Below are positions 1 to 64,000 of a stretch of 64,000 bases of DNA, piece after piece (the first letter of the stretch is position 1; each line of letters begins with the position of its first letter). The translations under genes were made by a program, and so were the position numbers. Origin of the DNA: a virus. The stretch is from positions 1 through 64,000 of IMG/VR virus record IMGVR_UViG_3300031787_000060, one strand, 5' to 3'. A model generated the notes under the pieces. It did no database searches, was not told the origin of the DNA, and saw nothing but the letters and a program-made list of their open reading frames with translations.

Positions 1-32
1 ATAATAGAAAGACATTTATAATTCAACTATAA

Positions 33-59
33 CAAAAAAAAAGTCCTCACAAGGAGGAC
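33..59 (-). terminator. Rho-independent terminator of the minus-strand operon
   Basis: Read on the minus strand, a 6-bp stem (GTCCTC at 43-48 pairing with GAGGAC at 54-59, 5-base loop) is followed by a run of nine T residues (34-42). It lies 22 bases beyond the stop of the last gene of the minus operon and is well placed to end it. Confidence 0.75.
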
Positions 60-81
60 AAAATTTTTAGTGTATTTAATT

Positions 82-654
82 TTATTGAACTTTTTTAACT
101 TTTGAAATTTTACCTTCAAAAATGTGTTTACCTACTTTGATAGTCATAATTTCATTTGATTTTTGAGAAGACTCAACAAGAAGTCCATTTTCACTTAAAA
201 CTTCTTCAACCGTTTCCCTTACAATTTTTTTAATATCCGACGCAGATAATCCGTTAGATGTGTATGATGGTTCTTGTTTTTTTGATTCTGCAACTTGGGT
301 TTTGTTATTACCCATTAGTCTTGCGGCTTTTTCAATAACATCATCTGAAATTGTTGCCTGATATTGTTGTGGTTGGTCTATTGGGTGTTCCATCATCAAT
401 CTTTTGATTGCGTCAGGTAGTTTAGAATTTTTTATTCTATCTTCTGTCATAACTTTTGGGGCAACTGCTTTTGGTTGTTCTTGTGCTAAAAATTCTTGTG
501 GTATATTATAAGTTGCGGGTATAGGAGCCTCATCATATTCTCTAACTAATTGTTGAGTTGATGATGACCTTTTAGATGAACTTCCCTTGTCCATTTCGTC
601 GTGTCTATTCATAATTTCTTTAGACAACATTAGTTTTTGCATTAAATCATTCAT
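82..654 (-). CDS. Hypothetical phage protein, probably virion-associated
   Basis: A 190-residue protein I do not recognise by function. The N-terminal half is polar and low in complexity, with a Ser-rich stretch near residues 25-35. The C-terminus has a helical Glu/Val-rich segment (ending EEVLSENG) and then a short beta-rich tail with the motif VGKHIFEGKISKV. It is the last of five tightly packed minus-strand genes; its start overlaps the stop of the WYL-like gene by 8 bases, which suggests translational coupling. The operon has a late-type promoter, so a structural or assembly role is likely, but that is inference. No membrane segment or signal peptide is visible. Confidence 0.7.
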   Translation of the reverse strand: MNDLMQKLMLSKEIMNRHDEMDKGSSSKRSSSTQQLVREYDEAPIPATYNIPQEFLAQEQPKAVAPKVMTEDRIKNSKLPDAIKRLMMEHPIDQPQQYQATISDDVIEKAARLMGNNKTQVAESKKQEPSYTSNGLSASDIKKIVRETVEEVLSENGLLVESSQKSNEIMTIKVGKHIFEGKISKVKKVQ

Positions 655-1039
655 TTTCTAATTCAAATTTTGTACATACTCTTAATCCGACCATTCCTTT
701 ATCTTCAGGATTGTAATTTGGTCTTATTACATCAAATTTTTCACGTGGGTCAGATGAAAAGCTTCCAATTCTATCCACCCTAAATAATCTCCAACCTGGT
801 AATGGTTGGTCACCTATTGTTGCGGTGTGTGAAGCACCTTCTCTTTCCCATGCTCTTATTACTTTGTTACCTCTTTTTGATGTTCCGTAACAAAAAGGTT
901 CAATAACACGAAGTCCCTTACCACCGTTATCTTCTCCGTCATAGTAAATTATTGCAACATTTCTATTTTTTATTGCATTAGTAATTTCTTCACTACTTGC
1001 TTCAAAAATAAGTTGTTTTATGACGTTGTAAAGCTTCAT
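647..1039 (-). CDS. WYL-domain-like small protein with a possible capsid-targeting N-terminus
   Basis: A 130-residue protein. Residues about 20-100 read like a compact WYL-type beta fold: an I-x-Y-Y strand followed by acidic/Gly residues, a VIEPFCYG strand, a K-x-N-x-V-I-R-AW strand, and a GWRLFRVDRIGSF strand near residue 85. WYL domains bind ligands or nucleic-acid ends and occur in regulators and phage-defence systems; here the domain stands alone without a helix-turn-helix. The N-terminus, MKLYNVIKQLIFEASSEE, is a short helix with an L-I-F-E site that resembles T4 capsid-targeting peptides cut by the prohead protease after L/I-x-E. The stop overlaps the downstream gene by 8 bases and the start overlaps the upstream gene by 4 bases (ATGA). 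Confidence 0.75.
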   Translation of the reverse strand: MKLYNVIKQLIFEASSEEITNAIKNRNVAIIYYDGEDNGGKGLRVIEPFCYGTSKRGNKVIRAWEREGASHTATIGDQPLPGWRLFRVDRIGSFSSDPREKFDVIRPNYNPEDKGMVGLRVCTKFELENE

Positions 1040-1329
1040 TCTGTTGAAGGTGAATTATAAGGATTTTTTGAACTGTATTTGTTTAGTTTAATATTATCAA
1101 CTTTAGTAACTTGGTCTGTAGATGTACCACCATTAAATATATCTAAAAATACTCCTGTTCCTCTTCCTTTACCGTCACCATCAGAGATAGCGTCAGGATT
1201 AGTTACACCATATTCATTAGCATTTGATTTATAATCATTTCTTGTAACCAAGTCTTTTCTAACTTTTTCGGCAATAGCACTTAAAGTATTATCTGGTTGG
1301 TTTAAATCTATTGGAACTTTTGATGCCAT
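1036..1329 (-). CDS. Hypothetical small phage protein
   Basis: A 97-residue, polar, Asp/Asn/Gly-rich protein with no recognised domain. The middle has a Gly-Asp-Gly-rich turn region (DAISDGDGKGRGTGVF) and the C-terminus is Ser/Asn-rich and probably disordered. It overlaps the next gene by 4 bases and starts 4 bases after the upstream gene's stop, so it is clearly a member of the minus operon. I assign no function. Confidence 0.6.
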   Translation of the reverse strand: MASKVPIDLNQPDNTLSAIAEKVRKDLVTRNDYKSNANEYGVTNPDAISDGDGKGRGTGVFLDIFNGGTSTDQVTKVDNIKLNKYSSKNPYNSPSTE

Positions 1330-1333
1330 AATT

Positions 1334-1750
1334 TTATAATTTTTTCATTATTTCGTTTATTCTTTTTAAATTATCTACAACTTCTTTATTGTAATCTTCA
1401 TAAATAGAGTGATGACTTTTAGAAGGTCTGTTTAAATCCCTAACATTATCTTTTCTATGTGTTGATAAATATTGGTTTTGCATTCCTGAATCCGAAGCAT
1501 CTCTTTTTTGTCTCTTAATACTTCCTCTATCTGAATCTAAATTTTGTGTTATAAATGATTTTAAAGTACTTAAATCTTTATTACCAAATTTACCATTATC
1601 AATATCATGAAGTATTTTCTTCATATTTTGATATGTTAAAAATCCATTTGTAAAAATATTATGAATAGTTTTTTCGTCTTTAAAATTTTCTAAAGACGAT
1701 AATACGTTGTGAGGAACCTCGTATGTATTTCCATACATTTCACTATTCAT
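1334..1750 (-). CDS. Hypothetical phage protein
   Basis: A 138-residue, Lys/Asn/Asp-rich protein. An N-terminal helical region (about residues 12-75) contains the pattern FLTYQNMKKILHDI, a type of segment I associate with small conserved proteins of marine tailed phages, but I know no function for it. The middle is charged and probably disordered, and the C-terminus is a short amphipathic helix. The start overlaps the upstream gene's stop by 4 bases (ATGA), typical of coupled translation. Confidence 0.65.
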   Translation of the reverse strand: MNSEMYGNTYEVPHNVLSSLENFKDEKTIHNIFTNGFLTYQNMKKILHDIDNGKFGNKDLSTLKSFITQNLDSDRGSIKRQKRDASDSGMQNQYLSTHRKDNVRDLNRPSKSHHSIYEDYNKEVVDNLKRINEIMKKL

Positions 1751-2616
1751 TTCTTAAGTATTTTAACCAAGTCATTTATTTCAATACCTTCTTTGTCGGC
1801 CAATTTTTTAATATTTTCTAAATTTTTCATAAGGACTTTACTCAACCCACTTTTCTTACCCATTTCTTTGTCACCTGATTTTTTCTTAAGAACTATATCT
1901 TCAACCATTTTTTTCATCATTTCTTTTTTCTCTTCTTCCAAATTTTCTTTTTCAGAAATAGTCATTCTATCAATAAAACCTTTTTGTTTTTTAATTTTTT
2001 TGGGAACTCTTTCTAATTTTTGTCTATGTTTTTTAGCGTCAGGTTCTTTACCTTGTTGTCTTGTTCTTTCAGCCGCCTCTTCTTTATCTAAACCTAACTC
2101 TTTAACAAATGTTTTGAAAGTTTCAGGGCCATTTTTGTCTTTTGTTTCTTCATATCCAAATGCATCTGAAAAGTCAGTTTCATTAATTACCTCGTCAGTT
2201 TCTTCCTCACCCTCACCCCAATATACACGATATCCACGAGTAACAGGATTGTTTGTTTGTCTTGTTGCAACAACCTCCTGGTCCATTGTACTCTTTGGTG
2301 AAAGATAAGGATTAAAAATTGGAATTTTAGAACTTAAAAAACTTCCATCATAATCAACTAATTCTTCTAATTCGTCTTTTTTCTTATTTAAAGTTTTTTT
2401 AACGTCAGAATTATTTTTTAATTTTTTTTCTTTTTGAATTTTTGAAATTGTTTTTTCAACCTCTTTTTTATCTTTCTTGTCGAATTTAACAACTTCATCT
2501 TTTTTTCTGGCTTCAGTTAATGTATTAGAAACACTAAAATATACAGAAATATCTTGCTTCCCCTCTTTGATATAGAAGTAATATGGTGAACTAAAATATT
2601 CTTTATTAAATTCCAT
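1747..2616 (-). CDS. Lysine-rich hypothetical protein, first gene of the minus operon
   Basis: A 289-residue, highly charged protein (Lys/Glu/Asp runs at about residues 25-80 and 180-289), probably largely helical or coiled-coil with disordered linkers. The central part (about 95-165) is less charged and has aromatic/Gly residues including a GYRVYWGEGEEE stretch. The N-terminus has a short hydrophobic/aromatic segment ending in Y-I-K-E-G, another possible L/I-x-E cleavage site. Scaffold-like or internal head proteins of T4-like phages have this composition, but I cannot assign a role. It is preceded by a TATTTATA-type late promoter 14 bases upstream and heads the operon. Confidence 0.65.
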   Translation of the reverse strand: MEFNKEYFSSPYYFYIKEGKQDISVYFSVSNTLTEARKKDEVVKFDKKDKKEVEKTISKIQKEKKLKNNSDVKKTLNKKKDELEELVDYDGSFLSSKIPIFNPYLSPKSTMDQEVVATRQTNNPVTRGYRVYWGEGEEETDEVINETDFSDAFGYEETKDKNGPETFKTFVKELGLDKEEAAERTRQQGKEPDAKKHRQKLERVPKKIKKQKGFIDRMTISEKENLEEEKKEMMKKMVEDIVLKKKSGDKEMGKKSGLSKVLMKNLENIKKLADKEGIEINDLVKILKK

Positions 2617-2630
2617 TTGGCTTTTTACAT

Positions 2631-2637
2631 ATAAATA
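2631..2637 (-). promoter_or_regulatory. Late-type promoter motif (TATTTAT)
   Basis: The minus strand reads AAGTATTTATATG, ending 14 bases before the start at 2616. It lies 12 bases from an opposite-facing copy, making a compact divergent pair. Confidence 0.6.
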
Positions 2638-2649
2638 CTTGGATTTAAC

Positions 2650-2656
2650 TATTTAT
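2650..2656 (+). promoter_or_regulatory. Late-type promoter motif (TATTTAT)
   Basis: TATTTATC ends about 7 bases before the ATG at 2664. With T4-like spacing the transcript would begin at or next to the start codon. Confidence 0.6.
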
Positions 2657-2663
2657 CAATAGA

Positions 2664-5588
2664 ATGGCTCAACAGAATATAAATCAATTCAATTTTAAAA
2701 AGTGGTATGTTAAACCTGTCCCAAAAATTTTTGACATTTGTTTAGCATCGGATGAAAAAGATTATAACGAAGAAGTTGTATTTTCAACTAATCTTATTGG
2801 TTATAATGATGGTAATAGATTACCTATTTATTTTGATTTAAATAATCCTTTATCATCACAAGAACTAACAATTAACTATGGTGATTTTTTATCAGGTAAT
2901 ACTTTAGTTTCATTAAATTATTACAATCCACTAAATGATGATTTAAATTGTTTAACCGCATCTACATTATGTGATATTGGATTAACAGGCATAGATAATG
3001 GTTTAGTACCACAGATGACAGGTGAAACAATTAATTACACAATGGGTTTATTTACTGGGTCAAGTAAGTGGGATAGATATTATTTTGATAGAAGAACAAA
3101 ATTATTTCAGGTAACTGGATATACGAATCCTCCAAACGAAAGATTTTCAGGAAATACAAAACAAACTTTGTATAATATGGTTTCAGAATCAGGTTATACT
3201 ATTACATATTACAATCAATTGTATGGAGGGTTTTATCAAGGTTTCTTTAGATTGTTTGGATATGACTACGAAACATTTCCAAGTAGAACAAACGAAGGAT
3301 GGACTGTTGAAATGTTAATTAGACCAAGATATGTTGATGAATTTGCGCCGACATCATCTCAAACAACTTTAAATTTAACATATCCTGAAAATGAAAATAC
3401 TTTTTTCTACTTTGGGGCGAGAGCTGAAAATAAATTCTACCATCACGCATCAGGTTCACCATCTTCAGATAGTGGATACACAAGAGTTACAAGTGTTTTA
3501 AGTGGATGTTTAGAAACTTGTGCTTGTTCAAACACGGGTGTGACCAATTCAAGATGTGTTGAAGTATATGAACCTTTGGTTTATAGTCCACAACATAATA
3601 CAGATTGTAATTGTGGGTGTAACGCAACCACCCAAGTTCCAAATAGTGACAAAGACCCGTTATACGATTCAATGTCAAATTCATTTTCATTGAGGTTATC
3701 AGGTGACCCTAAAAATCCAAAAGTTTGTGTTAAAGTATTAACATTTACAGGTGGATGTGTCACTACTGGTACTTGTCCAACAACAGGTATTACATATCAA
3801 ACAGGATATACTATTACTGAATATTGTTCATCAAATCAAATTTTTGATTATTGTGAAAGTTTAAATTCTGATTATACAACAAAAGAACATTGGATTTTAG
3901 TAGATTGTGTGTGGGAAAGAAGTACTTATTTTGATACTTGTGATTTATATTACAGAGGAGGGTTAGGACTAATTAGTGATACAGAATATGTTGATAGTTT
4001 ATCAAATAATACCGTATTATTAATCGAACCACCAATAACACATACAGGTTCAACACCTGCGGAACAAGTTGAGATAGTTAACCTAAATGAAAGATGGTTA
4101 ATTGAGAGAGAAGATAGATTAGGTGTGTTAAAAATCTATATTAACGGAAGATTATTCTATGTTATTAACGGATTTGAAGAGGTAATCCCAAGAGCTCTAA
4201 ATACAGAAAAAGAAAAACAATTAGGTGTTCCATTTAATATTTCTTGGGGTGGTGGAACACAAGGTTTAAGAGAGAGTTTAACTTTTACCGGATGTCCAAC
4301 AACCTTAACAGGATTGACATACATGCAAGACCCTGAGGTTATGCCAAATCAAACATTGTCAGGAACTTCATTATCAGGTTTAACAACCAATATACTATTA
4401 GAACCAACTTTTGGTGGAACGTTTGATGGTGCAATTTCTCAATTCAGAATGTATACAGAACCATTAAGTTATCCTGAAGTTATACATAATTTTGATATTT
4501 TAAAAAGTCCGTTTTTACTTTTTGACTACGGATGTCCCGATTGTTCTGACGGATTAATTAACGATATTTGTTTATTAGTTTCAGGTAATAATCTTACAGT
4601 TACCTCAACTACTTTTGCCGATAGAACATTTAATTTATATTATGATGTTTCAGAATCAAATCCAAGATATTTGATTACATCAGGTCAGACATTCCCATTT
4701 ACAGTTAACAATACTACAATACCTAATTGTTGTTATAATAACTTTTATTTACATTTAATTGAGGATGACCAAACTTTAATTTTAACTTGTTTTGACCCAA
4801 GTAGACCAACACCAACACCGACACCTACCGTCACACCAACACCATCAGTTACTCCAACTATTACGCCAACACCATCGGTTACTCCAACAATTTACGCGTC
4901 TCCAACACCAACAACAACATCTACTCCAACTAATACTGAAACACCAACAAATACACCAACAAATACTCCTACCGTAACCCAAACCCCTACTAATACCGCA
5001 ACTGTAACTCAAACTCCAACTAATACTGTAACTCCAAGTCAAACTCCTACAAATACACCAACAGTTACACAAACTCCAACAATAACATCAACCCCAACTA
5101 ACACGCCAACAGTAACTAAAACACCAACGGTAACTCCTACAGTTAGTTTAACTCCATCACCATCACCTGCGGAACCTTTAAATATGTATGTGATTGGTAA
5201 TGAAAAGAATGGTGACTGTTCAGTATCAAGTATGGTTGTTCAATATAGAGATATTAATGGTAATTATGTTAGTCAAACTTTAGGTTCTCTTAGTGATATT
5301 GGTTATATGACAGTTGTGTCTTACGCGAGTTATCCGCCACGATGGATATCAGGTCCAGCATCACCTGACGGATTTGATTTAATTGATTTAGGAACTTATT
5401 CATCTACAAGTTGTTATAATTTCCAAGCGACGACTTATTGTCAAACATTACCACCTGACTTAACTTTAAATTATGTGGATTGTAATGGTGTAAATCAAAC
5501 TATAGACTACGCTGGTGAAAGTCTTTACACATTCTCAGCCAGAACATTTACCGCAGAAAACAAAATACAAATTCAGAAACAAGCTTAA
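2664..5588 (+). CDS. Tail fibre/adhesin with LamG-like domain and Thr-Pro linker
   Basis: A 974-residue structural protein. The N-terminus (about 1-60, starting MAQQNINQFNFKKWYV) probably anchors it to the virion. Residues about 200-620 look like a concanavalin/LamG-type jelly roll: GWTVEMLIRPR, then strands such as LKIYINGRLFYV, and a closing FDGAISQFRMYTEPLSY segment typical of the last strands of that fold. The LamG part has a Cys-rich insertion (about 275-440). Residues about 712-834 are a long Thr-Pro/Ser linker, and a separate Cys-containing domain of about 140 residues ends the protein. LamG domains bind carbohydrates, so host-surface recognition is likely. It has its own late promoter and stands between an opposite-facing operon and DNA polymerase. 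Confidence 0.75.
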   Translation: MAQQNINQFNFKKWYVKPVPKIFDICLASDEKDYNEEVVFSTNLIGYNDGNRLPIYFDLNNPLSSQELTINYGDFLSGNTLVSLNYYNPLNDDLNCLTASTLCDIGLTGIDNGLVPQMTGETINYTMGLFTGSSKWDRYYFDRRTKLFQVTGYTNPPNERFSGNTKQTLYNMVSESGYTITYYNQLYGGFYQGFFRLFGYDYETFPSRTNEGWTVEMLIRPRYVDEFAPTSSQTTLNLTYPENENTFFYFGARAENKFYHHASGSPSSDSGYTRVTSVLSGCLETCACSNTGVTNSRCVEVYEPLVYSPQHNTDCNCGCNATTQVPNSDKDPLYDSMSNSFSLRLSGDPKNPKVCVKVLTFTGGCVTTGTCPTTGITYQTGYTITEYCSSNQIFDYCESLNSDYTTKEHWILVDCVWERSTYFDTCDLYYRGGLGLISDTEYVDSLSNNTVLLIEPPITHTGSTPAEQVEIVNLNERWLIEREDRLGVLKIYINGRLFYVINGFEEVIPRALNTEKEKQLGVPFNISWGGGTQGLRESLTFTGCPTTLTGLTYMQDPEVMPNQTLSGTSLSGLTTNILLEPTFGGTFDGAISQFRMYTEPLSYPEVIHNFDILKSPFLLFDYGCPDCSDGLINDICLLVSGNNLTVTSTTFADRTFNLYYDVSESNPRYLITSGQTFPFTVNNTTIPNCCYNNFYLHLIEDDQTLILTCFDPSRPTPTPTPTVTPTPSVTPTITPTPSVTPTIYASPTPTTTSTPTNTETPTNTPTNTPTVTQTPTNTATVTQTPTNTVTPSQTPTNTPTVTQTPTITSTPTNTPTVTKTPTVTPTVSLTPSPSPAEPLNMYVIGNEKNGDCSVSSMVVQYRDINGNYVSQTLGSLSDIGYMTVVSYASYPPRWISGPASPDGFDLIDLGTYSSTSCYNFQATTYCQTLPPDLTLNYVDCNGVNQTIDYAGESLYTFSARTFTAENKIQIQKQA
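4801..5172 (+). repeat. Low-complexity Thr-Pro linker-coding repeat
   Basis: About 370 bases of imperfect ACn-CCn units encode [14 protein letters not shown]-like and PTNTPTVTQT-like repeats. The unit is irregular (VTPT, TNTP, TQTP), which suggests repeated expansion and drift. A second copy of the same kind lies at 62227-62450. Confidence 0.8.
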
Positions 5589-5623
5589 ATTTAATTTGAC
5601 TTATAATATTTGATTGGTTAAAC

Positions 5624-5660
5624 TTACCATACAAGGTAAATTCCGACCTTAATTTCGGAA
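5624..5660 (+). promoter_or_regulatory. Structured leader of DNA polymerase, possible translational operator
   Basis: Two adjacent hairpins are possible: TTACC (5624-5628) with GGTAA (5635-5639), and TTCCGA (5641-5646) with TCGGAA (5655-5660). A competing pairing, AAGGT (5633-5637) with ACCTT (5646-5650), would disrupt both. There is no T-run, so it does not look like a terminator. It ends 23 bases before the polymerase ATG. T4 gp43 represses its own translation through a leader hairpin; the same role here is inference. Confidence 0.4.
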
Positions 5661-5683
5661 GCAAATACACCATTTTAAATTTT

Positions 5684-8479
5684 ATGATATCAAACGAAGA
5701 AATTGAAAATTTCCTTCAGGGAAATGATGACGAAAAATATATCGTCAGTGTCGAATACGATTACGTCAAAGATTGTGTTTGGAAAATTATCGAACACCCA
5801 ATTCACGGAAAACAAATTAAAAAAGATACCTTCATCCCATTTGCTTGGGTAGGTGATTTACGTGGGTTAAATTTTTATAAATCCTCAAAAGCATTACAAA
5901 AAGAGGCAATGACAAAACATAAAATTGTCATTGAAAAATTAAGAACTGATGGTAACGAAAGATTAGAAAAAGGTTTAACCTTTATGGTTAAATCCTTAAA
6001 CGGATATCGTTCTCTCATCCAATTTTTTAGAGATGGTGGTGTTGACCCATGGGGTGAAACAACAAAAGGTTTAGTATTAATATTACCACCTGTTGAACAA
6101 TTCTTGGTTACAAAAGAAAAACGATTATTCAAGGGATTTGACGATTACAACAGTATTACGAGGTTTGTATTTGACTTAGAGACGACCGCATTAGAACCAA
6201 AGGATGGTCGTATATTCATGATAGGAATGAAAACCAATAAAGGTTTTAGTCAGGTAATTGAGTGTTCAACTGAAGAACAAGAAAGAGAAGGTATTATTAA
6301 ATTTTTTAATACCATAGATGAACTTAAACCAAGTATCATCGCGTCTTATAACGGATTTAACTTTGACTGGTTTTGGTTATTTGAAAGAGCCAAAGCTTTA
6401 AAGTTGGATATTAAGAAAGTTGCCAAAACTCTTAATCCAATCAATCCAATTAAACAATCTGAAAGTTTATTAAAACTTGCAAATGAGGTTGAGAGATTTA
6501 ATCAGACATCTATGTGGGGTTATAACGTTGTTGATACGTTACACGCAGTTAGAAGAGCTCAGGCAATCAACTCATCTATCAAATCTGCGGGTTTGAAATA
6601 TATTACCCAATACATTAAGGCTGAAGCACCTGACCGTGTTTATATTGACCACACAGATATTGGTCCATTTTATGCAAAGAAAGAAGAGTTTTGGTTAAAC
6701 ATTCAAAACGGAAAATATAAAAAAGTGGGGGTTGACCCAAAGATTGACGAAGCGTGTTCTAAACATTCAAACATATATATCAAAACAACAGGTGATGATT
6801 TGGTTGAACGATATCTTGACGATGACTTGGAGGAAACTTTAACGGTTGATGAAGAATTCAATCAGGGTTCATTCTTACTTGCATCTTTGGTTCCAACAAC
6901 ATATGAAAGGGTTTCTACAATGGGAACTGCAACATTATGGGAAATCCAAATGAGAGCATGGTCTTATAAACACATGTTGGCTATTCCTGCTAAGAATGAA
7001 AAGACAGAATTTGTTGGTGGTTTATCACGACTACTTAAAGTAGGTTATTCAACAGATGTATTGAAACTTGACTTCTCATCACTTTATCCGTCAATACAAC
7101 TTGTTCACGATGTATTCCCAACTTGTGATATTACAGGAGCAATGAAAGGAATGTTAAATTACTTCCGTAATACTCGTATCAAGTATAAAAACTTGGCGAA
7201 AGAATATCAGGATATTGATAAAAAACAAGCAACATCTTACGACAGAAAACAATTACCAATTAAGATTTTCATCAACTCAATGTTCGGAGCGTTATCCGCT
7301 CCACAAGTATATCACTGGGGTGACATGTATATGGGTGAACAGATTACCTGTACAGGACGACAATACCTTCGTCAGATGTTACGTTTCTTTATGAAACGAG
7401 GATATACCCCACTTGTATGTGATACGGATGGTATGAATTTCTCGTTACCTGAAGGTGGTGTTGATGATAGAAGATACATCGGTAAGGGTAAAAATTGGTT
7501 AGTTAAAGAAGGTAAAGAATACACAGGTTACGACGCTGATGTTGCCGAGTTTAACGATATGTTTATGAAAGGGGCTATGGGACTTGATTGTGATGGAACT
7601 TGGAAATCCTGTATGAACATTGCTCGTAAGAACTACGCAACAATGGAACATAATGGTAAGATTAAACTCACAGGTAACTCAATCAAGAGTAAGAAATTAC
7701 CACTTTACATTGAGGACTTTTTGGATAAAGGAATTAAGATGTTGTTAGAAGGTAATGGACAAGCATTTGTTGAGTGGTATTATGAATATTTAGAAGTAAT
7801 CTTTAACCAACAAATTCCTTTAATGAAGATTGCCCAAAGAGCGAAAGTTAAATTATCAATTGATGATTATAACAAACGTTCAAAGGAAAAGACCAAGGCC
7901 GGTAATGAAATGTCTCGTATGGCTCATATGGAATTGGCAATGAGAGATGGAATTGCGGTTAGTTTAGGTGATGTGATATTCTATGTGAACAATGGTGTGA
8001 AAGCATCACATGGTGACGTTCAAAAGGTTAATAAACCTAAAAAAGGATGGTCACAATCTGATTTGGATAATATGATGGAAGGATATGGTAAAATACCTCG
8101 TGAAATGGTTGAATCGTATGTAAAACTTAATTGTTATCGTCTTGACCCATCTGAATTGGAATCAAATCCTGATATGACAGGTGAATATAACGTAGCTAGA
8201 GCGATTGTTACATTTAATAAAAGAATTGAACCTTTGTTAATTGTGTTTAATGAAGAAGTTAGAAATAATCTAATTGTTACCGACCCTAAAGACAGAGCTT
8301 TATTTACCAAAGAACAATGTAAACTAATTAATGGTGTTCCTTTTGAACCTGCCGACCAAGATAGTATTGAAGATTTGTTAACTATTACAGACCAAGAAAT
8401 GGTGTATTGGGGTAAACGAGGAATTGACCCTGAATACATTTATGAATTAGCGGAAGAAGGATGGGAAGAAATGGTTTAA
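5684..8479 (+). CDS. 43: Family B DNA polymerase (T4 gp43-like)
   Basis: A 931-residue replicative polymerase with proofreading. Exonuclease motif I is FDLETTA with D164 and E166; motif II is in ASYNGFNFDWFW; motif III is probably RYLDDD. Polymerase motif A is DFSSLYPSI starting at D463, motif B is KIFINSMFGALSA, and motif C is CDTDGMNFS with D580 and D582. All catalytic acidic residues are present, and the length is close to T4 gp43 (about 900 residues). It lacks the TATTTAT late motif seen before structural genes and instead has a structured leader. It lies alone between late genes, far from the rest of the replication genes at 35-43 kb. The 3' end overlaps a convergent gene by 4 bases. Confidence 0.97.
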   Translation: MISNEEIENFLQGNDDEKYIVSVEYDYVKDCVWKIIEHPIHGKQIKKDTFIPFAWVGDLRGLNFYKSSKALQKEAMTKHKIVIEKLRTDGNERLEKGLTFMVKSLNGYRSLIQFFRDGGVDPWGETTKGLVLILPPVEQFLVTKEKRLFKGFDDYNSITRFVFDLETTALEPKDGRIFMIGMKTNKGFSQVIECSTEEQEREGIIKFFNTIDELKPSIIASYNGFNFDWFWLFERAKALKLDIKKVAKTLNPINPIKQSESLLKLANEVERFNQTSMWGYNVVDTLHAVRRAQAINSSIKSAGLKYITQYIKAEAPDRVYIDHTDIGPFYAKKEEFWLNIQNGKYKKVGVDPKIDEACSKHSNIYIKTTGDDLVERYLDDDLEETLTVDEEFNQGSFLLASLVPTTYERVSTMGTATLWEIQMRAWSYKHMLAIPAKNEKTEFVGGLSRLLKVGYSTDVLKLDFSSLYPSIQLVHDVFPTCDITGAMKGMLNYFRNTRIKYKNLAKEYQDIDKKQATSYDRKQLPIKIFINSMFGALSAPQVYHWGDMYMGEQITCTGRQYLRQMLRFFMKRGYTPLVCDTDGMNFSLPEGGVDDRRYIGKGKNWLVKEGKEYTGYDADVAEFNDMFMKGAMGLDCDGTWKSCMNIARKNYATMEHNGKIKLTGNSIKSKKLPLYIEDFLDKGIKMLLEGNGQAFVEWYYEYLEVIFNQQIPLMKIAQRAKVKLSIDDYNKRSKEKTKAGNEMSRMAHMELAMRDGIAVSLGDVIFYVNNGVKASHGDVQKVNKPKKGWSQSDLDNMMEGYGKIPREMVESYVKLNCYRLDPSELESNPDMTGEYNVARAIVTFNKRIEPLLIVFNEEVRNNLIVTDPKDRALFTKEQCKLINGVPFEPADQDSIEDLLTITDQEMVYWGKRGIDPEYIYELAEEGWEEMV

Positions 8480-8811
8480 TACTGTTTCAACCCGTCTGAT
8501 GAAACTATAAACCAAGAACCAAATGCGTAGTATAGTTCAACACAAGCTCCCTTTTCAATATTAATTTCATTAAACTCTTCATCAATCAAACCCTCAATGG
8601 GTTTGATTTTTGTATTAGTAAGTGCTTTTACTATTACATGGTCAGTATTGTTATGATTTAAAACAATTTCAATTTCATCTAATTCTTTTGTAATTACAAC
8701 ACTTTCACCTTCAGTTGTATATTTTTCATCCGAAATCATACATACTTCAGAAGTTGTTAATACTTGGTTTCCGATGACTCTTCTCATCGGAATTGATTTT
8801 TGAACACTCAT
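8476..8811 (-). CDS. Small beta-rich virion protein (hypothetical)
   Basis: A 111-residue protein, rich in beta-strand formers, with a C-terminal strand pair CVELYYAFGSWFIVSSDGLKQ near residues 88-109. Similar V-x-L-x-Y...W-x-I-x-S-S-D-G endings occur in small phage capsid-surface or neck/fibre proteins, so a structural role is likely. It starts 3 bases beyond the stop of the neck-protein gene and is probably co-transcribed with it. Its stop overlaps the end of the convergent DNA polymerase gene by 4 bases, with no terminator visible between them. Confidence 0.6.
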   Translation of the reverse strand: MSVQKSIPMRRVIGNQVLTTSEVCMISDEKYTTEGESVVITKELDEIEIVLNHNNTDHVIVKALTNTKIKPIEGLIDEEFNEINIEKGACVELYYAFGSWFIVSSDGLKQY

Positions 8812-8814
8812 AAA

Positions 8815-9945
8815 TTAAATAACATACATATTTCTTGGGAACGCTCTAAACTTCATTTGTTTGTTTAGATTTTCAGCAATTAATGCTTCTCGTTCCATTA
8901 TTTTTTCAGGACGTAATCTTGTCAATCTACCGTCGGCACCAATTAATTCTTCAATAAGTTTTGTTTTTTCATCTTTACCCTCAGTTGCCAATGAAGCGTA
9001 ATCCATTGTTAATTCAGAATCAGGTGTTTTTAAGTTTCCTGAGTATTTTCCTCTTACTTTGGCTAATGTTTCTTTACATCCTGCTACAAAATATCTTCTA
9101 ACCCATTGTTGTGCCGGTTCATTTAAATCCGCCCATGCAATTGAGTTCATAGGTACATCTGAAGGTAGTTTAATAATATCAGGATTTGCGGCCAAACAAG
9201 CGTCTCTATCCTCAGGGCCAACATCATAATACCAATACCAAACTTGTGAATTTCTTAATGATGAGTTACCGAAGTCAAATTTACCACCAGGTGTTTGCAT
9301 CAAATGAATTGCCTTTTTACCATTAGGTAAACCTGTTATTCTATAAGTTAAATCACCTGCAATAATTCTTCTTTGAATATTAATTTCTTGTAATCTTAAC
9401 AACATATCAAACGCTGGCATCATAAAGTATGAACCAGTATAACCCATTTGAGAATAACCTGCTGGCCCTGCCATACCATATCCACCTAACGCACCAAAAC
9501 TCCATGGGTCAAATAATACATTATTAAGAGCGGTTGGTGTAAACCATAATAATTCATTAATTTCACGACCTGCTGGAATTTCATAAATTTGTTGATTTGG
9601 AACTAATGTGATATAATCTTTTTTAAGAACCCAATCCCCAAGAGGTGATGATTGTAACCCAACTATTTTGGAATAAGCCTGAGCATATCTATTTTCAAAA
9701 TCCAAACTTTTTGTTACAAAAGCTCTTGATAAAGATTGTGTGTCTAAATTTAGATTATTTAATGATGTCCATTGTGATTCAATTAACCAATCTTGTACAT
9801 ACTGAGCATAATCTCCGATAGAAAATTCTAAGATTGAGTCCATTTGTTCATCTTCTAATTCAATTGAACGAATTGGTGCACCTAATACGTGTCTAACTTT
9901 TGTGTATAGTTGACTTCTGTAAGGTTCTGCGATTATTGTATTCAT
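8815..9945 (-). CDS. 13: Neck protein, T4 gp13-like
   Basis: A 376-residue protein. The N-terminus (about 8-55) has the pattern Y-x-x-V-R-x-x-L-G-A-P followed by I-x-x-E-L-x-x-E-Q-x-D..-L-x-F-x-x-x-D-Y, which matches the helical start of gp13-type head-tail joining proteins (R-R-L-G-A-P...). The middle (about 140-185) is Gly/Met/aromatic-rich and longer than in T4 gp13 (309 residues). A central segment has QVWYWYYDVGPEDRDACL, and a helical C-terminus follows with basic residues. The neck seals the packaged head and receives the tail. It has its own late promoter and lies close to gp14- and gp15-like genes on the other strand. The gp13 assignment rests mainly on the N-terminus and context. Confidence 0.65.
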   Translation of the reverse strand: MNTIIAEPYRSQLYTKVRHVLGAPIRSIELEDEQMDSILEFSIGDYAQYVQDWLIESQWTSLNNLNLDTQSLSRAFVTKSLDFENRYAQAYSKIVGLQSSPLGDWVLKKDYITLVPNQQIYEIPAGREINELLWFTPTALNNVLFDPWSFGALGGYGMAGPAGYSQMGYTGSYFMMPAFDMLLRLQEINIQRRIIAGDLTYRITGLPNGKKAIHLMQTPGGKFDFGNSSLRNSQVWYWYYDVGPEDRDACLAANPDIIKLPSDVPMNSIAWADLNEPAQQWVRRYFVAGCKETLAKVRGKYSGNLKTPDSELTMDYASLATEGKDEKTKLIEELIGADGRLTRLRPEKIMEREALIAENLNKQMKFRAFPRNMYVI

Positions 9946-9961
9946 GAAATGATATTTTTAT

Positions 9962-9968
9962 ATAAATA
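9962..9968 (-). promoter_or_regulatory. Late-type promoter motif (TATTTAT)
   Basis: The minus strand reads GATATTTATATAAA, 16 bases before the neck-protein start at 9945. It abuts the stop codon of the upstream superoxide dismutase gene. Confidence 0.6.
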
Positions 9969-11474
9969 TCAATTCAGAGTATAAATTAAATCTTGTGTTG
10001 GAATTTTAAACATACTTGAACTAAAAGCAACAGTTTTGTTTTTAAAAATGTAAACTTCTTTATTAAGATTTGAGAAAATTAACAAGTCGGTATTGAATTT
10101 TTTAACAAACCCTTTGATTTTGATATGATAGAAACCTTCAATTACTTCCATACTTAAAATTGGTTTTACTTGAGCGTTTTGTATTTTGTTATCAAAATTT
10201 ACTGTTAAATCAGTTCCTGCAAAATCTTCTTTTGAACCTAAACTACCTACTACAGTAGCAGTTCCTTCACCAAATTCTTGATTGATTTTTTTTGCAACAT
10301 ACTCTTCAAGTTGACCACCTTTGTCATGTGTTCTTTTTAAAAGTTTCATAATTTTATCAAGAGTTTTAGACCCTTTAAAAATTCTTTCACCAAAAAAACC
10401 CAAATACTCACAAAATTTGTTTATTTCTTCTACTTGTTGTGAAGGTGTTACCCCAATAAAATTTAATGTGGGTTTATTTAATTTTGTAAGTACCACATTT
10501 AAATCATCAACTAAAATTTTAAACCCAATATAGTTTGTATTTAATTTATTAATTACTGAACGACCAGGAGCTTCTAAATCGTAAATACCTGAAGATGAAC
10601 CTTCAGAGTGTTGATTGTTTTCATACCATTTATCAGATAAAACTCTTTTCAGTGTATTGTCAATACATCTTCTATAAGTCCAAAGAACATTTTTGTTGTT
10701 ACTAAAAATATCTGAATAATCAGATACGTTTTCGTATAAAAGTTTTTTTGGTGAAATTGATTCGTTCAATTTTTTTTCAGTTTTTGATTTGTATAACTCG
10801 TTAACAAATTCCCAATTAATTACGTCCCAAAAATTTTCAATATATTCGTCTCTTTTGTTTTGGTATTTTAAATAATAAGCGTGTTCCCACAAATCTAAAC
10901 CTAACAACGGAAAACCACCCTTGTTTATTATGTTCATAAGTGGATTATCCTGATTTGAAGTCGACATAACTTTTAATCTACCAGTATCGGTTAATACTAA
11001 CCAACACCATCCTGAACCAAATCTTTTTCTTGAGATTTCTTCAAATTTAGTTTTGAAGTTACGATATGTTCCAAATTGTTTAACAATCTTTTCAAACACT
11101 TCACCACTTGGTTTTTGTGGGGTTGGTGATAACATCTTCCAAAACAATGCGTGATTAAATGCTCCACCTGCGTTGTTTCTTATTGTTGTATTATACTTTG
11201 AAATTTGTTTAACAATGTTTTCTAATTCAACATCCCCATAATCTTTTTTACGAAGAGCTGAATTTAATTTTTTAACATACCCTTTGTAATGTTTCTGATA
11301 ATGAAACTTCATTGTTTCAGGGTCAATAAATCTTCTTAATGATGCGTAACCGTAAGGTAATTTATCAATACCTATGGTTTTCATTTCGTTAATAAAGAAT
11401 TTGGTTTCAGGTTGAGTTTCCTCACCTAATATACGACTAACTAATGACTCTGATACTAAATTTAACGATTTCAT
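9969..11474 (-). CDS. Manganese-type superoxide dismutase fused to a nuclease-like C-terminal domain
   Basis: A 501-residue, three-part protein. Residues 1-30 are a short helix with an I-L-G-E site, like a capsid-targeting peptide. Residues about 36-228 are a complete Fe/Mn superoxide dismutase: metal ligands H58, H108 (FNHALFW), D194 and H198 (LDLWEHAYYLKYQN), second-shell H62 and Y66, and the FGSGWCWLV strand. Gly104 and Gln175 (STSNQDNPLM) match the manganese enzyme rather than the iron enzyme. Known family activity is conversion of superoxide to peroxide and oxygen. Residues about 230-501 are not part of any superoxide dismutase; the last 115 contain E390/E391, a G-T-D at 420-422 and Q-V-K at 435-437, a spacing like PD-(D/E)xK nucleases. 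A late promoter lies 5 bases upstream of the ATG, pointing to a virion or late role. Confidence 0.9.
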   Translation of the reverse strand: MKSLNLVSESLVSRILGEETQPETKFFINEMKTIGIDKLPYGYASLRRFIDPETMKFHYQKHYKGYVKKLNSALRKKDYGDVELENIVKQISKYNTTIRNNAGGAFNHALFWKMLSPTPQKPSGEVFEKIVKQFGTYRNFKTKFEEISRKRFGSGWCWLVLTDTGRLKVMSTSNQDNPLMNIINKGGFPLLGLDLWEHAYYLKYQNKRDEYIENFWDVINWEFVNELYKSKTEKKLNESISPKKLLYENVSDYSDIFSNNKNVLWTYRRCIDNTLKRVLSDKWYENNQHSEGSSSGIYDLEAPGRSVINKLNTNYIGFKILVDDLNVVLTKLNKPTLNFIGVTPSQQVEEINKFCEYLGFFGERIFKGSKTLDKIMKLLKRTHDKGGQLEEYVAKKINQEFGEGTATVVGSLGSKEDFAGTDLTVNFDNKIQNAQVKPILSMEVIEGFYHIKIKGFVKKFNTDLLIFSNLNKEVYIFKNKTVAFSSSMFKIPTQDLIYTLN

Positions 11475-11479
11475 TAATT

Positions 11480-11486
11480 ATAAATA
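11480..11486 (-). promoter_or_regulatory. Late-type promoter motif (TATTTAT)
   Basis: The minus strand reads AAGTATTTATAATT, ending 5 bases before the superoxide dismutase ATG (11474). It lies right after the helicase stop codon, so the enzyme gene has its own late start. Confidence 0.6.
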
Positions 11487-11487
11487 C

Positions 11488-13248
11488 TTACTTACTATTG
11501 ATTTCGTTAAGTATTTGTTCAACAATATCTACAGAATTTTCATCAACATCACCCATAACCGTACCAATAATCTGTTTCTTCTTTATCAGAATGTCGTAGA
11601 TAACACCCTCAATTGTATTTTCAAATAGTGGGTAATATACTGAAACTGAATTTTTTTGTCCGTATCTGTATGCTCGGTCTTCAGCTTGGGAATGTTCTGC
11701 CGGTACAAATGATAGGTCATTCATAATAACAGCTTCACCCGCAGTAAGTGTTAATCCAACACCTGCGGCTTTCATATTACCACAAAAAACTTGTATTTTA
11801 TCACTCTCTTGGAACTTGTCAACCGCATCTTGTCTTGCAGGTTTTGATGTTGACCCATCTAAATAAACAGATTTTTTACCAAAATGTTCGTGTATCTTTT
11901 TAAGTGGTTCGGTAAAGTTACTAAAGATAATAACTTTTTTACCTTGTTCGATAATGTTCTCAGCAAGTTCAATTGTAATTGGTATTTTTTCTTCGGCAAT
12001 TACTTGTCTTACTTTCATCAGTTTTGTAAACTGAACAGATAATGACTTTGATTCGTCTTGTCTGTTGTTATACCAATCATAATACTCACCCATCAATCCT
12101 TCATATAACCTTGATTTCAAACGAAGGTAAACAGGAGTCATAATTTTTTCAGGTAAATCTAAAACATCAGTTTTTAATCTTCTTAAAATTTGACGAGAAG
12201 TCCTTTCTCTCAACTCTTCCAAGTTTGACGCTCCTGTAACATTCCAAATCTTTTTACCACCAACTCTAAACTGATATCCACCACAATATCTAATTGCGTA
12301 TGCTTGCCAGTTTTGACTTACAGGACTATCAATAAGTTTTAAGATATTGTAATAATTCATTGGACGAGAAGTCATTGGTGTTCCCGTTAGTAACCATAAT
12401 TTTTTAATATTCTTGGTTACATCCATTATAATCTTTGTTCTTTGAGCTTGAGCGTTTGAAACATAATGTGCTTCATCTATAACAACTAAATCAAACTTTG
12501 AATTAAGAATTATTGAGTTTAACTTATCTTTTGGGTCATGGAAGTTTTTAAGAATGTCGTAGTTAACAATAACGTAGTCCGCTTGTTCAAACTTCTTACC
12601 CTCACAGATATAAACTGATTTGTCAGTATAGTTTTTGATTTCTCTTTCCCAATTTATTTTGAGAGACGCTGGACAAATAATTAACACTCTATTAGCTCCA
12701 CTTTCTAACGAAGCAATAACAGTACTTGTTGTTTTACCAAGTCCCATGTCATCTGCTAAAATAAACTTGTCGTTTTTTAATAACTTTTCAATTGCTTCTT
12801 TTTGGTGAGTAAGTGGTGGACGGTTTTCGTATTTTGAGTAATCAACGTCAACCAAGTTTTCGGTGTATTGTTTGATAACCGCCGCTTTTGGTATCCAAAA
12901 ATCATGAATAGTTTCACCACTAAAAATCTTACCCCAAATATGATATGATTTATCTTTTTCAATTAAAATCTTTTCAACGTAAATTTTATCAGGTTCCTTA
13001 ATGAATGGATTATCGGCAACAAGTTTTTGTGAAAAGTATGAGTCAATCTCAACCCATTTCTTAGCGACTTTTGGAACTACTGAATTATAGTCAATAACAT
13101 AATCACATTGAGCTCTTGTTGGGACATACTTTTTATTTGACTCAATTTGTTTCTTTAATTTAAGGATATAGTTATTTGAGCCTTGATAATTTTCAAGAAT
13201 GGATATTGCTTGTTGCTCAACACTTAAATGTCCCGTAGAAGTCGTCAA
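11488..13248 (-). CDS. SNF2-family DNA helicase/translocase
   Basis: A 586-residue superfamily 2 ATPase. Motif I is DDMGLGKTTST (K172), motif II is DEAH (258-261), motif III is LLTGTPMTSRP (about 287-297), and the second RecA-like lobe ends with a motif VI region EDRAYRYGQKNSV, the hallmark of SNF2/SMARCAL1-like enzymes. About 140 residues precede the ATPase core and do not match a domain I know. In T4-like phages such helicases act in recombination-dependent replication or fork remodelling, as UvsW does, though UvsW is a different subgroup. The only good start is TTG at 13248. No TATTTAT motif faces this way, unlike its neighbours, so it is probably expressed earlier. Confidence 0.93.
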   Translation of the reverse strand: MTTSTGHLSVEQQAISILENYQGSNNYILKLKKQIESNKKYVPTRAQCDYVIDYNSVVPKVAKKWVEIDSYFSQKLVADNPFIKEPDKIYVEKILIEKDKSYHIWGKIFSGETIHDFWIPKAAVIKQYTENLVDVDYSKYENRPPLTHQKEAIEKLLKNDKFILADDMGLGKTTSTVIASLESGANRVLIICPASLKINWEREIKNYTDKSVYICEGKKFEQADYVIVNYDILKNFHDPKDKLNSIILNSKFDLVVIDEAHYVSNAQAQRTKIIMDVTKNIKKLWLLTGTPMTSRPMNYYNILKLIDSPVSQNWQAYAIRYCGGYQFRVGGKKIWNVTGASNLEELRERTSRQILRRLKTDVLDLPEKIMTPVYLRLKSRLYEGLMGEYYDWYNNRQDESKSLSVQFTKLMKVRQVIAEEKIPITIELAENIIEQGKKVIIFSNFTEPLKKIHEHFGKKSVYLDGSTSKPARQDAVDKFQESDKIQVFCGNMKAAGVGLTLTAGEAVIMNDLSFVPAEHSQAEDRAYRYGQKNSVSVYYPLFENTIEGVIYDILIKKKQIIGTVMGDVDENSVDIVEQILNEINSK

Positions 13249-13294
13249 AATATTTTAATTAACTATACAACTATAATAATAATCAAAAAAGAAA

Positions 13295-13301
13295 TATTTA
13301 T
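13295..13301 (+). promoter_or_regulatory. Late-type promoter motif (TATTTAT)
   Basis: AAATATTTATCAATATG: the motif ends only 4 bases before the gp14-like ATG at 13306, so a T4-like start point would fall on the start codon. Confidence 0.6.
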
Positions 13302-13305
13302 CAAT

Positions 13306-13821
13306 ATGTCAAATAGAATAGTTCCAATAACAAGATTAGGTAAATTTTTCGGTGCAGAAGATTACAATTTGGATATCAACATGGGTAGAGAATGGTTAGA
13401 AGGTGATATGAACTTCACTCTTGTATTATATCGTGTTGACAAACAGAAGACAAATGTAGATGATGTATATGGTGAAGCGTCTGTTGACGGAATTAAATTT
13501 TTACCACCTGTTGAGTTTAAGGCTTTTTTACAAATTGTTGCCCCTGAAAATAAATTTCTTGGGACAAGTAAGATTAATCAGTTAGAGCCGGGAAACGCAA
13601 GAATATCAGTATATCAATCACACCTTGATGAATTAGGAGTTGATATAGAATATGGTGATTATATTGGTTATTACGAAACTGAAAGTAGAGTTAGATATTA
13701 TGTAGTTAATAATGACGGACGTGTTGTTTCAGATAACAAACATACTTATGCAGGATACAAACCGTTTTATAGAACAATAAACGCATCTCCTGTAATGGAA
13801 AACGAATTTAGAGGATTATAA
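13306..13821 (+). CDS. 14: Neck/tail-completion protein, T4 gp14-like
   Basis: A 171-residue protein. I chose the ATG at 13306 because it follows the late promoter; an upstream in-frame extension would run through the promoter. The C-terminal half has an E-Y-G-D-Y-I-G-Y-Y strand pair and then KPFYRTINASP, similar in layout to the K-E-G-D-L-I-Y-F-P...PFYQLG region of T4 gp14, which joins head and tail in the neck. It is shorter than T4 gp14 (256 residues). It is directly followed by the gp15-like gene with a shared TAATG stop/start, and by the sheath gene, the usual 13-14-15-18 order apart from gp13 being on the opposite strand. Confidence 0.55.
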   Translation: MSNRIVPITRLGKFFGAEDYNLDINMGREWLEGDMNFTLVLYRVDKQKTNVDDVYGEASVDGIKFLPPVEFKAFLQIVAPENKFLGTSKINQLEPGNARISVYQSHLDELGVDIEYGDYIGYYETESRVRYYVVNNDGRVVSDNKHTYAGYKPFYRTINASPVMENEFRGL

Positions 13822-14873
13822 TGGGATTACCTAAAATTAAAAAAACTTTACCCCTTACATACCCACCTATTGGTTATGAACGAAGATTAGAACTTCTTGA
13901 AGATATCAATAAGGATGGAACTTACTTGCCTAAATCTATTTTACATGAAGATTTAGATAGAGGGTTTTTAGATTTTGTTAAAAATGATTTAAAAACTGTT
14001 GTTAGTGGTAAAATAGTTAAAGTTGTAGATATTTTAATGACGACTCAAAACTGGGCTCAATTTACACAAACTTGGGATTTTAACAACATAGATAAAAACG
14101 TTGAACCACCAATTATAACAACTGTAAGAACTCCTGAAGTAAAATATGGTACATTACCGTCTTTAAAATATACGATACCTAATAGAAAACAATTTTATTA
14201 CGCTGCGGTACCGACTTGGGACGGACAAAGAAAAGGTATGGATATATACACAATTCCCCAGCCAGTTCCTGTAGATATAAAATATTCTGTTAAAATTATT
14301 TGTAATAGAATGAGAGAATTGAATAAATTCAATCAAATTGTTATTGAAAAATTTTCATCTCGTCAGGCTTATACTAAAATAAAAGGACATTATATTCCAA
14401 TAACTTTAGATGAAATTTCAGATGAATCTGTTATGGATGTTGAAAAAAGAAGATACTACATCCAATCTTACGCTTTTACTTTACAAGGGTTTTTAAGTGA
14501 TGAAGAAGAATACCAAGTTAAACCTGCAATTAGTAGAAGTTTGATTATGGTTGAGTTAGATAATAGAAAGAAAAAAGTTAAAAAAAAGGTACTACCCCCA
14601 AATCCTGACCAATACCAATTTAATGCAAATTATCCTGTAGGTACCACCGCATATACTCAAACTTTTAATTATACTGCAAACATAAAGGTTGAGGGTAGTG
14701 AAAATGTTAACTCTTATGCAATATACATTAATGGTTTATATTACGGTGATAGTTCAACACAGTTGTTAACAGGTTATATACAAATTAATGATAGTGATGA
14801 ATTATCAATTACTGTCGTTAAAACAAATGGAAGTTTAAGTAGTACTATAAAATTAGTTTCCACAATACTTTAA
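13821..14873 (+). CDS. 15: Tail terminator/sheath stabiliser, T4 gp15-like
   Basis: A 350-residue protein. Residues about 145-240 carry the arrangement P-V-D-I-x-Y-S-V-K-I-I...N-R-M-R-E-L-N-x-F-N-Q, then Y-I-P-I-T-L-D-E-I-S-D-E, then R-R-Y-Y-I-Q-S-Y-A-F-T-L-Q-G, which parallels T4 gp15 (272 residues), the hexamer that closes the tail tube and holds the sheath end. A Tyr/Asn/Ser-rich beta domain of about 85 residues at the C-terminus (about 265-350) is an addition not found in T4 gp15. It starts inside the stop of the previous gene (TAATG) and its stop overlaps the end of a small convergent gene. Confidence 0.6.
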   Translation: MGLPKIKKTLPLTYPPIGYERRLELLEDINKDGTYLPKSILHEDLDRGFLDFVKNDLKTVVSGKIVKVVDILMTTQNWAQFTQTWDFNNIDKNVEPPIITTVRTPEVKYGTLPSLKYTIPNRKQFYYAAVPTWDGQRKGMDIYTIPQPVPVDIKYSVKIICNRMRELNKFNQIVIEKFSSRQAYTKIKGHYIPITLDEISDESVMDVEKRRYYIQSYAFTLQGFLSDEEEYQVKPAISRSLIMVELDNRKKKVKKKVLPPNPDQYQFNANYPVGTTAYTQTFNYTANIKVEGSENVNSYAIYINGLYYGDSSTQLLTGYIQINDSDELSITVVKTNGSLSSTIKLVSTIL

Positions 14874-15019
14874 TTCTCCCCATAAATATCTTTTTTTTCA
14901 ACACACGTATCAATAATTAATTTTTCTAAAAACTTATGAATTTTGTAACCATGTTTGTTACAATAGTTTTTTAAGATTTCGTGACTCTCAGGTGATATTT
15001 TAATGTTCTTAATTTTCAA
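14870..15019 (-). CDS. Small ribbon-helix-helix-like protein
   Basis: A 49-residue open frame on the minus strand starting with TTG; no ATG is available in frame. The protein starts with a basic strand (L/M-K-I-K-N-I-K-I-S) followed by P-E-S-H-E-I-L-K-N-Y-C and a second helix H-K-F-L-E-K-L-I, a pattern of small phage DNA-binding ribbon-helix-helix proteins. A TATTTATA motif on the same strand lies 35 bases upstream. It overlaps the stop of the convergent gp15-like gene by 4 bases. It could be a chance frame, but the protein pattern and promoter argue for a real gene. Confidence 0.5.
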   Translation of the reverse strand: MKIKNIKISPESHEILKNYCNKHGYKIHKFLEKLIIDTCVEKKDIYGEN

Positions 15020-15054
15020 GGTAGAAAAAAGGTAGAATTTATTCCTACTGTTTT

Positions 15055-15061
15055 ATAAATA
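15055..15061 (-). promoter_or_regulatory. Late-type promoter motif (TATTTAT)
   Basis: The minus strand reads AACTATTTATAAAAC, 35 bases upstream of the TTG start at 15019. It diverges from the sheath promoter at 15098. Confidence 0.45.
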
Positions 15062-15097
15062 GTTACTTAACGTATTAGTTTTTGAATAAAAAGACAA

Positions 15098-15104
15098 TAT
15101 TTAT
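15098..15104 (+). promoter_or_regulatory. Late-type promoter motif for tail sheath
   Basis: CAATATTTATCAATAAA, 35 bases before the sheath ATG. The leader between them is A-rich and lacks a Shine-Dalgarno sequence. Confidence 0.6.
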
Positions 15105-15139
15105 CAATAAATAAATTTTCAAAAACATTTAAAATAAAA

Positions 15140-18100
15140 ATGGCAACATCAAACAAAGTTTTCGTCTCGCCAGGTGTATATACATCAGAAAGAGACTTAT
15201 CATTTGTTTCACAAAGTGTTGGGATTACCACGTTGGGTATAGCTGGAGAAACCTTAAAAGGCCCAGCTTTTGAACCAATCTTCATCACAAGTTATGGAGA
15301 GTTTGAAACCTATTTCGGCGGTACTACTCCTGAAAAATTTGTGAACACACAAATCCCAAAATATGAGGCAGCATATATTGCTAAGTCATATCTTCAACAA
15401 TCTAACCAATTGTTTGTAACAAGAATCTTAGGATTATCAGGTTATGACGCAGGGCCATCTTGGTCTATTACAACTGTGGCTAATGTAGATTGTAATACTG
15501 TTGCACTTACAGGTACTGCAACACCATTTACCGCAACATTTGTTGGTACAACGGCTTCAACATCAACAGTAACAATTACAGGTTTACCTGTTGGAATTAC
15601 AAATGCAACAACTCCTTATACAACATATAGTGGAGGTTCATCAACTATTTATGCTCAACTTCAGAGTCAAATTTTTGGTGTAATTGGTTCTAATTCAACT
15701 TCAGCATCTTCCATCTATTATTTTGGAGCGGTTTCGGGAGCTCAAGTTACGGCAAACATTGCTGCTGGATATTCAGCATCTACAAACGTATTTGGTGTTA
15801 ATGCAATAAGTGCTTCAAGTATTGATTATTGTTCTGAAGTTAATGATGTATGGTATTATGCTACATTTACACCTCCAACAACAGGTGAAAATTACAATGG
15901 TTATTCGTTCTTTAGTAGAATTAGTACAATAACTGGTACGTCAGGTTCTTATAGTGGTTCTATAACAGGTAATATCTATAACTTCTCAGGTTTAACTTAT
16001 TCAGGTTATAATGATTTAGTTGTGGCAACTTTACGTTCAAGAGGTATTACAAATTATTCATCGACACAAAACGGCCCTGATTACCAAGTAACAGGTACTT
16101 CAGACGTACAAATGATTTGTACAGGTTCTTATTCGGGAGTTACTAAAAATCCATTTAGTACATTCTTGATTTCAGGTTTAACTTATGAAAATTCAGCATT
16201 CCAATTTGAAACTTCGTTTAATGCGGGTAACGCTAACTATATTTCTAAAGTATTTGGTGTTGAGAACTTCGCTAAAGATAGAACTGAAGTTCCGTTGTTT
16301 GTTGAAGAGCGTTATCCGACATTATTAAATTACGGTTATAATAAAGGTTATATTCGTGGTTTGAATTGTAGTTTAATTTCTTTACCTGAAGCGAGAAATA
16401 ATGATACATCATCTATCGCTTATTATCTTGAGCAATACCAAACACCTGAATCTCCGTGGGTTGTTTCGGAATTACGTGGTAATTTAGTTTATAGATTGTT
16501 TAAAGTTTATACAATTGCTGATGGTAATGCTGCGAACACTGAAATTAAAGTGTCCGTTGCAAACATATCATTTAACAATGGTACATTTGACCTTATTGTT
16601 CGTGATTTCTTTGATACAGATGCGAATCCTGTTGTTTTAGAGAAGTTTACAAACTGTAGTATGGACCCGGCTGAAAATAGTTATGTGGCTAAAAAAGTTG
16701 GTTCATCTGATGGTGAATATGCAGTACAGTCGAAATATATTTTTGTAGAAGTAAATGAAGAGGCACCTGTAGATGCACTTCCTTGTGGATTTGAAGGTTT
16801 TGTAACAAGAACTTACACAGGTGCAAAATCACCATTCCAAATCTTCAAAACAAAATACGACTATCCTGGTGAAGTTATTTACAACCCACCATTTGGAACA
16901 ACTTCTAACGGTTCTAACACTACTGCTAGTTCAGGTGATAACATAAGAAGAACTTATTTAGGTATTTCTTCAGCGGTAGCGTTCTCATCAGACGCACCAG
17001 GTTATGACCCTGATTTCTTCCAATACAAAGGGATGCCAAATCCAAATTCGGCAACTTGTACACCACCTTCTCACGTATTTTGGCCAAATGTTACAAAAGG
17101 TTTCCACATGGATTCAGGAGCGACTTCTATTGTTATAGCAAATGTTTACCAAAACAGTGGTCAAACAGCATTTGAAGTTGGAGCTGGTTCATTTAGTTCA
17201 GAACCTACGTCACAAACAAGTCCATATTACTTCTTATATTCTCGTAAGTTTACATTCCTTGTTCAAGCAGGATTTGACGGATGGGATATATACAGAGAAT
17301 ATAGAACAAACGCTGACAGATTCCGTTTAGGAAACACAGGATATAAACAAGGAGCTCTATCTTGTGCACCGTACACAGATGCTACAGGATGGGGAGCATT
17401 TAAACAAATCACAGTTGGTGATAACACAGTTGATTACGCAAATACTGACTATTACGCATACTTGTTAGGTGTACAATCATTTGCAAATCCTGAAGTAACA
17501 AACATCAATGTTCTTGTAACACCTGGTGTTGACTATGTTAACAATAGTGATTTAGTTTCTGCAACAATCGATATTGTTGAAAACGACAGAGCGGATTCAA
17601 TCTACATCTGTACAACTCCTGACTTTAACTTATTACAACCATCAACTTCAATGGATAATTTAATTTACCCACAAGAAGCGGTTGATAATTTAGAAAATAC
17701 AGGAATTGACTCTAATTACACAGCAACTTACTATCCATGGGTTCTTACTCGTGACACGGTAAACAATACTCAAATCTATATTCCATCAACTGCTGAAGTT
17801 ACAAGAAACTTAGCGTTAACTGACAATATAGCGTTCCCATGGTTCGCAACTGCGGGTTACACAAGAGGTATTGTAAATGCTATCAGAGCAAGAAAGAGAT
17901 TAACTCAAGAAGATAGAGATACTCTTTATAAGGGAAGAATTAACCCAATTGCAACTTTCAACGACGTTGGAACTGTAATTTGGGGTAACAAAACTCTTCA
18001 AATTAGAGAGTCAGCTCTTGACAGAATTAACGTAAGAAGATTGTTATTACAAGCTCGTAAGTTGATTTCAGCGGTAGCGGTAAGATTGTTGTTTGAACAA

Positions 18101-18331
18101 AACGACAACTTAGTAAGACAACAGTTCTTAGATTCAGTTAATCCAATCTTAGATTCGATTAGAAGAGACAGAGGTTTATATGACTTCAGAGTTACTGTTC
18201 AAAACACACCTGAAGACTTAGATGCTAACCAATTAGTAGGTAAGATTTATATCAAACCAACTAAAGCTCTTGAATTCATAGACATTGAGTTCTTAATTAC
18301 TCCAACAGGAGCATCGTTTGAAAATATTTAA
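15140..18331 (+). CDS. 18: Tail sheath protein (T4 gp18-like)
   Basis: A 1063-residue contractile sheath subunit. The N-terminus FVSPGVYTSERD and the following G-I-A-G-E-T-L-K-G-P-A-F-E-P region are typical of sheath proteins. The C-terminal domain (about 880-1063) has the conserved sheath core: GRINPIATF, V-I-W-G-N-K-T-L, N-V-R-R-L-L-L-Q-A-R-K, and a Y-D-F-R-V-T-V-Q closing strand that joins neighbouring subunits. It is much longer than T4 gp18 (659 residues); most of the extra length is a Ser/Thr/Gly-rich beta region at about 110-350 that probably forms surface domains. It has its own late promoter and is followed by a strong terminator, which fits very high expression as a single-gene unit. 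Confidence 0.96.
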   Translation: MATSNKVFVSPGVYTSERDLSFVSQSVGITTLGIAGETLKGPAFEPIFITSYGEFETYFGGTTPEKFVNTQIPKYEAAYIAKSYLQQSNQLFVTRILGLSGYDAGPSWSITTVANVDCNTVALTGTATPFTATFVGTTASTSTVTITGLPVGITNATTPYTTYSGGSSTIYAQLQSQIFGVIGSNSTSASSIYYFGAVSGAQVTANIAAGYSASTNVFGVNAISASSIDYCSEVNDVWYYATFTPPTTGENYNGYSFFSRISTITGTSGSYSGSITGNIYNFSGLTYSGYNDLVVATLRSRGITNYSSTQNGPDYQVTGTSDVQMICTGSYSGVTKNPFSTFLISGLTYENSAFQFETSFNAGNANYISKVFGVENFAKDRTEVPLFVEERYPTLLNYGYNKGYIRGLNCSLISLPEARNNDTSSIAYYLEQYQTPESPWVVSELRGNLVYRLFKVYTIADGNAANTEIKVSVANISFNNGTFDLIVRDFFDTDANPVVLEKFTNCSMDPAENSYVAKKVGSSDGEYAVQSKYIFVEVNEEAPVDALPCGFEGFVTRTYTGAKSPFQIFKTKYDYPGEVIYNPPFGTTSNGSNTTASSGDNIRRTYLGISSAVAFSSDAPGYDPDFFQYKGMPNPNSATCTPPSHVFWPNVTKGFHMDSGATSIVIANVYQNSGQTAFEVGAGSFSSEPTSQTSPYYFLYSRKFTFLVQAGFDGWDIYREYRTNADRFRLGNTGYKQGALSCAPYTDATGWGAFKQITVGDNTVDYANTDYYAYLLGVQSFANPEVTNINVLVTPGVDYVNNSDLVSATIDIVENDRADSIYICTTPDFNLLQPSTSMDNLIYPQEAVDNLENTGIDSNYTATYYPWVLTRDTVNNTQIYIPSTAEVTRNLALTDNIAFPWFATAGYTRGIVNAIRARKRLTQEDRDTLYKGRINPIATFNDVGTVIWGNKTLQIRESALDRINVRRLLLQARKLISAVAVRLLFEQNDNLVRQQFLDSVNPILDSIRRDRGLYDFRVTVQNTPEDLDANQLVGKIYIKPTKALEFIDIEFLITPTGASFENI

Positions 18332-18350
18332 TCAACGATAAAATAATTGA

Positions 18351-18380
18351 AAACCCTCACGAAAGTGGGGGTTTTTATTT
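18351..18380 (+). terminator. Rho-independent terminator after tail sheath
   Basis: A perfect 10-bp stem (AAACCCTCAC at 18351-18360 with GTGGGGGTTT at 18365-18374, one G-T pair) closed by a GAAA tetraloop and followed by T-rich sequence. It lies 20 bases after the sheath stop. Confidence 0.92.
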
Positions 18381-18387
18381 TACATAA

Positions 18388-18394
18388 TATTTAT
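18388..18394 (+). promoter_or_regulatory. Late-type promoter motif (TATTTAT)
   Basis: AATATTTATAGATATG: the motif ends 4 bases before the HAD-hydrolase ATG and 8 bases after the sheath terminator. Confidence 0.55.
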
Positions 18395-18398
18395 AGAT

Positions 18399-19214
18399 AT
18401 GAAAATATTTTTAGTAGAAGAATTTAATGAAGAAATCACACCCGATTTAAAATATTATGCATTTGATTGGGATGATAATATTCTTACAATGCCGACACAA
18501 ATAATACTTCGTACAGAAGATGGTGAAGAAGTTGGTATGTCAACTGAAGACTTTGCGGAATATCGTGTAAAGGTTGGGGTTGAACCTTTTGAATATAAAA
18601 AGAAAACTGTTGTAGGATTTGCTGACGACCCATTCAGAAATTTTGGAACCAAAGGGGATAAGAGGTTCATTATTGATGCAATGATGGCGAAAGAAGGCCC
18701 AGCATGGGATGACTTTGTTGAGGCGATTAATGGGGGTTCAATTTTTTCAATAGTTACAGCAAGAGGACATTCACCATTGGCTTTACGTAGGGCAATTGAA
18801 AATATGATTGAAACTAATTTTAGAGGAATATCTAAAAAAGAATTGGTTAAAAATTTAAGAAAGTTTAGAAAGTTTGCCGGTGAAGAAGATATGACAGACA
18901 AAGAACTTATAAATGCTTATATGGATATGAATAAGTATTATCCTGTAACATTTGGAGCCGGTTCTGCTCAAAGTCCTGAAAAAGGAAAGGTTGAAGCTTT
19001 AAGAGAATTTCAACAATATGTAAAATATTTAGCAAATCTATTAAAGAAACCTGTAATGTTTAAAGATGATATTAGTAATAGATTCATACCTAAAATAGGT
19101 TTTTCAGATGATGATTTAAGAAATTTAGAAAAAGTTAAAGATGAATTATCAAAAGACCCGGAAAATATTATTCAAACAATATCAACACATGGAGGAGAAA
19201 AGAAATTATATTAA
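18399..19214 (+). CDS. HAD-superfamily hydrolase
   Basis: A 271-residue protein with the four HAD motifs. Motif I is FDWDDNIL with nucleophile D23 and D25, motif II is SIVTARG with T120, a motif III lysine lies in SPEKGKVEAL (about 190), and motif IV is the D-D pair in MFKDDISNRF (about 225). A cap-like helical insertion lies between motifs I and II. The family removes phosphate from small molecules, nucleotides or nucleic-acid ends; the substrate here is unknown. The N-terminus MKIFLVEEFNEE has an L-V-E site and may be a short capsid-targeting peptide, though it is less clear than in the superoxide dismutase. It sits between tail sheath and tail tube with its own late promoter, an odd place for a metabolic enzyme. 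Confidence 0.85.
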   Translation: MKIFLVEEFNEEITPDLKYYAFDWDDNILTMPTQIILRTEDGEEVGMSTEDFAEYRVKVGVEPFEYKKKTVVGFADDPFRNFGTKGDKRFIIDAMMAKEGPAWDDFVEAINGGSIFSIVTARGHSPLALRRAIENMIETNFRGISKKELVKNLRKFRKFAGEEDMTDKELINAYMDMNKYYPVTFGAGSAQSPEKGKVEALREFQQYVKYLANLLKKPVMFKDDISNRFIPKIGFSDDDLRNLEKVKDELSKDPENIIQTISTHGGEKKLY

Positions 19215-19221
19215 TATTTAT
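19215..19221 (+). promoter_or_regulatory. Late-type promoter motif, distal copy
   Basis: TATTTATAAA begins directly after the HAD-hydrolase stop, about 110 bases from the tail-tube ATG. It is the first of two copies in this 116-base gap. Confidence 0.45.
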
Positions 19222-19289
19222 AAACTGGACTTATAGCAAGTTTGACTGAAAAAAAGTTCAAAGTAAATAGAAAAATATTTAATTGACAC

Positions 19290-19296
19290 TATTTAT
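19290..19296 (+). promoter_or_regulatory. Late-type promoter motif for tail tube
   Basis: CACTATTTATAATAAAA, 34 bases before the tube ATG. The leader is almost entirely A and T with A-runs before the start. Confidence 0.6.
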
Positions 19297-19330
19297 AATA
19301 AAATAAAAGAAAATTTAAAAACAAAATAAT

Positions 19331-19819
19331 ATGGCTGATTTGTTAACCAAAATGCCCTTTCCATATGAACCCAAAAAGAAAAACAGGTTCATTTTGAGAT
19401 TTCCTGATTCATTGGGAATAAACGAGTGGTTTGTTCAATCTGCTTCTCGACCTAAAATTACTATTAAATCAAATGATATTCCATTTTTGAATACCAAAAG
19501 ATATGTTGCGGGTATGTATGAGTGGAATACTATTCAGGTTAAACTTCTTGACCCAATCGGGCCATCAGCTGCTCAGGCTATGATGGAGTGGGTAAGATTA
19601 CACGCTGAAGAAGTAACAGGTCGTATGGGATATGCTGCGGGTTACAAAAAAGATGTGGAACTTGAAATGTTAGACCCAACAGGGGTTGTTATTGAAAAGT
19701 GGTCATTAATCCAATGTTTCTTAACTGACGTTGATTTTGGTTCAATTGCCTATACTGATGATGGTTTGGCAGATATTACTTTGACTCTTCGTCCTGACTA
19801 TTGTGTTTTACTTTACTAA
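19331..19819 (+). CDS. 19: Tail tube protein (T4 gp19-like)
   Basis: A 162-residue protein, the same size as T4 gp19 (163). It has the tube-fold pattern: a basic N-terminus, N-R-F-I-L-R-F-P strand, EWFVQSASRPK, a central W-N-T-I-Q-V-K-L-L-D-P strand followed by G-P-S-A-A-Q-A-M-M-E-W helix, and a C-terminal I-x-L-T-L-R-P-D-Y strand. Hexameric rings of this protein stack inside the sheath and carry DNA to the host. Two late motifs precede it and a strong terminator follows, so like the sheath it is a separate, highly expressed unit. Confidence 0.95.
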   Translation: MADLLTKMPFPYEPKKKNRFILRFPDSLGINEWFVQSASRPKITIKSNDIPFLNTKRYVAGMYEWNTIQVKLLDPIGPSAAQAMMEWVRLHAEEVTGRMGYAAGYKKDVELEMLDPTGVVIEKWSLIQCFLTDVDFGSIAYTDDGLADITLTLRPDYCVLLY

Positions 19820-19840
19820 TACAATTACAAATATTATATT

Positions 19841-19870
19841 AAGACCCACAGTAATGTGGGTTTTTTATTT
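19841..19870 (+). terminator. Rho-independent terminator after tail tube
   Basis: The stem ACCCACA (19844-19850) with TGTGGGT (19855-19861) around a GTAA loop can extend by three A-T pairs and runs into a T-rich tail. Confidence 0.9.
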
Positions 19871-19909
19871 ACATAAAGATAATTTTAAACTATTTTATAA
19901 ACAAAAACT

Positions 19910-20662
19910 ATGGAAGACAATAGTGTAAATCAAATGAATTTCAATTTACCTCACGACGTAATCCAATTACCAAGTCAGGGAAAATTTTATAAAAATAAAA
20001 AGAAATCAGTTAAGGTTGGTTTTTTAACCGCTTCTGATGAAAATATATTATCAAGTGCGTCAAATATGGGTGGTGACCAGATTATTTATAATTTGGTTAG
20101 AAATAAAGTTTATGAACCTGATTTGAAAATTGAAGATATGTTAGACGGTGATATACAGGCAATTTTGTTGTTTTTAAGAAACACATCATTTACACCTGAA
20201 TATAAACTATCATTGGTTGACCCTGAAACAGGTAAAGAATTTGAACACACTGAAATTTTAGATGAGGTTGATTTTATTAAAACAAATGTTGAACCTGATG
20301 AAAATGGGTTTTTTGAAACGACATTACCTAAGTCAAATACTGTAGTTAAATTAAAAATACTTACTTTTGGGGATATTAAAGAATTAAATGAAAGAGAAGA
20401 GTCATATCCTAAAAATATGGTAGTACCGAAAGTAACATGGAGGTTATCAAAACAAATAGTTTCAATAAACGGAAGTACAGATAAAGGTGAAATTGTTAAG
20501 TTTATTGAAAAAATGCCAATCATGGATTCTAAATACATTACAAAATTTTTGTCGGATAATTCACCAGGTTTAGATTTAATAAGAGAAGTAACAGCCCCAT
20601 CCGGAAAAAAGGTACTCACACGTATTGCCTTTGGGGCGGAGTTTTTTCGTCCTTTCTTCTGA
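19910..20662 (+). CDS. 26: Baseplate hub/tail assembly protein, T4 gp26-like
   Basis: A 250-residue protein. The N-terminal part has the pattern L-P-S-Q-G-K-F-Y, then V-K-V-G-F-L-T-A-S-D-E-N-I-L-S-S, which matches a family found beside tail tube genes in T4-like phages (hub assembly or tail chaperone role). Residues about 80-210 include a small beta domain and a V-T-W-R-L-S-K-Q-I strand. It stops at TGA in the middle of a region where the +1 frame continues as a chaperone-like tail, so a frameshifted longer form is possible. Upstream is a near-match to the late motif, TATTTTATA at 19891-19899. I am confident of its being a tail assembly protein, less of the exact T4 counterpart. Confidence 0.6.
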   Translation: MEDNSVNQMNFNLPHDVIQLPSQGKFYKNKKKSVKVGFLTASDENILSSASNMGGDQIIYNLVRNKVYEPDLKIEDMLDGDIQAILLFLRNTSFTPEYKLSLVDPETGKEFEHTEILDEVDFIKTNVEPDENGFFETTLPKSNTVVKLKILTFGDIKELNEREESYPKNMVVPKVTWRLSKQIVSINGSTDKGEIVKFIEKMPIMDSKYITKFLSDNSPGLDLIREVTAPSGKKVLTRIAFGAEFFRPFF

Positions 20663-20807
20663 GTATCTAAAATTTTTATTAGAAGAATATATTCTGTTGT
20701 CACGACAATTGCATATGTCGTATACCGATTTTTTAAAAATACCAACTTACCAGAGAAGATTTTTGGTTGATAGGATTATTGAATTAAATTCTAAAACAGA
20801 AAGTTGA
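20625..20807 (+). CDS. Tail assembly chaperone C-terminal part (gp51-like), possible +1 frameshift product
   Basis: An open frame of 60 codons that overlaps the end of the gp26-like gene in the +1 frame. If translated alone it would start at TTG (20625). The useful part begins at about codon 9: S-S-E-Y-L-K-F-L-L-E-E-Y-I-L-L-S, then M-S-Y-T-D-F-L-K-I-P and R-R-F-L-V-D-R-I-I-E-L. This layout (two helices around an S-Y-x-D/E-L-x-x-P turn) is typical of short proteins encoded after gp26-type genes and of frameshifted tail chaperone domains. There is no promoter or A-rich start region of its own, which favours translation by frameshifting or coupling. The tape measure gene follows, as it usually does after tail chaperones. 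Confidence 0.65.
   Translation: MPLGRSFFVLSSEYLKFLLEEYILLSRQLHMSYTDFLKIPTYQRRFLVDRIIELNSKTES
20642..20648 (+). other. Candidate +1 programmed frameshift site
   Basis: In the gp26-like frame the codons are GAG TTT TTT CGT. The tRNA-Phe on the second TTT can slip forward one base to pair perfectly with TTC, after which the chaperone-like frame continues for about 53 codons. A second candidate, TTC TGA G at the stop (20657-20663), resembles starvation-type +1 sites but pairs less well after slipping. Confidence 0.4.
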
Positions 20808-20808
20808 T

Positions 20809-20815
20809 TATTTAT
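20809..20815 (+). promoter_or_regulatory. Late-type promoter motif for tape measure gene
   Basis: GATTATTTATAAATAAAA, 11 bases before the ATG at 20827, starting one base after the previous stop codon. Confidence 0.6.
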
Positions 20816-20826
20816 AAATAAAAAAC

Positions 20827-22842
20827 ATGCAAAACACTCCTCTGGATGCAAATGTCCCAAATCCTGAAAATATAACACTTGGTTATAAAGATTTGATATT
20901 ATATCAAACTGATGTTTTAAAAAATTCAGAATTAATTAAAAAATCTATTGAAGGGGGAGCAAATGCTTTAATTAATATGGATAAAAGTACCTCTTCATTA
21001 ATAAGAGGTATGGGTGTTACAAGTAGTTATGCTGAAATTTTAAAAAATCAATTAGGTAGAGCAAACACTGAAATCAGTTTAATGGGTGGTAATCAAGAGG
21101 CAATTAACACCCTTCAGAAAGAATTTAATGAAGTTACTAATAGAAATATTGTTTTAACAACTGAAAATATTACACAATTATATGCTGCTCAACAAGTAAC
21201 AGGTGTTGCTGCAAAAACATTAGAAAGTTCATTTAGAAATGCGGGTATGGAAACTACCCATATTAGTGATGAAATGACTAAAGTAGTATCAACCGCACAA
21301 AATATGGGTGTAAATGCCCAAGTAGTTTCAGCAATGGTAGTTACTAATTTAGACAAAATGAACAGGTACGGGTTTGGTACAGGTGTTGAAGGTATGGCAA
21401 AAATGGCGGCAAAAGCGGCGGCTATGAGAGTTGATATGGCTCAAACTCTTAATGTTGCTGACAAACTTTTTTCACCTGAGTCGGCAATAGACGTTGCTTC
21501 GACTTTACAAAGGTTAGGGGCGACATCAAGTGCGTTATTAGACCCATTAAAATTAATGGATTTAGCTCAAAATAATGTACCTGAGTTACAAAATCAATTA
21601 TCTGAACTATCTAAAACTTTTACAAAATTTGATGAAAAAACTGGTACGTTCCAAATCATGCCTGAAGCTAGAAGACAGTTAAAAGAAGTTGCTGACTCTT
21701 TAGGTATTGACAGAGCGGAGTTTGAAAAAATGGCAATTGAATCCGCTAAGATTGAAAAGAAAATGGGCGAGATTGATTTTAAAGGTCTTGAAAATGTTCC
21801 TGAAGACCAAAAAATGATGTTGGCAAATATTGCGGAATTTAATAAAAATAGTGGTAAATATGAAGTAACTTATAAAGATGCAAATGGTGCCGTTACAACA
21901 CAAGCTTTAAATAATTTACAAAAAGGTGATATTGACCTAATAGCTCAACAACAGGAGTTTCAAAAAAAAGATAGTGGTTCACAGATGGTTGATTTGGCTA
22001 AAGACCAACTTGGAGCTGCAAATACGTTAGTTGCTCAACAAAACGCTTTAACGTCTTTATTATCGACTCAATATGCAATTTCTAAAGAAGGTAATGAATT
22101 TTTAAGAAATGCTGTAAATGGGCAAACAGAAATTTTAAAAAGCGGATTTGAAACTTTTAGCCTAACAACCCAAAAAGGAAAAGACAACTCACAACAGTTG
22201 ATTGGGGATATACAAGGTCGTGTAAATAAAGTTGTATCAGGTGACATATCTATAACTGAAATTACATCATTATTAGCTGATTTTTCACAAGGATTTGAAA
22301 CTTTAAAACCAATAATGGATGATGCCGTTAAAATCGCAACCGAAAACACTACTAAAGTTGTAATTTCAGAAGCATTGAAAGCTTCAAGTTCATTTGAAGA
22401 AGGTGCTAAAAAATTTGGTATAAATGTAGGTGATTTTGGTAATGCGGTCACTAAACTTACAATACTTGGAAGTGCGGTTACTAATTGGGCTAAAGAAAAA
22501 CTTGGAATAACTGAAGAGAAAAAAGATATTGCGATTACTGCTGACGGAATGCATTATAGTTTAGATAAAGGGGATATGTTGATGGCGGTTAATCAAAAAG
22601 CCTTAGCATCTTCAATAGGTGGTAATGTAGGTCCGTTATTACCTTCAAATGAAGGACAAGCGGTAAATAATACAACATCAGGTAAAAAAGAATTGGTTTT
22701 AACATTAAATGTAAATGCTAATTCTAATGACCCTCAAATTAAAAATGCTATACTATCAGCGTTTAATAATGACGACACTTTAAGAACATTAAGAGAAAAA
22801 ATTGGAGTAGTTGGTTCTGATTATGGTCTAACTGCAACGTAA
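20827..22842 (+). CDS. Probable tail tape measure protein
   Basis: A 671-residue, mostly helical, Ala/Gln/Asn-rich protein located between the tail chaperone and the large baseplate hub genes, the standard tape-measure position. Residues about 110-240 contain helices and Gly turns like those of tape-measure cores, for example A-A-Q-Q-V-T-G-V-A, M-A-K-M-A-A-K-A-A-A-M and V-A-S-T-L-Q-R-L-G-A-T. The C-terminal part is less conserved and ends in a short beta segment. T4 gp29 is 590 residues; at about 0.15 nm per residue this protein would fit a tail near 100 nm. The assignment is by composition and position, so it is an inference. Confidence 0.6.
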   Translation: MQNTPLDANVPNPENITLGYKDLILYQTDVLKNSELIKKSIEGGANALINMDKSTSSLIRGMGVTSSYAEILKNQLGRANTEISLMGGNQEAINTLQKEFNEVTNRNIVLTTENITQLYAAQQVTGVAAKTLESSFRNAGMETTHISDEMTKVVSTAQNMGVNAQVVSAMVVTNLDKMNRYGFGTGVEGMAKMAAKAAAMRVDMAQTLNVADKLFSPESAIDVASTLQRLGATSSALLDPLKLMDLAQNNVPELQNQLSELSKTFTKFDEKTGTFQIMPEARRQLKEVADSLGIDRAEFEKMAIESAKIEKKMGEIDFKGLENVPEDQKMMLANIAEFNKNSGKYEVTYKDANGAVTTQALNNLQKGDIDLIAQQQEFQKKDSGSQMVDLAKDQLGAANTLVAQQNALTSLLSTQYAISKEGNEFLRNAVNGQTEILKSGFETFSLTTQKGKDNSQQLIGDIQGRVNKVVSGDISITEITSLLADFSQGFETLKPIMDDAVKIATENTTKVVISEALKASSSFEEGAKKFGINVGDFGNAVTKLTILGSAVTNWAKEKLGITEEKKDIAITADGMHYSLDKGDMLMAVNQKALASSIGGNVGPLLPSNEGQAVNNTTSGKKELVLTLNVNANSNDPQIKNAILSAFNNDDTLRTLREKIGVVGSDYGLTAT

Positions 22843-22859
22843 TAAAATTATTTCTATTC

Positions 22860-22866
22860 TATTTAT
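22860..22866 (+). promoter_or_regulatory. Late-type promoter motif (TATTTAT)
   Basis: TTCTATTTATAGAAAAAAG, 14 bases before the ATG at 22881. The flanks make it a 14-base near-perfect palindrome (TTCTAT-TT-ATAGAA). Confidence 0.6.
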
Positions 22867-22880
22867 AGAAAAAAGTATAG

Positions 22881-25800
22881 ATGGCTGTAGAATTCTTATC
22901 ATTCAACAATTCGGAACAATTTAGAAAAGCATTAGTTGCAAGGAATTTAGCACCGTATAGTATTCAGGGTAATTTTACTTCACCCCAAGGGTTACAAAAC
23001 TATCCAATTAAATTACAAGACAATTCACCGGCAGATTCTGAAAGTGTAAGTTCAAACTTATATGTTGAACCTGCGTATAGTACAAGAATGAATTTGTATA
23101 GTCCCGCAGGTCAATTTTTTGATGGGGCATTAGTTGTTGATAATACGGTTCTTCCTGGTGGAGGAAGTACTGAAAATAACCCTTTAGGTACATCACAACC
23201 ATATGACTTACAAACATCAAGAATGGATTTATTCAATGAGGCATTTATTGATGATGCTGAAGTTGTTAATAGGTATTTACCACCTGATGGTTATGAGGAT
23301 TTATTCGTTACATCTGATTTAATTTTAGGTAAGTTACCTGCTGGTTCACAAATATATGGTGATGGTAAAGTTGCTCCAATCATATTTGTTCAGGGAGATT
23401 ATACTAATTACGAAATATTATTTGGTGACGCCGCATTAGCTAACGACTCATTTTTACAACAATTGGCGGCTCAAAGTTTGAGAGAAGCTACACAAGCCCG
23501 TATTGCTAGAGAAATTGAAAGAAATACTATTGGAGCAATTAATCTTGATACTTTAACTAATCCATTTAATGCGACGTTGTTAGCCACAGGTCAAGAACCT
23601 TTTGTTTATAGAGATTATACTATTACAAAACCTGACGGTCTATTAGATTACGCTGCGTTTTTCATACAAAAGTTAAGTGGTACTTATTTACCCGCTTCAC
23701 CTATTGAGGGAAGTTATTTTTCTGATACTGAAATATTAAGATTACGACCACTACAAGCTATTGGTAATTTGGGTGGTGGAAATATTACAAACAGACCAAA
23801 CCCGTCAATTAAATTTTTACAAAATACAGGTGCTGGTACAAAATCGGTTTTATTTAACGCACTTAACTACAATAGGTTTAAACCTAACTACGCTATAACA
23901 TCTACACAGGTTGGTAATTTTATTAATAATTTATTTGATAATTTTACTTCAATAGGTAACCTTTATGTTGGTAGACAAGAAACGGACATTACAAATGTTG
24001 TATCACCACCAAACGCTTCGCCTATAGACGCTTTTGGAATACCAACACAAGCTCCTGTATATGGGCCTGATAAGGTTGGTATATTATATGAAGGTGACCA
24101 AAATTTTCAGTTTGGATTAGCTGGATTAAATTACGAACAAAAACCTTCTTTTGATGGAGGATTTGTTTGGATTACAGAATTTACAAAACCTGAAGCTGGA
24201 AGAAATGTTGGACAAGGTGGACAGTTGTTAAGTAATAATCCAAATTTTACACCGTTAGCGTCTTCTTACAATCAAGTTTTATCTACTAACTATACATTTA
24301 GACCTGGTTCTATTTTAGATGTTACACAACGATTAATTAACTCAACACCTGCTCAAGGTGCTGATAGATTGGGACATGTTGGAAACGCAATTAATCAAGT
24401 GTCTAAAGTATTTTCAGATGGTTATAAAATATTAACCAAAGGTTCAAAAGTTAAAAAATATGTTAATAACTCAGGTACTGAGGTAGGACAAGAATATTGT
24501 AGAATCTTTACAAAAGATAAACCTTATTACACTTATGCTAATTTACAAAAAACAGTTGCTAATGACTCAGGTTTAGAAACTAATGGTAACATTAGAAGGT
24601 TTACTTATTCTGTTTTAGATAGTACCTACAATCTTAATATTACACCTTTTAAAAATGGTGGGACAAATGTCATTAACGGACAGGTAAAAAAATACATGTT
24701 GTCTTTAGAAAACTTAGCTTGGAAAGACACACCTGAATATAATCAACTTCCATCGGCAGAAAAAGGGCCTAATGGTGGTAGAATTATGTGGTTCCCTCCA
24801 TACGATTTAACTTTTGATGATAGTTCTACACCATCATTTAATGAAACTGATTTTATCGGTAGACCTGAACCAATATATACTTATAAAAATACTAAAAGGT
24901 CGGGTAGTATAAATTTTAAAATTATTGTTGACCATCCGTCCGTGTTAAATTTAATTGTTAATAAAGAATTACAAAATCAATCTAACTCAACTATAACATC
25001 GGTAGTTGATTCATTTTTTGCAGGATGTCAAAGGTATGATATATATGAATTAGCTCAGAAATTTAGTTCATTAAGTTTAGGTACTATTGACGAAGTTTAT
25101 CAACAGGTATTGGAAAGTTTAGATACGTCAGAAAGTGATAAAGTAGACGCTCTAACACAAATACCACAAGAGGATAATTCAGGGCCAAAAGAATTACCTA
25201 ATTTAAGTTCATATGTTGGTAACGGAATATATTTTAATGCTGATACTACAGAAAATAGTAACTATGACCAATCATATGAAAACATATATAACCAACTTGT
25301 CACAAATATAAACTCTGAATCTTTTGATGGTATTGATGCTTCTAAAAGTTTTTTAGAAAATACAATAACTCCAAATTACAATAATTTTATTGAATTAGCT
25401 CAAGAAATTGCGGATGCTTTAGTTAATAACAATGAGGTTAAAATAGATTTAAAGGCTACTAATTTTGGTGTTGGTGGTATTTCGGGGCCTGAATCACAAA
25501 ATTTAGGTGAAGATAGAAAACAAAGTATTATTGAATATTTTAATCAACTTGTATATCAAGGTACAAATATTTCAGAGTATGTTGACTCCAGAAGATTAAA
25601 AATTGATGTTAACTCTGGAACTATTGATAATTACAAACCTAAAGATAGTAGTCAAACTTATAATTGTAATGGTAATAATATTGCCGATGAATATAATGTA
25701 ATCCGTGTTGCTTGTAGTACTTTGGTTATCAGTAAAATTACTGTACAACCGTATACACCATTTGGTACAAAAGTTGCTAAATCGGTGAGTGAAGGTTATA

Positions 25801-27659
25801 ATAATACTTTTGGATTAAAACAAGTACCTGTTGCCGATTTTCAGAGTAAATTAAAAAATGTAACAAAAAGACTTATTAGAGAACTTTTAAATGAACAAAA
25901 TTATTTTGAAACGATAAAAAACTCTGACCCATTTTTATATGATGGTATTAAACAAAGAATTAAATTTTTTAATCCATTATTCCATTCTATAACACCTGAA
26001 GGTTTTAACTCAAGAATTACATTTTTAAATCAATGTGTAAGACCAGGTAGAACCATACCTACAACAACTGATAATCAAGGAGGTGTTAAAAACAAAGACG
26101 CATTTAATACTAATTTTGGTAGACCTCCAATTTTAATTTTAAGAGTTGGTGATTTTTATAATTGTAAAATTGTACCTGATACATTATCGTTTACTTATGA
26201 ACAATTAGATTTTAATCCTGAAGGAATTGGTGTGCAACCAGCGATTGTTAATGTTAAACTTGGTTTTAAAATGATTGGTGGTCACGGACTAAAAGAACCA
26301 ATTGAAAAACTTCAAAATGCTTTGAGTTTTAATTTTTATGCAAATACTGAAGTATACGATGAAAGAGCGGATGCAACTGATGATACTAATGTTGAATCTT
26401 TCATTTTAAGTAATCAACAATCAAGTAATATTAGTCAGGCAAATGCGGCATTTGCGAATTCAACACCTTCTATGAGTAATCAACTTAATACCCAAATAAC
26501 AAATAATGGGGGTACACAAGCTGGGAATATTACTAATTCACAAACTTCAGGTGGTGTTGAAACGGGTACATTATTATACGGTGGTTTGTTTGATAACACA
26601 GTTGTCTATACTCAAAACTATTTTAATAATATTGAAAGTTTTGTGACAAAAATTGTTCAAACCACAAACTATGGTGTTTATAAACAAGTAAGTTCTGAAA
26701 AACAGTTTGTAACAGGTTCATTGAATAGTTTAGATACACCCGTTACAAACGTTAAGATACTTGGTAAAATGGTTAATTACAACAATTATCTTTTAAATGT
26801 TGCAAATGAACTAAGTACTGAAATTACTAATGGAACTGATTTTTTAATTTCAGCATTAATTGTTAATAATGTATCAACATCGGACATTAGAGCGGTAAGG
26901 GCTAATTATATATCCCAAGTATCAAATCAGGTTAATAATATCATTTCTAAAATATCTAGTCAAATACAAAGTGTTTCTAATACACAAGTTGGAATATATC
27001 AAAATTATAGAAAACTTGATTTAATATGTTCAGCGACTGATGGTAAAATCACATCACTTGGAAGTCCTTATGTTTATACTCTTACAGGATTACCTGACGG
27101 GGCAAGTGATACACTAACCTCAATAAGAACTGACTATATTAAATTAGCCTCTGACGTTCAATCATACTATACATTATTGAATTCTAATGATATTATTATT
27201 GACGTGACAACTCCAAGTACAACATTTACACCTATATCAAGTCAAAATATTGCGGGTAATTTAAATAGATTTTTCACTCTTTTCTGTAATGAAATAATTG
27301 ATAACAATTCAAGGCAAAGTTTAATTAATAATTTAACTTTAAATTTAGTTTCAGATACTGTACAGTTAACAAAAAGTATTGTCGAAACTACAATTAATGG
27401 ATTAGTCTCAAGTTTTACAGTTGAAAAAAATGCACAAACAAATAAGGTTGACACTTTCTTTAATTCACCTGACTATTTAAGTTATAAAAATTATAATCCA
27501 CAAGTGTCAAACCAAAGTATTGTTGGAAAAACAAGAAATTTCTCTTATACAAGTGCAGGTGCGACTCCTACACAAAACGAAAATTTGAAAAATTTGTATT
27601 CGAATGTGAATGTTAATTTAGATAAAACGACCTTTAACGGAAAAATAATTTTTGACTGA
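22881..27659 (+). CDS. Very large baseplate protein with tube-initiator-like domains (gp48/gp54-like)
   Basis: A 1592-residue structural protein. Two segments look like tail-tube-type folds used by baseplate tube initiators: about 660-695 (R-P-E-P-I-Y-T-Y followed by R-S-G-S-I-N-F-K-I-I-V) and about 1085-1140 (ILRVGDFYNCKIVPDTLSFT, then P-A-I-V-N-V-K-L-G-F-K-M-I-G-G). The N-terminal 600 residues are Asn/Gly/Leu-rich with many L-A-T-G-Q-E and G-N-L-Y-V-G type turns and match nothing I know. The last 400 residues are Asn/Ser/Thr-rich, probably with coiled segments. T4 gp48 and gp54 are each under 370 residues, so this is several times larger and may combine roles. The stop overlaps the start of the next gene (TGATG). 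Confidence 0.55.
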   Translation: MAVEFLSFNNSEQFRKALVARNLAPYSIQGNFTSPQGLQNYPIKLQDNSPADSESVSSNLYVEPAYSTRMNLYSPAGQFFDGALVVDNTVLPGGGSTENNPLGTSQPYDLQTSRMDLFNEAFIDDAEVVNRYLPPDGYEDLFVTSDLILGKLPAGSQIYGDGKVAPIIFVQGDYTNYEILFGDAALANDSFLQQLAAQSLREATQARIAREIERNTIGAINLDTLTNPFNATLLATGQEPFVYRDYTITKPDGLLDYAAFFIQKLSGTYLPASPIEGSYFSDTEILRLRPLQAIGNLGGGNITNRPNPSIKFLQNTGAGTKSVLFNALNYNRFKPNYAITSTQVGNFINNLFDNFTSIGNLYVGRQETDITNVVSPPNASPIDAFGIPTQAPVYGPDKVGILYEGDQNFQFGLAGLNYEQKPSFDGGFVWITEFTKPEAGRNVGQGGQLLSNNPNFTPLASSYNQVLSTNYTFRPGSILDVTQRLINSTPAQGADRLGHVGNAINQVSKVFSDGYKILTKGSKVKKYVNNSGTEVGQEYCRIFTKDKPYYTYANLQKTVANDSGLETNGNIRRFTYSVLDSTYNLNITPFKNGGTNVINGQVKKYMLSLENLAWKDTPEYNQLPSAEKGPNGGRIMWFPPYDLTFDDSSTPSFNETDFIGRPEPIYTYKNTKRSGSINFKIIVDHPSVLNLIVNKELQNQSNSTITSVVDSFFAGCQRYDIYELAQKFSSLSLGTIDEVYQQVLESLDTSESDKVDALTQIPQEDNSGPKELPNLSSYVGNGIYFNADTTENSNYDQSYENIYNQLVTNINSESFDGIDASKSFLENTITPNYNNFIELAQEIADALVNNNEVKIDLKATNFGVGGISGPESQNLGEDRKQSIIEYFNQLVYQGTNISEYVDSRRLKIDVNSGTIDNYKPKDSSQTYNCNGNNIADEYNVIRVACSTLVISKITVQPYTPFGTKVAKSVSEGYNNTFGLKQVPVADFQSKLKNVTKRLIRELLNEQNYFETIKNSDPFLYDGIKQRIKFFNPLFHSITPEGFNSRITFLNQCVRPGRTIPTTTDNQGGVKNKDAFNTNFGRPPILILRVGDFYNCKIVPDTLSFTYEQLDFNPEGIGVQPAIVNVKLGFKMIGGHGLKEPIEKLQNALSFNFYANTEVYDERADATDDTNVESFILSNQQSSNISQANAAFANSTPSMSNQLNTQITNNGGTQAGNITNSQTSGGVETGTLLYGGLFDNTVVYTQNYFNNIESFVTKIVQTTNYGVYKQVSSEKQFVTGSLNSLDTPVTNVKILGKMVNYNNYLLNVANELSTEITNGTDFLISALIVNNVSTSDIRAVRANYISQVSNQVNNIISKISSQIQSVSNTQVGIYQNYRKLDLICSATDGKITSLGSPYVYTLTGLPDGASDTLTSIRTDYIKLASDVQSYYTLLNSNDIIIDVTTPSTTFTPISSQNIAGNLNRFFTLFCNEIIDNNSRQSLINNLTLNLVSDTVQLTKSIVETTINGLVSSFTVEKNAQTNKVDTFFNSPDYLSYKNYNPQVSNQSIVGKTRNFSYTSAGATPTQNENLKNLYSNVNVNLDKTTFNGKIIFD

Positions 27660-27982
27660 TGGCTAACGAATATTACAATAGATACCAAAATTTTACTGTT
27701 GATGGAACAACTACATATATCCCTTTTGTTAATATTCCATTAAAAACTACTGATAAGAAATACATCTATAAGTTAGGGGTATCAAGATTAGATAAAGTTT
27801 CTCAGTTATATTATAACTCACCATTTTATGGTTGGTTGATATTACAGTCAAATCCACAATATAGTGGTTCTGAATTAAATATTCCTGATAATGCCGTGCT
27901 GAATATACCATTCCCTTTATTGAGTTCTTTGTTAGATTATAAAACAGCAGTGAAAGAATATTTCTATTATTATGGACAGTGA
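27659..27982 (+). CDS. 53: Baseplate wedge protein, T4 gp53-like
   Basis: A 107-residue protein with the gp53/LysM-like pattern: a Y-I-P-F-V-N-I-P-L strand, Y-K-L-G-V-S-R-L-D-K-V-S-Q-L-Y-Y, F-Y-G-W-L-I-L-Q-S-N-P, and a closing L-N-I-P-F-P-L. In T4, gp53 (196 residues) joins neighbouring wedges around the hub. It starts within the stop of the preceding large baseplate gene (TGATG) and overlaps the next gene by 11 bases, so the three are made together. Confidence 0.6.
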   Translation: MANEYYNRYQNFTVDGTTTYIPFVNIPLKTTDKKYIYKLGVSRLDKVSQLYYNSPFYGWLILQSNPQYSGSELNIPDNAVLNIPFPLLSSLLDYKTAVKEYFYYYGQ

Positions 27983-30900
27983 GAATATATACGTTTTTCC
28001 AAGTACATGTGATAACATTTTTGTTATTAACCCAAATAAGGTTACTAACCAATATGGTAATGCGGAAGATAGAAATATAAAACAAGAAAACTTAATTTAT
28101 TACGCTAATTTAGAGTGTGACCTTGAACCAAGAAGTAGACTAATTTCAGGGGCGGACAAAACCACTGTAAAAACAGTTTCATTGGCAAGTATGAATTTTT
28201 TAAATCCTACAGGGACAGGTGCGTTAACTACTGAATGGACGGGAATACAAGACACAACTGCTAATCAAAACCAAATTGCTAATCAACTTCTTGGAATAAA
28301 AGGGATTTCATACCGAGTAGGTTTAAGTTATATCCCAACAATTACAATAAATTTAGAAGATATTAAAGGTAGAGCTCTATTTGAAAGTGGTGAAAATTCA
28401 CCATATTCTGCGTTTTTTAATTTACCATACCCAACATTTTATTTAACACTTAAAGGTTACTATGGTAAGGCGGTTAGATACCCATTAATTTTACAAAAAT
28501 TTACATCTTCATTTAATTCATCTACAGGTAATTTTGATATTAGTTTGGTAATGATTGGTTATAAGTTTAATGTGTTAACCGATATTACAATGGCGGAACT
28601 TTTTGCGGTTCCACAGATGTATCTTAAAAGAACTAATGTGTCACAAGGTGAAAATACTGGAAATCAAACACAAACTAATACCCAACAAATAACTCAACTT
28701 GGGTATGAAAAGATTAGAGATGTTTATACTGATTATAAAAACTTAGGATTAATTCCGAAAGATTTCCCCGAATTAACGGTACAACAGTTATCAACAAAAT
28801 TGGATAATTTTATCAATTATAGTTTAGCAAAATTTGGTCAATCAAATCTAACACCGCTTAATGATATTGATACATACTCACAAGATTTAACACAATATCG
28901 TGGAGAAATTTATAATTTTACTACTTCGTGGTTTAATCTAAATTTAGATGCTACGAATTTCTTTATTTCAAACCCAATCAATAATGTCAGATATAAAATC
29001 TACACTTATAAGTTATCAAATTTTCAAAAATTAGATACAGTTGCAATCAGTGATATTGATTCCCAATATTCTAAATTACAATCAATTATTACACAAAATA
29101 ATGAAAATTTAAAAAATAATACAACTTTTGGTTCAGGTGAATATAAAATTGAAAACCCAATAGATATTCAAAATATAAGAACTGATGATACTAATATTGA
29201 TTATGTTGAAACATATAAACAAAGAAATAATGTGGAAACAGTAAATCAAGACCAAGTCACATCAATTGTCAATGAGATTGATAATTTAAAAAATATTTTT
29301 AAAGAAAGTGAAGTTGGATTTTTATTTCAATTTGATGGGGCAAGTAGATTTTTAGATTTAACATATGAGTTAGATAAAATATTAAATGATAAAAAAACAT
29401 TAATTGAAGATAAACTTACTAAAGAATTATCAAGTTTTATACAAACAACAAGTGGATTAGGATTTTCACCAACAATAAGAAATGTAGTTGCGGTTATCAT
29501 GGCATCTGCAGAGGCCTTTTTAAGATTAATGCAAGATGTTCATAAAAAAGCATTTGATGTTAGAAACAGTGAAATAAAAAAGTTAGTAACTAAAAATGAT
29601 TCTGCATCACAGTTATCACCTGTATATCCTTGGCCTCAATTTGTAGTTGAAAAAAATATTGATGGTCAAGTGAAATTTGAAATACAATATCCTGGCGATA
29701 ATTCAGTTATATCGATAACTAAAGGAAATAATTATACTATTTGGCCTGAAGTCGAGTTTGTCGAAGAGTTTTTAAAAGGTTATTTACAAAGAGAAATACC
29801 CCCAATCCCACCAACACCGACTAATGAAGGTATTAATCGAATTTTAATTTCAGGGTTTGATACGTTACCAAGTAATGAGCCATATAGTAATTTAACTGAA
29901 AGTAAATTTTTATATGAAGTTTGGGAAAGAATTCAAACAATAACACAATATAACGGATTTCAAAAAAATAATGACAGTTCAACTAATCAAAATATATTAA
30001 ACTACTTAGCTGAAACAGAAAGTCTGAATGTATTTAACGCTTTAAATTCGGGTAATCGAGAAAATTCACCAAGATTAAATTTTCTTTTTAAAACATCGAA
30101 CTTTACTAAAGATTCTTATTTTTCTGAACTTGTTAATTTACAACAGGATTATTCAATTTATTCACAAGGGTATTTTGTAACTGATTATTTAAAAAGAGAA
30201 GTTAATGAAAATCCGAATAAAATTTTATTTGAAGATTTACCAACAATTCAAATAACCAATGACAAAGAAAAATACATGGTAAATTATTTAAATTCTAATG
30301 TCCATAATGACATTAGTTTTACTGATACATATCCATATATTGATTCAAATTGGAATTACGCTAATTTAGCTGCGGGACAAAATAATACAAAGTTTAAAAA
30401 CATAAACTCAACAGAGTTTTCAATTTATTATAACACATACTTTAAAAAAGTTACAAATTTTGAAGACTCTTCAGTTGTCGGTACTAATGGTAATAAAACA
30501 AAACTACGACCATATACTGATTATAATTGGAGGTCTAATGAAATAACACTACCTGTTGATTTACAAACTTTTTATAATAATAGAAAATCTACAGAATTTT
30601 TACCGACAGAAGGGTTTATTAATTACATTGACTCTGAATTAACCAATAAACAAACAACTTCAATTCTTAATACACCTTATTTTATTAACGCAATACAAAA
30701 AGGTATTAACGCAACTTTAAATGGTCAAAGTAGTGCCTATTTAGAAGCGTCTTATCTTTTCTTAAACAGTTTACCTTTATCAACATTAAAAGAAAGATAT
30801 TTGTCATTTGAAAATAATTTAAATACATATTCTGATTTTATTTTTGCTGGTTTAAAGAAATTTGGTGGTGTTCATAGGTTACCATACTTTTGGATTTTGA

Positions 30901-33900
30901 AATTAGGTTCAATTTGGAACCGATATAAAAATTATGTTAATGATGGGACTGATTATATTACACCTATTTGGACTAATTTTAATTATTTAAATAATTTTGA
31001 CCCGATTAACAATTTGGCATCAACTACTTATGTTTTGTCTTCAGAAACATTTAATACAACATCAATTACATTAGAAAATACCCAAACATCATCAATAAAT
31101 TATCATATTGGATTTTATCCAAAACTGGTAAATGATTTTTATTTTTTACATAATGGTTCTTATTTATATAACCCAAACTCAGTCACAACTTCATTAGATA
31201 TACAAAACGCATTACAAACCGCACTTGATAACCGAGAAATTATTTTATTTAATGCTGACCAATCAAATATCCAATCTTCAAACATTAATTTAAAAACTTG
31301 GACTGTTTTAATTAAAGTTAGTAATTCGGAAGGTGAGGAGTCTTATACAATATGTCCTTCTTTTGGTACAACAACTAATCAAATTAAAAAAGAATGTTTT
31401 GACGGCAATAATAATAACATAATCTCACTTTCAAACAATCCAAGTATTCATAACGGTTCGGTAAGGTTATTTTGGGGAGCACCTAACTATGGGTATTTTA
31501 ATACAACACCAATTAGAAAATCTAGTTATAATGAATATCTTAAAAAAGTTTATTCCGATAAACAAGAACAAGTAAGTTTTGAATTATTTTCTGAATTTAT
31601 TTATTCAAACATTGAAGAATTATTTTCTGTTTTTGATACTGAAGAATTAAATAATTTTGAAATTGAATTTTTAAAATTTGCAAATCAGGGAAGTTCAAGT
31701 GTTTATTCTTTTGAGTCAATACTTAAAAAAATAACATTCTATAATGAAAAATCTGAGAATATTATTGGAGTTAACTATAACGAAATTGTTAAAAGTATTG
31801 CCATTTCACAAAGTTATGATGTTAGTACAACAATAACAAACTCGTTACAATACGATATTTTAATTAAACGAGGAAATCCGACTGGGTTTGATAAAAATTT
31901 GTTTAATATACTCTCATCAAATCCGTCTCCTGAAATAGTAAATCGATATAATATCCCAAACTATGAGATAACGCCAAATTCAGTGCCGACTAACTTTGGT
32001 ATAACTTATAGTGAATCAAAGGCTCTATATCCAAACGAGTGGAATACTATGGAACTTTATGTCGGATTTTCAACAATTGATGGATTAAACTACGACGCTT
32101 CTGAAAATTATTTAACTAACTTCTTTAGAGTTTTCAATATAGGTTTTACAGTTGATAATATTAAATTATTTAGAAATTTAATTAAAATGTATGGAACAAC
32201 ATCAATTTTGGGTAATTCTGGAAATATTGATGTTTTTAAAAATAAAATAGACACTTATTTAAATATTACTGATAATTTATCGGGTGAAACTTTCACAAAT
32301 TTTATCACATCTTTACAAAAAAAATTAGGTGGTGGTAATACAAATACTGAAAAAATTGATTCGGTTTTAGAAGGGTTTCAAAGTAAAGTTGAATTATATG
32401 ATATGTTTAAAGCAATTAATGATAAATGGATTGCTGGAAATGATTATACAAAAATTGATGAAAACTCTGACGCTCCTTTATTTAAAGATTATTTATTTGT
32501 TGACAGAGCAAATAGAAATGTTGGTGATATATTTGTTGATATTACAAAAGTTAATTCGTATTTAAAAGGTGCAAATCTTAAATCAAACGTTTTTACAGTT
32601 GTCGGTTCAATAATAAAAGACCATAATTTTGTTAGTTTTTTAATGCCATCATACATTAATTTTTATGGAAGACAAACTCCAACTGGACAGGATGATACTT
32701 CAAAAAATACTGAACCAAATGAATTTGCGAACAATTTATTTGGAACATTTGATACTGTTGATTATCAAAGCTCAAAACCAAAAATGTTAAATATATTTGT
32801 TGATAAACCTTCACAACAAACGGATAACAAATCCAAACTTAATGGATATAAAGATGATGGTTTAGATATTACAATATGTGCTGAAAATTCTGTTGGGGTT
32901 GATGCGTCTCAAAAAAGAAACTTTTCTTTAGAAAATAGAATAGTTGGTTTTGCGGTTGACTTTGAATTACAAAATCAAGGAGTTTTCAAAAAAATAAATG
33001 TAAGTCAGGATTTAGGTAAGGCAACAAGTGAATCCTTAATGGCTGAGTATAATTTAGCTAACTCAAGTGCTGGAATTCAAACATCAACACAAAGTGTTAG
33101 TTTATATAACATTTATAAAACTAGAAGTTACGCTGCGTCTGTTGAATCAATGGGTAACGTAATGATTCAACCATCAATGTATTTTGTTTTAAGAAATATA
33201 CCATTATTTGCAGGGTCTTATTTTATTACTGAAGTGAACCATAGTATAGGATTAGATGATTTTACAACATCATTTACGGGTACAAGACAGGCGGTTGCTA
33301 CATTACCAAAAGTGGATACACTTTTCCAAACAATTAAAAAACAATTATTAACTAATTTAGGTAGTACATTTAAAAATCAAGGTGGGTCTACTACAGGTAT
33401 ACCAAACAATTCTGTACAAATAAAAAATAGTATAACTAATTCTATAATTGGTGGTAAAATAATGTCTAATACCCCAAATTGTAATAAAGATGAAGCTTAC
33501 TCTAATTATACAAAATACACAGGGCTTACTAAAAATGAAGGTGTTGATGTTATTGTTTCGGCAATTAAAGTATTGCCTACAACTGATAAAGTTCGACTTT
33601 GTATTTTTATTAGTTGTTGGATTGAATCAGGATTATCTATAAATGAAACAACAAATCGTTTGCAGTTTTTTGGTAATAATATCGCGGGAGTAACATTAGA
33701 TTACGATTACCATGGTGAACTTAAAAACTATATTACTTCAAATTTCATGTGTTTAACTAACACCAGCCAATATACACAAACATATGCAGTCTTTGAAAGA
33801 GAAAACAGTTTATATGATTTTATGATTGCGGCATACCCTGATTACATTAATAATAACGTAAATGATATAATAAACAAAGATACGTTTGCAAATGAATTTT

Positions 33901-34061
33901 CAAAATTTTGGATAGAATATTTCCCTTATAATAAAGTAGTTAATACTCCAACAATTTTTAATGACTATATACAAACCAATAACGAAAATTATCAAAAACT
34001 GTTAAGTAAAATTAAAAAAGGATTTGATATTTACCAAAGTATTATTCCTATTAGTGAGTAA
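27972..34061 (+). CDS. Giant baseplate hub protein with C-terminal peptidoglycan-hydrolase-like domain
   Basis: A 2029-residue protein. The first 220 residues include G-L-S-Y-I-P-T-I-T-I-N-L-E-D and a P-T-F-Y-L-T-L-K-G-Y-Y-G-K-A-V-R-Y-P-L strand typical of large hub proteins. Residues about 1713-1770 (G-N-V-M-I-Q-P-S-M-Y-F-V-L, then S-Y-F-I-T-E-V-N-H-S-I and F-T-G-T-R-Q) match the last domain of gp27/gpD-type hubs, which carry the central spike. Residues about 1836-2029 resemble a glucosaminidase/lysozyme-like fold: C-W-I-E-S-G with E1885 as candidate acid, N-N-I-A-G-V, then A-V-F-E-R-E-N-S-L-Y-D-F. In T4 the lysozyme is on gp5; here it appears fused to the hub. The middle 1400 residues are unassigned. 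Confidence 0.65.
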   Translation: MDSENIYVFPSTCDNIFVINPNKVTNQYGNAEDRNIKQENLIYYANLECDLEPRSRLISGADKTTVKTVSLASMNFLNPTGTGALTTEWTGIQDTTANQNQIANQLLGIKGISYRVGLSYIPTITINLEDIKGRALFESGENSPYSAFFNLPYPTFYLTLKGYYGKAVRYPLILQKFTSSFNSSTGNFDISLVMIGYKFNVLTDITMAELFAVPQMYLKRTNVSQGENTGNQTQTNTQQITQLGYEKIRDVYTDYKNLGLIPKDFPELTVQQLSTKLDNFINYSLAKFGQSNLTPLNDIDTYSQDLTQYRGEIYNFTTSWFNLNLDATNFFISNPINNVRYKIYTYKLSNFQKLDTVAISDIDSQYSKLQSIITQNNENLKNNTTFGSGEYKIENPIDIQNIRTDDTNIDYVETYKQRNNVETVNQDQVTSIVNEIDNLKNIFKESEVGFLFQFDGASRFLDLTYELDKILNDKKTLIEDKLTKELSSFIQTTSGLGFSPTIRNVVAVIMASAEAFLRLMQDVHKKAFDVRNSEIKKLVTKNDSASQLSPVYPWPQFVVEKNIDGQVKFEIQYPGDNSVISITKGNNYTIWPEVEFVEEFLKGYLQREIPPIPPTPTNEGINRILISGFDTLPSNEPYSNLTESKFLYEVWERIQTITQYNGFQKNNDSSTNQNILNYLAETESLNVFNALNSGNRENSPRLNFLFKTSNFTKDSYFSELVNLQQDYSIYSQGYFVTDYLKREVNENPNKILFEDLPTIQITNDKEKYMVNYLNSNVHNDISFTDTYPYIDSNWNYANLAAGQNNTKFKNINSTEFSIYYNTYFKKVTNFEDSSVVGTNGNKTKLRPYTDYNWRSNEITLPVDLQTFYNNRKSTEFLPTEGFINYIDSELTNKQTTSILNTPYFINAIQKGINATLNGQSSAYLEASYLFLNSLPLSTLKERYLSFENNLNTYSDFIFAGLKKFGGVHRLPYFWILKLGSIWNRYKNYVNDGTDYITPIWTNFNYLNNFDPINNLASTTYVLSSETFNTTSITLENTQTSSINYHIGFYPKLVNDFYFLHNGSYLYNPNSVTTSLDIQNALQTALDNREIILFNADQSNIQSSNINLKTWTVLIKVSNSEGEESYTICPSFGTTTNQIKKECFDGNNNNIISLSNNPSIHNGSVRLFWGAPNYGYFNTTPIRKSSYNEYLKKVYSDKQEQVSFELFSEFIYSNIEELFSVFDTEELNNFEIEFLKFANQGSSSVYSFESILKKITFYNEKSENIIGVNYNEIVKSIAISQSYDVSTTITNSLQYDILIKRGNPTGFDKNLFNILSSNPSPEIVNRYNIPNYEITPNSVPTNFGITYSESKALYPNEWNTMELYVGFSTIDGLNYDASENYLTNFFRVFNIGFTVDNIKLFRNLIKMYGTTSILGNSGNIDVFKNKIDTYLNITDNLSGETFTNFITSLQKKLGGGNTNTEKIDSVLEGFQSKVELYDMFKAINDKWIAGNDYTKIDENSDAPLFKDYLFVDRANRNVGDIFVDITKVNSYLKGANLKSNVFTVVGSIIKDHNFVSFLMPSYINFYGRQTPTGQDDTSKNTEPNEFANNLFGTFDTVDYQSSKPKMLNIFVDKPSQQTDNKSKLNGYKDDGLDITICAENSVGVDASQKRNFSLENRIVGFAVDFELQNQGVFKKINVSQDLGKATSESLMAEYNLANSSAGIQTSTQSVSLYNIYKTRSYAASVESMGNVMIQPSMYFVLRNIPLFAGSYFITEVNHSIGLDDFTTSFTGTRQAVATLPKVDTLFQTIKKQLLTNLGSTFKNQGGSTTGIPNNSVQIKNSITNSIIGGKIMSNTPNCNKDEAYSNYTKYTGLTKNEGVDVIVSAIKVLPTTDKVRLCIFISCWIESGLSINETTNRLQFFGNNIAGVTLDYDYHGELKNYITSNFMCLTNTSQYTQTYAVFERENSLYDFMIAAYPDYINNNVNDIINKDTFANEFSKFWIEYFPYNKVVNTPTIFNDYIQTNNENYQKLLSKIKKGFDIYQSIIPISE

Positions 34062-34077
34062 TTTCATTATTGACGAA

Positions 34078-34084
34078 TATTTAT
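34078..34084 (+). promoter_or_regulatory. Late-type promoter motif (TATTTAT)
   Basis: GAATATTTATAATAAAA, 14 bases before the ATG at 34099. Confidence 0.6.
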
Positions 34085-34098
34085 AATAAAATAATATT

Positions 34099-34323
34099 AT
34101 GAACACTAAACAAATTTTAGACAGATACTTAGGTAAGAGTACAAGAATTACTGAAACTGACAAAGGAAATGGTTTTAAAGAGGTGTGTGATTTAGATACT
34201 GGTGATTGTTATACAATCAGAATGAAAGATGGTTTAATTGAGAGAGTTAATAATACTCTTAATACTAATAAAAAAATAAACGTAGAAACAACTCAAGGTT
34301 TCAAACAATTATTAAATGGTTAA
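34099..34323 (+). CDS. Small hypothetical protein
   Basis: A 74-residue protein with a compact layout: a short basic helix (M-N-T-K-Q-I-L-D-R-Y-L-G-K), then beta strands around C-D-L-D-T-G-D-C-Y-T-I-R-M-K-D-G-L-I-E-R. Two Cys lie five residues apart in this strand region, but there are too few for a zinc site. It shares a late promoter with the following gene. No function is recognised. Confidence 0.6.
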   Translation: MNTKQILDRYLGKSTRITETDKGNGFKEVCDLDTGDCYTIRMKDGLIERVNNTLNTNKKINVETTQGFKQLLNG

Positions 34324-34324
34324 A

Positions 34325-34981
34325 ATGGGAATTTCAGAAACAATTTTGGAAGAATTAAAAAGATATAATAAGATTAATAATTATATCACCGAACAAGAAG
34401 CGGGATTACCACCTGTACCTGGTGAAGACCCATTGGCGGCACCTGCAGCACCTGACGCTGGAGCTTTACCACCGGCACCTGAAGCGGGAGTGACACCTCC
34501 ACCGGCGGATGCTCAACCTATTGATGTTGCAAATGACCCTGATGTTGAAAAAGTAGGTGATGAAGGGGAATCTTCTGAAACTGAAGAATTAGAAATTACT
34601 GATTTAGTAAAATCACAACAAAATATTGAAACAAAACAAGAAGAATATTTTAATAACTTATTTAATCAATTAACTGATTTAGAAAGTAAGTTAAGTAATA
34701 TGGAAAATATTTTTACTAAATTAAATGATATCGAGGCTAAGATTGAAAAATACAGAGAAAAAACTCCACAAGAAAAACTTGAATTAAGAAGTTTAGACTC
34801 AGGGCCATTTAATCAAAAATTAACTGATTTTTTTGTTGACAAACAAGAAGATATTGAAAAATCAGGAAAAAATGAATATATTTTAACAACTGATGAAGTT
34901 GAAGATTTCACTCCTTCAGAAATTAAAACAACTTTTAACGATTACGGAGAAGAAACACAATACAAACCTTTGAAATTCTAA
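34325..34981 (+). CDS. Acidic coiled-coil protein with a possible capsid-targeting N-terminus
   Basis: A 218-residue protein from the ATG at 34325; an in-frame ATG three codons earlier (34316) overlaps the previous gene and is the alternative start. The N-terminus MGISETILEELKRYNKINNY is an amphipathic helix followed by I-T-E-Q-E, with L/I-x-E sites. Residues about 25-70 are a Pro/Ala-rich linker (P-P-A-P-E-A-G type), then an acidic stretch, then a coiled coil (about 95-150: I-E-T-K-Q-E-E-Y-F...L-E-S-K-L-S-N-M-E). The C-terminal 60 residues look globular. It could be a scaffold, an internal head protein or a virion linker; I cannot decide. Confidence 0.6.
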   Translation: MGISETILEELKRYNKINNYITEQEAGLPPVPGEDPLAAPAAPDAGALPPAPEAGVTPPPADAQPIDVANDPDVEKVGDEGESSETEELEITDLVKSQQNIETKQEEYFNNLFNQLTDLESKLSNMENIFTKLNDIEAKIEKYREKTPQEKLELRSLDSGPFNQKLTDFFVDKQEDIEKSGKNEYILTTDEVEDFTPSEIKTTFNDYGEETQYKPLKF

Positions 34982-34989
34982 ATTTCAAA

Positions 34990-35021
34990 TTTGATTATCA
35001 CGGCTGACACACTTATACTTG
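34990..35021 (+). promoter_or_regulatory. Bacteroidota-type sigma-70 promoter for the ssDNA-binding protein gene
   Basis: TTTG at 34990-34993, a 20-base spacer, then TATACTTG at 35014-35021. The Bacteroidota housekeeping consensus is TTTG, 19-21 bases, TAnnTTTG, so only one base differs. It starts 30 bases before the ATG and contains no TATTTAT motif, which suggests transcription by host RNA polymerase before late genes. Confidence 0.5.
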
Positions 35022-35050
35022 AATATTAACTAATAAATTATATACACAAA

Positions 35051-35890
35051 ATGGCGACAAATTCCTTAGATGCTGTACTCGCTCAGTACGAAAAAGCGAA
35101 AAGTGGAGGTAACTCTGCAAACAAAATGTCTCAAGAAGACAGAATGAAAAAATATTTTGCAGCAATTTTAACGCAAAATGAGAACTCAGGACAGAAACGT
35201 CTTCGTATTCTACCTACACCTGATGGGTCATCACCTTTCAAAGAAGTATGGTATCACGAAGTACAAGTTGAGGGTAAATGGAATAAAATCTATGACCCAG
35301 GAAAGAACGACAACGAGCGTTCACCTTTGACTGAAATTCATGATGAATTAATGTCAACAGGTAAAGAGTCTGATAAAGAACTCGCAAAGTCTTACAAACC
35401 TCGTAAATTTTACATCGTTAAAGTAATTGACCGTGATAATGAAGCGGACGGAGTTAAGTTCTGGCGTTTTAAACACAATTACAAGAACGAAGGTATCCTT
35501 GACAAAATTATTCCGATTTGGAAAGCTAAAGGTGATATCACTGACCCTGTTAATGGACGTGACCTTATCATTGAGTTAACAAAGGCTAAGACTCCAAAAG
35601 GGGCAACTTATACAGTTATTCAAACAGTTATGCATGACGACCCATCACCTGTTCACACAGATGCTGAAACGGCTAAGTCATGGATTGAAGACCCACTTAC
35701 TTGGGCAGATGTTTACTCTAAAAAACCTGTTGAGTACTTGGAGGCAATTGCTCGTGGAGAAACTCCAAGATGGTCATCTGATTTAGGTAAATATGTTTAC
35801 GGTGATAGTTCATCTGATGAAGGTACTATCGGTGGTTCATATGTTGACCCACAGGCTGAGGCTGAGCCGGATGGTGATTTACCATTCTAA
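35051..35890 (+). CDS. 32: Single-stranded DNA-binding protein (T4 gp32-like)
   Basis: A 279-residue protein. It has an N-terminal basic helix for self-association, an OB-fold core (R-L-R-I-L-P-T-P-D-G at about 50, F-K-E-V-W-Y-H-E-V, F-Y-I-V-K-V-I-D-R and F-W-R-F-K-H-N-Y), and an acidic, Gly/Asp-rich C-terminal tail ending D-G-D-L-P-F that recruits other replication proteins. It coats ssDNA in replication, recombination and repair. Unlike T4 gp32 (301 residues) it has no Cys at all, so the structural zinc site is missing. A Bacteroidota-type promoter precedes it and a long hairpin terminator follows, so it can be made separately from UvsX. Confidence 0.93.
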   Translation: MATNSLDAVLAQYEKAKSGGNSANKMSQEDRMKKYFAAILTQNENSGQKRLRILPTPDGSSPFKEVWYHEVQVEGKWNKIYDPGKNDNERSPLTEIHDELMSTGKESDKELAKSYKPRKFYIVKVIDRDNEADGVKFWRFKHNYKNEGILDKIIPIWKAKGDITDPVNGRDLIIELTKAKTPKGATYTVIQTVMHDDPSPVHTDAETAKSWIEDPLTWADVYSKKPVEYLEAIARGETPRWSSDLGKYVYGDSSSDEGTIGGSYVDPQAEAEPDGDLPF

Positions 35891-35896
35891 TTTATA

Positions 35897-35943
35897 AAAG
35901 GTTGGACACTAATATACACAAAGTGTCCAACCTTTGCTATTTT
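35897..35943 (+). terminator. Strong hairpin terminator after the ssDNA-binding protein gene
   Basis: A perfect 14-bp stem (AAAGGTTGGACACT at 35897-35910 with its complement at 35922-35935) with an 11-base loop, followed by GCTATTTTT. The imperfect T-run suggests partial read-through into uvsX. Confidence 0.85.
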
Positions 35944-35976
35944 TAAACAACAAACAATTTAAACGCATAGACATTT

Positions 35977-36975
35977 ATGGCAATAAAGAAAAAAGAATTT
36001 TCGTTAGATGCAATCAAAGACAAATATTCAACCAAGACAAAATATAAAGAAACAGACTTTTATGAAGTCGGTGAAGCTTTCCATAATAGTTGCGGTTTAC
36101 CTGGCCCTGCTTTGGGTAACATCAACATGTTCTTGGGTCACTCGAACTCTTCAAAAACGACCGCGCTTGTCAAAGCCGCTGTGTCTACTCAGCAGAAGGG
36201 GCATTTGCCTGTTTTCATTATCACCGAGAAAAAATGGAGTTGGAACCACGCAGTAGAACTTGGTCTTAAGGCTGAGATGGTTGACGGTGAGTGGGACGGA
36301 CAATTTATTTTTAATGATAATTTTGATTACATCGAACAGGTTACAGACTACATCAACGAATTATTAGACGAACAAGAAAAAGGTAATATTCCTTATTCTC
36401 TTTGTTTCCTTTGGGATTCTGTTGGTTCAGTTCCTTGTAAGATGACCTTTGATGGTAAAGGTGGTAAACAACATAACGCATCTGTATTAGCAGATAAGAT
36501 TGGTATGGGTATCCAAGCTCGTATTACCAAATCTCGTAAAGAAGACTATCCATATACAAATACACTAGTGGTAGTTAATCAACCGTGGGTTGAATTACCT
36601 GACAATCCATTTGGACAACCAACAATTAAGGCAAAAGGTGGTGAGGCTCTTTGGTTGGCATCGGCTCTTGTATTCTTGTTTGGTAATCAGAAAAATGCTG
36701 GTATTAATCACATTACGGCAACTAAAAATGGTAGAACAGTATCTTATGCTATCAGAACAAAAATTTCTGTTTTAAAGAATCATATCAATGGATTAGGATA
36801 TAAAGATGGTAAGATTATTGCAACACCACAAGGATATATTGCTGACGATAAAGATGCTCTTGAAAAATATAAAAAAGAGTATTCACAATATTGGAACGCA
36901 ATTCTTTCAGGGACAGGGGAGTTAATCCTTGATGAGACTGAAGAAACTTTTGCAAACGAAAACGAACAATTTTAA
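35977..36975 (+). CDS. uvsX: UvsX recombinase (RecA family)
   Basis: A 332-residue strand-exchange protein. Walker A is GHSNSSKTT starting at G54 with K60, close to the UvsX/RecA GxxxxGK/SK-T pattern, and Walker B is in SLCFLWDSVGS (about 142-152). A loop with N-P-F-G-Q-P-T-I-K-A-K-G-G-E-A-L-W (about 210-225) corresponds to the DNA-binding L2 region, and the F-L-F-G-N-Q strand follows. In T4, UvsX drives recombination-dependent replication with gp32 and UvsY. It follows the gp32 gene as in many T4 relatives, and the next gene starts 9 bases after it. Confidence 0.95.
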   Translation: MAIKKKEFSLDAIKDKYSTKTKYKETDFYEVGEAFHNSCGLPGPALGNINMFLGHSNSSKTTALVKAAVSTQQKGHLPVFIITEKKWSWNHAVELGLKAEMVDGEWDGQFIFNDNFDYIEQVTDYINELLDEQEKGNIPYSLCFLWDSVGSVPCKMTFDGKGGKQHNASVLADKIGMGIQARITKSRKEDYPYTNTLVVVNQPWVELPDNPFGQPTIKAKGGEALWLASALVFLFGNQKNAGINHITATKNGRTVSYAIRTKISVLKNHINGLGYKDGKIIATPQGYIADDKDALEKYKKEYSQYWNAILSGTGELILDETEETFANENEQF

Positions 36976-36984
36976 TTTTAGTTC

Positions 36985-37989
36985 GTGAAAAAAACACTAC
37001 TTGTTGACGGAAATAATCTGATGAAGATTGGATTTCATGGTGTGAAGGATTACTTCCACAATGGAGAACATATCGGAGCTTTGTATCATTTTATGAATAC
37101 ACTTCGTAAGTTTATCAGTGAGCATAACTTTGACAAGGTAGTAGTATTTTGGGATGGTGAAGATTCTACGAGTTTACGTGGAATTCTTTACCCCAAATAC
37201 AAACAAAACCGACGATTGGTTATGGAGGACGCAATCTTTATGTCTTACCTAAAACAAAAAAATCGTATCAAACAATATTTGGAAGAAGTCTATATAAGAC
37301 AATTAGAAATTAGTGGTAGAGAGGCCGATGATTTAATTGCTTATTATTGTCAAGTATCTGAAAATGAAGACAAATTAATTTTTTCGTCAGACAGAGATTT
37401 AACACAACTTATTTCTGAAAATGTATCCATATACTCACCATCAGTTAAAGCTACGTTTAAACACGGGGATAAGATTAAATTTGATAATTTTGAGTTCCCA
37501 CACTATAACGTAAAAACTTTAAAGATATTAACTGGTGATAAGTCAGATAATATTGAAGGTATCTATCTTTTGGGTGAAAAAACTTTAGTTAAATTTTTCC
37601 CTGAGATACTTGAAAAAGAAGTTTCTTATAACGATATTTTAACAAGAGCTGAAGATTTGTTAAAAGAACAAAAAGACAATCAAACTCTAAAGAATCTTTT
37701 AACAGGTAAAACAAAATCAGGCATCTTTGAACAAGAATTTTTCCAAGTTAATGAACAGATTGTGGACTTATCTAATCCTTTATTGAGGGATGAAGACAAA
37801 GAAGAAATACAGTCAATCGTTACTGAAAAATTGGATATCGAAGGTAGAAGTTACAAGAACTTAATTAAGTATATGGTTGAAGACGGGTTGTTCAAATACC
37901 TACCAAAAGGTGATGATGCTTGGACATACTTCATCCAACCATTTATGAAGTTAACAAGAAAAGAAAAAACAAAAACAAACAAAAAATAA
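36985..37989 (+). CDS. rnh: RNase H / 5'-3' flap exonuclease (T4 Rnh-like)
   Basis: A 334-residue FEN/PIN-fold nuclease starting with GTG. Metal-binding acidic residues are in LLVDGNNLM (D8), V-V-F-W-D-G-E-D (about 53-57), G-R-E-A-D-D-L-I-A-Y-Y (about 110-120), F-S-S-D-R-D-L-T-Q-L (about 134-142), and L-T-G-D-K-S-D-N-I (about 178-186). The order and spacing match T4 RNase H (305 residues), which removes RNA primers and adjacent DNA from Okazaki fragments. It lies between uvsX and helicase genes. The basic C-terminal tail (K-T-R-K-E-K-T-K-T-N-K-K type) may contact DNA or gp32. Confidence 0.93.
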   Translation: MKKTLLVDGNNLMKIGFHGVKDYFHNGEHIGALYHFMNTLRKFISEHNFDKVVVFWDGEDSTSLRGILYPKYKQNRRLVMEDAIFMSYLKQKNRIKQYLEEVYIRQLEISGREADDLIAYYCQVSENEDKLIFSSDRDLTQLISENVSIYSPSVKATFKHGDKIKFDNFEFPHYNVKTLKILTGDKSDNIEGIYLLGEKTLVKFFPEILEKEVSYNDILTRAEDLLKEQKDNQTLKNLLTGKTKSGIFEQEFFQVNEQIVDLSNPLLRDEDKEEIQSIVTEKLDIEGRSYKNLIKYMVEDGLFKYLPKGDDAWTYFIQPFMKLTRKEKTKTNKK

Positions 37990-37997
37990 AATAAATT

Positions 37998-38450
37998 ATG
38001 AAAGAACAAGACATTACCAAACTGGAATTCTTGATGACGGTAAATAACAATTTTATCGTACAACGTTTTTTTAACGTTAAAGGGTATAACCCAAAGGCTC
38101 AAAACTCAGCTGAGTTGATTGATTTGATGGATGGTTTCATTTCAGATTTGAAAGAAAATTTCAAGATGAAAACTGTAAACTACATGTTGGATAATCAATA
38201 TCAGATTAGTGAAGACCCTGAGGTGTTGAACACATCATTTACTGATGGGCCTGAGTCGTTTAACATCTATATCAAAAATGGTGATACGACAATGTGTCAT
38301 TATTCATTTGATGCTAAACTTTATCCACCGAAGGTGAGATACACCGTAGACATACGCCCGTTCCTAAAAGGTATCCTTTTTGGTCTTACTGACGTGTTGT
38401 CATCTAGAAATTTAACACACGAATACATGGGTTATCAGCTAGCTCGTTGA
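37998..38450 (+). CDS. Conserved hypothetical protein in the replication operon
   Basis: A 150-residue protein of unknown function. It has an N-terminal helical part (D-I-T-K-L-E-F-L-M-T-V-N-N-N-F-I-V-Q-R-F-F) and a beta-rich C-terminal part with F-N-I-Y-I-K-N-G-D and F-D-A-K-L-Y-P-P-K-V-R-Y. It begins 8 bases after the RNase H stop and ends one base before the helicase promoter motif, so it belongs with replication genes. Its length and place would fit a small loader or accessory factor like T4 gp59, but I see no sequence match to support that. Confidence 0.65.
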   Translation: MKEQDITKLEFLMTVNNNFIVQRFFNVKGYNPKAQNSAELIDLMDGFISDLKENFKMKTVNYMLDNQYQISEDPEVLNTSFTDGPESFNIYIKNGDTTMCHYSFDAKLYPPKVRYTVDIRPFLKGILFGLTDVLSSRNLTHEYMGYQLAR

Positions 38451-38457
38451 TATTTAT
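38451..38457 (+). promoter_or_regulatory. TATTTAT motif upstream of the helicase gene
   Basis: TATTTATTGAAAAAAC begins immediately after the preceding TGA and ends 18 bases before the helicase ATG. It is the only replication gene here with the late-type motif. Confidence 0.45.
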
Positions 38458-38475
38458 TGAAAAAACAAACATAAT

Positions 38476-39846
38476 ATGGCTGACAAAAATTTTGATTATT
38501 TGGGAGAGACCTTCCAATTACAACTTCTTAATCAAATGATAGTTGATAAGGACTTTTCACACTCAATTATTGAGGTGATTGAACCTAACTATTTTGAAAA
38601 CAAATACTTCCGATTATTTGTTCAAATGGTTAAAGAATACTATTCAAAGTTTGAACACAGTCCTAGTTTTGAGACAATTCAACAAAAAGCTAAAAGTGAA
38701 ATTAGTCAGGAGTTATTATTAAAGATAACTCTTGACACTATTTCTGATATACAAAATGTTACCGAAGAGGGTACTCAGTTTGTTCAGGAAAAGGCTTTGA
38801 AGTTTTGTAAACAACAAGAACTTCAAAAGGTTATGGATAAAGCTAAAAAAATTATTGACCACGGTGAGTTTGAAAACTACGACACTTTGGAAGAAATGGT
38901 TAGAGAAGCTTTACAGGTTGGAAACGTGGATAGAGGAACAGGGGATGTGTTTCAAGACTTAGATGAGGTATTAGCGGATGATTACAGACATCCAATCCCA
39001 ATGGGAATACCGGGTATTGACAATCTTTTGAAAGGTGGTTTGGCAAAAGGAGAAATTGGTGTTATATTAGCACCCACAGGTGTTGGTAAATCAACATTAA
39101 CAACAAAGATTGCTAATCACGCTTTTAATTTAGGATTTAATGTTTTACAAATCTTCTTTGAGGATAATTATAAGATTATTCAAAGAAAACATTTTACATG
39201 TTGGACAGGTATTGCACCTGATGAATTAAGTAATCATAAAGAAACAGTGTTGGCAAAGGTTGCTGAAATTAAAGAAACAATGCCAAACAAATTAGTAATG
39301 AAGAAGTTACCTTCTGACACATTAACTATGAATCAGATTAAAAATCAGATTAGAAAAATGATTGCTGATGGGACAAAGATTGATATGGTTATTTTAGACT
39401 ATATTGATTGTGTTACACCTGAGAAAATGATGGAAGACGAATGGAAATCTGAAGGTTCAGTTATGAGAGCATTTGAATCAATGTGTCATGAATTGGACAT
39501 TGCAGGTTGGACAGCGACACAGGGTAATAGAAGTTCTATTTCATCTGATGTAGTAACAACTGACCAAATGGGTGGTTCTATTAAGAAAGCTCAAGTAGGA
39601 CACGTCATCATCACGGTGGCAAAATCACTACAACAAAAAGAATTGAATCTTGCGACTATTGCGATTACAAAGTCAAGAATTGGTAAAGACGGGGTGGTAT
39701 TTGAAAACTGTAAGTTCAATAATGAAATGTTAGAAATTGACACAGAAAGTACTACAACATTCTTAGGACTTGAGGAACAAAAGGAAGAAAGAAATAGAAA
39801 CAGGATTAAAGAAATTATGGAGAAAAGAAAACAACAAACAGTATAA
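38476..39846 (+). CDS. 41: Replicative DnaB-family helicase (T4 gp41-like)
   Basis: A 456-residue hexameric 5'-3' helicase. The N-terminal 150 residues are helical, as in the ring-forming domain of gp41. The RecA-type motor has Walker A APTGVGKST with K205, a downstream F-F-E-D-N-Y-K-I-I-Q-R-K segment, Walker B M-V-I-L-D-Y-I-D (about 308-315), and the A-T-Q-G-N-R-S-S sensor and DNA loop region near residue 350. In T4 it unwinds the fork and works with primase gp61, which is not in this window. The gene is followed 13 bases later by nrdB. Confidence 0.95.
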   Translation: MADKNFDYLGETFQLQLLNQMIVDKDFSHSIIEVIEPNYFENKYFRLFVQMVKEYYSKFEHSPSFETIQQKAKSEISQELLLKITLDTISDIQNVTEEGTQFVQEKALKFCKQQELQKVMDKAKKIIDHGEFENYDTLEEMVREALQVGNVDRGTGDVFQDLDEVLADDYRHPIPMGIPGIDNLLKGGLAKGEIGVILAPTGVGKSTLTTKIANHAFNLGFNVLQIFFEDNYKIIQRKHFTCWTGIAPDELSNHKETVLAKVAEIKETMPNKLVMKKLPSDTLTMNQIKNQIRKMIADGTKIDMVILDYIDCVTPEKMMEDEWKSEGSVMRAFESMCHELDIAGWTATQGNRSSISSDVVTTDQMGGSIKKAQVGHVIITVAKSLQQKELNLATIAITKSRIGKDGVVFENCKFNNEMLEIDTESTTTFLGLEEQKEERNRNRIKEIMEKRKQQTV

Positions 39847-39859
39847 TTATTAAAACAAT

Positions 39860-40819
39860 ATGGAACAAAAAATGGAAAAAATTTTAGTAGAAAATCCAAA
39901 TCGTTTTGTAATCTTTCCAATACAATACAACGATATTTGGGAATATTATAAAATGCATCAAGCCGCGTTTTGGACGGCAGAAGAAATTGATTTAAGCGGT
40001 GACCTACGTGACTGGGAAAACTTATCAGAAAATGAACAATATTTTGTAAAAAATATTTTATCGTTTTTCGCAGCATCAGATGGTATCGTAAATGAAAACT
40101 TAGCTGAAAATTTCTATAGAGAAGTACAATATCCTGAAGCTAAATTTTTCTATGGTATGCAACTTGCTATGGAGAACATTCATAGTTTAATGTATTCTCT
40201 TCTTATTGATACTTACGTATCAAATGAAGAAGAAAAGAATAAATGTTTCACTGCGTTAGATAATTTACCTGCGGTTCAGAAAAAGGCTAAATGGGCTTTG
40301 GATTGGATTGAAAATGCATCGTTTCAAGAAAGATTGGTTGCGTTTGCGGCAGTTGAAGGTATCTTTTTTTCAGGTTCATTCTGTTCTATCTTTTGGTTAA
40401 AATCAAGAGGTATTATGCAAGGATTGTGTAATGCTAACGCTTTGATTTTCAAAGATGAAAACCTACACTGTGACTTCGCAATTCACTTGTTAAACAATCA
40501 CGTTGAAAACAAACCAAGTGAAAAAAGAATTAAAGAAATTCTACTTTCAGCTCTTGAGATTGAAAAAGAATTCATCACTGAATCACTACCTGTTTCTTTA
40601 ATTGGTATGAACCAAAACTTAATGAAACAATATCTTGAGTTTGTTGTTGATGGTCTATTGGTAAAGTTTGGATGTAAAAAACAATTTAATGTTGAACAAC
40701 CATTTAAGTTCATGGAACAAATTGCGGTTGAAACAAAAGGTAATTTCTTCGAGTCAAGAACTGTTGAATACCAAAAAGCTAAATTGAATGAAACATTGTC
40801 CTTTACTGACGATTTCTAA
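39860..40819 (+). CDS. nrdB: Ribonucleotide reductase class Ia beta subunit
   Basis: A 319-residue radical-generating subunit. All di-iron ligands can be placed: D44, E105 and H108 (M-E-N-I-H), E166 (A-V-E-G-I-F-F), E200 and H203 (F-K-D-E-N-L-H-C). The radical tyrosine is Y112 in the E-N-I-H-S-L-M-Y motif, equivalent to E. coli Y122. A Cys occurs in the E-N-L-H-C context. The C-terminus ends in S-F-T-D-D-F, typical of the tail that docks on the alpha subunit. With nrdA 20 bases downstream it supplies dNTPs for phage DNA synthesis. Confidence 0.96.
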
Positions 40820-40839
40820 TTTATTATTTTTATAGAACT

Positions 40840-43272
40840 ATGATGTCACTTAAAATTAAAAAGAGAGGTGGAGATGATGCGTCATTTAATCCACAAAAAA
40901 TTTATAACCGTATTAAAAGAGCTTCAAAGGGGTTGAGTGTCAACTCCGATGAAATCTTTATTAAAGTTATCACTTCAGTACCAACTGAAGGTATTATTAC
41001 AACAAAAGAATTAGATAAGTTAATCTATGAAATTGCTGCGGCATTTACAGGTAGTCATCACGATTACTCAAGATTAGCTTCTTCAGTTGCTATTTCATCT
41101 TATCATAAAGAAACTGACCCAAGTTTTTCAAACACAATGAATTTGTTACATGGTGAAGGTATCATCAATGATAAATTAATTGAAATTATTGAGTCTTACG
41201 GACCTGATAAAATTGATGGAGTTATCAATCACGATAATGATTATAACTTCGACTATTTTGCTTGGAGGTCACTTTCTGAAATGTATCTTTTGAAATTGTC
41301 GGAAGGTAAAGTAGTTGAAAGACCACAACACATGTATATGAGAGTTGCTCTTTGGGTAACTAATACATTTGAGGAAGCGGTTGAGTACTACCAAGCTTTA
41401 TCAACACAAAGAATATCTCCGGCAACACCAATCATGATTAACGCTGGTACTAAAACACCACAACTTGCTTCTTGTGTTCTTCATTACAATGATTCGGATT
41501 CAAGAGAAGGTTTGTTAAACACCATGAGAGATATCTCAACCTATTCATCTGACGCTGCGGGTATTGGACTATCAATGTCTAATATTCGTAGTAAGGAGAG
41601 TCGTATTTCATCTTCAGGTGGATATGCGGGTGGGCTTTTAAAGTATTTAAAAATTGTAAATGAGTCACTTCGTTTCTTTAATCAACAAGGACGTAGACCT
41701 GGTTCTGCGGCGATTTACTTAGAACCTTGGCATAAAGATATCTTTGACCTATTGGAGATTAAAAAGAACACAGGTGCTGAAGAATTAAGAGCTCGTGATT
41801 TGTTTACCGCACTTTGGATTCCTGACAACTTTATGAACGCAGTTAAGAACAATGACGATTGGTATTTGTTTTGTCCTAACGATATTATTAAGGCGGGTAT
41901 CAAACCATTACAAGAAAGTTATGGTGATGAGTACGAATCTAACTACAACAAAGCAGTTGAGTTAGGTCTTGGTAAGAAAGTTAAGGCTCAGGAAATTTGG
42001 AATAAGATTATTGAATCACAAGTTGAAACAGGTGTTCCATATCTATGTTCTAAAGATAGTGCTAACAGAAAGACAAACCATCAGAACATTGGTGTTATCA
42101 AACAATCAAATCTTTGTAATGAAATCTATCAATACACAGATGAGAAAACTACTGCTATTTGTACTTTATCATCTATGGTATTAAAGAACTATGTAAAAGA
42201 TGGTGAGTTTGATTTCCAAGGATTATATGACGAAACCCGTAAGGTTGTAAGAGCATTGAACAAAGTTGTTAATATCAATAATTACTCAACTGAAAAAGGT
42301 CATACTGGTGGATTACTACAAAGAGCAATCGCTATTGGTACACAAGGTCTTGCTGACGTATTTTATTTAATGGATTACATCTTCACATCTGAAGAAGCTC
42401 GTAAATTGAACAAAGAAATTTTTGAAACAATCTATTTTGCGGCAATCACTGAAAGTAACAGATTGTGTATGGATGGTAAGTATGAACCGTATGCTTACTT
42501 TAAAGGGTCACCAATGTCACAAGGAGTATTCCAATTTGATATGTGGGGATTAAACGAAAATGAATTATCAGGAAGATGGCCATGGTCAACTCTGAAAGAG
42601 AATGTTAGTAAGTATGGAGTTTGTAACTCATTATTTACCGCTCAAATGCCTGTGGCATCGTCGGCAAAGATTACAGGTTCATATGAAATGACAGAACCAG
42701 CTCACTCAGCAATCTTTAACAGACGTGTAGTTGGTGGTGAGATTATGATTGTTAACAAGTATTTGATTAGTGATTTTGAAAAGATTGGAATTTGGTCTGA
42801 GGACTTAAAGAATGAAATCATTATGAACGAAGGTTCAATTCAAAACATTAATTTCAATAACTACCTTGACCAAGAAGATAAGAGATATAACTTCAAAGTT
42901 AAAAGAACTGAACATTTAATTAAGAAATACAAAACAATTTGGGAGATTTCACAAAGAGAATTGATTGAGATGGCGGCAGATAGAGCTCCATTTATTGACC
43001 AATCACAATCAATGAATATATACATGTCAAACCCAACATTGTCTAAGATTTCATCATCACATTTTTACGGATGGGAAAAAGGATTGAAAACACTTTGTTA
43101 CTACGTTAGAACAAGAGCAATCTCAACGGGAGCTAAACACTTGGCTATGGACGTATCAAAAATTAACAAACCAAAACCAACCCCTGAACCTCCAAAAGTA
43201 GATTATAGTTATATGAATTTACCACCAAAACCTGAAAATAGTGAATTTGATTGTTTTGGTTGTTCATCATAA
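40840..43272 (+). CDS. nrdA: Ribonucleotide reductase class Ia alpha subunit
   Basis: An 810-residue catalytic subunit. The first 90 residues are an ATP-cone (K-I-K-K-R-G-G-D-D-A-S-F, then K-I-Y-N-R-I-K-R-A), so overall activity control is retained. Active-site residues include C212 (L-A-S-C-V-L), and N424, C426 and E428 in S-N-L-C-N-E-I. The PGSAAIYLEPWH region (about 287-298) is the typical alpha-chain core. The C-terminus D-C-F-G-C-S-S is the redox pair that passes electrons from thioredoxin or glutaredoxin. Two adjacent ATG codons allow a start at either one. A hairpin terminator follows. Confidence 0.97.
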   Translation: MMSLKIKKRGGDDASFNPQKIYNRIKRASKGLSVNSDEIFIKVITSVPTEGIITTKELDKLIYEIAAAFTGSHHDYSRLASSVAISSYHKETDPSFSNTMNLLHGEGIINDKLIEIIESYGPDKIDGVINHDNDYNFDYFAWRSLSEMYLLKLSEGKVVERPQHMYMRVALWVTNTFEEAVEYYQALSTQRISPATPIMINAGTKTPQLASCVLHYNDSDSREGLLNTMRDISTYSSDAAGIGLSMSNIRSKESRISSSGGYAGGLLKYLKIVNESLRFFNQQGRRPGSAAIYLEPWHKDIFDLLEIKKNTGAEELRARDLFTALWIPDNFMNAVKNNDDWYLFCPNDIIKAGIKPLQESYGDEYESNYNKAVELGLGKKVKAQEIWNKIIESQVETGVPYLCSKDSANRKTNHQNIGVIKQSNLCNEIYQYTDEKTTAICTLSSMVLKNYVKDGEFDFQGLYDETRKVVRALNKVVNINNYSTEKGHTGGLLQRAIAIGTQGLADVFYLMDYIFTSEEARKLNKEIFETIYFAAITESNRLCMDGKYEPYAYFKGSPMSQGVFQFDMWGLNENELSGRWPWSTLKENVSKYGVCNSLFTAQMPVASSAKITGSYEMTEPAHSAIFNRRVVGGEIMIVNKYLISDFEKIGIWSEDLKNEIIMNEGSIQNINFNNYLDQEDKRYNFKVKRTEHLIKKYKTIWEISQRELIEMAADRAPFIDQSQSMNIYMSNPTLSKISSSHFYGWEKGLKTLCYYVRTRAISTGAKHLAMDVSKINKPKPTPEPPKVDYSYMNLPPKPENSEFDCFGCSS

Positions 43273-43295
43273 TAATTAACAATATCCGATGTGTT

Positions 43296-43320
43296 ATCCC
43301 GAGCTAGGTCGGGATTTTTT
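43296..43320 (+). terminator. Rho-independent terminator after nrdA
   Basis: The stem ATCCCGA (43296-43302) with TCGGGAT (43309-43315) around GCTAGG, followed by six T residues. It ends the replication/nucleotide gene run. Confidence 0.9.
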
Positions 43321-43331
43321 ATTTAAAGAGG

Positions 43332-43338
43332 TATTTAT
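43332..43338 (+). promoter_or_regulatory. Late-type promoter motif (TATTTAT)
   Basis: GAGGTATTTATTATTATG: the motif ends 4 bases before the ATG at 43343 and lies 12 bases after the nrdA terminator. Confidence 0.55.
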
Positions 43339-43342
43339 TATT

Positions 43343-44110
43343 ATGTCTAATATCATACAAGAAGAAATTCAAAAAATAAGAAAAATGATGCTCTCAGAGA
43401 ACATGGTTCAAGAGGGGGGTGAAAAAAAGTTAAAACAAACTTTAGACATTCTAAAAAAGAAAAAGAAAGTTTTATTATTAAGTTGTTCAAATAGATATAA
43501 TTGGGATGAGAAAAATATAGATGTTCCTAAATCTAAAATCTTAGCAATGTACTTAAATGAAGAACTTGGTGATAAGTCAGTTTTTATTGATGTTTCTGAA
43601 TTAAAAATATTTCCTTGTGAAGGGAATGTGTCAAGGGAAGAAGGTAATAGTTGTGGTATTTTAAAATCTTTACTTAAAGATGATAAAAAAAATCCTTCAG
43701 GATATCATAGATGTTGGGCTAGTTTAAATAATAAGACAGATGAACTTTGGAAAATTTCTAAAGAACTTTTTGAAGCAGACGCTGTAGTATTTTTTAGTTC
43801 TGTAAGATGGGGACAGGCAAATATGTTCTACCAAAATTTAATTGAAAGATTAACTTGGATTGAGAATAGACATGCTACTTTAGGTGAGAAAAATATTGTT
43901 GAAGGTATTGAGACAGGGTTTATCTGTGTTGGTCAGAACTGGAATGGTGAGGATGTAACTAAAACTCAAATGAAAGTACATGAGTTCTATGGATTTGAAC
44001 CTAATAAGAAACTATATTGGAATTGGCAGTACACTACTGATGTTTATGACGAAAGCAAATCTTCTTACAAAAAATCCCACAAAAAATTTATTGACGATAT
44101 GGGATTATGA
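43343..44110 (+). CDS. Flavodoxin-like NAD(P)H-FMN reductase with a possible capsid-targeting N-terminus
   Basis: A 255-residue protein from the ATG that follows the late promoter; a longer in-frame form would run through the terminator and promoter. From about residue 42 the protein has a flavodoxin fold: KVLLLSCSNR (phosphate-binding loop), then S-K-I-L-A-M-Y-L, A-D-A-V-V-F-F-S-S-V-R-W-G-Q-A-N followed by F-Y-Q-N-L-I-E-R-L, and G-F-I-C-V-G-Q-N-W-N. Two Cys (C-E-G-N-V and N-S-C-G-I, near 85-105) lie where iron-sulphur flavoproteins have Cys, but four are not seen in that pattern. Such enzymes reduce flavin or small electrophiles with NAD(P)H. The first 40 residues form a charged helix with M-L-S-E and M-V-Q-E sites. 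Confidence 0.75.
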   Translation: MSNIIQEEIQKIRKMMLSENMVQEGGEKKLKQTLDILKKKKKVLLLSCSNRYNWDEKNIDVPKSKILAMYLNEELGDKSVFIDVSELKIFPCEGNVSREEGNSCGILKSLLKDDKKNPSGYHRCWASLNNKTDELWKISKELFEADAVVFFSSVRWGQANMFYQNLIERLTWIENRHATLGEKNIVEGIETGFICVGQNWNGEDVTKTQMKVHEFYGFEPNKKLYWNWQYTTDVYDESKSSYKKSHKKFIDDMGL

Positions 44111-44282
44111 AATTGGTTATTATAGGTACTCCCCCAAAGGGAAACCAATAATTGATTGTATAAGTTATTACCCTATTAATGATTTTATAAACGAATATCT
44201 ACTTAAACAAGAATTTGTAGAATTTGAATATGATAATGAAACTCCAAAAACTATTGAGGGTAAAATTATTGTTTTGATATAA
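44091..44282 (+). CDS. Small hypothetical protein
   Basis: A 63-residue protein if it starts at TTG (44091), overlapping the reductase gene by 20 bases. The sequence (G-Y-Y-R-Y-S-P-K-G-K-P-I-I-D, then Y-P-I-N-D-F-I-N-E-Y-L-L and an F-E-Y-D-N-E-T-P strand) looks like a real, compact protein. In-frame ATG codons lie farther upstream, deep inside the reductase gene. The start is uncertain; an ATG at the overlapping ATGA in another frame gives only 14 codons. Confidence 0.4.
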   Translation: MTIWDYEIGYYRYSPKGKPIIDCISYYPINDFINEYLLKQEFVEFEYDNETPKTIEGKIIVLI

Positions 44283-44296
44283 ATTTAATTTTTCAG

Positions 44297-44303
44297 TATT
44301 TAT
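44297..44303 (+). promoter_or_regulatory. Late-type promoter motif (TATTTAT)
   Basis: CAGTATTTATTTGATATG: the motif ends 5 bases before the gp25-like ATG at 44309. It opens the wedge gene block. Confidence 0.6.
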
Positions 44304-44308
44304 TTGAT

Positions 44309-44761
44309 ATGGCAAATGGTGTAACATACGGTATTACTTTTCCTTTTAAAGATTCATTAAATGGTAAATTTTTGGATTTATCGGACACAAGTGAAGAAGA
44401 AATTAGAAGTAGTTTAATACATTTATTACTTACAAGAAAGGGTAGTAGATACTTTATGCCAAACTTTGGGACAAGATTATATGAGTTTATTTTTGAACCA
44501 CTTGATAGTCCTACTTTTGACCAAATAGAAACAGAAATAAAAGAAGCGGTTGAGACTTACATACCAGGATTAACTATTACTTCAGTTAAAATTGAACCTG
44601 CGGTCGCTACTCAAGATACTTTACAAATTAATAATGAGTCGGCGACTGAATTTAATTTTACTAACACTCCTGAAGTTGAGTACACTGCTAAAGTAAGAAT
44701 AAATTATAATATTACAAATAATGTATTTAATACACCGGGGTTTGTAATTATTAATATATAA
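44309..44761 (+). CDS. 25: Baseplate wedge protein, T4 gp25-like
   Basis: A 150-residue protein similar in size to T4 gp25 (132). The N-terminal part has an S-L-I-H-L-L-L-T-R-K-G-S-R helix/strand and the family signature P-N-F-G-T-R-L-Y-E-F-I-F-E-P (about 52-65), followed by an E-x-E-I-K-E-A-V-E-x-Y-I-P helix. Gp25 forms the core wedge bundle with gp6 and triggers sheath assembly. The C-terminal 40 residues extend the usual fold with Asn/Thr-rich beta strands. The gp6-like gene follows 4 bases later, the standard neighbour. Confidence 0.92.
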   Translation: MANGVTYGITFPFKDSLNGKFLDLSDTSEEEIRSSLIHLLLTRKGSRYFMPNFGTRLYEFIFEPLDSPTFDQIETEIKEAVETYIPGLTITSVKIEPAVATQDTLQINNESATEFNFTNTPEVEYTAKVRINYNITNNVFNTPGFVIINI

Positions 44762-44765
44762 AACT

Positions 44766-46637
44766 ATGATATCATATACTACAAGAGATTTTCAGGCAAT
44801 TAGATTAGAGTTAATAAACTATGTTAGAACTTATTATCCTGATTTAATTCAAAACGTAAATGATGCATCTGTTTTTTCTGTTTTACTTGATTTAAATGCT
44901 GCGGTTACCGATAACTTAAATTATCACATTGATAGAAGTTTACAAGAAACTGTTTTACAATTTGCACAACAACCAAGTTCACTTTATAATATTGCTCGAA
45001 CCTATGGTTTAAAAATTCCTGGAATGAGACCTTCAATTTCATTGGTTGATTTCTCAGTACAAGTTCCACCATTTGGTGACGCTCCGGCAGTACAATCTAG
45101 CACAGGTACATTACAACCACCAGACTCTGCTTATTTTGGAATTTTAGCTAAAGGTAGTCAGGTGATTGGTGCTGGACAAACTTTTGAAACTTTATACGAT
45201 GTTGATTTTGGTAATGACTTTAATAGTGAAGGGATTGTTAATAGAACTGTAATTCCTAACTTTGATGCTAACAATATATTAATTAACTATACAATTACAA
45301 AAAGAGAAGTTGTTATTAATGGTATTACAAAAGTATTCAAAAGAGTTATTAATACTCCTGAAACAAGACCATTTTTTGAATTTTTCTTACCTGAAAAAAA
45401 TGTATTAGGTGTAACAGGTGTTATTCTAAAAGATGGTACGAATTACAACAATATTCCTTCAGCTCAAGAGTTTATGGATACTACAAACTTAACTAACAAA
45501 TGGTTTGAAGTTGAAGCTTTAGCTCAAGATAGTATTTTTATTGAAGACCCAACAAAACCACAGGATGAAACAGGTGTTAAAGTTGGTCGTTATTATAAAA
45601 CAAATCAAAAGTTTATTACTGAATATACTCCACAAGGATTTTTAAAATTAACTTTTGGTGGAGGAAACACATCTTCAGATGAATTACTAAGACAATTTAC
45701 CACTAATGGAACTCCTTTAGATATTTCAAAATATCAAAATAACTATTCTTTAGGTTCAACTCTTAAAGGTAATTCCACATTATTTGTTCAGTATCGTGTT
45801 GGAGGTGGATTGGTGAGTAATCTTGGGCCAGGCTCAATTACTCAACTTGGAACTGTAAACTTTAATGTATATGGTAGTGACCAAAATAAAGTTACTGCGG
45901 TAATTAATTCTTTATCTTGTAATAATGTATTACCTGCGATTGGAGGGGCAAATTATCCAAGTATTGAAGAAATTAGAAATTTAATCACATTTAACTTTGC
46001 GGCACAAAACAGAGCAGTAACGATTAATGACTACGAGGCTATAATTAGAAAAATGCCTTCAAGATTTGGAGCACCTGCAAAAGTTGCGATTACTGAAGTC
46101 GATAATAAAATAAATGTTCAGATTTTATCCTATGATTCAAATGGAGCATTGACTGAAACAATTTCTAATACATTAAAAACTAACATTGCTACCTATTTGT
46201 CAAATTACAGAATGATGAATGATTATATTCAGGTTCTTCCGGCTCAAGTTATTGATTTAGCATTTGATATTTTTATTGTTCTTAATAGTTCACAAAATCA
46301 GGGCGTTGTAATTTCAAATATTATATCAAAGATTAATACCTATATGAGTCCAAGTAATCGAGGTATGGGTGAAAATCTTTATATATCACAATTGAGAGCA
46401 TTAATACAAAGTGAGGAAGGTGTTATTACTGTTGCATCTATAAATGTTTATAACCGAGTTGGTGGATTATATTCATCATCACAAGTTTCTCAATCATATT
46501 CTAATACAACAACAAAAGAAATTAAGGTTATAGAGGATACTATTTACGCTGAACCAAATCAGATTTTTAATGTTAGATTCCCTGATAAAGACATTAAAGT
46601 GTCGATTAAAAATCTAACAACAGTTAATTTCAGTTAA
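44766..46637 (+). CDS. 6: Baseplate wedge protein, T4 gp6-like (baseplate J family)
   Basis: A 623-residue protein, close to T4 gp6 (660). The N-terminal part has D-A-S-V-F-S-V-L-L-D-L-N-A-A-V-T-D-N-L-N-Y and helices ending A-R-T-Y-G-L-K-I-P-G, a typical gp6/J-protein opening. The core has A-V-T-I-N-D-Y-E-A-I-I-R-K-M-P-S (about 418-435), shared by baseplate J proteins, and a later P-A-Q-V-I-D-L-A-F-D-I-F-I-V-L strand with S-K-I-N-T-Y-M helix. Gp6 dimers form the iris ring that changes shape when the baseplate fires. A stretch of 51 bases with an inverted repeat and late promoter separates it from the next gene. Confidence 0.9.
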   Translation: MISYTTRDFQAIRLELINYVRTYYPDLIQNVNDASVFSVLLDLNAAVTDNLNYHIDRSLQETVLQFAQQPSSLYNIARTYGLKIPGMRPSISLVDFSVQVPPFGDAPAVQSSTGTLQPPDSAYFGILAKGSQVIGAGQTFETLYDVDFGNDFNSEGIVNRTVIPNFDANNILINYTITKREVVINGITKVFKRVINTPETRPFFEFFLPEKNVLGVTGVILKDGTNYNNIPSAQEFMDTTNLTNKWFEVEALAQDSIFIEDPTKPQDETGVKVGRYYKTNQKFITEYTPQGFLKLTFGGGNTSSDELLRQFTTNGTPLDISKYQNNYSLGSTLKGNSTLFVQYRVGGGLVSNLGPGSITQLGTVNFNVYGSDQNKVTAVINSLSCNNVLPAIGGANYPSIEEIRNLITFNFAAQNRAVTINDYEAIIRKMPSRFGAPAKVAITEVDNKINVQILSYDSNGALTETISNTLKTNIATYLSNYRMMNDYIQVLPAQVIDLAFDIFIVLNSSQNQGVVISNIISKINTYMSPSNRGMGENLYISQLRALIQSEEGVITVASINVYNRVGGLYSSSQVSQSYSNTTTKEIKVIEDTIYAEPNQIFNVRFPDKDIKVSIKNLTTVNFS

Positions 46638-46659
46638 CATCATTTATTTTTTGAAAATC

Positions 46660-46688
46660 GTGTGTAAACTATTTATTAAAAAACACAC
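46660..46688 (+). promoter_or_regulatory. Inverted repeat that could mask the next start codon in read-through RNA
   Basis: GTGTGT (46660-46665) can pair with ACACAC (46683-46688), which directly abuts the ATG at 46689. The TATTTAT motif lies in the 17-base loop, so RNA started from that promoter would lack the left arm while RNA reading through from gp6 would contain both. Confidence 0.4.
46670..46676 (+). promoter_or_regulatory. Late-type promoter motif (TATTTAT)
   Basis: AACTATTTATTAAAAAAC, 12 bases before the ATG at 46689. Confidence 0.6.
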
Positions 46689-49600
46689 ATGTCTTCATCT
46701 TATAGAATTAGAACAGAGTTAGGGATTGATAAAGTAATTCAGGTAAAACTTGAACAAAATTTTGATACACTTGAATTATTATCATTATCAATTAATCCAA
46801 ACGACACTTACATTAGAGCTTGTGCGGACTACGGAGTAGTTGTTGGTAGAGTTTTCTGTAATAACGGATTTGGTCTACCTAACGCTAAAATATCTATTTT
46901 TATTGCTTTAGATGAGGCAGACATCAATGATACTGTAATTAGTACATTATACCCATACAGAACAATTAATGACGTTAATGAAGATGGTTACAAATACAAT
47001 TTATTACCTTACACACCCTCTTACACAGGACACATTCCTGTTGGGACTTTTCCTGATAGAAATGATGCTTTAACTAATAAGTCAGTAATTCAGGTTTACG
47101 ACAAGTATTTTAAGTTTGTTGTTACCACAAATGGTTCAGGTGACTTTATGATTTTAGGTGTACCACCCGGACAACACACTTTATTCATGCAAGTTGACTT
47201 GTCTGATATTGGTGAGTTTTCATTTACACCGGCGGATTTAATTAGAATTGGTAGAGCAACCGAATCACAAGTCAACGGAGCACAGTTTAAGTTTTCTGAA
47301 AATTATAGTGAATTACCACAAATTGTAACAATATCAAAAACAGTACAAGTTGCACCATTTTATGGTGAACAAGAAACTTGTGATTATTATATTGCAAGAA
47401 CTGACTTTGACTTAACTGCTGAAGCTCAAGTTACTATTTCACCTACTGCAGTTTTTATGGGTTCATTGGTTTCTACAGTTGATGAAACTAAATTAGGTTA
47501 TAACAACGTTTACGACAAATGTAAAATCCCAAAAACTATGGGTGACTTGTGTGACTTAACTTCAGGGCCAGGACAAATATTGGCGATTAGACAAAGTTAT
47601 AGAACTGATAGTGATGGGTTACCTATATTAGAAACAGTTGAGTTAGAAAATGGAGGTAAAGTAATTGATGAGAATGGAACTTGGCTATTAGAGGTTCCAA
47701 TGAATCTTGACTATGTGTATACCGATGAAGAGGGTAATCAACAAATAACTCAAAATCCTGAAGTTGGTATACCGACAAAAGGTAAGTATAGATTTAAGGT
47801 AAAATGGGAACAAGGGCCTGAACTTTCTGAAAGTACTAAAAGAGCTTATTTCTTAGTTCCAAATATTAAAGAATATGGATGGACTAATTCAGACGACCCT
47901 TATTTAGATAGTAATTTTAATCAACAAATAGGAATACCTGTATCTGTAAATATCCCATCAAATTCCCCTAACGAAAATGGGGAATATGTTTACTTATCAG
48001 AATATTTAAATGAATTTGAAACTAATAAGGTGTATAGACTAACTAATACATTAAACGTCGAAAACTTCCAAATATTCTATTCAAACGGTACTCAATATCT
48101 TTCACAAAATATATATCCAGAAGATTTTGCATCTTTATATTTTGTTTATGATAGGATAGACAATGGCTCGGACGCTATTATTAACTTTTTGAAAATTGAT
48201 GAGGATAGATTTTTACTTGAACAATCATATGCATTTAGTTTAGATTGGACTGACTATGCGAATATATCAGCGGCAATAAATTGTGAAGACACATTTATGG
48301 AACTTCAGTATAATAAAGTTTATACTGTCAGTCAGTTGATGGATAGATATGTTTCGGAAAGGAGACCTTGGAATACAACAGGTATTAAAAATATTTTAGA
48401 TGATAAATGTACTGGGGAATATAATAAATTCCCAACTAATGATGCGTTTTTTAGAGTTAATTTTACATATATAGTATATAACATATTCTTTGAAATTTTT
48501 AGATATATTGCAATGATTTTAATGATTATTGCTCACATTTTAGGATTTTTATGGTTAGTTGTTGGCCCAATTTTGGCGGGTATTATCGTATTAATACAGA
48601 GTGTTGTACGTGGTATATGTATTGGATTAAATTGGATAAGACGAAGATTAGGTAGACCTGAAAGACCATGTTTAACACCTATAGATGTGTCTAGTTTATT
48701 TGCGGGTAATCCTTTTAAAAATCTTGGATTACCATTATTACTTTATACTGAAGATGGATGTGAAAGATGTAATTGTCGATTAGATGACCAAAGAGCCAAT
48801 TTTGATGCGATTGGACAACCTAATTTATTTACATTATTAAATACAAGTATTTTAATTGACTCAACAGATTTTAGTATATATCAAAGTGATAATATTGAAT
48901 CTGACTATGTTTCAGGGATTTATGCAGGAAATGTAAATCCAAATCAATACTTTTTATATGATAGATTTCCAATTGTGACCTCAGACATTGAGGTTGAAGT
49001 TGAGGTTAATAATAATGAAACTGACATTAAACAAATTTCAAACAACCATTTTTCAACTAATATACCTTTCTCTGAAGTTTTAAATTCTTGGAACAATAAG
49101 GGAAGATATTTTACGGGTATTGATATTGAAACTGATTTTGGTAATTTTAATCTGTTTTACGGCTCAACAAGAATGATAGTGTCAATTGAGCCTGATTTGA
49201 ACAATCCTCAAACAAAATACCATATGGATAATTTTACGGTATTGTTGATTGACCCGACAGCTTCTCCATTAGAAACTGGTAAAATAGTCTCATTCCAAGA
49301 TAGGGACATGTCTAATGACCCAAATTATTTTTCAGAACAAAGAGAGATATATGCGACTGGTACTACTAGTAATTTATCACATGTTAATATAAGATGGACA
49401 AATCCTCAAACGGCTGGTCAGATGATGACAACATATAATATATCAGGATTTGATAGTTTACCTAAAACGACAGGATTTCCATCAGATATTGAATACTATC
49501 AAGTAATAACAGGTTGGACAATTGGAGAATATAAACAAATTGCATCAGACGTACTTGGAAATAATAACGCTCCAAAATTTGCTGATTTTTGGAATTATAA

Positions 49601-52268
49601 TATGTCTCATTATGAATGGGCAACTATGGATGAAACATTTAGTTGTTATAGACAAAGAGTAAGGAGATTTGATAATCCTCAAAATATTGAGGGTATAAGT
49701 GATTTGATAACAAATATTGATGATTATCAAATTGTTATTTTAATGAGAGGTGTTGATGTCCATTCACCAAGAGTTAAACAAAGAATATATATGGAACCAT
49801 TTTTCCAAATCCAACCTTATGGAGGGGCTGGATATGTTAATGGTAATGGTTCTTTACCTACGATAAATCAAACTTTCAATAACCCTAATTTTTATATTGA
49901 GGGTTATTATAAATTAAATGTACCATTACAACCAAATTTATATTCAACTTATCATTGTGTGAGGCATAATCAATTGGGTACTAATAATGATGCTGACCAA
50001 TATGGTGGTACTGTGTTTTATGATAGTTACGCTTTTTCATATACTCAAAATTTATTTTCACCTTATACTACTAACATGATGAATTATTATTCATCATTTG
50101 ATAGAACAACATTTGGTCAAAGTGCTGCGGCGGGTCAAATACCTCCACAATTCTCAACAAATGATTATAATCCGTTATACCTAGATTTTTCGGCGGGTTA
50201 TGTTAGGAATAACTTGAACATTAATTTTATGGGTGGTTATTTTGATGTTAGTCATGATTGTCCTGGTAGTGGGCAAGGAAACTGTGTACTACCAAAACCT
50301 ACTACAACGGTTATTACTTTTAATAGATGGAATTTCCCCGATACAACATTTGCATATTATTCACCTTACTCAACCTTTGAAGGTCAATCATTTTACTTTT
50401 TAAATTTTGGAATTAGTGGACTTTATGATGATTCATGTGAATCATGTTCTAACGAACCTTGTAGTCGAGCGTTTTACTTATCTAATAAAGGTTTTATTTC
50501 ACCATCATACAATAGTACAAACTCATTTGCCAATTCAAATACTGATGGATACTCAATATTTACAAACATTAATATTGTTAATAAAAATAAAATTGTAGTT
50601 AGAACTGACAGGTTACCAACGTCAACATCTGAATCTATCAATGGTGGTAATAGTTATTTTATGCATCAAAACCCGACATTTGCAATTTTCCAATATGATG
50701 ATACTGGTGAACAATCAGAATTAACTAATGTAACACAACAGGCATTTTCAATTAATGACAGTACTAATCAATTTTTACCTTACGCTGAAGTTGCGGATTC
50801 ACTTGCTGATTGTGAAAAGGCGGTAATGTTAAAATGTTATGAGTTAATTAATGGTGTACCTACAATAAAACCTGATTGTGAAGAATTAATGAATCCAACT
50901 TCAAGTAATAAAAAATTCTTTAATTACGGTACAGGATGTTATAATTTGGTATCAAAATTAATTGCGACTATTCCTGACGATATAAGGTCAATTGTTGAAT
51001 GGTCACAAAGAGTTAAAGTTAATAATGCGGTATGTTTTAATGTGTTTTCACATTCATTTTCTAATCAGTGGATAAATGGTACATTATATGCGTATCCGTT
51101 TAATAATAAAAGAGTTTTTACAGGAACTGATAATAGACCGTACAGTATTTTTTGTAGAGATACAATATATTTCCATGAAACAAGTAATAACTTTTATTAT
51201 AGAAGTTCTCCTTGGTCGGTGACTGAAGGATTTATCGGTAAAAATAATACAACTTTTGGTAATACTATTGATTTTGGTAATTATAAATTTTTACAATCAC
51301 CTACAACAATTTTAGATTTAGGGCCAAAGGCTTACTTTATTCAGGAATTAGTTAATAACGATGATTATGATGGTTACATTGTTTCTAAAATTAAATCTAC
51401 GAGTTATAACAATGTTTCTGAAATTCTTAATTTGTTTATTTTAAGTCGTTTAGTAAATCCTAACTTTTTACAATTTTTAATACCGACAACTCCGGGTGTT
51501 AATGAAGGTACTGATGACCCAACTGTAAGAGGATTTTTTAAAAACAGACGATGGGAAAATAATAATAGTAGTACAGTACCTGCTTTAGTTGATGCCGATT
51601 ACGCTCAAATGATATCAGTAAATTCTGAGTTTGGAATTTCACCATTTAGTGTTTCAAACTACGCTCAACCTTTAACGTCTATTTATCAACCTGTAATTTT
51701 GGGGGATGAAAATAATTTCCCATTCTTTGGTTTGTTATTGACTGGAAATACTCAAGACAGGGATTACATCTCACCAAGAAGAACTATATGGAATCCACAG
51801 GCAACAATTGATACACCTCCACAATACAACTTTACGGAAATTCCTGTTAAGACACAAGAGGTACCATTTTATTTATGGAAATTAATTAAGATGAATAATG
51901 AAAACGGACAACCAATGGACTATGGGACAATTTTTGGTTCACAAAATAACAATTGGGTTACAAATTATCCTGACTCAACAGGTGAGTTTAATAACTCATT
52001 TTTCCAATATAAGTACCAAAAATTAGATAGATTTAATAACGCTAGTCGATATTTCCAAGTGGATGGTAACTTGGCGGCTAATTATAGAGGGACTTTAATA
52101 AACTTTGATTCAAATAATATACCGACAGATACGATACCGACACAAAACTTTAATCCTCAATTTTTAGTAGGTGCGCCAAACCACTTCTATTTTGGTTTAA
52201 AGAGAGGTGGAAGTGCGTTAGATAGATTTTTAATAAAATACGTAAATACAGAAGAAGTAATTGAATGA
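46689..52268 (+). CDS. Giant baseplate-region protein with a membrane-like helical hairpin
   Basis: An 1859-residue protein. Residues about 45-70 (Y-G-V-V-V-G-R-V-F-C-N-N-G-F-G-L-P-N-A-K-I-S-I-F) look like a carboxypeptidase-regulatory-like or similar beta sandwich, completed near 145-165 by D-F-M-I-L-G-V-P-P-G-Q-H. Residues about 594-648 are strongly hydrophobic (for example I-A-M-I-L-M-I-I-A-H-I-L-G-F-L-W-L, then V-V-G-P-I-L-A-G-I-I-V-L-I) and end in a basic W-I-R-R-R, reading like two or three membrane helices. A Cys cluster, C-E-R-C-N-C, follows. The remaining 1200 residues are Asn/Thr/Tyr-rich beta-type sequence with scattered Cys. It is in the wedge block between gp6-like and further unknown genes, so it is probably a virion protein, but the exact role is unknown. 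Confidence 0.6.
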   Translation: MSSSYRIRTELGIDKVIQVKLEQNFDTLELLSLSINPNDTYIRACADYGVVVGRVFCNNGFGLPNAKISIFIALDEADINDTVISTLYPYRTINDVNEDGYKYNLLPYTPSYTGHIPVGTFPDRNDALTNKSVIQVYDKYFKFVVTTNGSGDFMILGVPPGQHTLFMQVDLSDIGEFSFTPADLIRIGRATESQVNGAQFKFSENYSELPQIVTISKTVQVAPFYGEQETCDYYIARTDFDLTAEAQVTISPTAVFMGSLVSTVDETKLGYNNVYDKCKIPKTMGDLCDLTSGPGQILAIRQSYRTDSDGLPILETVELENGGKVIDENGTWLLEVPMNLDYVYTDEEGNQQITQNPEVGIPTKGKYRFKVKWEQGPELSESTKRAYFLVPNIKEYGWTNSDDPYLDSNFNQQIGIPVSVNIPSNSPNENGEYVYLSEYLNEFETNKVYRLTNTLNVENFQIFYSNGTQYLSQNIYPEDFASLYFVYDRIDNGSDAIINFLKIDEDRFLLEQSYAFSLDWTDYANISAAINCEDTFMELQYNKVYTVSQLMDRYVSERRPWNTTGIKNILDDKCTGEYNKFPTNDAFFRVNFTYIVYNIFFEIFRYIAMILMIIAHILGFLWLVVGPILAGIIVLIQSVVRGICIGLNWIRRRLGRPERPCLTPIDVSSLFAGNPFKNLGLPLLLYTEDGCERCNCRLDDQRANFDAIGQPNLFTLLNTSILIDSTDFSIYQSDNIESDYVSGIYAGNVNPNQYFLYDRFPIVTSDIEVEVEVNNNETDIKQISNNHFSTNIPFSEVLNSWNNKGRYFTGIDIETDFGNFNLFYGSTRMIVSIEPDLNNPQTKYHMDNFTVLLIDPTASPLETGKIVSFQDRDMSNDPNYFSEQREIYATGTTSNLSHVNIRWTNPQTAGQMMTTYNISGFDSLPKTTGFPSDIEYYQVITGWTIGEYKQIASDVLGNNNAPKFADFWNYNMSHYEWATMDETFSCYRQRVRRFDNPQNIEGISDLITNIDDYQIVILMRGVDVHSPRVKQRIYMEPFFQIQPYGGAGYVNGNGSLPTINQTFNNPNFYIEGYYKLNVPLQPNLYSTYHCVRHNQLGTNNDADQYGGTVFYDSYAFSYTQNLFSPYTTNMMNYYSSFDRTTFGQSAAAGQIPPQFSTNDYNPLYLDFSAGYVRNNLNINFMGGYFDVSHDCPGSGQGNCVLPKPTTTVITFNRWNFPDTTFAYYSPYSTFEGQSFYFLNFGISGLYDDSCESCSNEPCSRAFYLSNKGFISPSYNSTNSFANSNTDGYSIFTNINIVNKNKIVVRTDRLPTSTSESINGGNSYFMHQNPTFAIFQYDDTGEQSELTNVTQQAFSINDSTNQFLPYAEVADSLADCEKAVMLKCYELINGVPTIKPDCEELMNPTSSNKKFFNYGTGCYNLVSKLIATIPDDIRSIVEWSQRVKVNNAVCFNVFSHSFSNQWINGTLYAYPFNNKRVFTGTDNRPYSIFCRDTIYFHETSNNFYYRSSPWSVTEGFIGKNNTTFGNTIDFGNYKFLQSPTTILDLGPKAYFIQELVNNDDYDGYIVSKIKSTSYNNVSEILNLFILSRLVNPNFLQFLIPTTPGVNEGTDDPTVRGFFKNRRWENNNSSTVPALVDADYAQMISVNSEFGISPFSVSNYAQPLTSIYQPVILGDENNFPFFGLLLTGNTQDRDYISPRRTIWNPQATIDTPPQYNFTEIPVKTQEVPFYLWKLIKMNNENGQPMDYGTIFGSQNNNWVTNYPDSTGEFNNSFFQYKYQKLDRFNNASRYFQVDGNLAANYRGTLINFDSNNIPTDTIPTQNFNPQFLVGAPNHFYFGLKRGGSALDRFLIKYVNTEEVIE

Positions 52269-54063
52269 TAATTTTCAAATATTAAAAGGTACTGCAAGAT
52301 ATGCAAGTGCTCCTGACATTGATACTAAAATTAATGTTACTTTGGATAGTACTCTAAAGGAACTCACCGAGTATGAAAGAAATTTAGGAATTGATTTGGC
52401 TTTAAGGTTTGACACCGAAAGGCAACAATCAACAATTTTTAATTTTACTTGTAAGTTTACCCTTCTTTTTGAAAATGCTTATTCTGGTTTAACACAACCA
52501 ATTACAAATCCGTATTCACCAATTAATAGGAACTTATATTATATAAGTCCTGAAACGTATAGAATTTTACAAAATAGTAATCCTGACCCTAGTTTTGAAA
52601 TTGCTTGGGCTGGTTTACCACAATATCATGAGTTTGAGTTTATAAGAACGGATTATAATGTTCCTGGATATACAACCATTCAAAATAACCAAACTCCACA
52701 TGTACCATTTAATACTTTAGAGGCAACGTTTTACAATTGGTTTTTTTATCTAACATATCCTTTTGAAAGTGATTATACAAAACAATTACAAATTTTATTA
52801 GATGATGGTAATACTTTTGATTGGATTATTGGGAATGGAATTCCATTTGTAGTAAGTAATGAATTTATAAATGGTAAACCTGTAATTCAATTTACGTGTC
52901 CATTTAATCATAATTTAAGTGAAGGTGATAGTGTTGAATTAACAATTTCTTGTAACACTAATAATACCTTTGATGTTTATACTTTAGGTGATTCATATGC
53001 GAATAATCAAGATAGAATATTCACAATATATAATTTAGGTTATGCTGATTGTGGTAATTTTTATGATGGTGCAATTGGATTAATGAAACGAATTACAACT
53101 AAAGGTAATCCTGAATCAAAATCAAAATATTACGTAAGAAGACACAAAGTTATTACAAGTTACAATGAATCAGAATTAACAAAAACAGGTTTTGAAAATA
53201 ATCCATTTGGTACAAATACAAAATATGAGTCAAAGGCATTAACTCCAAACTTGAGTCCAAGAATTTCAATAAAAGAGGGTTCACAAAGTTATAACTTATC
53301 ATTTAAAAACGATGTTGATATAAATAACCTTTTAGATAATTTAAATAGACCTGTCACTGAATTTTATACTACAGTAGTAAACAGAGGATATTTTGGATTT
53401 TTTAATAAACCAATTGTTAATGGGGTGGGGTTAAAACAGGGATGGGAGTTTAATCTCGGGCCAAATTTAAATACATGGTGGAACGATACAAACACGTTAG
53501 CGTTAACAAACGTTCAAACTAGTTTTTATGATAAAACATCACCTGGTGGTACCACTTTAAGATTTTATTACAATTTACCATATAATGTTGGAGATACTCT
53601 TGATGGGGATATTTGTGAATGGAATGATATGACACAAACTGAAACTGTTTTGTCTGAATATTACCAAAAAATAAATTTTAATCAAAAAATATTTAAAACA
53701 TCACCTATTGGTGAATCGAATCCAAATACTGAAGGTTATTACTATAAACCACATTATAAGTTTCAAATAAGAGTTTTTTCTGATTATGTAGAACAAAGTG
53801 ACGAAAGTAATCCTCAAAATTTTCCTTTAGTTAATTTACCTACTTACGCTTTCTTCTCAAGTTATAATAATGATTTCAGATGGAGAGATATATATCCTTA
53901 TGGTTTCATTGATGATATTGGACGAGGTGTTGATAGACCTTTTTTAAATAACAAACATTATGTGCATGAAAACTTCATTTTTAGATTAATACCTGAAGGA
54001 AGTAATGTTAATAATATAAACACTACACAAGTTAACGACCCAATTACAGATGGTTGTGAATAA
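52261..54063 (+). CDS. Hypothetical baseplate-region structural protein
   Basis: A 600-residue protein starting with TTG and overlapping the previous gene by 8 bases. The N-terminus N-D-N-F-Q-I-L-K-G-T-A-R resembles that of the next gene (N-N-F-K-I-L-K-T), which suggests a shared anchor. The rest is aromatic, Asn- and Thr-rich beta-type sequence with Y-x-Y-Y and P-Y motifs and few Cys; no domain is recognised. It is probably part of the baseplate periphery or a fibre attachment unit, judged only from its place between baseplate genes. Confidence 0.6.
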   Translation: MNDNFQILKGTARYASAPDIDTKINVTLDSTLKELTEYERNLGIDLALRFDTERQQSTIFNFTCKFTLLFENAYSGLTQPITNPYSPINRNLYYISPETYRILQNSNPDPSFEIAWAGLPQYHEFEFIRTDYNVPGYTTIQNNQTPHVPFNTLEATFYNWFFYLTYPFESDYTKQLQILLDDGNTFDWIIGNGIPFVVSNEFINGKPVIQFTCPFNHNLSEGDSVELTISCNTNNTFDVYTLGDSYANNQDRIFTIYNLGYADCGNFYDGAIGLMKRITTKGNPESKSKYYVRRHKVITSYNESELTKTGFENNPFGTNTKYESKALTPNLSPRISIKEGSQSYNLSFKNDVDINNLLDNLNRPVTEFYTTVVNRGYFGFFNKPIVNGVGLKQGWEFNLGPNLNTWWNDTNTLALTNVQTSFYDKTSPGGTTLRFYYNLPYNVGDTLDGDICEWNDMTQTETVLSEYYQKINFNQKIFKTSPIGESNPNTEGYYYKPHYKFQIRVFSDYVEQSDESNPQNFPLVNLPTYAFFSSYNNDFRWRDIYPYGFIDDIGRGVDRPFLNNKHYVHENFIFRLIPEGSNVNNINTTQVNDPITDGCE

Positions 54064-54805
54064 TTTTAAAATATTAAAAACAAATATTGATAAGGGTATT
54101 AATATCCCAATCAATATGAATTGGGACTTTTTGGATAGAGAAGATGCTCTTAATTTGTATGAGGAACAAATTATTACTGAAATAATTGGTGAACCTGAAA
54201 ATTATGAAACCGCAAGATTTTCATATCCATATCCTTTTAAGTATGTTTTTAATTTTAAAAACAGTGGTGATACTGATTGGGTAAATAGTTATGTTGAATC
54301 AGGAAGATTTACACAACCTCAAGTTTTAAATAAGACAACTGCATTTATGAAATCATTTTTCAAGATTGATTTCTACGATAGTCAAAATACTTTAAGAAGA
54401 AGAAATTTTCTAACTGTTATTTTAAACAAAAAAAATGATACTACAGATGTTGATTTAGGAAATAATCAAGGAACGGGTAAACTATCAATACCTAGTTATA
54501 GTTTGAACCCATTAACTAATCCTGAAGGTTTTTACCTTTATTGGTTTGAAAATCCTGAAATATTAAATTTAACAAAATTGTATATGACTGTTAAATTTTT
54601 TGATGGTTCGGATGGAACTTTTACAACATTTACAACAAAAAAACAGACCGATTCATCGACACCATATCGATTGACGACTGATTATTTTATGAGAGAAGTT
54701 AATTTTAATTTTACTCAACAAACATATACAATAAATAATATTGATACACAAAATCCACTTTCAACGAATAATTGGTATGAGTATAAAAATCCACCTACAG
54801 TATAA
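54050..54805 (+). CDS. Hypothetical baseplate-region structural protein
   Basis: A 251-residue protein that overlaps the previous gene by 14 bases. A GTG two codons after the ATG is an alternative start and would give an N-terminus (N-N-F-K-I-L-K) aligned with the previous protein's. The middle contains Y-P-Y-P-F-K-Y-V-F-N-F-K and a F-Y-L-Y-W-F-E-N-P-E segment, all beta/aromatic in character. No catalytic motif is seen. It is co-translated with its neighbours and is most likely a wedge or fibre-hinge component. Confidence 0.6.
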   Translation: MVVNNFKILKTNIDKGINIPINMNWDFLDREDALNLYEEQIITEIIGEPENYETARFSYPYPFKYVFNFKNSGDTDWVNSYVESGRFTQPQVLNKTTAFMKSFFKIDFYDSQNTLRRRNFLTVILNKKNDTTDVDLGNNQGTGKLSIPSYSLNPLTNPEGFYLYWFENPEILNLTKLYMTVKFFDGSDGTFTTFTTKKQTDSSTPYRLTTDYFMREVNFNFTQQTYTINNIDTQNPLSTNNWYEYKNPPTV

Positions 54806-54807
54806 AA

Positions 54808-55893
54808 ATGGAAATAATTAAAATTAAAATATCTCCTGAATTTTTAGAATCAGATATTGTACAAGTAACATCTAGTGGGTATACTTTTGGAGTATATACT
54901 GGATTGACAAGTATATTACAAGGTAATACTGGTGGAACATCATTACTTACAGGACTTACATTTCCTATTTTATTAAAACAAAAGTATCAAGACATTGGTT
55001 ACTATGATGGATTTGATGGGAATATTACACAACAAGTTATTTCTGCAAACTTTTCATTTACTGCGTCAACTGAAAGTCCATACACTGTTAGTTTATTTAA
55101 TAACTCAAGTGAGGGTGCAGTTTATTTAATTGACTCAACATATACAATAGATTGGGGTGATGGGAGTTCACAAGTTATAAATTCTTTTTATCCTGAATTT
55201 ATAAATCACACTTATGCAAATCCTTTACCTAACCCAACAAGTTACACCATTACATTAAGACAAGAAAACATGTGGGGGACTGTTACGACAACAAAAACAG
55301 TTAATGTTCCTTATTCACCTGTGGACAACTCAAATCCATATGGAACTGTGACTTTTGCAAATACAAGTGGAAGTTGGAGTGCCAGTCCTCAAACATATAA
55401 TTTTATTTACACTGCGGATTCATATAATGAAATTGCGTATCAAATAGGTTCATACTATGGACAAGTACCTTATTTTATTACAGGGGTAACAACGTCAAGA
55501 TTAGAGGATTTATCATTGTATGGGCCGACACAATACCAAGTGGGGCAGACGGTTAATTTACCTGGAGGTGGGTATGGTGTTGTTAATTATTTAACGTCAC
55601 AACAAACAGGATATACTATAAACAATACTGACTATATTGACTTTTCGGGTGGGACATCAATTTTTGTTGTGGCTTCTTCAGGATTAACTTCAGATATGTT
55701 AGTTCAAAGTGCTATTACAAAGAATGAAGTTCTTATGAATGTAATAGACCAACCTCAATTATTTTCAAGTGTTTTTGTTGAACGAGGTAAAAACTCTGCG
55801 TTGGAAAACTTCAGAAGAATTGGTGAAGTTTCAACAATGTCGGATTTGGTAAATTACGGATATAATTTTTTCAACATACAAAACAGTCAATAA
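54808..55893 (+). CDS. PKD-domain structural protein of the baseplate region
   Basis: A 361-residue protein beginning 2 bases after the previous stop. Residues about 75-170 form a PKD-like immunoglobulin domain: Y-T-I-D-W-G-D-G-S-S, then F-I-N-H-T-Y-A-N and S-Y-T-I-T-L-R, with the D-W-G-D-G turn that defines the family. The C-terminal 70 residues, with Q-P-Q-L-F-S-S-V-F-V-E-R-G-K-N-S and E-x-x-R-R-I-G-E-V, are a helical anchor type I associate with baseplate-linked proteins of Bacteroidota phages. PKD domains are spacers or binding modules in bacterial surface proteins. It may mount fibres on the baseplate. Confidence 0.65.
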   Translation: MEIIKIKISPEFLESDIVQVTSSGYTFGVYTGLTSILQGNTGGTSLLTGLTFPILLKQKYQDIGYYDGFDGNITQQVISANFSFTASTESPYTVSLFNNSSEGAVYLIDSTYTIDWGDGSSQVINSFYPEFINHTYANPLPNPTSYTITLRQENMWGTVTTTKTVNVPYSPVDNSNPYGTVTFANTSGSWSASPQTYNFIYTADSYNEIAYQIGSYYGQVPYFITGVTTSRLEDLSLYGPTQYQVGQTVNLPGGGYGVVNYLTSQQTGYTINNTDYIDFSGGTSIFVVASSGLTSDMLVQSAITKNEVLMNVIDQPQLFSSVFVERGKNSALENFRRIGEVSTMSDLVNYGYNFFNIQNSQ

Positions 55894-55906
55894 AATTAAA
55901 AATTAA

Positions 55907-55913
55907 TATTTAT
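55907..55913 (+). promoter_or_regulatory. Late-type promoter motif (TATTTAT)
   Basis: TTAATATTTATACTAATAAGG, 16 bases before the ATG at 55930. It gives the downstream fibre genes an independent late start. Confidence 0.6.
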
Positions 55914-55929
55914 ACTAATAAGGTAAAAA

Positions 55930-56835
55930 ATGGCAACAGGTAATTATGGAACAGTAAGATTGGCGGATGTAAGTCCAGCTGATGTGGAAATAATAATGAA
56001 TTATACACCATCAAGAGATTTCACTAATAATTTCATCTTGAAAAAATTAGATGCTCTTGAGTTGTTACAACCTTATTTTAGTAATCCTGCGATTGGTGGG
56101 CAAACAAATGAAATTTTAGGTGGGATGTATAATTTAAAATTACCATCTTCAGAATTTAATAATCTTGGAATTTATAACCTATTAATTAGACCAGTTCAAA
56201 TTAGAACTGAAATTCTTGATTGTGGGGTATTACAAGCATTACCAAATGTTAAGGGTATTATTATCGATTTAACAAATGTACCCCAAGAATTTTTAAACAG
56301 GTTTGTTCCACAAGGATTGGTGGGTTATCGAATAGAATATTTGAATAGTGATGGTACAAAAAATACTAATTTTTTTAGAATAATTACTTCTTCATTTTAT
56401 TGTGAGGCGGTAGTTGCAAATACTAATAATACATCAGATAAAGCACAAAGATGGGTTTATAGTGATGGTGAAACTAATCTTTTATTTTGTACAGTTTCAC
56501 CAAGTTCATCACCCTCAAACAAACCAAATGCAACACCTTATATTGGAGCTGCGGGACAAAATATTATTTTAACAAATACTTTTTTTGACCCAATAATGAT
56601 TGAAGTTGAAATTGTTGAAAATGATATCTCAACATTGGCAATTGCTCTTTATGGTAATCAAACTAAATCTATTGAAGATGGTATATACACCATTTATGAC
56701 ACAAATAACAACATTTACAAACAATACAATTTGTATGAAATTAGAAGTCAATTTAATGAGTTGTTATATGAGGTTAGACAAAATAGAGGAAGTAATATTG
56801 ATACAACTAAAAATTTTGATAATATCACAGCTTAA
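55930..56835 (+). CDS. Hypothetical baseplate-region protein
   Basis: A 301-residue protein. The N-terminus (G-T-V-R-L-A-D-V-S-P-A-D-V-E-I-I) and two helical segments are followed by beta-rich sequence with G-V-L-Q-A-L-P-N-V-K-G-I-I-I-D-L-T and, near the end, helices with Y-E-I-R-S-Q-F-N-E-L-L-Y-E-V-R. A Ser/Pro-rich turn occurs at about 188-205. No family is recognised. The stop and the next start share TAATG, so it is coupled to the tail-protein-I-like gene and probably contacts it in the wedge. Confidence 0.6.
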   Translation: MATGNYGTVRLADVSPADVEIIMNYTPSRDFTNNFILKKLDALELLQPYFSNPAIGGQTNEILGGMYNLKLPSSEFNNLGIYNLLIRPVQIRTEILDCGVLQALPNVKGIIIDLTNVPQEFLNRFVPQGLVGYRIEYLNSDGTKNTNFFRIITSSFYCEAVVANTNNTSDKAQRWVYSDGETNLLFCTVSPSSSPSNKPNATPYIGAAGQNIILTNTFFDPIMIEVEIVENDISTLAIALYGNQTKSIEDGIYTIYDTNNNIYKQYNLYEIRSQFNELLYEVRQNRGSNIDTTKNFDNITA

Positions 56836-59798
56836 TGGCGACTTATAAATGTCCACCACAAAATAGAAACTTTTCGGATAATCTTGTTGGTTTACAACTG
56901 ACTGATGGTGGGGGACTTACGCTTGGTACTTTTGAATTTTCAACAAGTATTACGGAAAAAGTTAATAGAAATTTTGAAACTGGTACATTTTCATCATTAT
57001 TTAATAATGATGATTTAAATTTAACACCTGAATTAGCGGCATCTGTTTATAACAATAATTTCAGATTATACCCAAATTTTGATGAAACTGATGTTACAAA
57101 TTTTGTATCCTATGGTTCATTAAGTAAACGATTAGAAGTTGCGATTAATAATGTCTTAAATTATTTTCCAGCGGCGTTAGAAATAAGAAATTATACATCA
57201 GGTTCAACAACTGCAAATACTGCGGTTAATATTAGTTATAATGGTAATTTAGATGAAACTGTATTAACTATTCCTTGGCAAACAATAAGTAATCCTTTTA
57301 ATATTGATTATAGAATTAATGCCACTGTTTTTATTAGTAGTTTAGGATTTCCTGTTTCAAAATATAGAAATTTAACAAATCAATTTAGAAGTTATTCATT
57401 ATTTCTTAGCGGGCAAAGTTATGAGTTAAATTATATTGATACAACCTCTGATTTTTCAACCGACCTAACAATATATGTTAAAGGTAACCCATTTAGTGGA
57501 TTAACAACATTTTCTCAAAATTTTGTTGTTAGACCAAATGATACTATAGTAAATGAAGTTTTTAATCTTGAGTTAGGAGAAATTGAAGAAGCGTTATTAA
57601 ATAGATACTCTAACCCAATATATACGTACCAATATCAAACACCATCTGAATCGGATGATGGTTACATTTCAAATGTTGTACGCTCAATTACTTGGCCATT
57701 AGGTGGTGTATGGAATATTGATATTAGTTCTTTTGGATATGAAAATTATATATCTGAATTACAGATATTAGGTGCAAGTTATGATGAAAATAAAACAAAT
57801 TTAGTATCTAGATTTTACACAACAAATGCGTTAAAGGAATTTGATACTGTAGATGAGAAGGTTGATAAGACTTTAAAAATTTATGGTAGAAGTTTCGATG
57901 AGACTAAAAAATATATTGATGGTATACAATATGTTAATTCCGTAAATTATAATATTGGAAATGACATACCTTCAGGTTTAGTAACTAATTTAGCCCAAAC
58001 ACTTGGTTGGTCAATCAGAATGTCACCGATTGCAAATGCTGACTTTTTAGAGTCGGTTTATGGTACAACTGATAATGCGTTTCCTGCTTACTCTACAAGT
58101 CAAACAAAACAAGATTTAAACAATCAATATTTTAGAAATTTAATTCTTAATTCATCTTATTTATATAGGTCTAAAGGTACAAGAAAGGCGATTGAATTTT
58201 TATTGGGTTTTATTGGAGCACCTAACGCTCTTGTTGAATTTAATGAAAACGTTTATTTGGCGGATACAAACATTAATATTGAAAGATTTAATTTATTGTA
58301 TTCCCAAATTTCAGGTGGAACATATACCCCACAGTTTACGGTTTTAAATAGTGGTAATACGTATAATTTCCAAGGGGTAACATATACCGCATTTACACAA
58401 TCAGGTGTTACAATTCCGACAAATACAACATTATCTGATTATCCTATTGACAGTGAGGGTTATCCTGTAAATCCTGCGTTTACTCAAGGAACAACAAGTA
58501 GACCAAGTTTTTATTTCCAAAAAGGTGCTGGTTGGATTGAATCTACAGTACAACATAGAGCACCTGAAGAAATTAATTATAATACAAGTGTATATACAGG
58601 ACAAAATGTTAACATTCAGACTAGCTTAGAACCATTCACATATGGTCAAAAATTCTTAGATAGATTTAGAAATTTCCCATTCATGGATATGGGATTTAAT
58701 CTTAAAAAAGTTCAGGATAATAAAAAGAGTTGGACTAATGAAGATGTTGGATTAAGAAAAAATATTGATAATTTGTTTAATGCTTATTACCCAATATCAA
58801 CTGATAGGTTATTACTTAATGTTAAGAATATTGAAATATTCTTAAATCCAGCTCAAGCTCTTGCTTATGATGTTTGGTATGTTTCGTCAACCAAAAATTA
58901 CCCAATACCTTACACAGGATTATCTACACCATATCCACAGATAGGTGGTATTGATTGGACTTTTATTAACCCACAACCACAAAATAAAACTTTTTATGAG
59001 TTTTATAAAACATTTTGGTTAAACATGATAAATGTTAGAAATCGACAATTTTCATCCGACGGAAAAACAAGTGGTTATCCAACATTACAATCACTATTTT
59101 GGAAATACCTTACAATGTATCAAGATACAGGATTAACTAATGATAATTTTGGTTATCAAAATATGATTGAGTATATTAATGGATTAGGTGATTTTTGGAT
59201 TAAATTAATTGAACAATTTGTCCCAGCAACAACTATTTGGAATACAGGAACAAAGTTTGAAAATTCAATATTCCATAGACAGAAGTTTATTTATCGAATG
59301 CAAAGAGGTTGTCAATTGGTATTACAAGAAGTTGTAGGGCCAGTTACAACGGGAACTTTACAAACTAATGGTTGTGACTCATATACGTTTAATATTGATA
59401 TACCATCAATTCAAAATATTGGGGATGGTTTAAATATTGTTGCACAACAGTTGGCTACTGAACAAGGGTTTACCGCAGGGTATACTATTGTTAGTGCAAC
59501 TTATGGATTTGGTTTTACATTAACTCACGTTGACACAGGTGAAGAATATACATTTGAGTATAATAATGGGCCAACCTACTATTACACTTCTATCCTACCA
59601 ACAGAAACACAATGGGTTAACACAATTAATCAAGGATTAGTATATTTTGCAAACAGTGGAATTAATAATGATGCTGGTGTACAAATAGTTTATGATAGTA
59701 ATACAAGTCAATTACAATTAATATCAACAATATGCGGATTTGATGATGTTGTTATAAGTGATATAAACATATTATATAATATACAGATACAAGGATAA
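56835..59798 (+). CDS. Large wedge protein with tail-protein-I-like region (gp7-like candidate)
   Basis: A 987-residue protein. Residues about 320-480 resemble the tail protein I type of phage P2 and equivalent wedge proteins: helices around D-E-K-V-D-K-T-L-K-I-Y-G-R, L-A-Q-T-L-G-W and the conserved Y-R-S-K-G-T-R-K-A-I-E-F-L-L-G-F-I-G-A (about 447-466). Before it is a beta-type region and after it an aromatic region (about 700-840) with W-L-N-M-I-N-V-R-N-R-Q and an E-Q-F-V-P-A-T-T-I-W segment that recurs in large wedge proteins. T4 gp7 is 1032 residues and sits in the same place in the wedge, so this is the best candidate. The C-terminal 130 residues contain several Cys and may bind the next protein. 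Confidence 0.6.
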   Translation: MATYKCPPQNRNFSDNLVGLQLTDGGGLTLGTFEFSTSITEKVNRNFETGTFSSLFNNDDLNLTPELAASVYNNNFRLYPNFDETDVTNFVSYGSLSKRLEVAINNVLNYFPAALEIRNYTSGSTTANTAVNISYNGNLDETVLTIPWQTISNPFNIDYRINATVFISSLGFPVSKYRNLTNQFRSYSLFLSGQSYELNYIDTTSDFSTDLTIYVKGNPFSGLTTFSQNFVVRPNDTIVNEVFNLELGEIEEALLNRYSNPIYTYQYQTPSESDDGYISNVVRSITWPLGGVWNIDISSFGYENYISELQILGASYDENKTNLVSRFYTTNALKEFDTVDEKVDKTLKIYGRSFDETKKYIDGIQYVNSVNYNIGNDIPSGLVTNLAQTLGWSIRMSPIANADFLESVYGTTDNAFPAYSTSQTKQDLNNQYFRNLILNSSYLYRSKGTRKAIEFLLGFIGAPNALVEFNENVYLADTNINIERFNLLYSQISGGTYTPQFTVLNSGNTYNFQGVTYTAFTQSGVTIPTNTTLSDYPIDSEGYPVNPAFTQGTTSRPSFYFQKGAGWIESTVQHRAPEEINYNTSVYTGQNVNIQTSLEPFTYGQKFLDRFRNFPFMDMGFNLKKVQDNKKSWTNEDVGLRKNIDNLFNAYYPISTDRLLLNVKNIEIFLNPAQALAYDVWYVSSTKNYPIPYTGLSTPYPQIGGIDWTFINPQPQNKTFYEFYKTFWLNMINVRNRQFSSDGKTSGYPTLQSLFWKYLTMYQDTGLTNDNFGYQNMIEYINGLGDFWIKLIEQFVPATTIWNTGTKFENSIFHRQKFIYRMQRGCQLVLQEVVGPVTTGTLQTNGCDSYTFNIDIPSIQNIGDGLNIVAQQLATEQGFTAGYTIVSATYGFGFTLTHVDTGEEYTFEYNNGPTYYYTSILPTETQWVNTINQGLVYFANSGINNDAGVQIVYDSNTSQLQLISTICGFDDVVISDINILYNIQIQG

Positions 59799-61978
59799 TG
59801 GCAAATACTATTTATACAATAAATTTAACGGGAGATTGTTCAAACACATCATCAGGTTCCGCACTTATTAATTTAGTTGGTTCAAGTCCTTATACGATTG
59901 GTTGGGAAAATAACGTATTACCATCCTCAACTTTTTCTACGAGTTCTTATTCTGTTACAGGATTAAGCGCGGGTACTTATGGGTTTAGTATTACCGCTTC
60001 AACATTCCCGACAAATGAAGTTATTGGGCCAATATATTTTAATATTGTTTCTGCAAGTACTGCTTACATTGAAACTTCAGAATTTGTAACTTGTCAACCG
60101 GATAGTGCTTATTTAACAGTTATTACTACAGGTACCACAAATGGTGTGATTCAAAATCCATTGGGTACTTTTGTTGGTGCAACAATTAATTTATATAAAG
60201 ATTATGTTTATTATGCTTCAGCAACTTCAGTTAACACTTCATATTCTTTTTTAAATTTATCTGAAGGTATGTATTATGCTGAAGTTACAGGTGACGGTAA
60301 TTGTCCTTGTGAAACAGAGTCGGTCATAATACATACTAATCCAAATACATTAGATTTTGAATTTTATGTTATTAACAATCCATCTTGTTCACAACAAAGT
60401 GGTAAAATTTATGTCACAGGAATTACTGGAGTTTCACCATTTATATATGAGTGGTCACCTACTGTCGGTGGTACTGGTGATACATTTGTGACTGGATTAA
60501 CTCAAGGCTCGTACAATTTAACTGTAATAGACGCAAATGGATGTAGTTTAACTAAAACAACAACTATTACAAATGCTGAACCGATATCATTCATATCTTA
60601 TACTACTACACCACCGACTTGTTTTAATGCTGACGGGAGTATAACATTTAATATTACAGGTGGAACGGCTCCGTATTTTTACTTATTAAGTAATGGTGAT
60701 TCAGTTACAACATATGGTACATCTGTAACATTTAATAATATTGGGTCAGGAAGTTATACTCTAACAGTAACTGATGTTTCGTTATGTAGTTTTTCAACGG
60801 AGGTTGATTTTTTAGTCCCAAGAAGTTTTTCATTAGTTTCTGAAACAGTTTCAAACTCACAATGTTCATATAATAGTGGGTCAATAACTGTTACATTATT
60901 AGGTGGTACTCCTCCATTTATTTATTCTTTAAGTAATAATAGTGGTGTAACAACAACTAATACCTCGATACTTCAAACCAATACATTTAACAGTTTAGAA
61001 TCAGGTACATATACTTTAACAATTAATGATAGTAGTAGTGCTTGTACTTATACTAATAATATTACAGTATTAAATGATACATCATTTAATTTTTCTATTA
61101 CAGGAAACAGTACTTATTGTGGTCTTAATGATGGGTCTATTAATATATCAGTAACTCCAAGTTATACATCTTCAACATTTTATACGTATTCATTATCAAA
61201 TGGGGCTAGTTCATACCCAACAACGTCAACAACATACACCTTTACTAATTTACCTTCGGGTGATTACGACGTAACCATTCAAAATCTTTCAGGATGTACT
61301 CAAACTACATCAACTACAATTGATTATTTAGCTCCTTACCAATTTGCATTATACGGCACTGATTGTATAAATGGTAGTGGTGGGACAATAAGTGTGTTAT
61401 TGAATGAAAGTATTGGGCCTTTTAATTTTATTTGGAGTGATAATGTTAATGGTCAAAGTGGTACATATATTACAGGTTTAACTGCGGGTACTTATGTATT
61501 AACTGTTAGCGGTACAAGTAATTGTGAAACAACTAAATCAATTGATATTAGTTGTAACCCATTAAGAACCGCTAGTTCAACTTACAAATATACAATTGGT
61601 GATAAAACATATTTACCTTCATCAATATTTAATTTTACAAAAATGTTAAATGAGGGGTATTTGTCATTAACGACAGGACATGAAGATTGTAAACTTAAAT
61701 ACGCTAAATTTAATTGTGATATAGAACTTGCCGGAACGGTTTATTCCGGTACTTTCTTTACAACAACATCTTTATCTAATTCACCGACAGTAACAGTATT
61801 TAAAACGGCAATTGACGCTTTAATCAATACTATACCTGATATTAAATCTTACGAGGTTAATTTACTGACAAATACAATTAGTATTGAATCAGATGTTGTT
61901 GGTGGTGTTGAAGTTTATAAAGATGAAGTATTAACTATATCTGTAAGAATAGATTATAGTATATCTTGTCGTACTTAA
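59798..61978 (+). CDS. Tail fibre/adhesin made of SprB-like repeats
   Basis: A 726-residue protein. About seven immunoglobulin-like modules of 65-85 residues start near residues 10, 90, 195, 270, 352, 437 and 519. The clearest have the SprB pattern: C near the start, G-x-I-x-V/F, G-G-T-x-P-(F/Y)-x-Y-x-(W/L)-S, then G-L-x-x-G-(S/T)-Y-x-L-T-V-x-D and a closing C (e.g. T-Q-G-S-Y-N-L-T-V-I-D-A-N-G-C-S). SprB repeats are known from the giant gliding adhesin of Flavobacterium and other Bacteroidota surface proteins. A non-repeat domain (about 590-726) ends the protein and may be the anchor or tip. It starts within the preceding stop (TAATG). Receptor binding or mimicry of host surface proteins is the likely role. 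Confidence 0.8.
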   Translation: MANTIYTINLTGDCSNTSSGSALINLVGSSPYTIGWENNVLPSSTFSTSSYSVTGLSAGTYGFSITASTFPTNEVIGPIYFNIVSASTAYIETSEFVTCQPDSAYLTVITTGTTNGVIQNPLGTFVGATINLYKDYVYYASATSVNTSYSFLNLSEGMYYAEVTGDGNCPCETESVIIHTNPNTLDFEFYVINNPSCSQQSGKIYVTGITGVSPFIYEWSPTVGGTGDTFVTGLTQGSYNLTVIDANGCSLTKTTTITNAEPISFISYTTTPPTCFNADGSITFNITGGTAPYFYLLSNGDSVTTYGTSVTFNNIGSGSYTLTVTDVSLCSFSTEVDFLVPRSFSLVSETVSNSQCSYNSGSITVTLLGGTPPFIYSLSNNSGVTTTNTSILQTNTFNSLESGTYTLTINDSSSACTYTNNITVLNDTSFNFSITGNSTYCGLNDGSINISVTPSYTSSTFYTYSLSNGASSYPTTSTTYTFTNLPSGDYDVTIQNLSGCTQTTSTTIDYLAPYQFALYGTDCINGSGGTISVLLNESIGPFNFIWSDNVNGQSGTYITGLTAGTYVLTVSGTSNCETTKSIDISCNPLRTASSTYKYTIGDKTYLPSSIFNFTKMLNEGYLSLTTGHEDCKLKYAKFNCDIELAGTVYSGTFFTTTSLSNSPTVTVFKTAIDALINTIPDIKSYEVNLLTNTISIESDVVGGVEVYKDEVLTISVRIDYSISCRT

Positions 61979-61992
61979 AATAGTTGAAAAAC

Positions 61993-61999
61993 TATTTAT
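61993..61999 (+). promoter_or_regulatory. Late-type promoter motif (TATTTAT)
   Basis: AAACTATTTATCATTAAATG: the motif ends 6 bases before the ATG at 62006. Confidence 0.55.
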
Positions 62000-62005
62000 C
62001 ATTAA

Positions 62006-63010
62006 ATGAGTTTAGTAACAATAGATAGTTTGGGAGGAACACCTCCTTATGTTATTTCAGTTTGTGATATATTTCAATATTCTTGTCAAACTGTGACAAC
62101 TATATATGATTATATTCCACCATCTGTTAGTTTTAATATTCCGAGTCCATATTCATCGGCACCAAAAGTTTTAATTAAAATAGTTGATTCAACAGGATGT
62201 GTTTTTACACAAGAATATATATGTGTAACACCAACACCAACACCAAGTATTACTCCAAGTGTTACTCCAACAATTTCTTTAACTCCGTCAAATACTCCAA
62301 CACCAAGTATCACTCCATCATTTACACCGACACCGAGTATAACACCAAGTATTACACCTACACAAACAGTTACACCATCTCATACCCCAACTCAGACAAT
62401 TACTCCAACTGTTACAAGAACCCCTACTCCAACTGTGACACCTGAAACTCCTATTTACGCTTATTTATTCATTGAACCGTATTCAGGTTCATCAAGTATT
62501 GGTTCATACATGAACTCACTTGGCTCAAGTTTTTATGGGTTTACAAATACTACACAACCGAGTAGTTCAGCGAGTACATTTGATTTGGACATGAATAAAT
62601 ATGTTAATTTTTCGGGATGGACAACAGGATTGTTTCCAAGTATTATAAAACAAATTGTGCCAGGAACAAGTGGGGGATTTGATACATATGGTAATCCGTA
62701 TATTCGATATAATTTCCCAACAGTTAAAGTACCTGAAAATACTATTGGATGTAAAGCATGGTACACTTGGATAATACCGACTAATTTAACAAATAACCAA
62801 TATCAGATTGAGATTGATTTAGGAATTGTAAATCCAAATGTCTTTACAAGTGTAAAGATGGAACCGACAATTTATACTAATACATTTACTTATACGGGTA
62901 ATACTATTGCAAAAACAACTTATAGAGTTTATACTACATACCCATCAAATACATTTGAATTGGATAATACTTACGACCTTTATTTTAGAGGAAGTAAGGT
63001 TGATATATAA
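62006..63010 (+). CDS. Tail fibre protein with SprB-like start, Thr-Pro linker and C-terminal beta domain
   Basis: A 334-residue protein in three parts. Residues 1-73 read like one SprB-type module ([10 protein letters not shown], closing V-D-S-T-G-C-V-F). Residues about 74-148 are a Thr-Pro/Ser linker ([10 protein letters not shown] type). The last 185 residues are beta-rich, with no Cys pair, and contain [10 protein letters not shown] and a W-Y-T-W-I-I-P strand, probably a binding head. The architecture repeats, on a smaller scale, the linker layout of the fibre at 2664. It has its own late promoter. Confidence 0.7.
62227..62450 (+). repeat. Low-complexity Thr-Pro linker-coding repeat
   Basis: Imperfect repeats of 6 to 24 bases encode [13 protein letters not shown]-type sequence. 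Units such as ACACCAAGTATTACTCC recur with small changes, as expected for slippage or recombination. It has the same composition as the repeat at 4801-5172. Confidence 0.8.
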
Positions 63011-63019
63011 TTATAGTAA

Positions 63020-64000
63020 ATGAGTTTCCCATATAAAAACCCAATATCATCTATCCAAGCAAATGGAACACAAACTGTACCAAGAAACAATACGTATGGT
63101 ACTACTTTCAGTGTTAATAATACGGGTGGTTACATGGAGGTGTTCAGTTTATCTGACCTCTATTATACAATACCATCAGGTACCACGGGAAGTATTGAAT
63201 ATTCGGGTAATACTATTCCTATTGAGTTTACAAAAGGAACGGGAGATGCTTGGTCACCTGATGTAATTACTTTGGCTTCAGATAACATCTCATCAGGTAG
63301 AAGACGACTTGGTATGTTGGCTTATGTTTATGAGGTTGACCAAGTTTATCAATACCATATTAATGATTACGAGACGTTATTTAATGCTGCGACTGCTAGT
63401 ACGGGATGTGCTCAGGTTTCTAATTTTGGAACAACAATAAATAATAAAACGGCTGCGGGTCAGTCGTTTATTAATTCTTGGACGGCTAACACTATTGAAG
63501 ATGTTAGTGGGGCAACATATACTACTGCGGTATGGAGAAAGTTTGTAACGGGTTCGTCAGGTGGTGTTACGGGAGCGAATGCTTATGGTTCATTCTATGA
63601 TACTTCAGGACAAACCGCTTCTTTGATTAATACCGCTTATCCAATGAGGTTAAATAGTGTCGCTGAGGCTAGTGGTATCACAATTGTTTCGGGTAGTCAG
63701 ATTACTTTCGCAAGTGCGGGAACATATGACATCCAATTTTCAGTTCAATTAAGTAATAATGGAGGTGGTGGTTCGGGTGAAGATGTTGATATATGGTTAA
63801 GGCAAAATGGTGTTGACGTTCCTTATACTGATACTCAAGTTACAGTTCAAACTAATAATAGATATGTTGTTGCGGCTTGGGACTTCTTGGTTACAGTTAC
63901 CGCTGGAACATATGTTGAATTAATGTGGGCGACAGATAATACTAATATATCTTTATATGCTCAGGCGGCAACTGCGTTACATCCGGCAATCCCTTCTTTG
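63020..64000 (+). CDS. Tail fibre protein, 3' end cut by the window
   Basis: An open frame of 327 codons from the ATG at 63020 to the window edge, without a stop. The N-terminus (M-S-F-P-Y-K-N-P-I-S-S-I-Q) is followed by a small beta domain and a helical/aromatic segment (G-R-R-R-L-G-M-L-A-Y-V-Y-E-V-D). Residues about 230-320 look like a C1q/TNF-like fold common in phage fibre tips: G-T-Y-D-I-Q-F-S-V-Q-L-S, D-I-W-L-R-Q-N-G-V-D-V, then A-A-W-D-F-L-V-T-V-T-A-G-T-Y-V-E-L-M-W. It begins 9 bases after the preceding fibre gene and is probably transcribed with it. Confidence 0.75.
   Translation, partial: MSFPYKNPISSIQANGTQTVPRNNTYGTTFSVNNTGGYMEVFSLSDLYYTIPSGTTGSIEYSGNTIPIEFTKGTGDAWSPDVITLASDNISSGRRRLGMLAYVYEVDQVYQYHINDYETLFNAATASTGCAQVSNFGTTINNKTAAGQSFINSWTANTIEDVSGATYTTAVWRKFVTGSSGGVTGANAYGSFYDTSGQTASLINTAYPMRLNSVAEASGITIVSGSQITFASAGTYDIQFSVQLSNNGGGGSGEDVDIWLRQNGVDVPYTDTQVTVQTNNRYVVAAWDFLVTVTAGTYVELMWATDNTNISLYAQAATALHPAIPSL

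Follow-up and report, generated by a model that had tools for sequence, protein, structure and literature searches.

The gene at 9,969–11,474 on the minus strand of the window, which is the 64,000-nucleotide stretch of viral DNA analyzed here, probably encodes an internal head protein of the T4 type that would be made as a polyprotein, packed, cut, and injected. The reading of a head-packed precursor that is cut is based on conserved (L/I)xE sites, the occurrence of gp21 and gp23 in related phages, leaders shared with other proteins, and lineages that lack one of its domains. The open reading frame is intact and codes for 501 aa, in which we distinguished an N-terminal leader, a Mn-type superoxide dismutase (SOD), a linker, and a PD-(D/E)XK-like domain.

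Domain organization and SOD

The SOD occupies residues 31–230 (10,785–11,384, minus strand). A Pfam search located both SOD domains in order, Sod_Fe_N (PF00081) at residues 36–116 (E value of 1.9e-23) and Sod_Fe_C (PF02777) at residues 122–226 (7.3e-42). The closest PDB sequence was a superoxide dismutase (4.2e-60, residues 38–229), and many SOD structures were among the matches. An earlier note on this DNA had described a complete SOD of the manganese type, which agrees with our result: the ligands H58, H108, D194, and H198 as well as G104 and Q175 were correct and invariant in all 59 distinct proteins from the listed loci (the window's own included). Three His and one Asp are presumably the metal ligands, and the Gly/Gln pair in the second sphere is taken here to indicate the Mn type. 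Purifying selection was observed on both domains, with a dN/dS of about 0–0.14 for the SOD and 0.08–0.35 for the C-terminal domain in 10 pairs, each of which was divided into four segments with borders taken from the alignment. The SOD is intact in its sequence and very likely catalytically active. No PHROG family was matched by the whole 501-aa protein up to an E value of 0.1.

Conservation of the fusion and its neighborhood

In a scan of IMG/VR, relatives were encoded in 596 of 599 candidate stretches among the matches listed, and 80 loci were kept. They gave 59 distinct proteins including that of the window, and 25 representatives under 90% identity. Both the SOD and the C-terminal part were carried by all 80 listed loci, two of which (L031 and L068) were cut by contig ends and were left out of the counts for the C-terminal domain, so that these counts use 57 proteins. 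The window gene was recovered base for base (1506/1506) in one of the loci, L004, which lies within a 242-kb record (G001). The earlier note had considered that the fusion might come from an assembly error; this was ruled out, since close homologues in the 80 listed IMG/VR loci carry the same fusion and the identical gene occurs on another contig.

The downstream neighbor (8,815–9,945, minus strand) encodes a neck-type protein that matched the head-tail adaptor family PHROG 211 (2.3e-8). The neck genes reported earlier beside the SOD gene were thus recovered at this ORF, with a match that covers only a short stretch. Among the SOD loci with room for this neighbor, a short pattern taken from the neck-type protein was present in 75 of 75 and a stricter pattern in 54 of 75. 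The upstream neighbor (11,488–13,248, minus strand) encodes a SNF2-type helicase (Pfam SNF2-rel_dom, 3.2e-28), whose motif was found upstream in 68/68 SOD loci with room. Elsewhere in the window, two predicted proteins (2,664–5,588 and 62,006–63,010) contain long low-complexity repeats of the TPTPT/PTNT type.

When the whole protein was used as the query against the phage reference collection, SOD-domain matches were obtained in 29 records, none of them covering more than 80% of the query. In cellular genomes, no match among the best 80 of 236 relatives extended past query residue 256; accordingly, the C-terminal domain has no apparent cellular copy in this list, which was ranked by SOD similarity.

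N-terminal leader and predicted prohead-protease sites

The added N-terminal peptide pointed out earlier does exist ahead of the SOD (residues 1–30; 11,385–11,474, minus strand), and given its conserved (L/I)xE end it is best read as a candidate capsid-targeting propeptide. Most of its first 27 columns vary, and E30 is invariant with L or I two residues earlier in 59/59 distinct proteins of the listed loci. The predicted prohead-protease site corresponds to the codons I28-N29-E30 (11,385–11,393, minus strand), and the predicted cut is after E30. The site reads KFFINE/M in the window precursor, the slash indicating the cut, and the SOD starts directly behind it with M31-KTIGIDKLPY. An (L/I)xE at this place was present in 25/25 phage representatives versus 2 of 62 readable cellular SODs, the latter being taken from the best 80 of 236 loci, 18 of which were unread by the pattern.

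The linker (residues 231–248; 10,731–10,784, minus strand) contains one or two further (L/I)xE sites, the second of which ends at E248. At E248, [IL]xE was found in 55/59 proteins and [ILVM]xE in 58/59; at E238, [IL]xE was found in 50/59. The background rate of [IL]xE in the remainder of these proteins was 1.2% per position, and the second site was absent from one representative (L063). Furthermore, dN was higher in the linker than in the other three segments in 7 of 10 pairs, and the linker was modeled as disordered by AlphaFold2 (AF2) (pLDDT under 50, model residues 1–18), the fold beginning right after E248.

The motif L/I-x-E is the one given for cleavage by the T4 prohead protease gp21 in a passage of a previous report (PMC9026906). 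T4 internal proteins are described as having short N-terminal targeting sequences and being cleaved by gp21, and several of them are ejected, according to the relevant passages of three papers (PMC3012670, PMC9958956, PMC9026906). T4 has also been engineered to pack foreign proteins, including nucleases, by such targeting, as noted in parts of two of these papers (PMC3012670, PMC9026906).

The precursor resembles those of T4 IPI, IPII, IPIII, and Alt in having an N-terminal leader that ends in L/I-x-E and in being one of several proteins with related leaders; T4-type gp21 and gp23 also occur in the relatives of the window phage. The T4 likeness lies in the leader design and the cleavage motif, and packaging is inferred here. 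The cargo differs from that of T4: a single precursor combines a SOD with a nuclease-like domain and contains an internal site. A point against the head-packing reading is the shortness of the L/I-x-E motif. We consider it likely that the precursor is cut by a gp21-type prohead protease.

Retention of the full fusion across the SOD-bearing lineages examined is what favors a protein that stays uncut and whose domains cooperate, for example with the nuclease-like domain tethering the SOD to DNA. Such an arrangement is nevertheless very unlikely in view of the (L/I)xE sites, which are conserved within a linker that is variable and modeled as disordered, and of the persistence of the nuclease-like domain without the SOD in three lineages.

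Head machinery and leaders in related phages

Peptidase_S77 (gp21) was detected in 5 of 11 related records, the other six, in which it was not seen, being fragments. The capsid protein gp23 was detected in 6 of the 11, in one of them as a stub at a contig end. No gp21 was found in the window's own 80.8-kb record (0/1), itself a fragment; the protease and capsid evidence therefore comes from relatives. In G001, which contains the identical gene, gp21, gp23, a T4-type portal, and terminase were all confirmed. The capsid protein of G001 contains SFLINE/A with the E at position 60, which is close to the KFFINE/M of the SOD precursor, and the capsid site in other related records is SFLINE/A or SHLINE/A. 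For T4 gp23, removal of 65 residues is stated in part of a previous paper (PMC9958956).

A leader pattern was found at the N-terminus of 17 of 239 G001 proteins, including the SOD precursor. As a control, 198 internal Met sites gave 0 matches to the same pattern, and when the N-termini were shuffled 200 times, 0.91 matches were obtained on average and 5 at most; the test is post hoc because the pattern was composed after viewing the G001 protein list. The G001 ORFs were called per 20-kb stretch, by which genes spanning the joins were cut, and the matches include doubtful members such as ORF 167530, MKIVGFTQLRNELSKGN.

Several other proteins with leader-like starts were observed. In G001 at about 222,631–241,513 (L108 and L109), mostly small proteins start with MKK(I/V)(I/V)RLTES(D/E)L..(I/V)(I/V)K.V(I/V).E, and these starts are likely related leaders on different proteins. 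A 595-aa protein with a leader-like start (L108:7412–9196, minus strand, which is G001:C1:227412–229196) joins a polyphosphate kinase 2 (Pfam, 1.7e-70) to a phage lysozyme domain (7e-10) and is a candidate for a second head-packed two-enzyme precursor. In the window, the ORF at 43,289–44,110 (plus strand) encodes 273 aa with the leader-like N-terminus IIQEEIQKIRKMMLSENMVQEGGE; it gave only a sub-threshold Pfam match and looks flavodoxin/reductase-like by eye.

The proposal that the protein is virion-borne gains from the protease sites and from the capsid context seen in the records of relatives, and packing of the precursor in the phage head appears very likely from these features.

C-terminal PD-(D/E)XK-like domain

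The C-terminal domain (residues 249–501; 9,972–10,730, minus strand) consists of a helical part followed by a PD-(D/E)XK-like core at about residues 380–501. The AF2 model of residues 231–501 had a pLDDT of 87.5 and a pTM of 0.79, and the PD-(D/E)XK core fold (helix, mixed sheet) was found in it with moderate structural scores. The best PDB matches in Foldseek were I-Ssp6803I (1.7e-3) and then Hjc resolvases. The best VIA-align match was Hjc 2wcw_D with a Z score of 8.3 (model 154–271, 105 aligned residues, rmsd 3.7 Å), the next being 7.8 and below; NhoI (7.3), SPARDA (7.2), and DpnI (6.0) followed, and the top 20 rows consisted of Hjc-type resolvases, I-Ssp6803I, restriction enzymes, and SPARDA. 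We take Hjc resolvases, NhoI, and DpnI to be PD-(D/E)XK enzymes. The earlier note had left room for an ordinary structural fold, and the model turned out to be nuclease-like.

E390, D417, G420, D422, Q435, K437, and P438 were invariant in the 57 of 57 proteins uncut by contig ends, of which 51 were used in the fold alignment. The active-site set E, D, (D/E)xK is matched in the sequence by E390, D422, and Q435-x-K437, with Q at the third position. In the model, D422 lies just ahead of one strand and Q435-x-K437 within the next. The E..G-T-D..Q-V-K pattern previously noticed in the C-terminal region of about 270 residues corresponds to these same residues, and its comparison with PD-(D/E)XK nucleases is borne out by the model. 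Of the two checks suggested for this part, structure prediction gave the nuclease-like fold, and the profile search matched no PD-(D/E)XK family (25 of the 27 Pfam families shown, with 51 members of the domain as the query). There was also no PDB sequence match. I-Ssp6803I, Hjc, NhoI, DpnI, and SPARDA DREN share the core fold and the E..D..(D/E/Q)xK motif with the domain, which differs from these enzymes in showing no sequence match to them and in having an additional N-terminal helical part.

BFVD contained a 501-aa "superoxide dismutase" (A0A6J5L953) with 92% identity across the C-terminal model, as well as a marine phage protein of 1113 aa that matched the whole domain. With a SOD-less relative as the query, the phage reference collection yielded one homologue, in two 735,411-base records that resemble one genome. 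This protein of the 735-kb phage LR756501.1 has 290 aa, is 24.5% identical, keeps E..GVD..QCK, and is without SOD or evident leader. It sits in L313 (LR756501.1:687678–698514).

The domain is rather likely an active nuclease, to judge from the model and the invariant residues. A nuclease enclosed alongside phage DNA would need restraint of some kind, which counts against our best reading. A head-packed protein with a non-cutting domain, which binds the packed DNA or blocks a host enzyme and keeps the conserved residues for fold or metal, would be easier to pack because it is safe for DNA. Replacement of D/E by Q in the third motif and the moderate structural matches point the same way, and T4 IPI is described in one passage as inhibiting a restriction enzyme (PMC3012670). 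We regard a non-cutting domain as possible but doubtful, since E390, D422, Q435, and K437 do not vary and the motif persists in the distant homologue of the 735-kb phage. Furthermore, SPARDA DREN is a PD-(D/E)XK nuclease that uses D41, Q60, and K62, as given in part of its description (PMC12205087). As active DREN uses D/Q/K, the QxK of the C-terminal domain is no argument against activity.

Loci without SOD, phylogeny, and likely hosts

Three separate lineages were found to have the C-terminal domain but no SOD at this locus; most of them keep the leader or a site. L165/L166 encode 298 aa, and L185/L186 encode 309 aa with both (L/I)xE sites remaining. In the L158/L267 group, the SOD was absent from 45/45 readable loci of 46, and the leaders ranged from long to nearly none; in L296 and L306, the leader is short and a clean site is lacking. 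Where the loci had room, the L267 group showed the helicase motif in 39/39 and the neck pattern in 43/43, and no SOD motif was seen elsewhere in the DNA around its loci. L310 (1 of the 46) and L123 were unread by the pattern. In L165, the helicase gene upstream (2,537–4,903, plus strand) is longer, with 789 aa read, and MGLGK is followed there by a stretch resembling an intein (CEPKNNKVFTPNGRKKIGDLKVGDNVIG).

After removal of duplicates, a tree was computed for 49 C-terminal domains (24 with SOD and 25 without); it needed three changes, which were forced by well-supported branches. Their direction was taken from midpoint rooting and parsimony, with long branches flagged for L029, L064, and L070. 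In the SOD tree, all 25 phage SODs were on one side of a branch (100/100) and formed a long branch among mostly Bacteroidota SODs. The nested position of the SOD-less rows and the single grouping of the phage SODs point to three losses rather than gains. By this distribution, the SOD is an optional module of the C-terminal-domain gene.

The bS21 gene of G001 (194,570–194,752, which is L106:14570–14752, plus strand; PF01165, 3.5e-10) lies on the opposite strand, amid the genes for terminase, portal, protease, and capsid. This location and the SOD tree jointly suggest freshwater Bacteroidota as the likely hosts. A bS21 gene among head genes is also described for freshwater Bacteroidetes phages in passages of a previous paper (PMC9723584), in which the term "superoxide dismutase" occurs 0 times.

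An ordinary auxiliary metabolic gene, the fused product of which works uncut in the infected cell as an antioxidant outside the virion, would agree with the nesting of the SOD among mostly Bacteroidota SODs. SOD and other antioxidant genes have in fact been described in freshwater phages, and the idea proposed so far in the passages concerned is protection of the infected host (PMC6802176). This explanation is unlikely, however, because it accounts neither for the invariant (L/I)xE ahead of the SOD and the second site nor for the shared leader design, and it also leaves unexplained that the SOD alone is absent at the same locus in three lineages.

Upstream element

The earlier note had assigned a late promoter to the gene. 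The T4 late promoter word TATAAATA was rejected, as it occurs 17 times in the window versus 14.06 expected and both nearby copies are on the other strand. A different word, TATTTATA, was found at 11,479–11,486 (minus strand), 4 nt before the ATG. It stands ahead of the start codons of 33 of 235 G001 ORFs (null mean 3.4, maximum 8), including those of the terminase, a neck-type gene, and the SOD precursor, and it precedes 7 of the 17 leader genes (Fisher p 0.004). In 12 of the 33 copies, that of the SOD precursor included, no more than 6 nt separate it from the ATG, an unusual spacing for a promoter. Among the SOD representatives, TATTTAT was present near the start in 25/25 and TATTTATA in 16/25. 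In the window, sense-strand copies were also observed shortly before the ORF starts at 9,945 and 11,474 (both minus) and at 22,881, 34,099, and 55,930 (all plus).

TATTTATA is thus a candidate late promoter or another upstream word, unlike that of T4. For a −10 element, a spacing of 4 nt to the ATG is very short, which leaves a late-type promoter as a plausible candidate for the SOD precursor gene. Since the word is shared with terminase, neck-type, and leader genes, late co-expression is plausible as well.

Discussion

From these results we infer packaging, cleavage, ejection, the enzyme activities, and the biological role as follows. The gene would be expressed late, and the N-terminal leader would draw the precursor into the prohead core. 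A gp21-type prohead protease would then cut after E30 and at E248 in the linker, and probably at E238 too. Cleavage would release a mature Mn-SOD that begins with MKTIGIDKLPY and has hardly any extension ahead of the SOD fold, and would also free a separate PD-(D/E)XK-like protein. Both products would stay beside the head DNA and enter the next host along with it. The SOD might remove superoxide in the first minutes, ahead of phage gene expression, and outside the cell it may also shield the packed DNA. The nuclease-like protein would most likely act on DNA in the new host, its target being host or competing DNA or a defense-related substrate. Whether the two proteins have such a role in early infection we judge to be an even question.

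The earlier note had described the protein as a fusion. The SOD and the nuclease-like part are both present in it, and we would recast it as a precursor, the SOD being absent in three lineages. As the prohead protease would cut this precursor, the SOD and the nuclease-like part probably function independently, each as a protein of its own.

SODs carried by virions are known from other viruses. A245R of PBCV-1 is a Cu/Zn SOD packed in the virion of an algal virus, and cells infected with PBCV-1 had less superoxide than those infected with a relative without the SOD gene, as reported in passages of one paper (PMC7019647). A virion SOD is likewise mentioned for giant viruses in part of another (PMC9405923). 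These enzymes are carried by the virion, as we suppose for the present SOD; the PBCV-1 enzyme is of the Cu/Zn type, whereas the present one is of the Fe/Mn type, belongs to a bacterial virus, and would be released from a fused precursor by a protease. Many cleaved, head-packed proteins of large phages are ejected into the host in the case of phiKZ and SPN3US, which belong to another phage lineage and for which the passages concerned mention no SOD (PMC9026906). A near-copy of the present protein has already been deposited as "superoxide dismutase [uncultured Caudovirales phage]" (A0A6J5L953), a name that covers the SOD alone and omits the leader, the sites, and the nuclease-like domain. A paper on Lac Pavin was rejected as a precedent for a phage SOD, as its passages on SOD concern CPR bacteria, not phages.

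Phage SODs and the virion SODs of algal and giant viruses are therefore already known. In the open-licence literature searched, we found no report of a bacteriophage SOD inside the virion, and the exact phrase "phage-encoded superoxide dismutase" was absent. To our knowledge, if our reading is true, an antioxidant enzyme would thereby be demonstrated in the head of a bacteriophage for the first time.

There is perhaps an even chance that, in large T4-like phages infecting freshwater Bacteroidota, the head protease processes multi-enzyme polyproteins and a set of ready-made enzymes, here a SOD and a nuclease, is injected for superoxide detoxification and DNA attack before any phage gene is expressed. 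If this is true, the T4-type internal proteins would be extended to a cleaved two-enzyme precursor, and phage SODs would gain a concrete delivery route. The leader-bearing proteins of these genomes could be read as an injected arsenal, and a sequence rule (a leader plus L/I-x-E) would list the proteins that uncultured lake phages may inject. Moreover, one could then test if superoxide poses a true danger, or serves the host as a weapon, during the earliest minutes of an infection.
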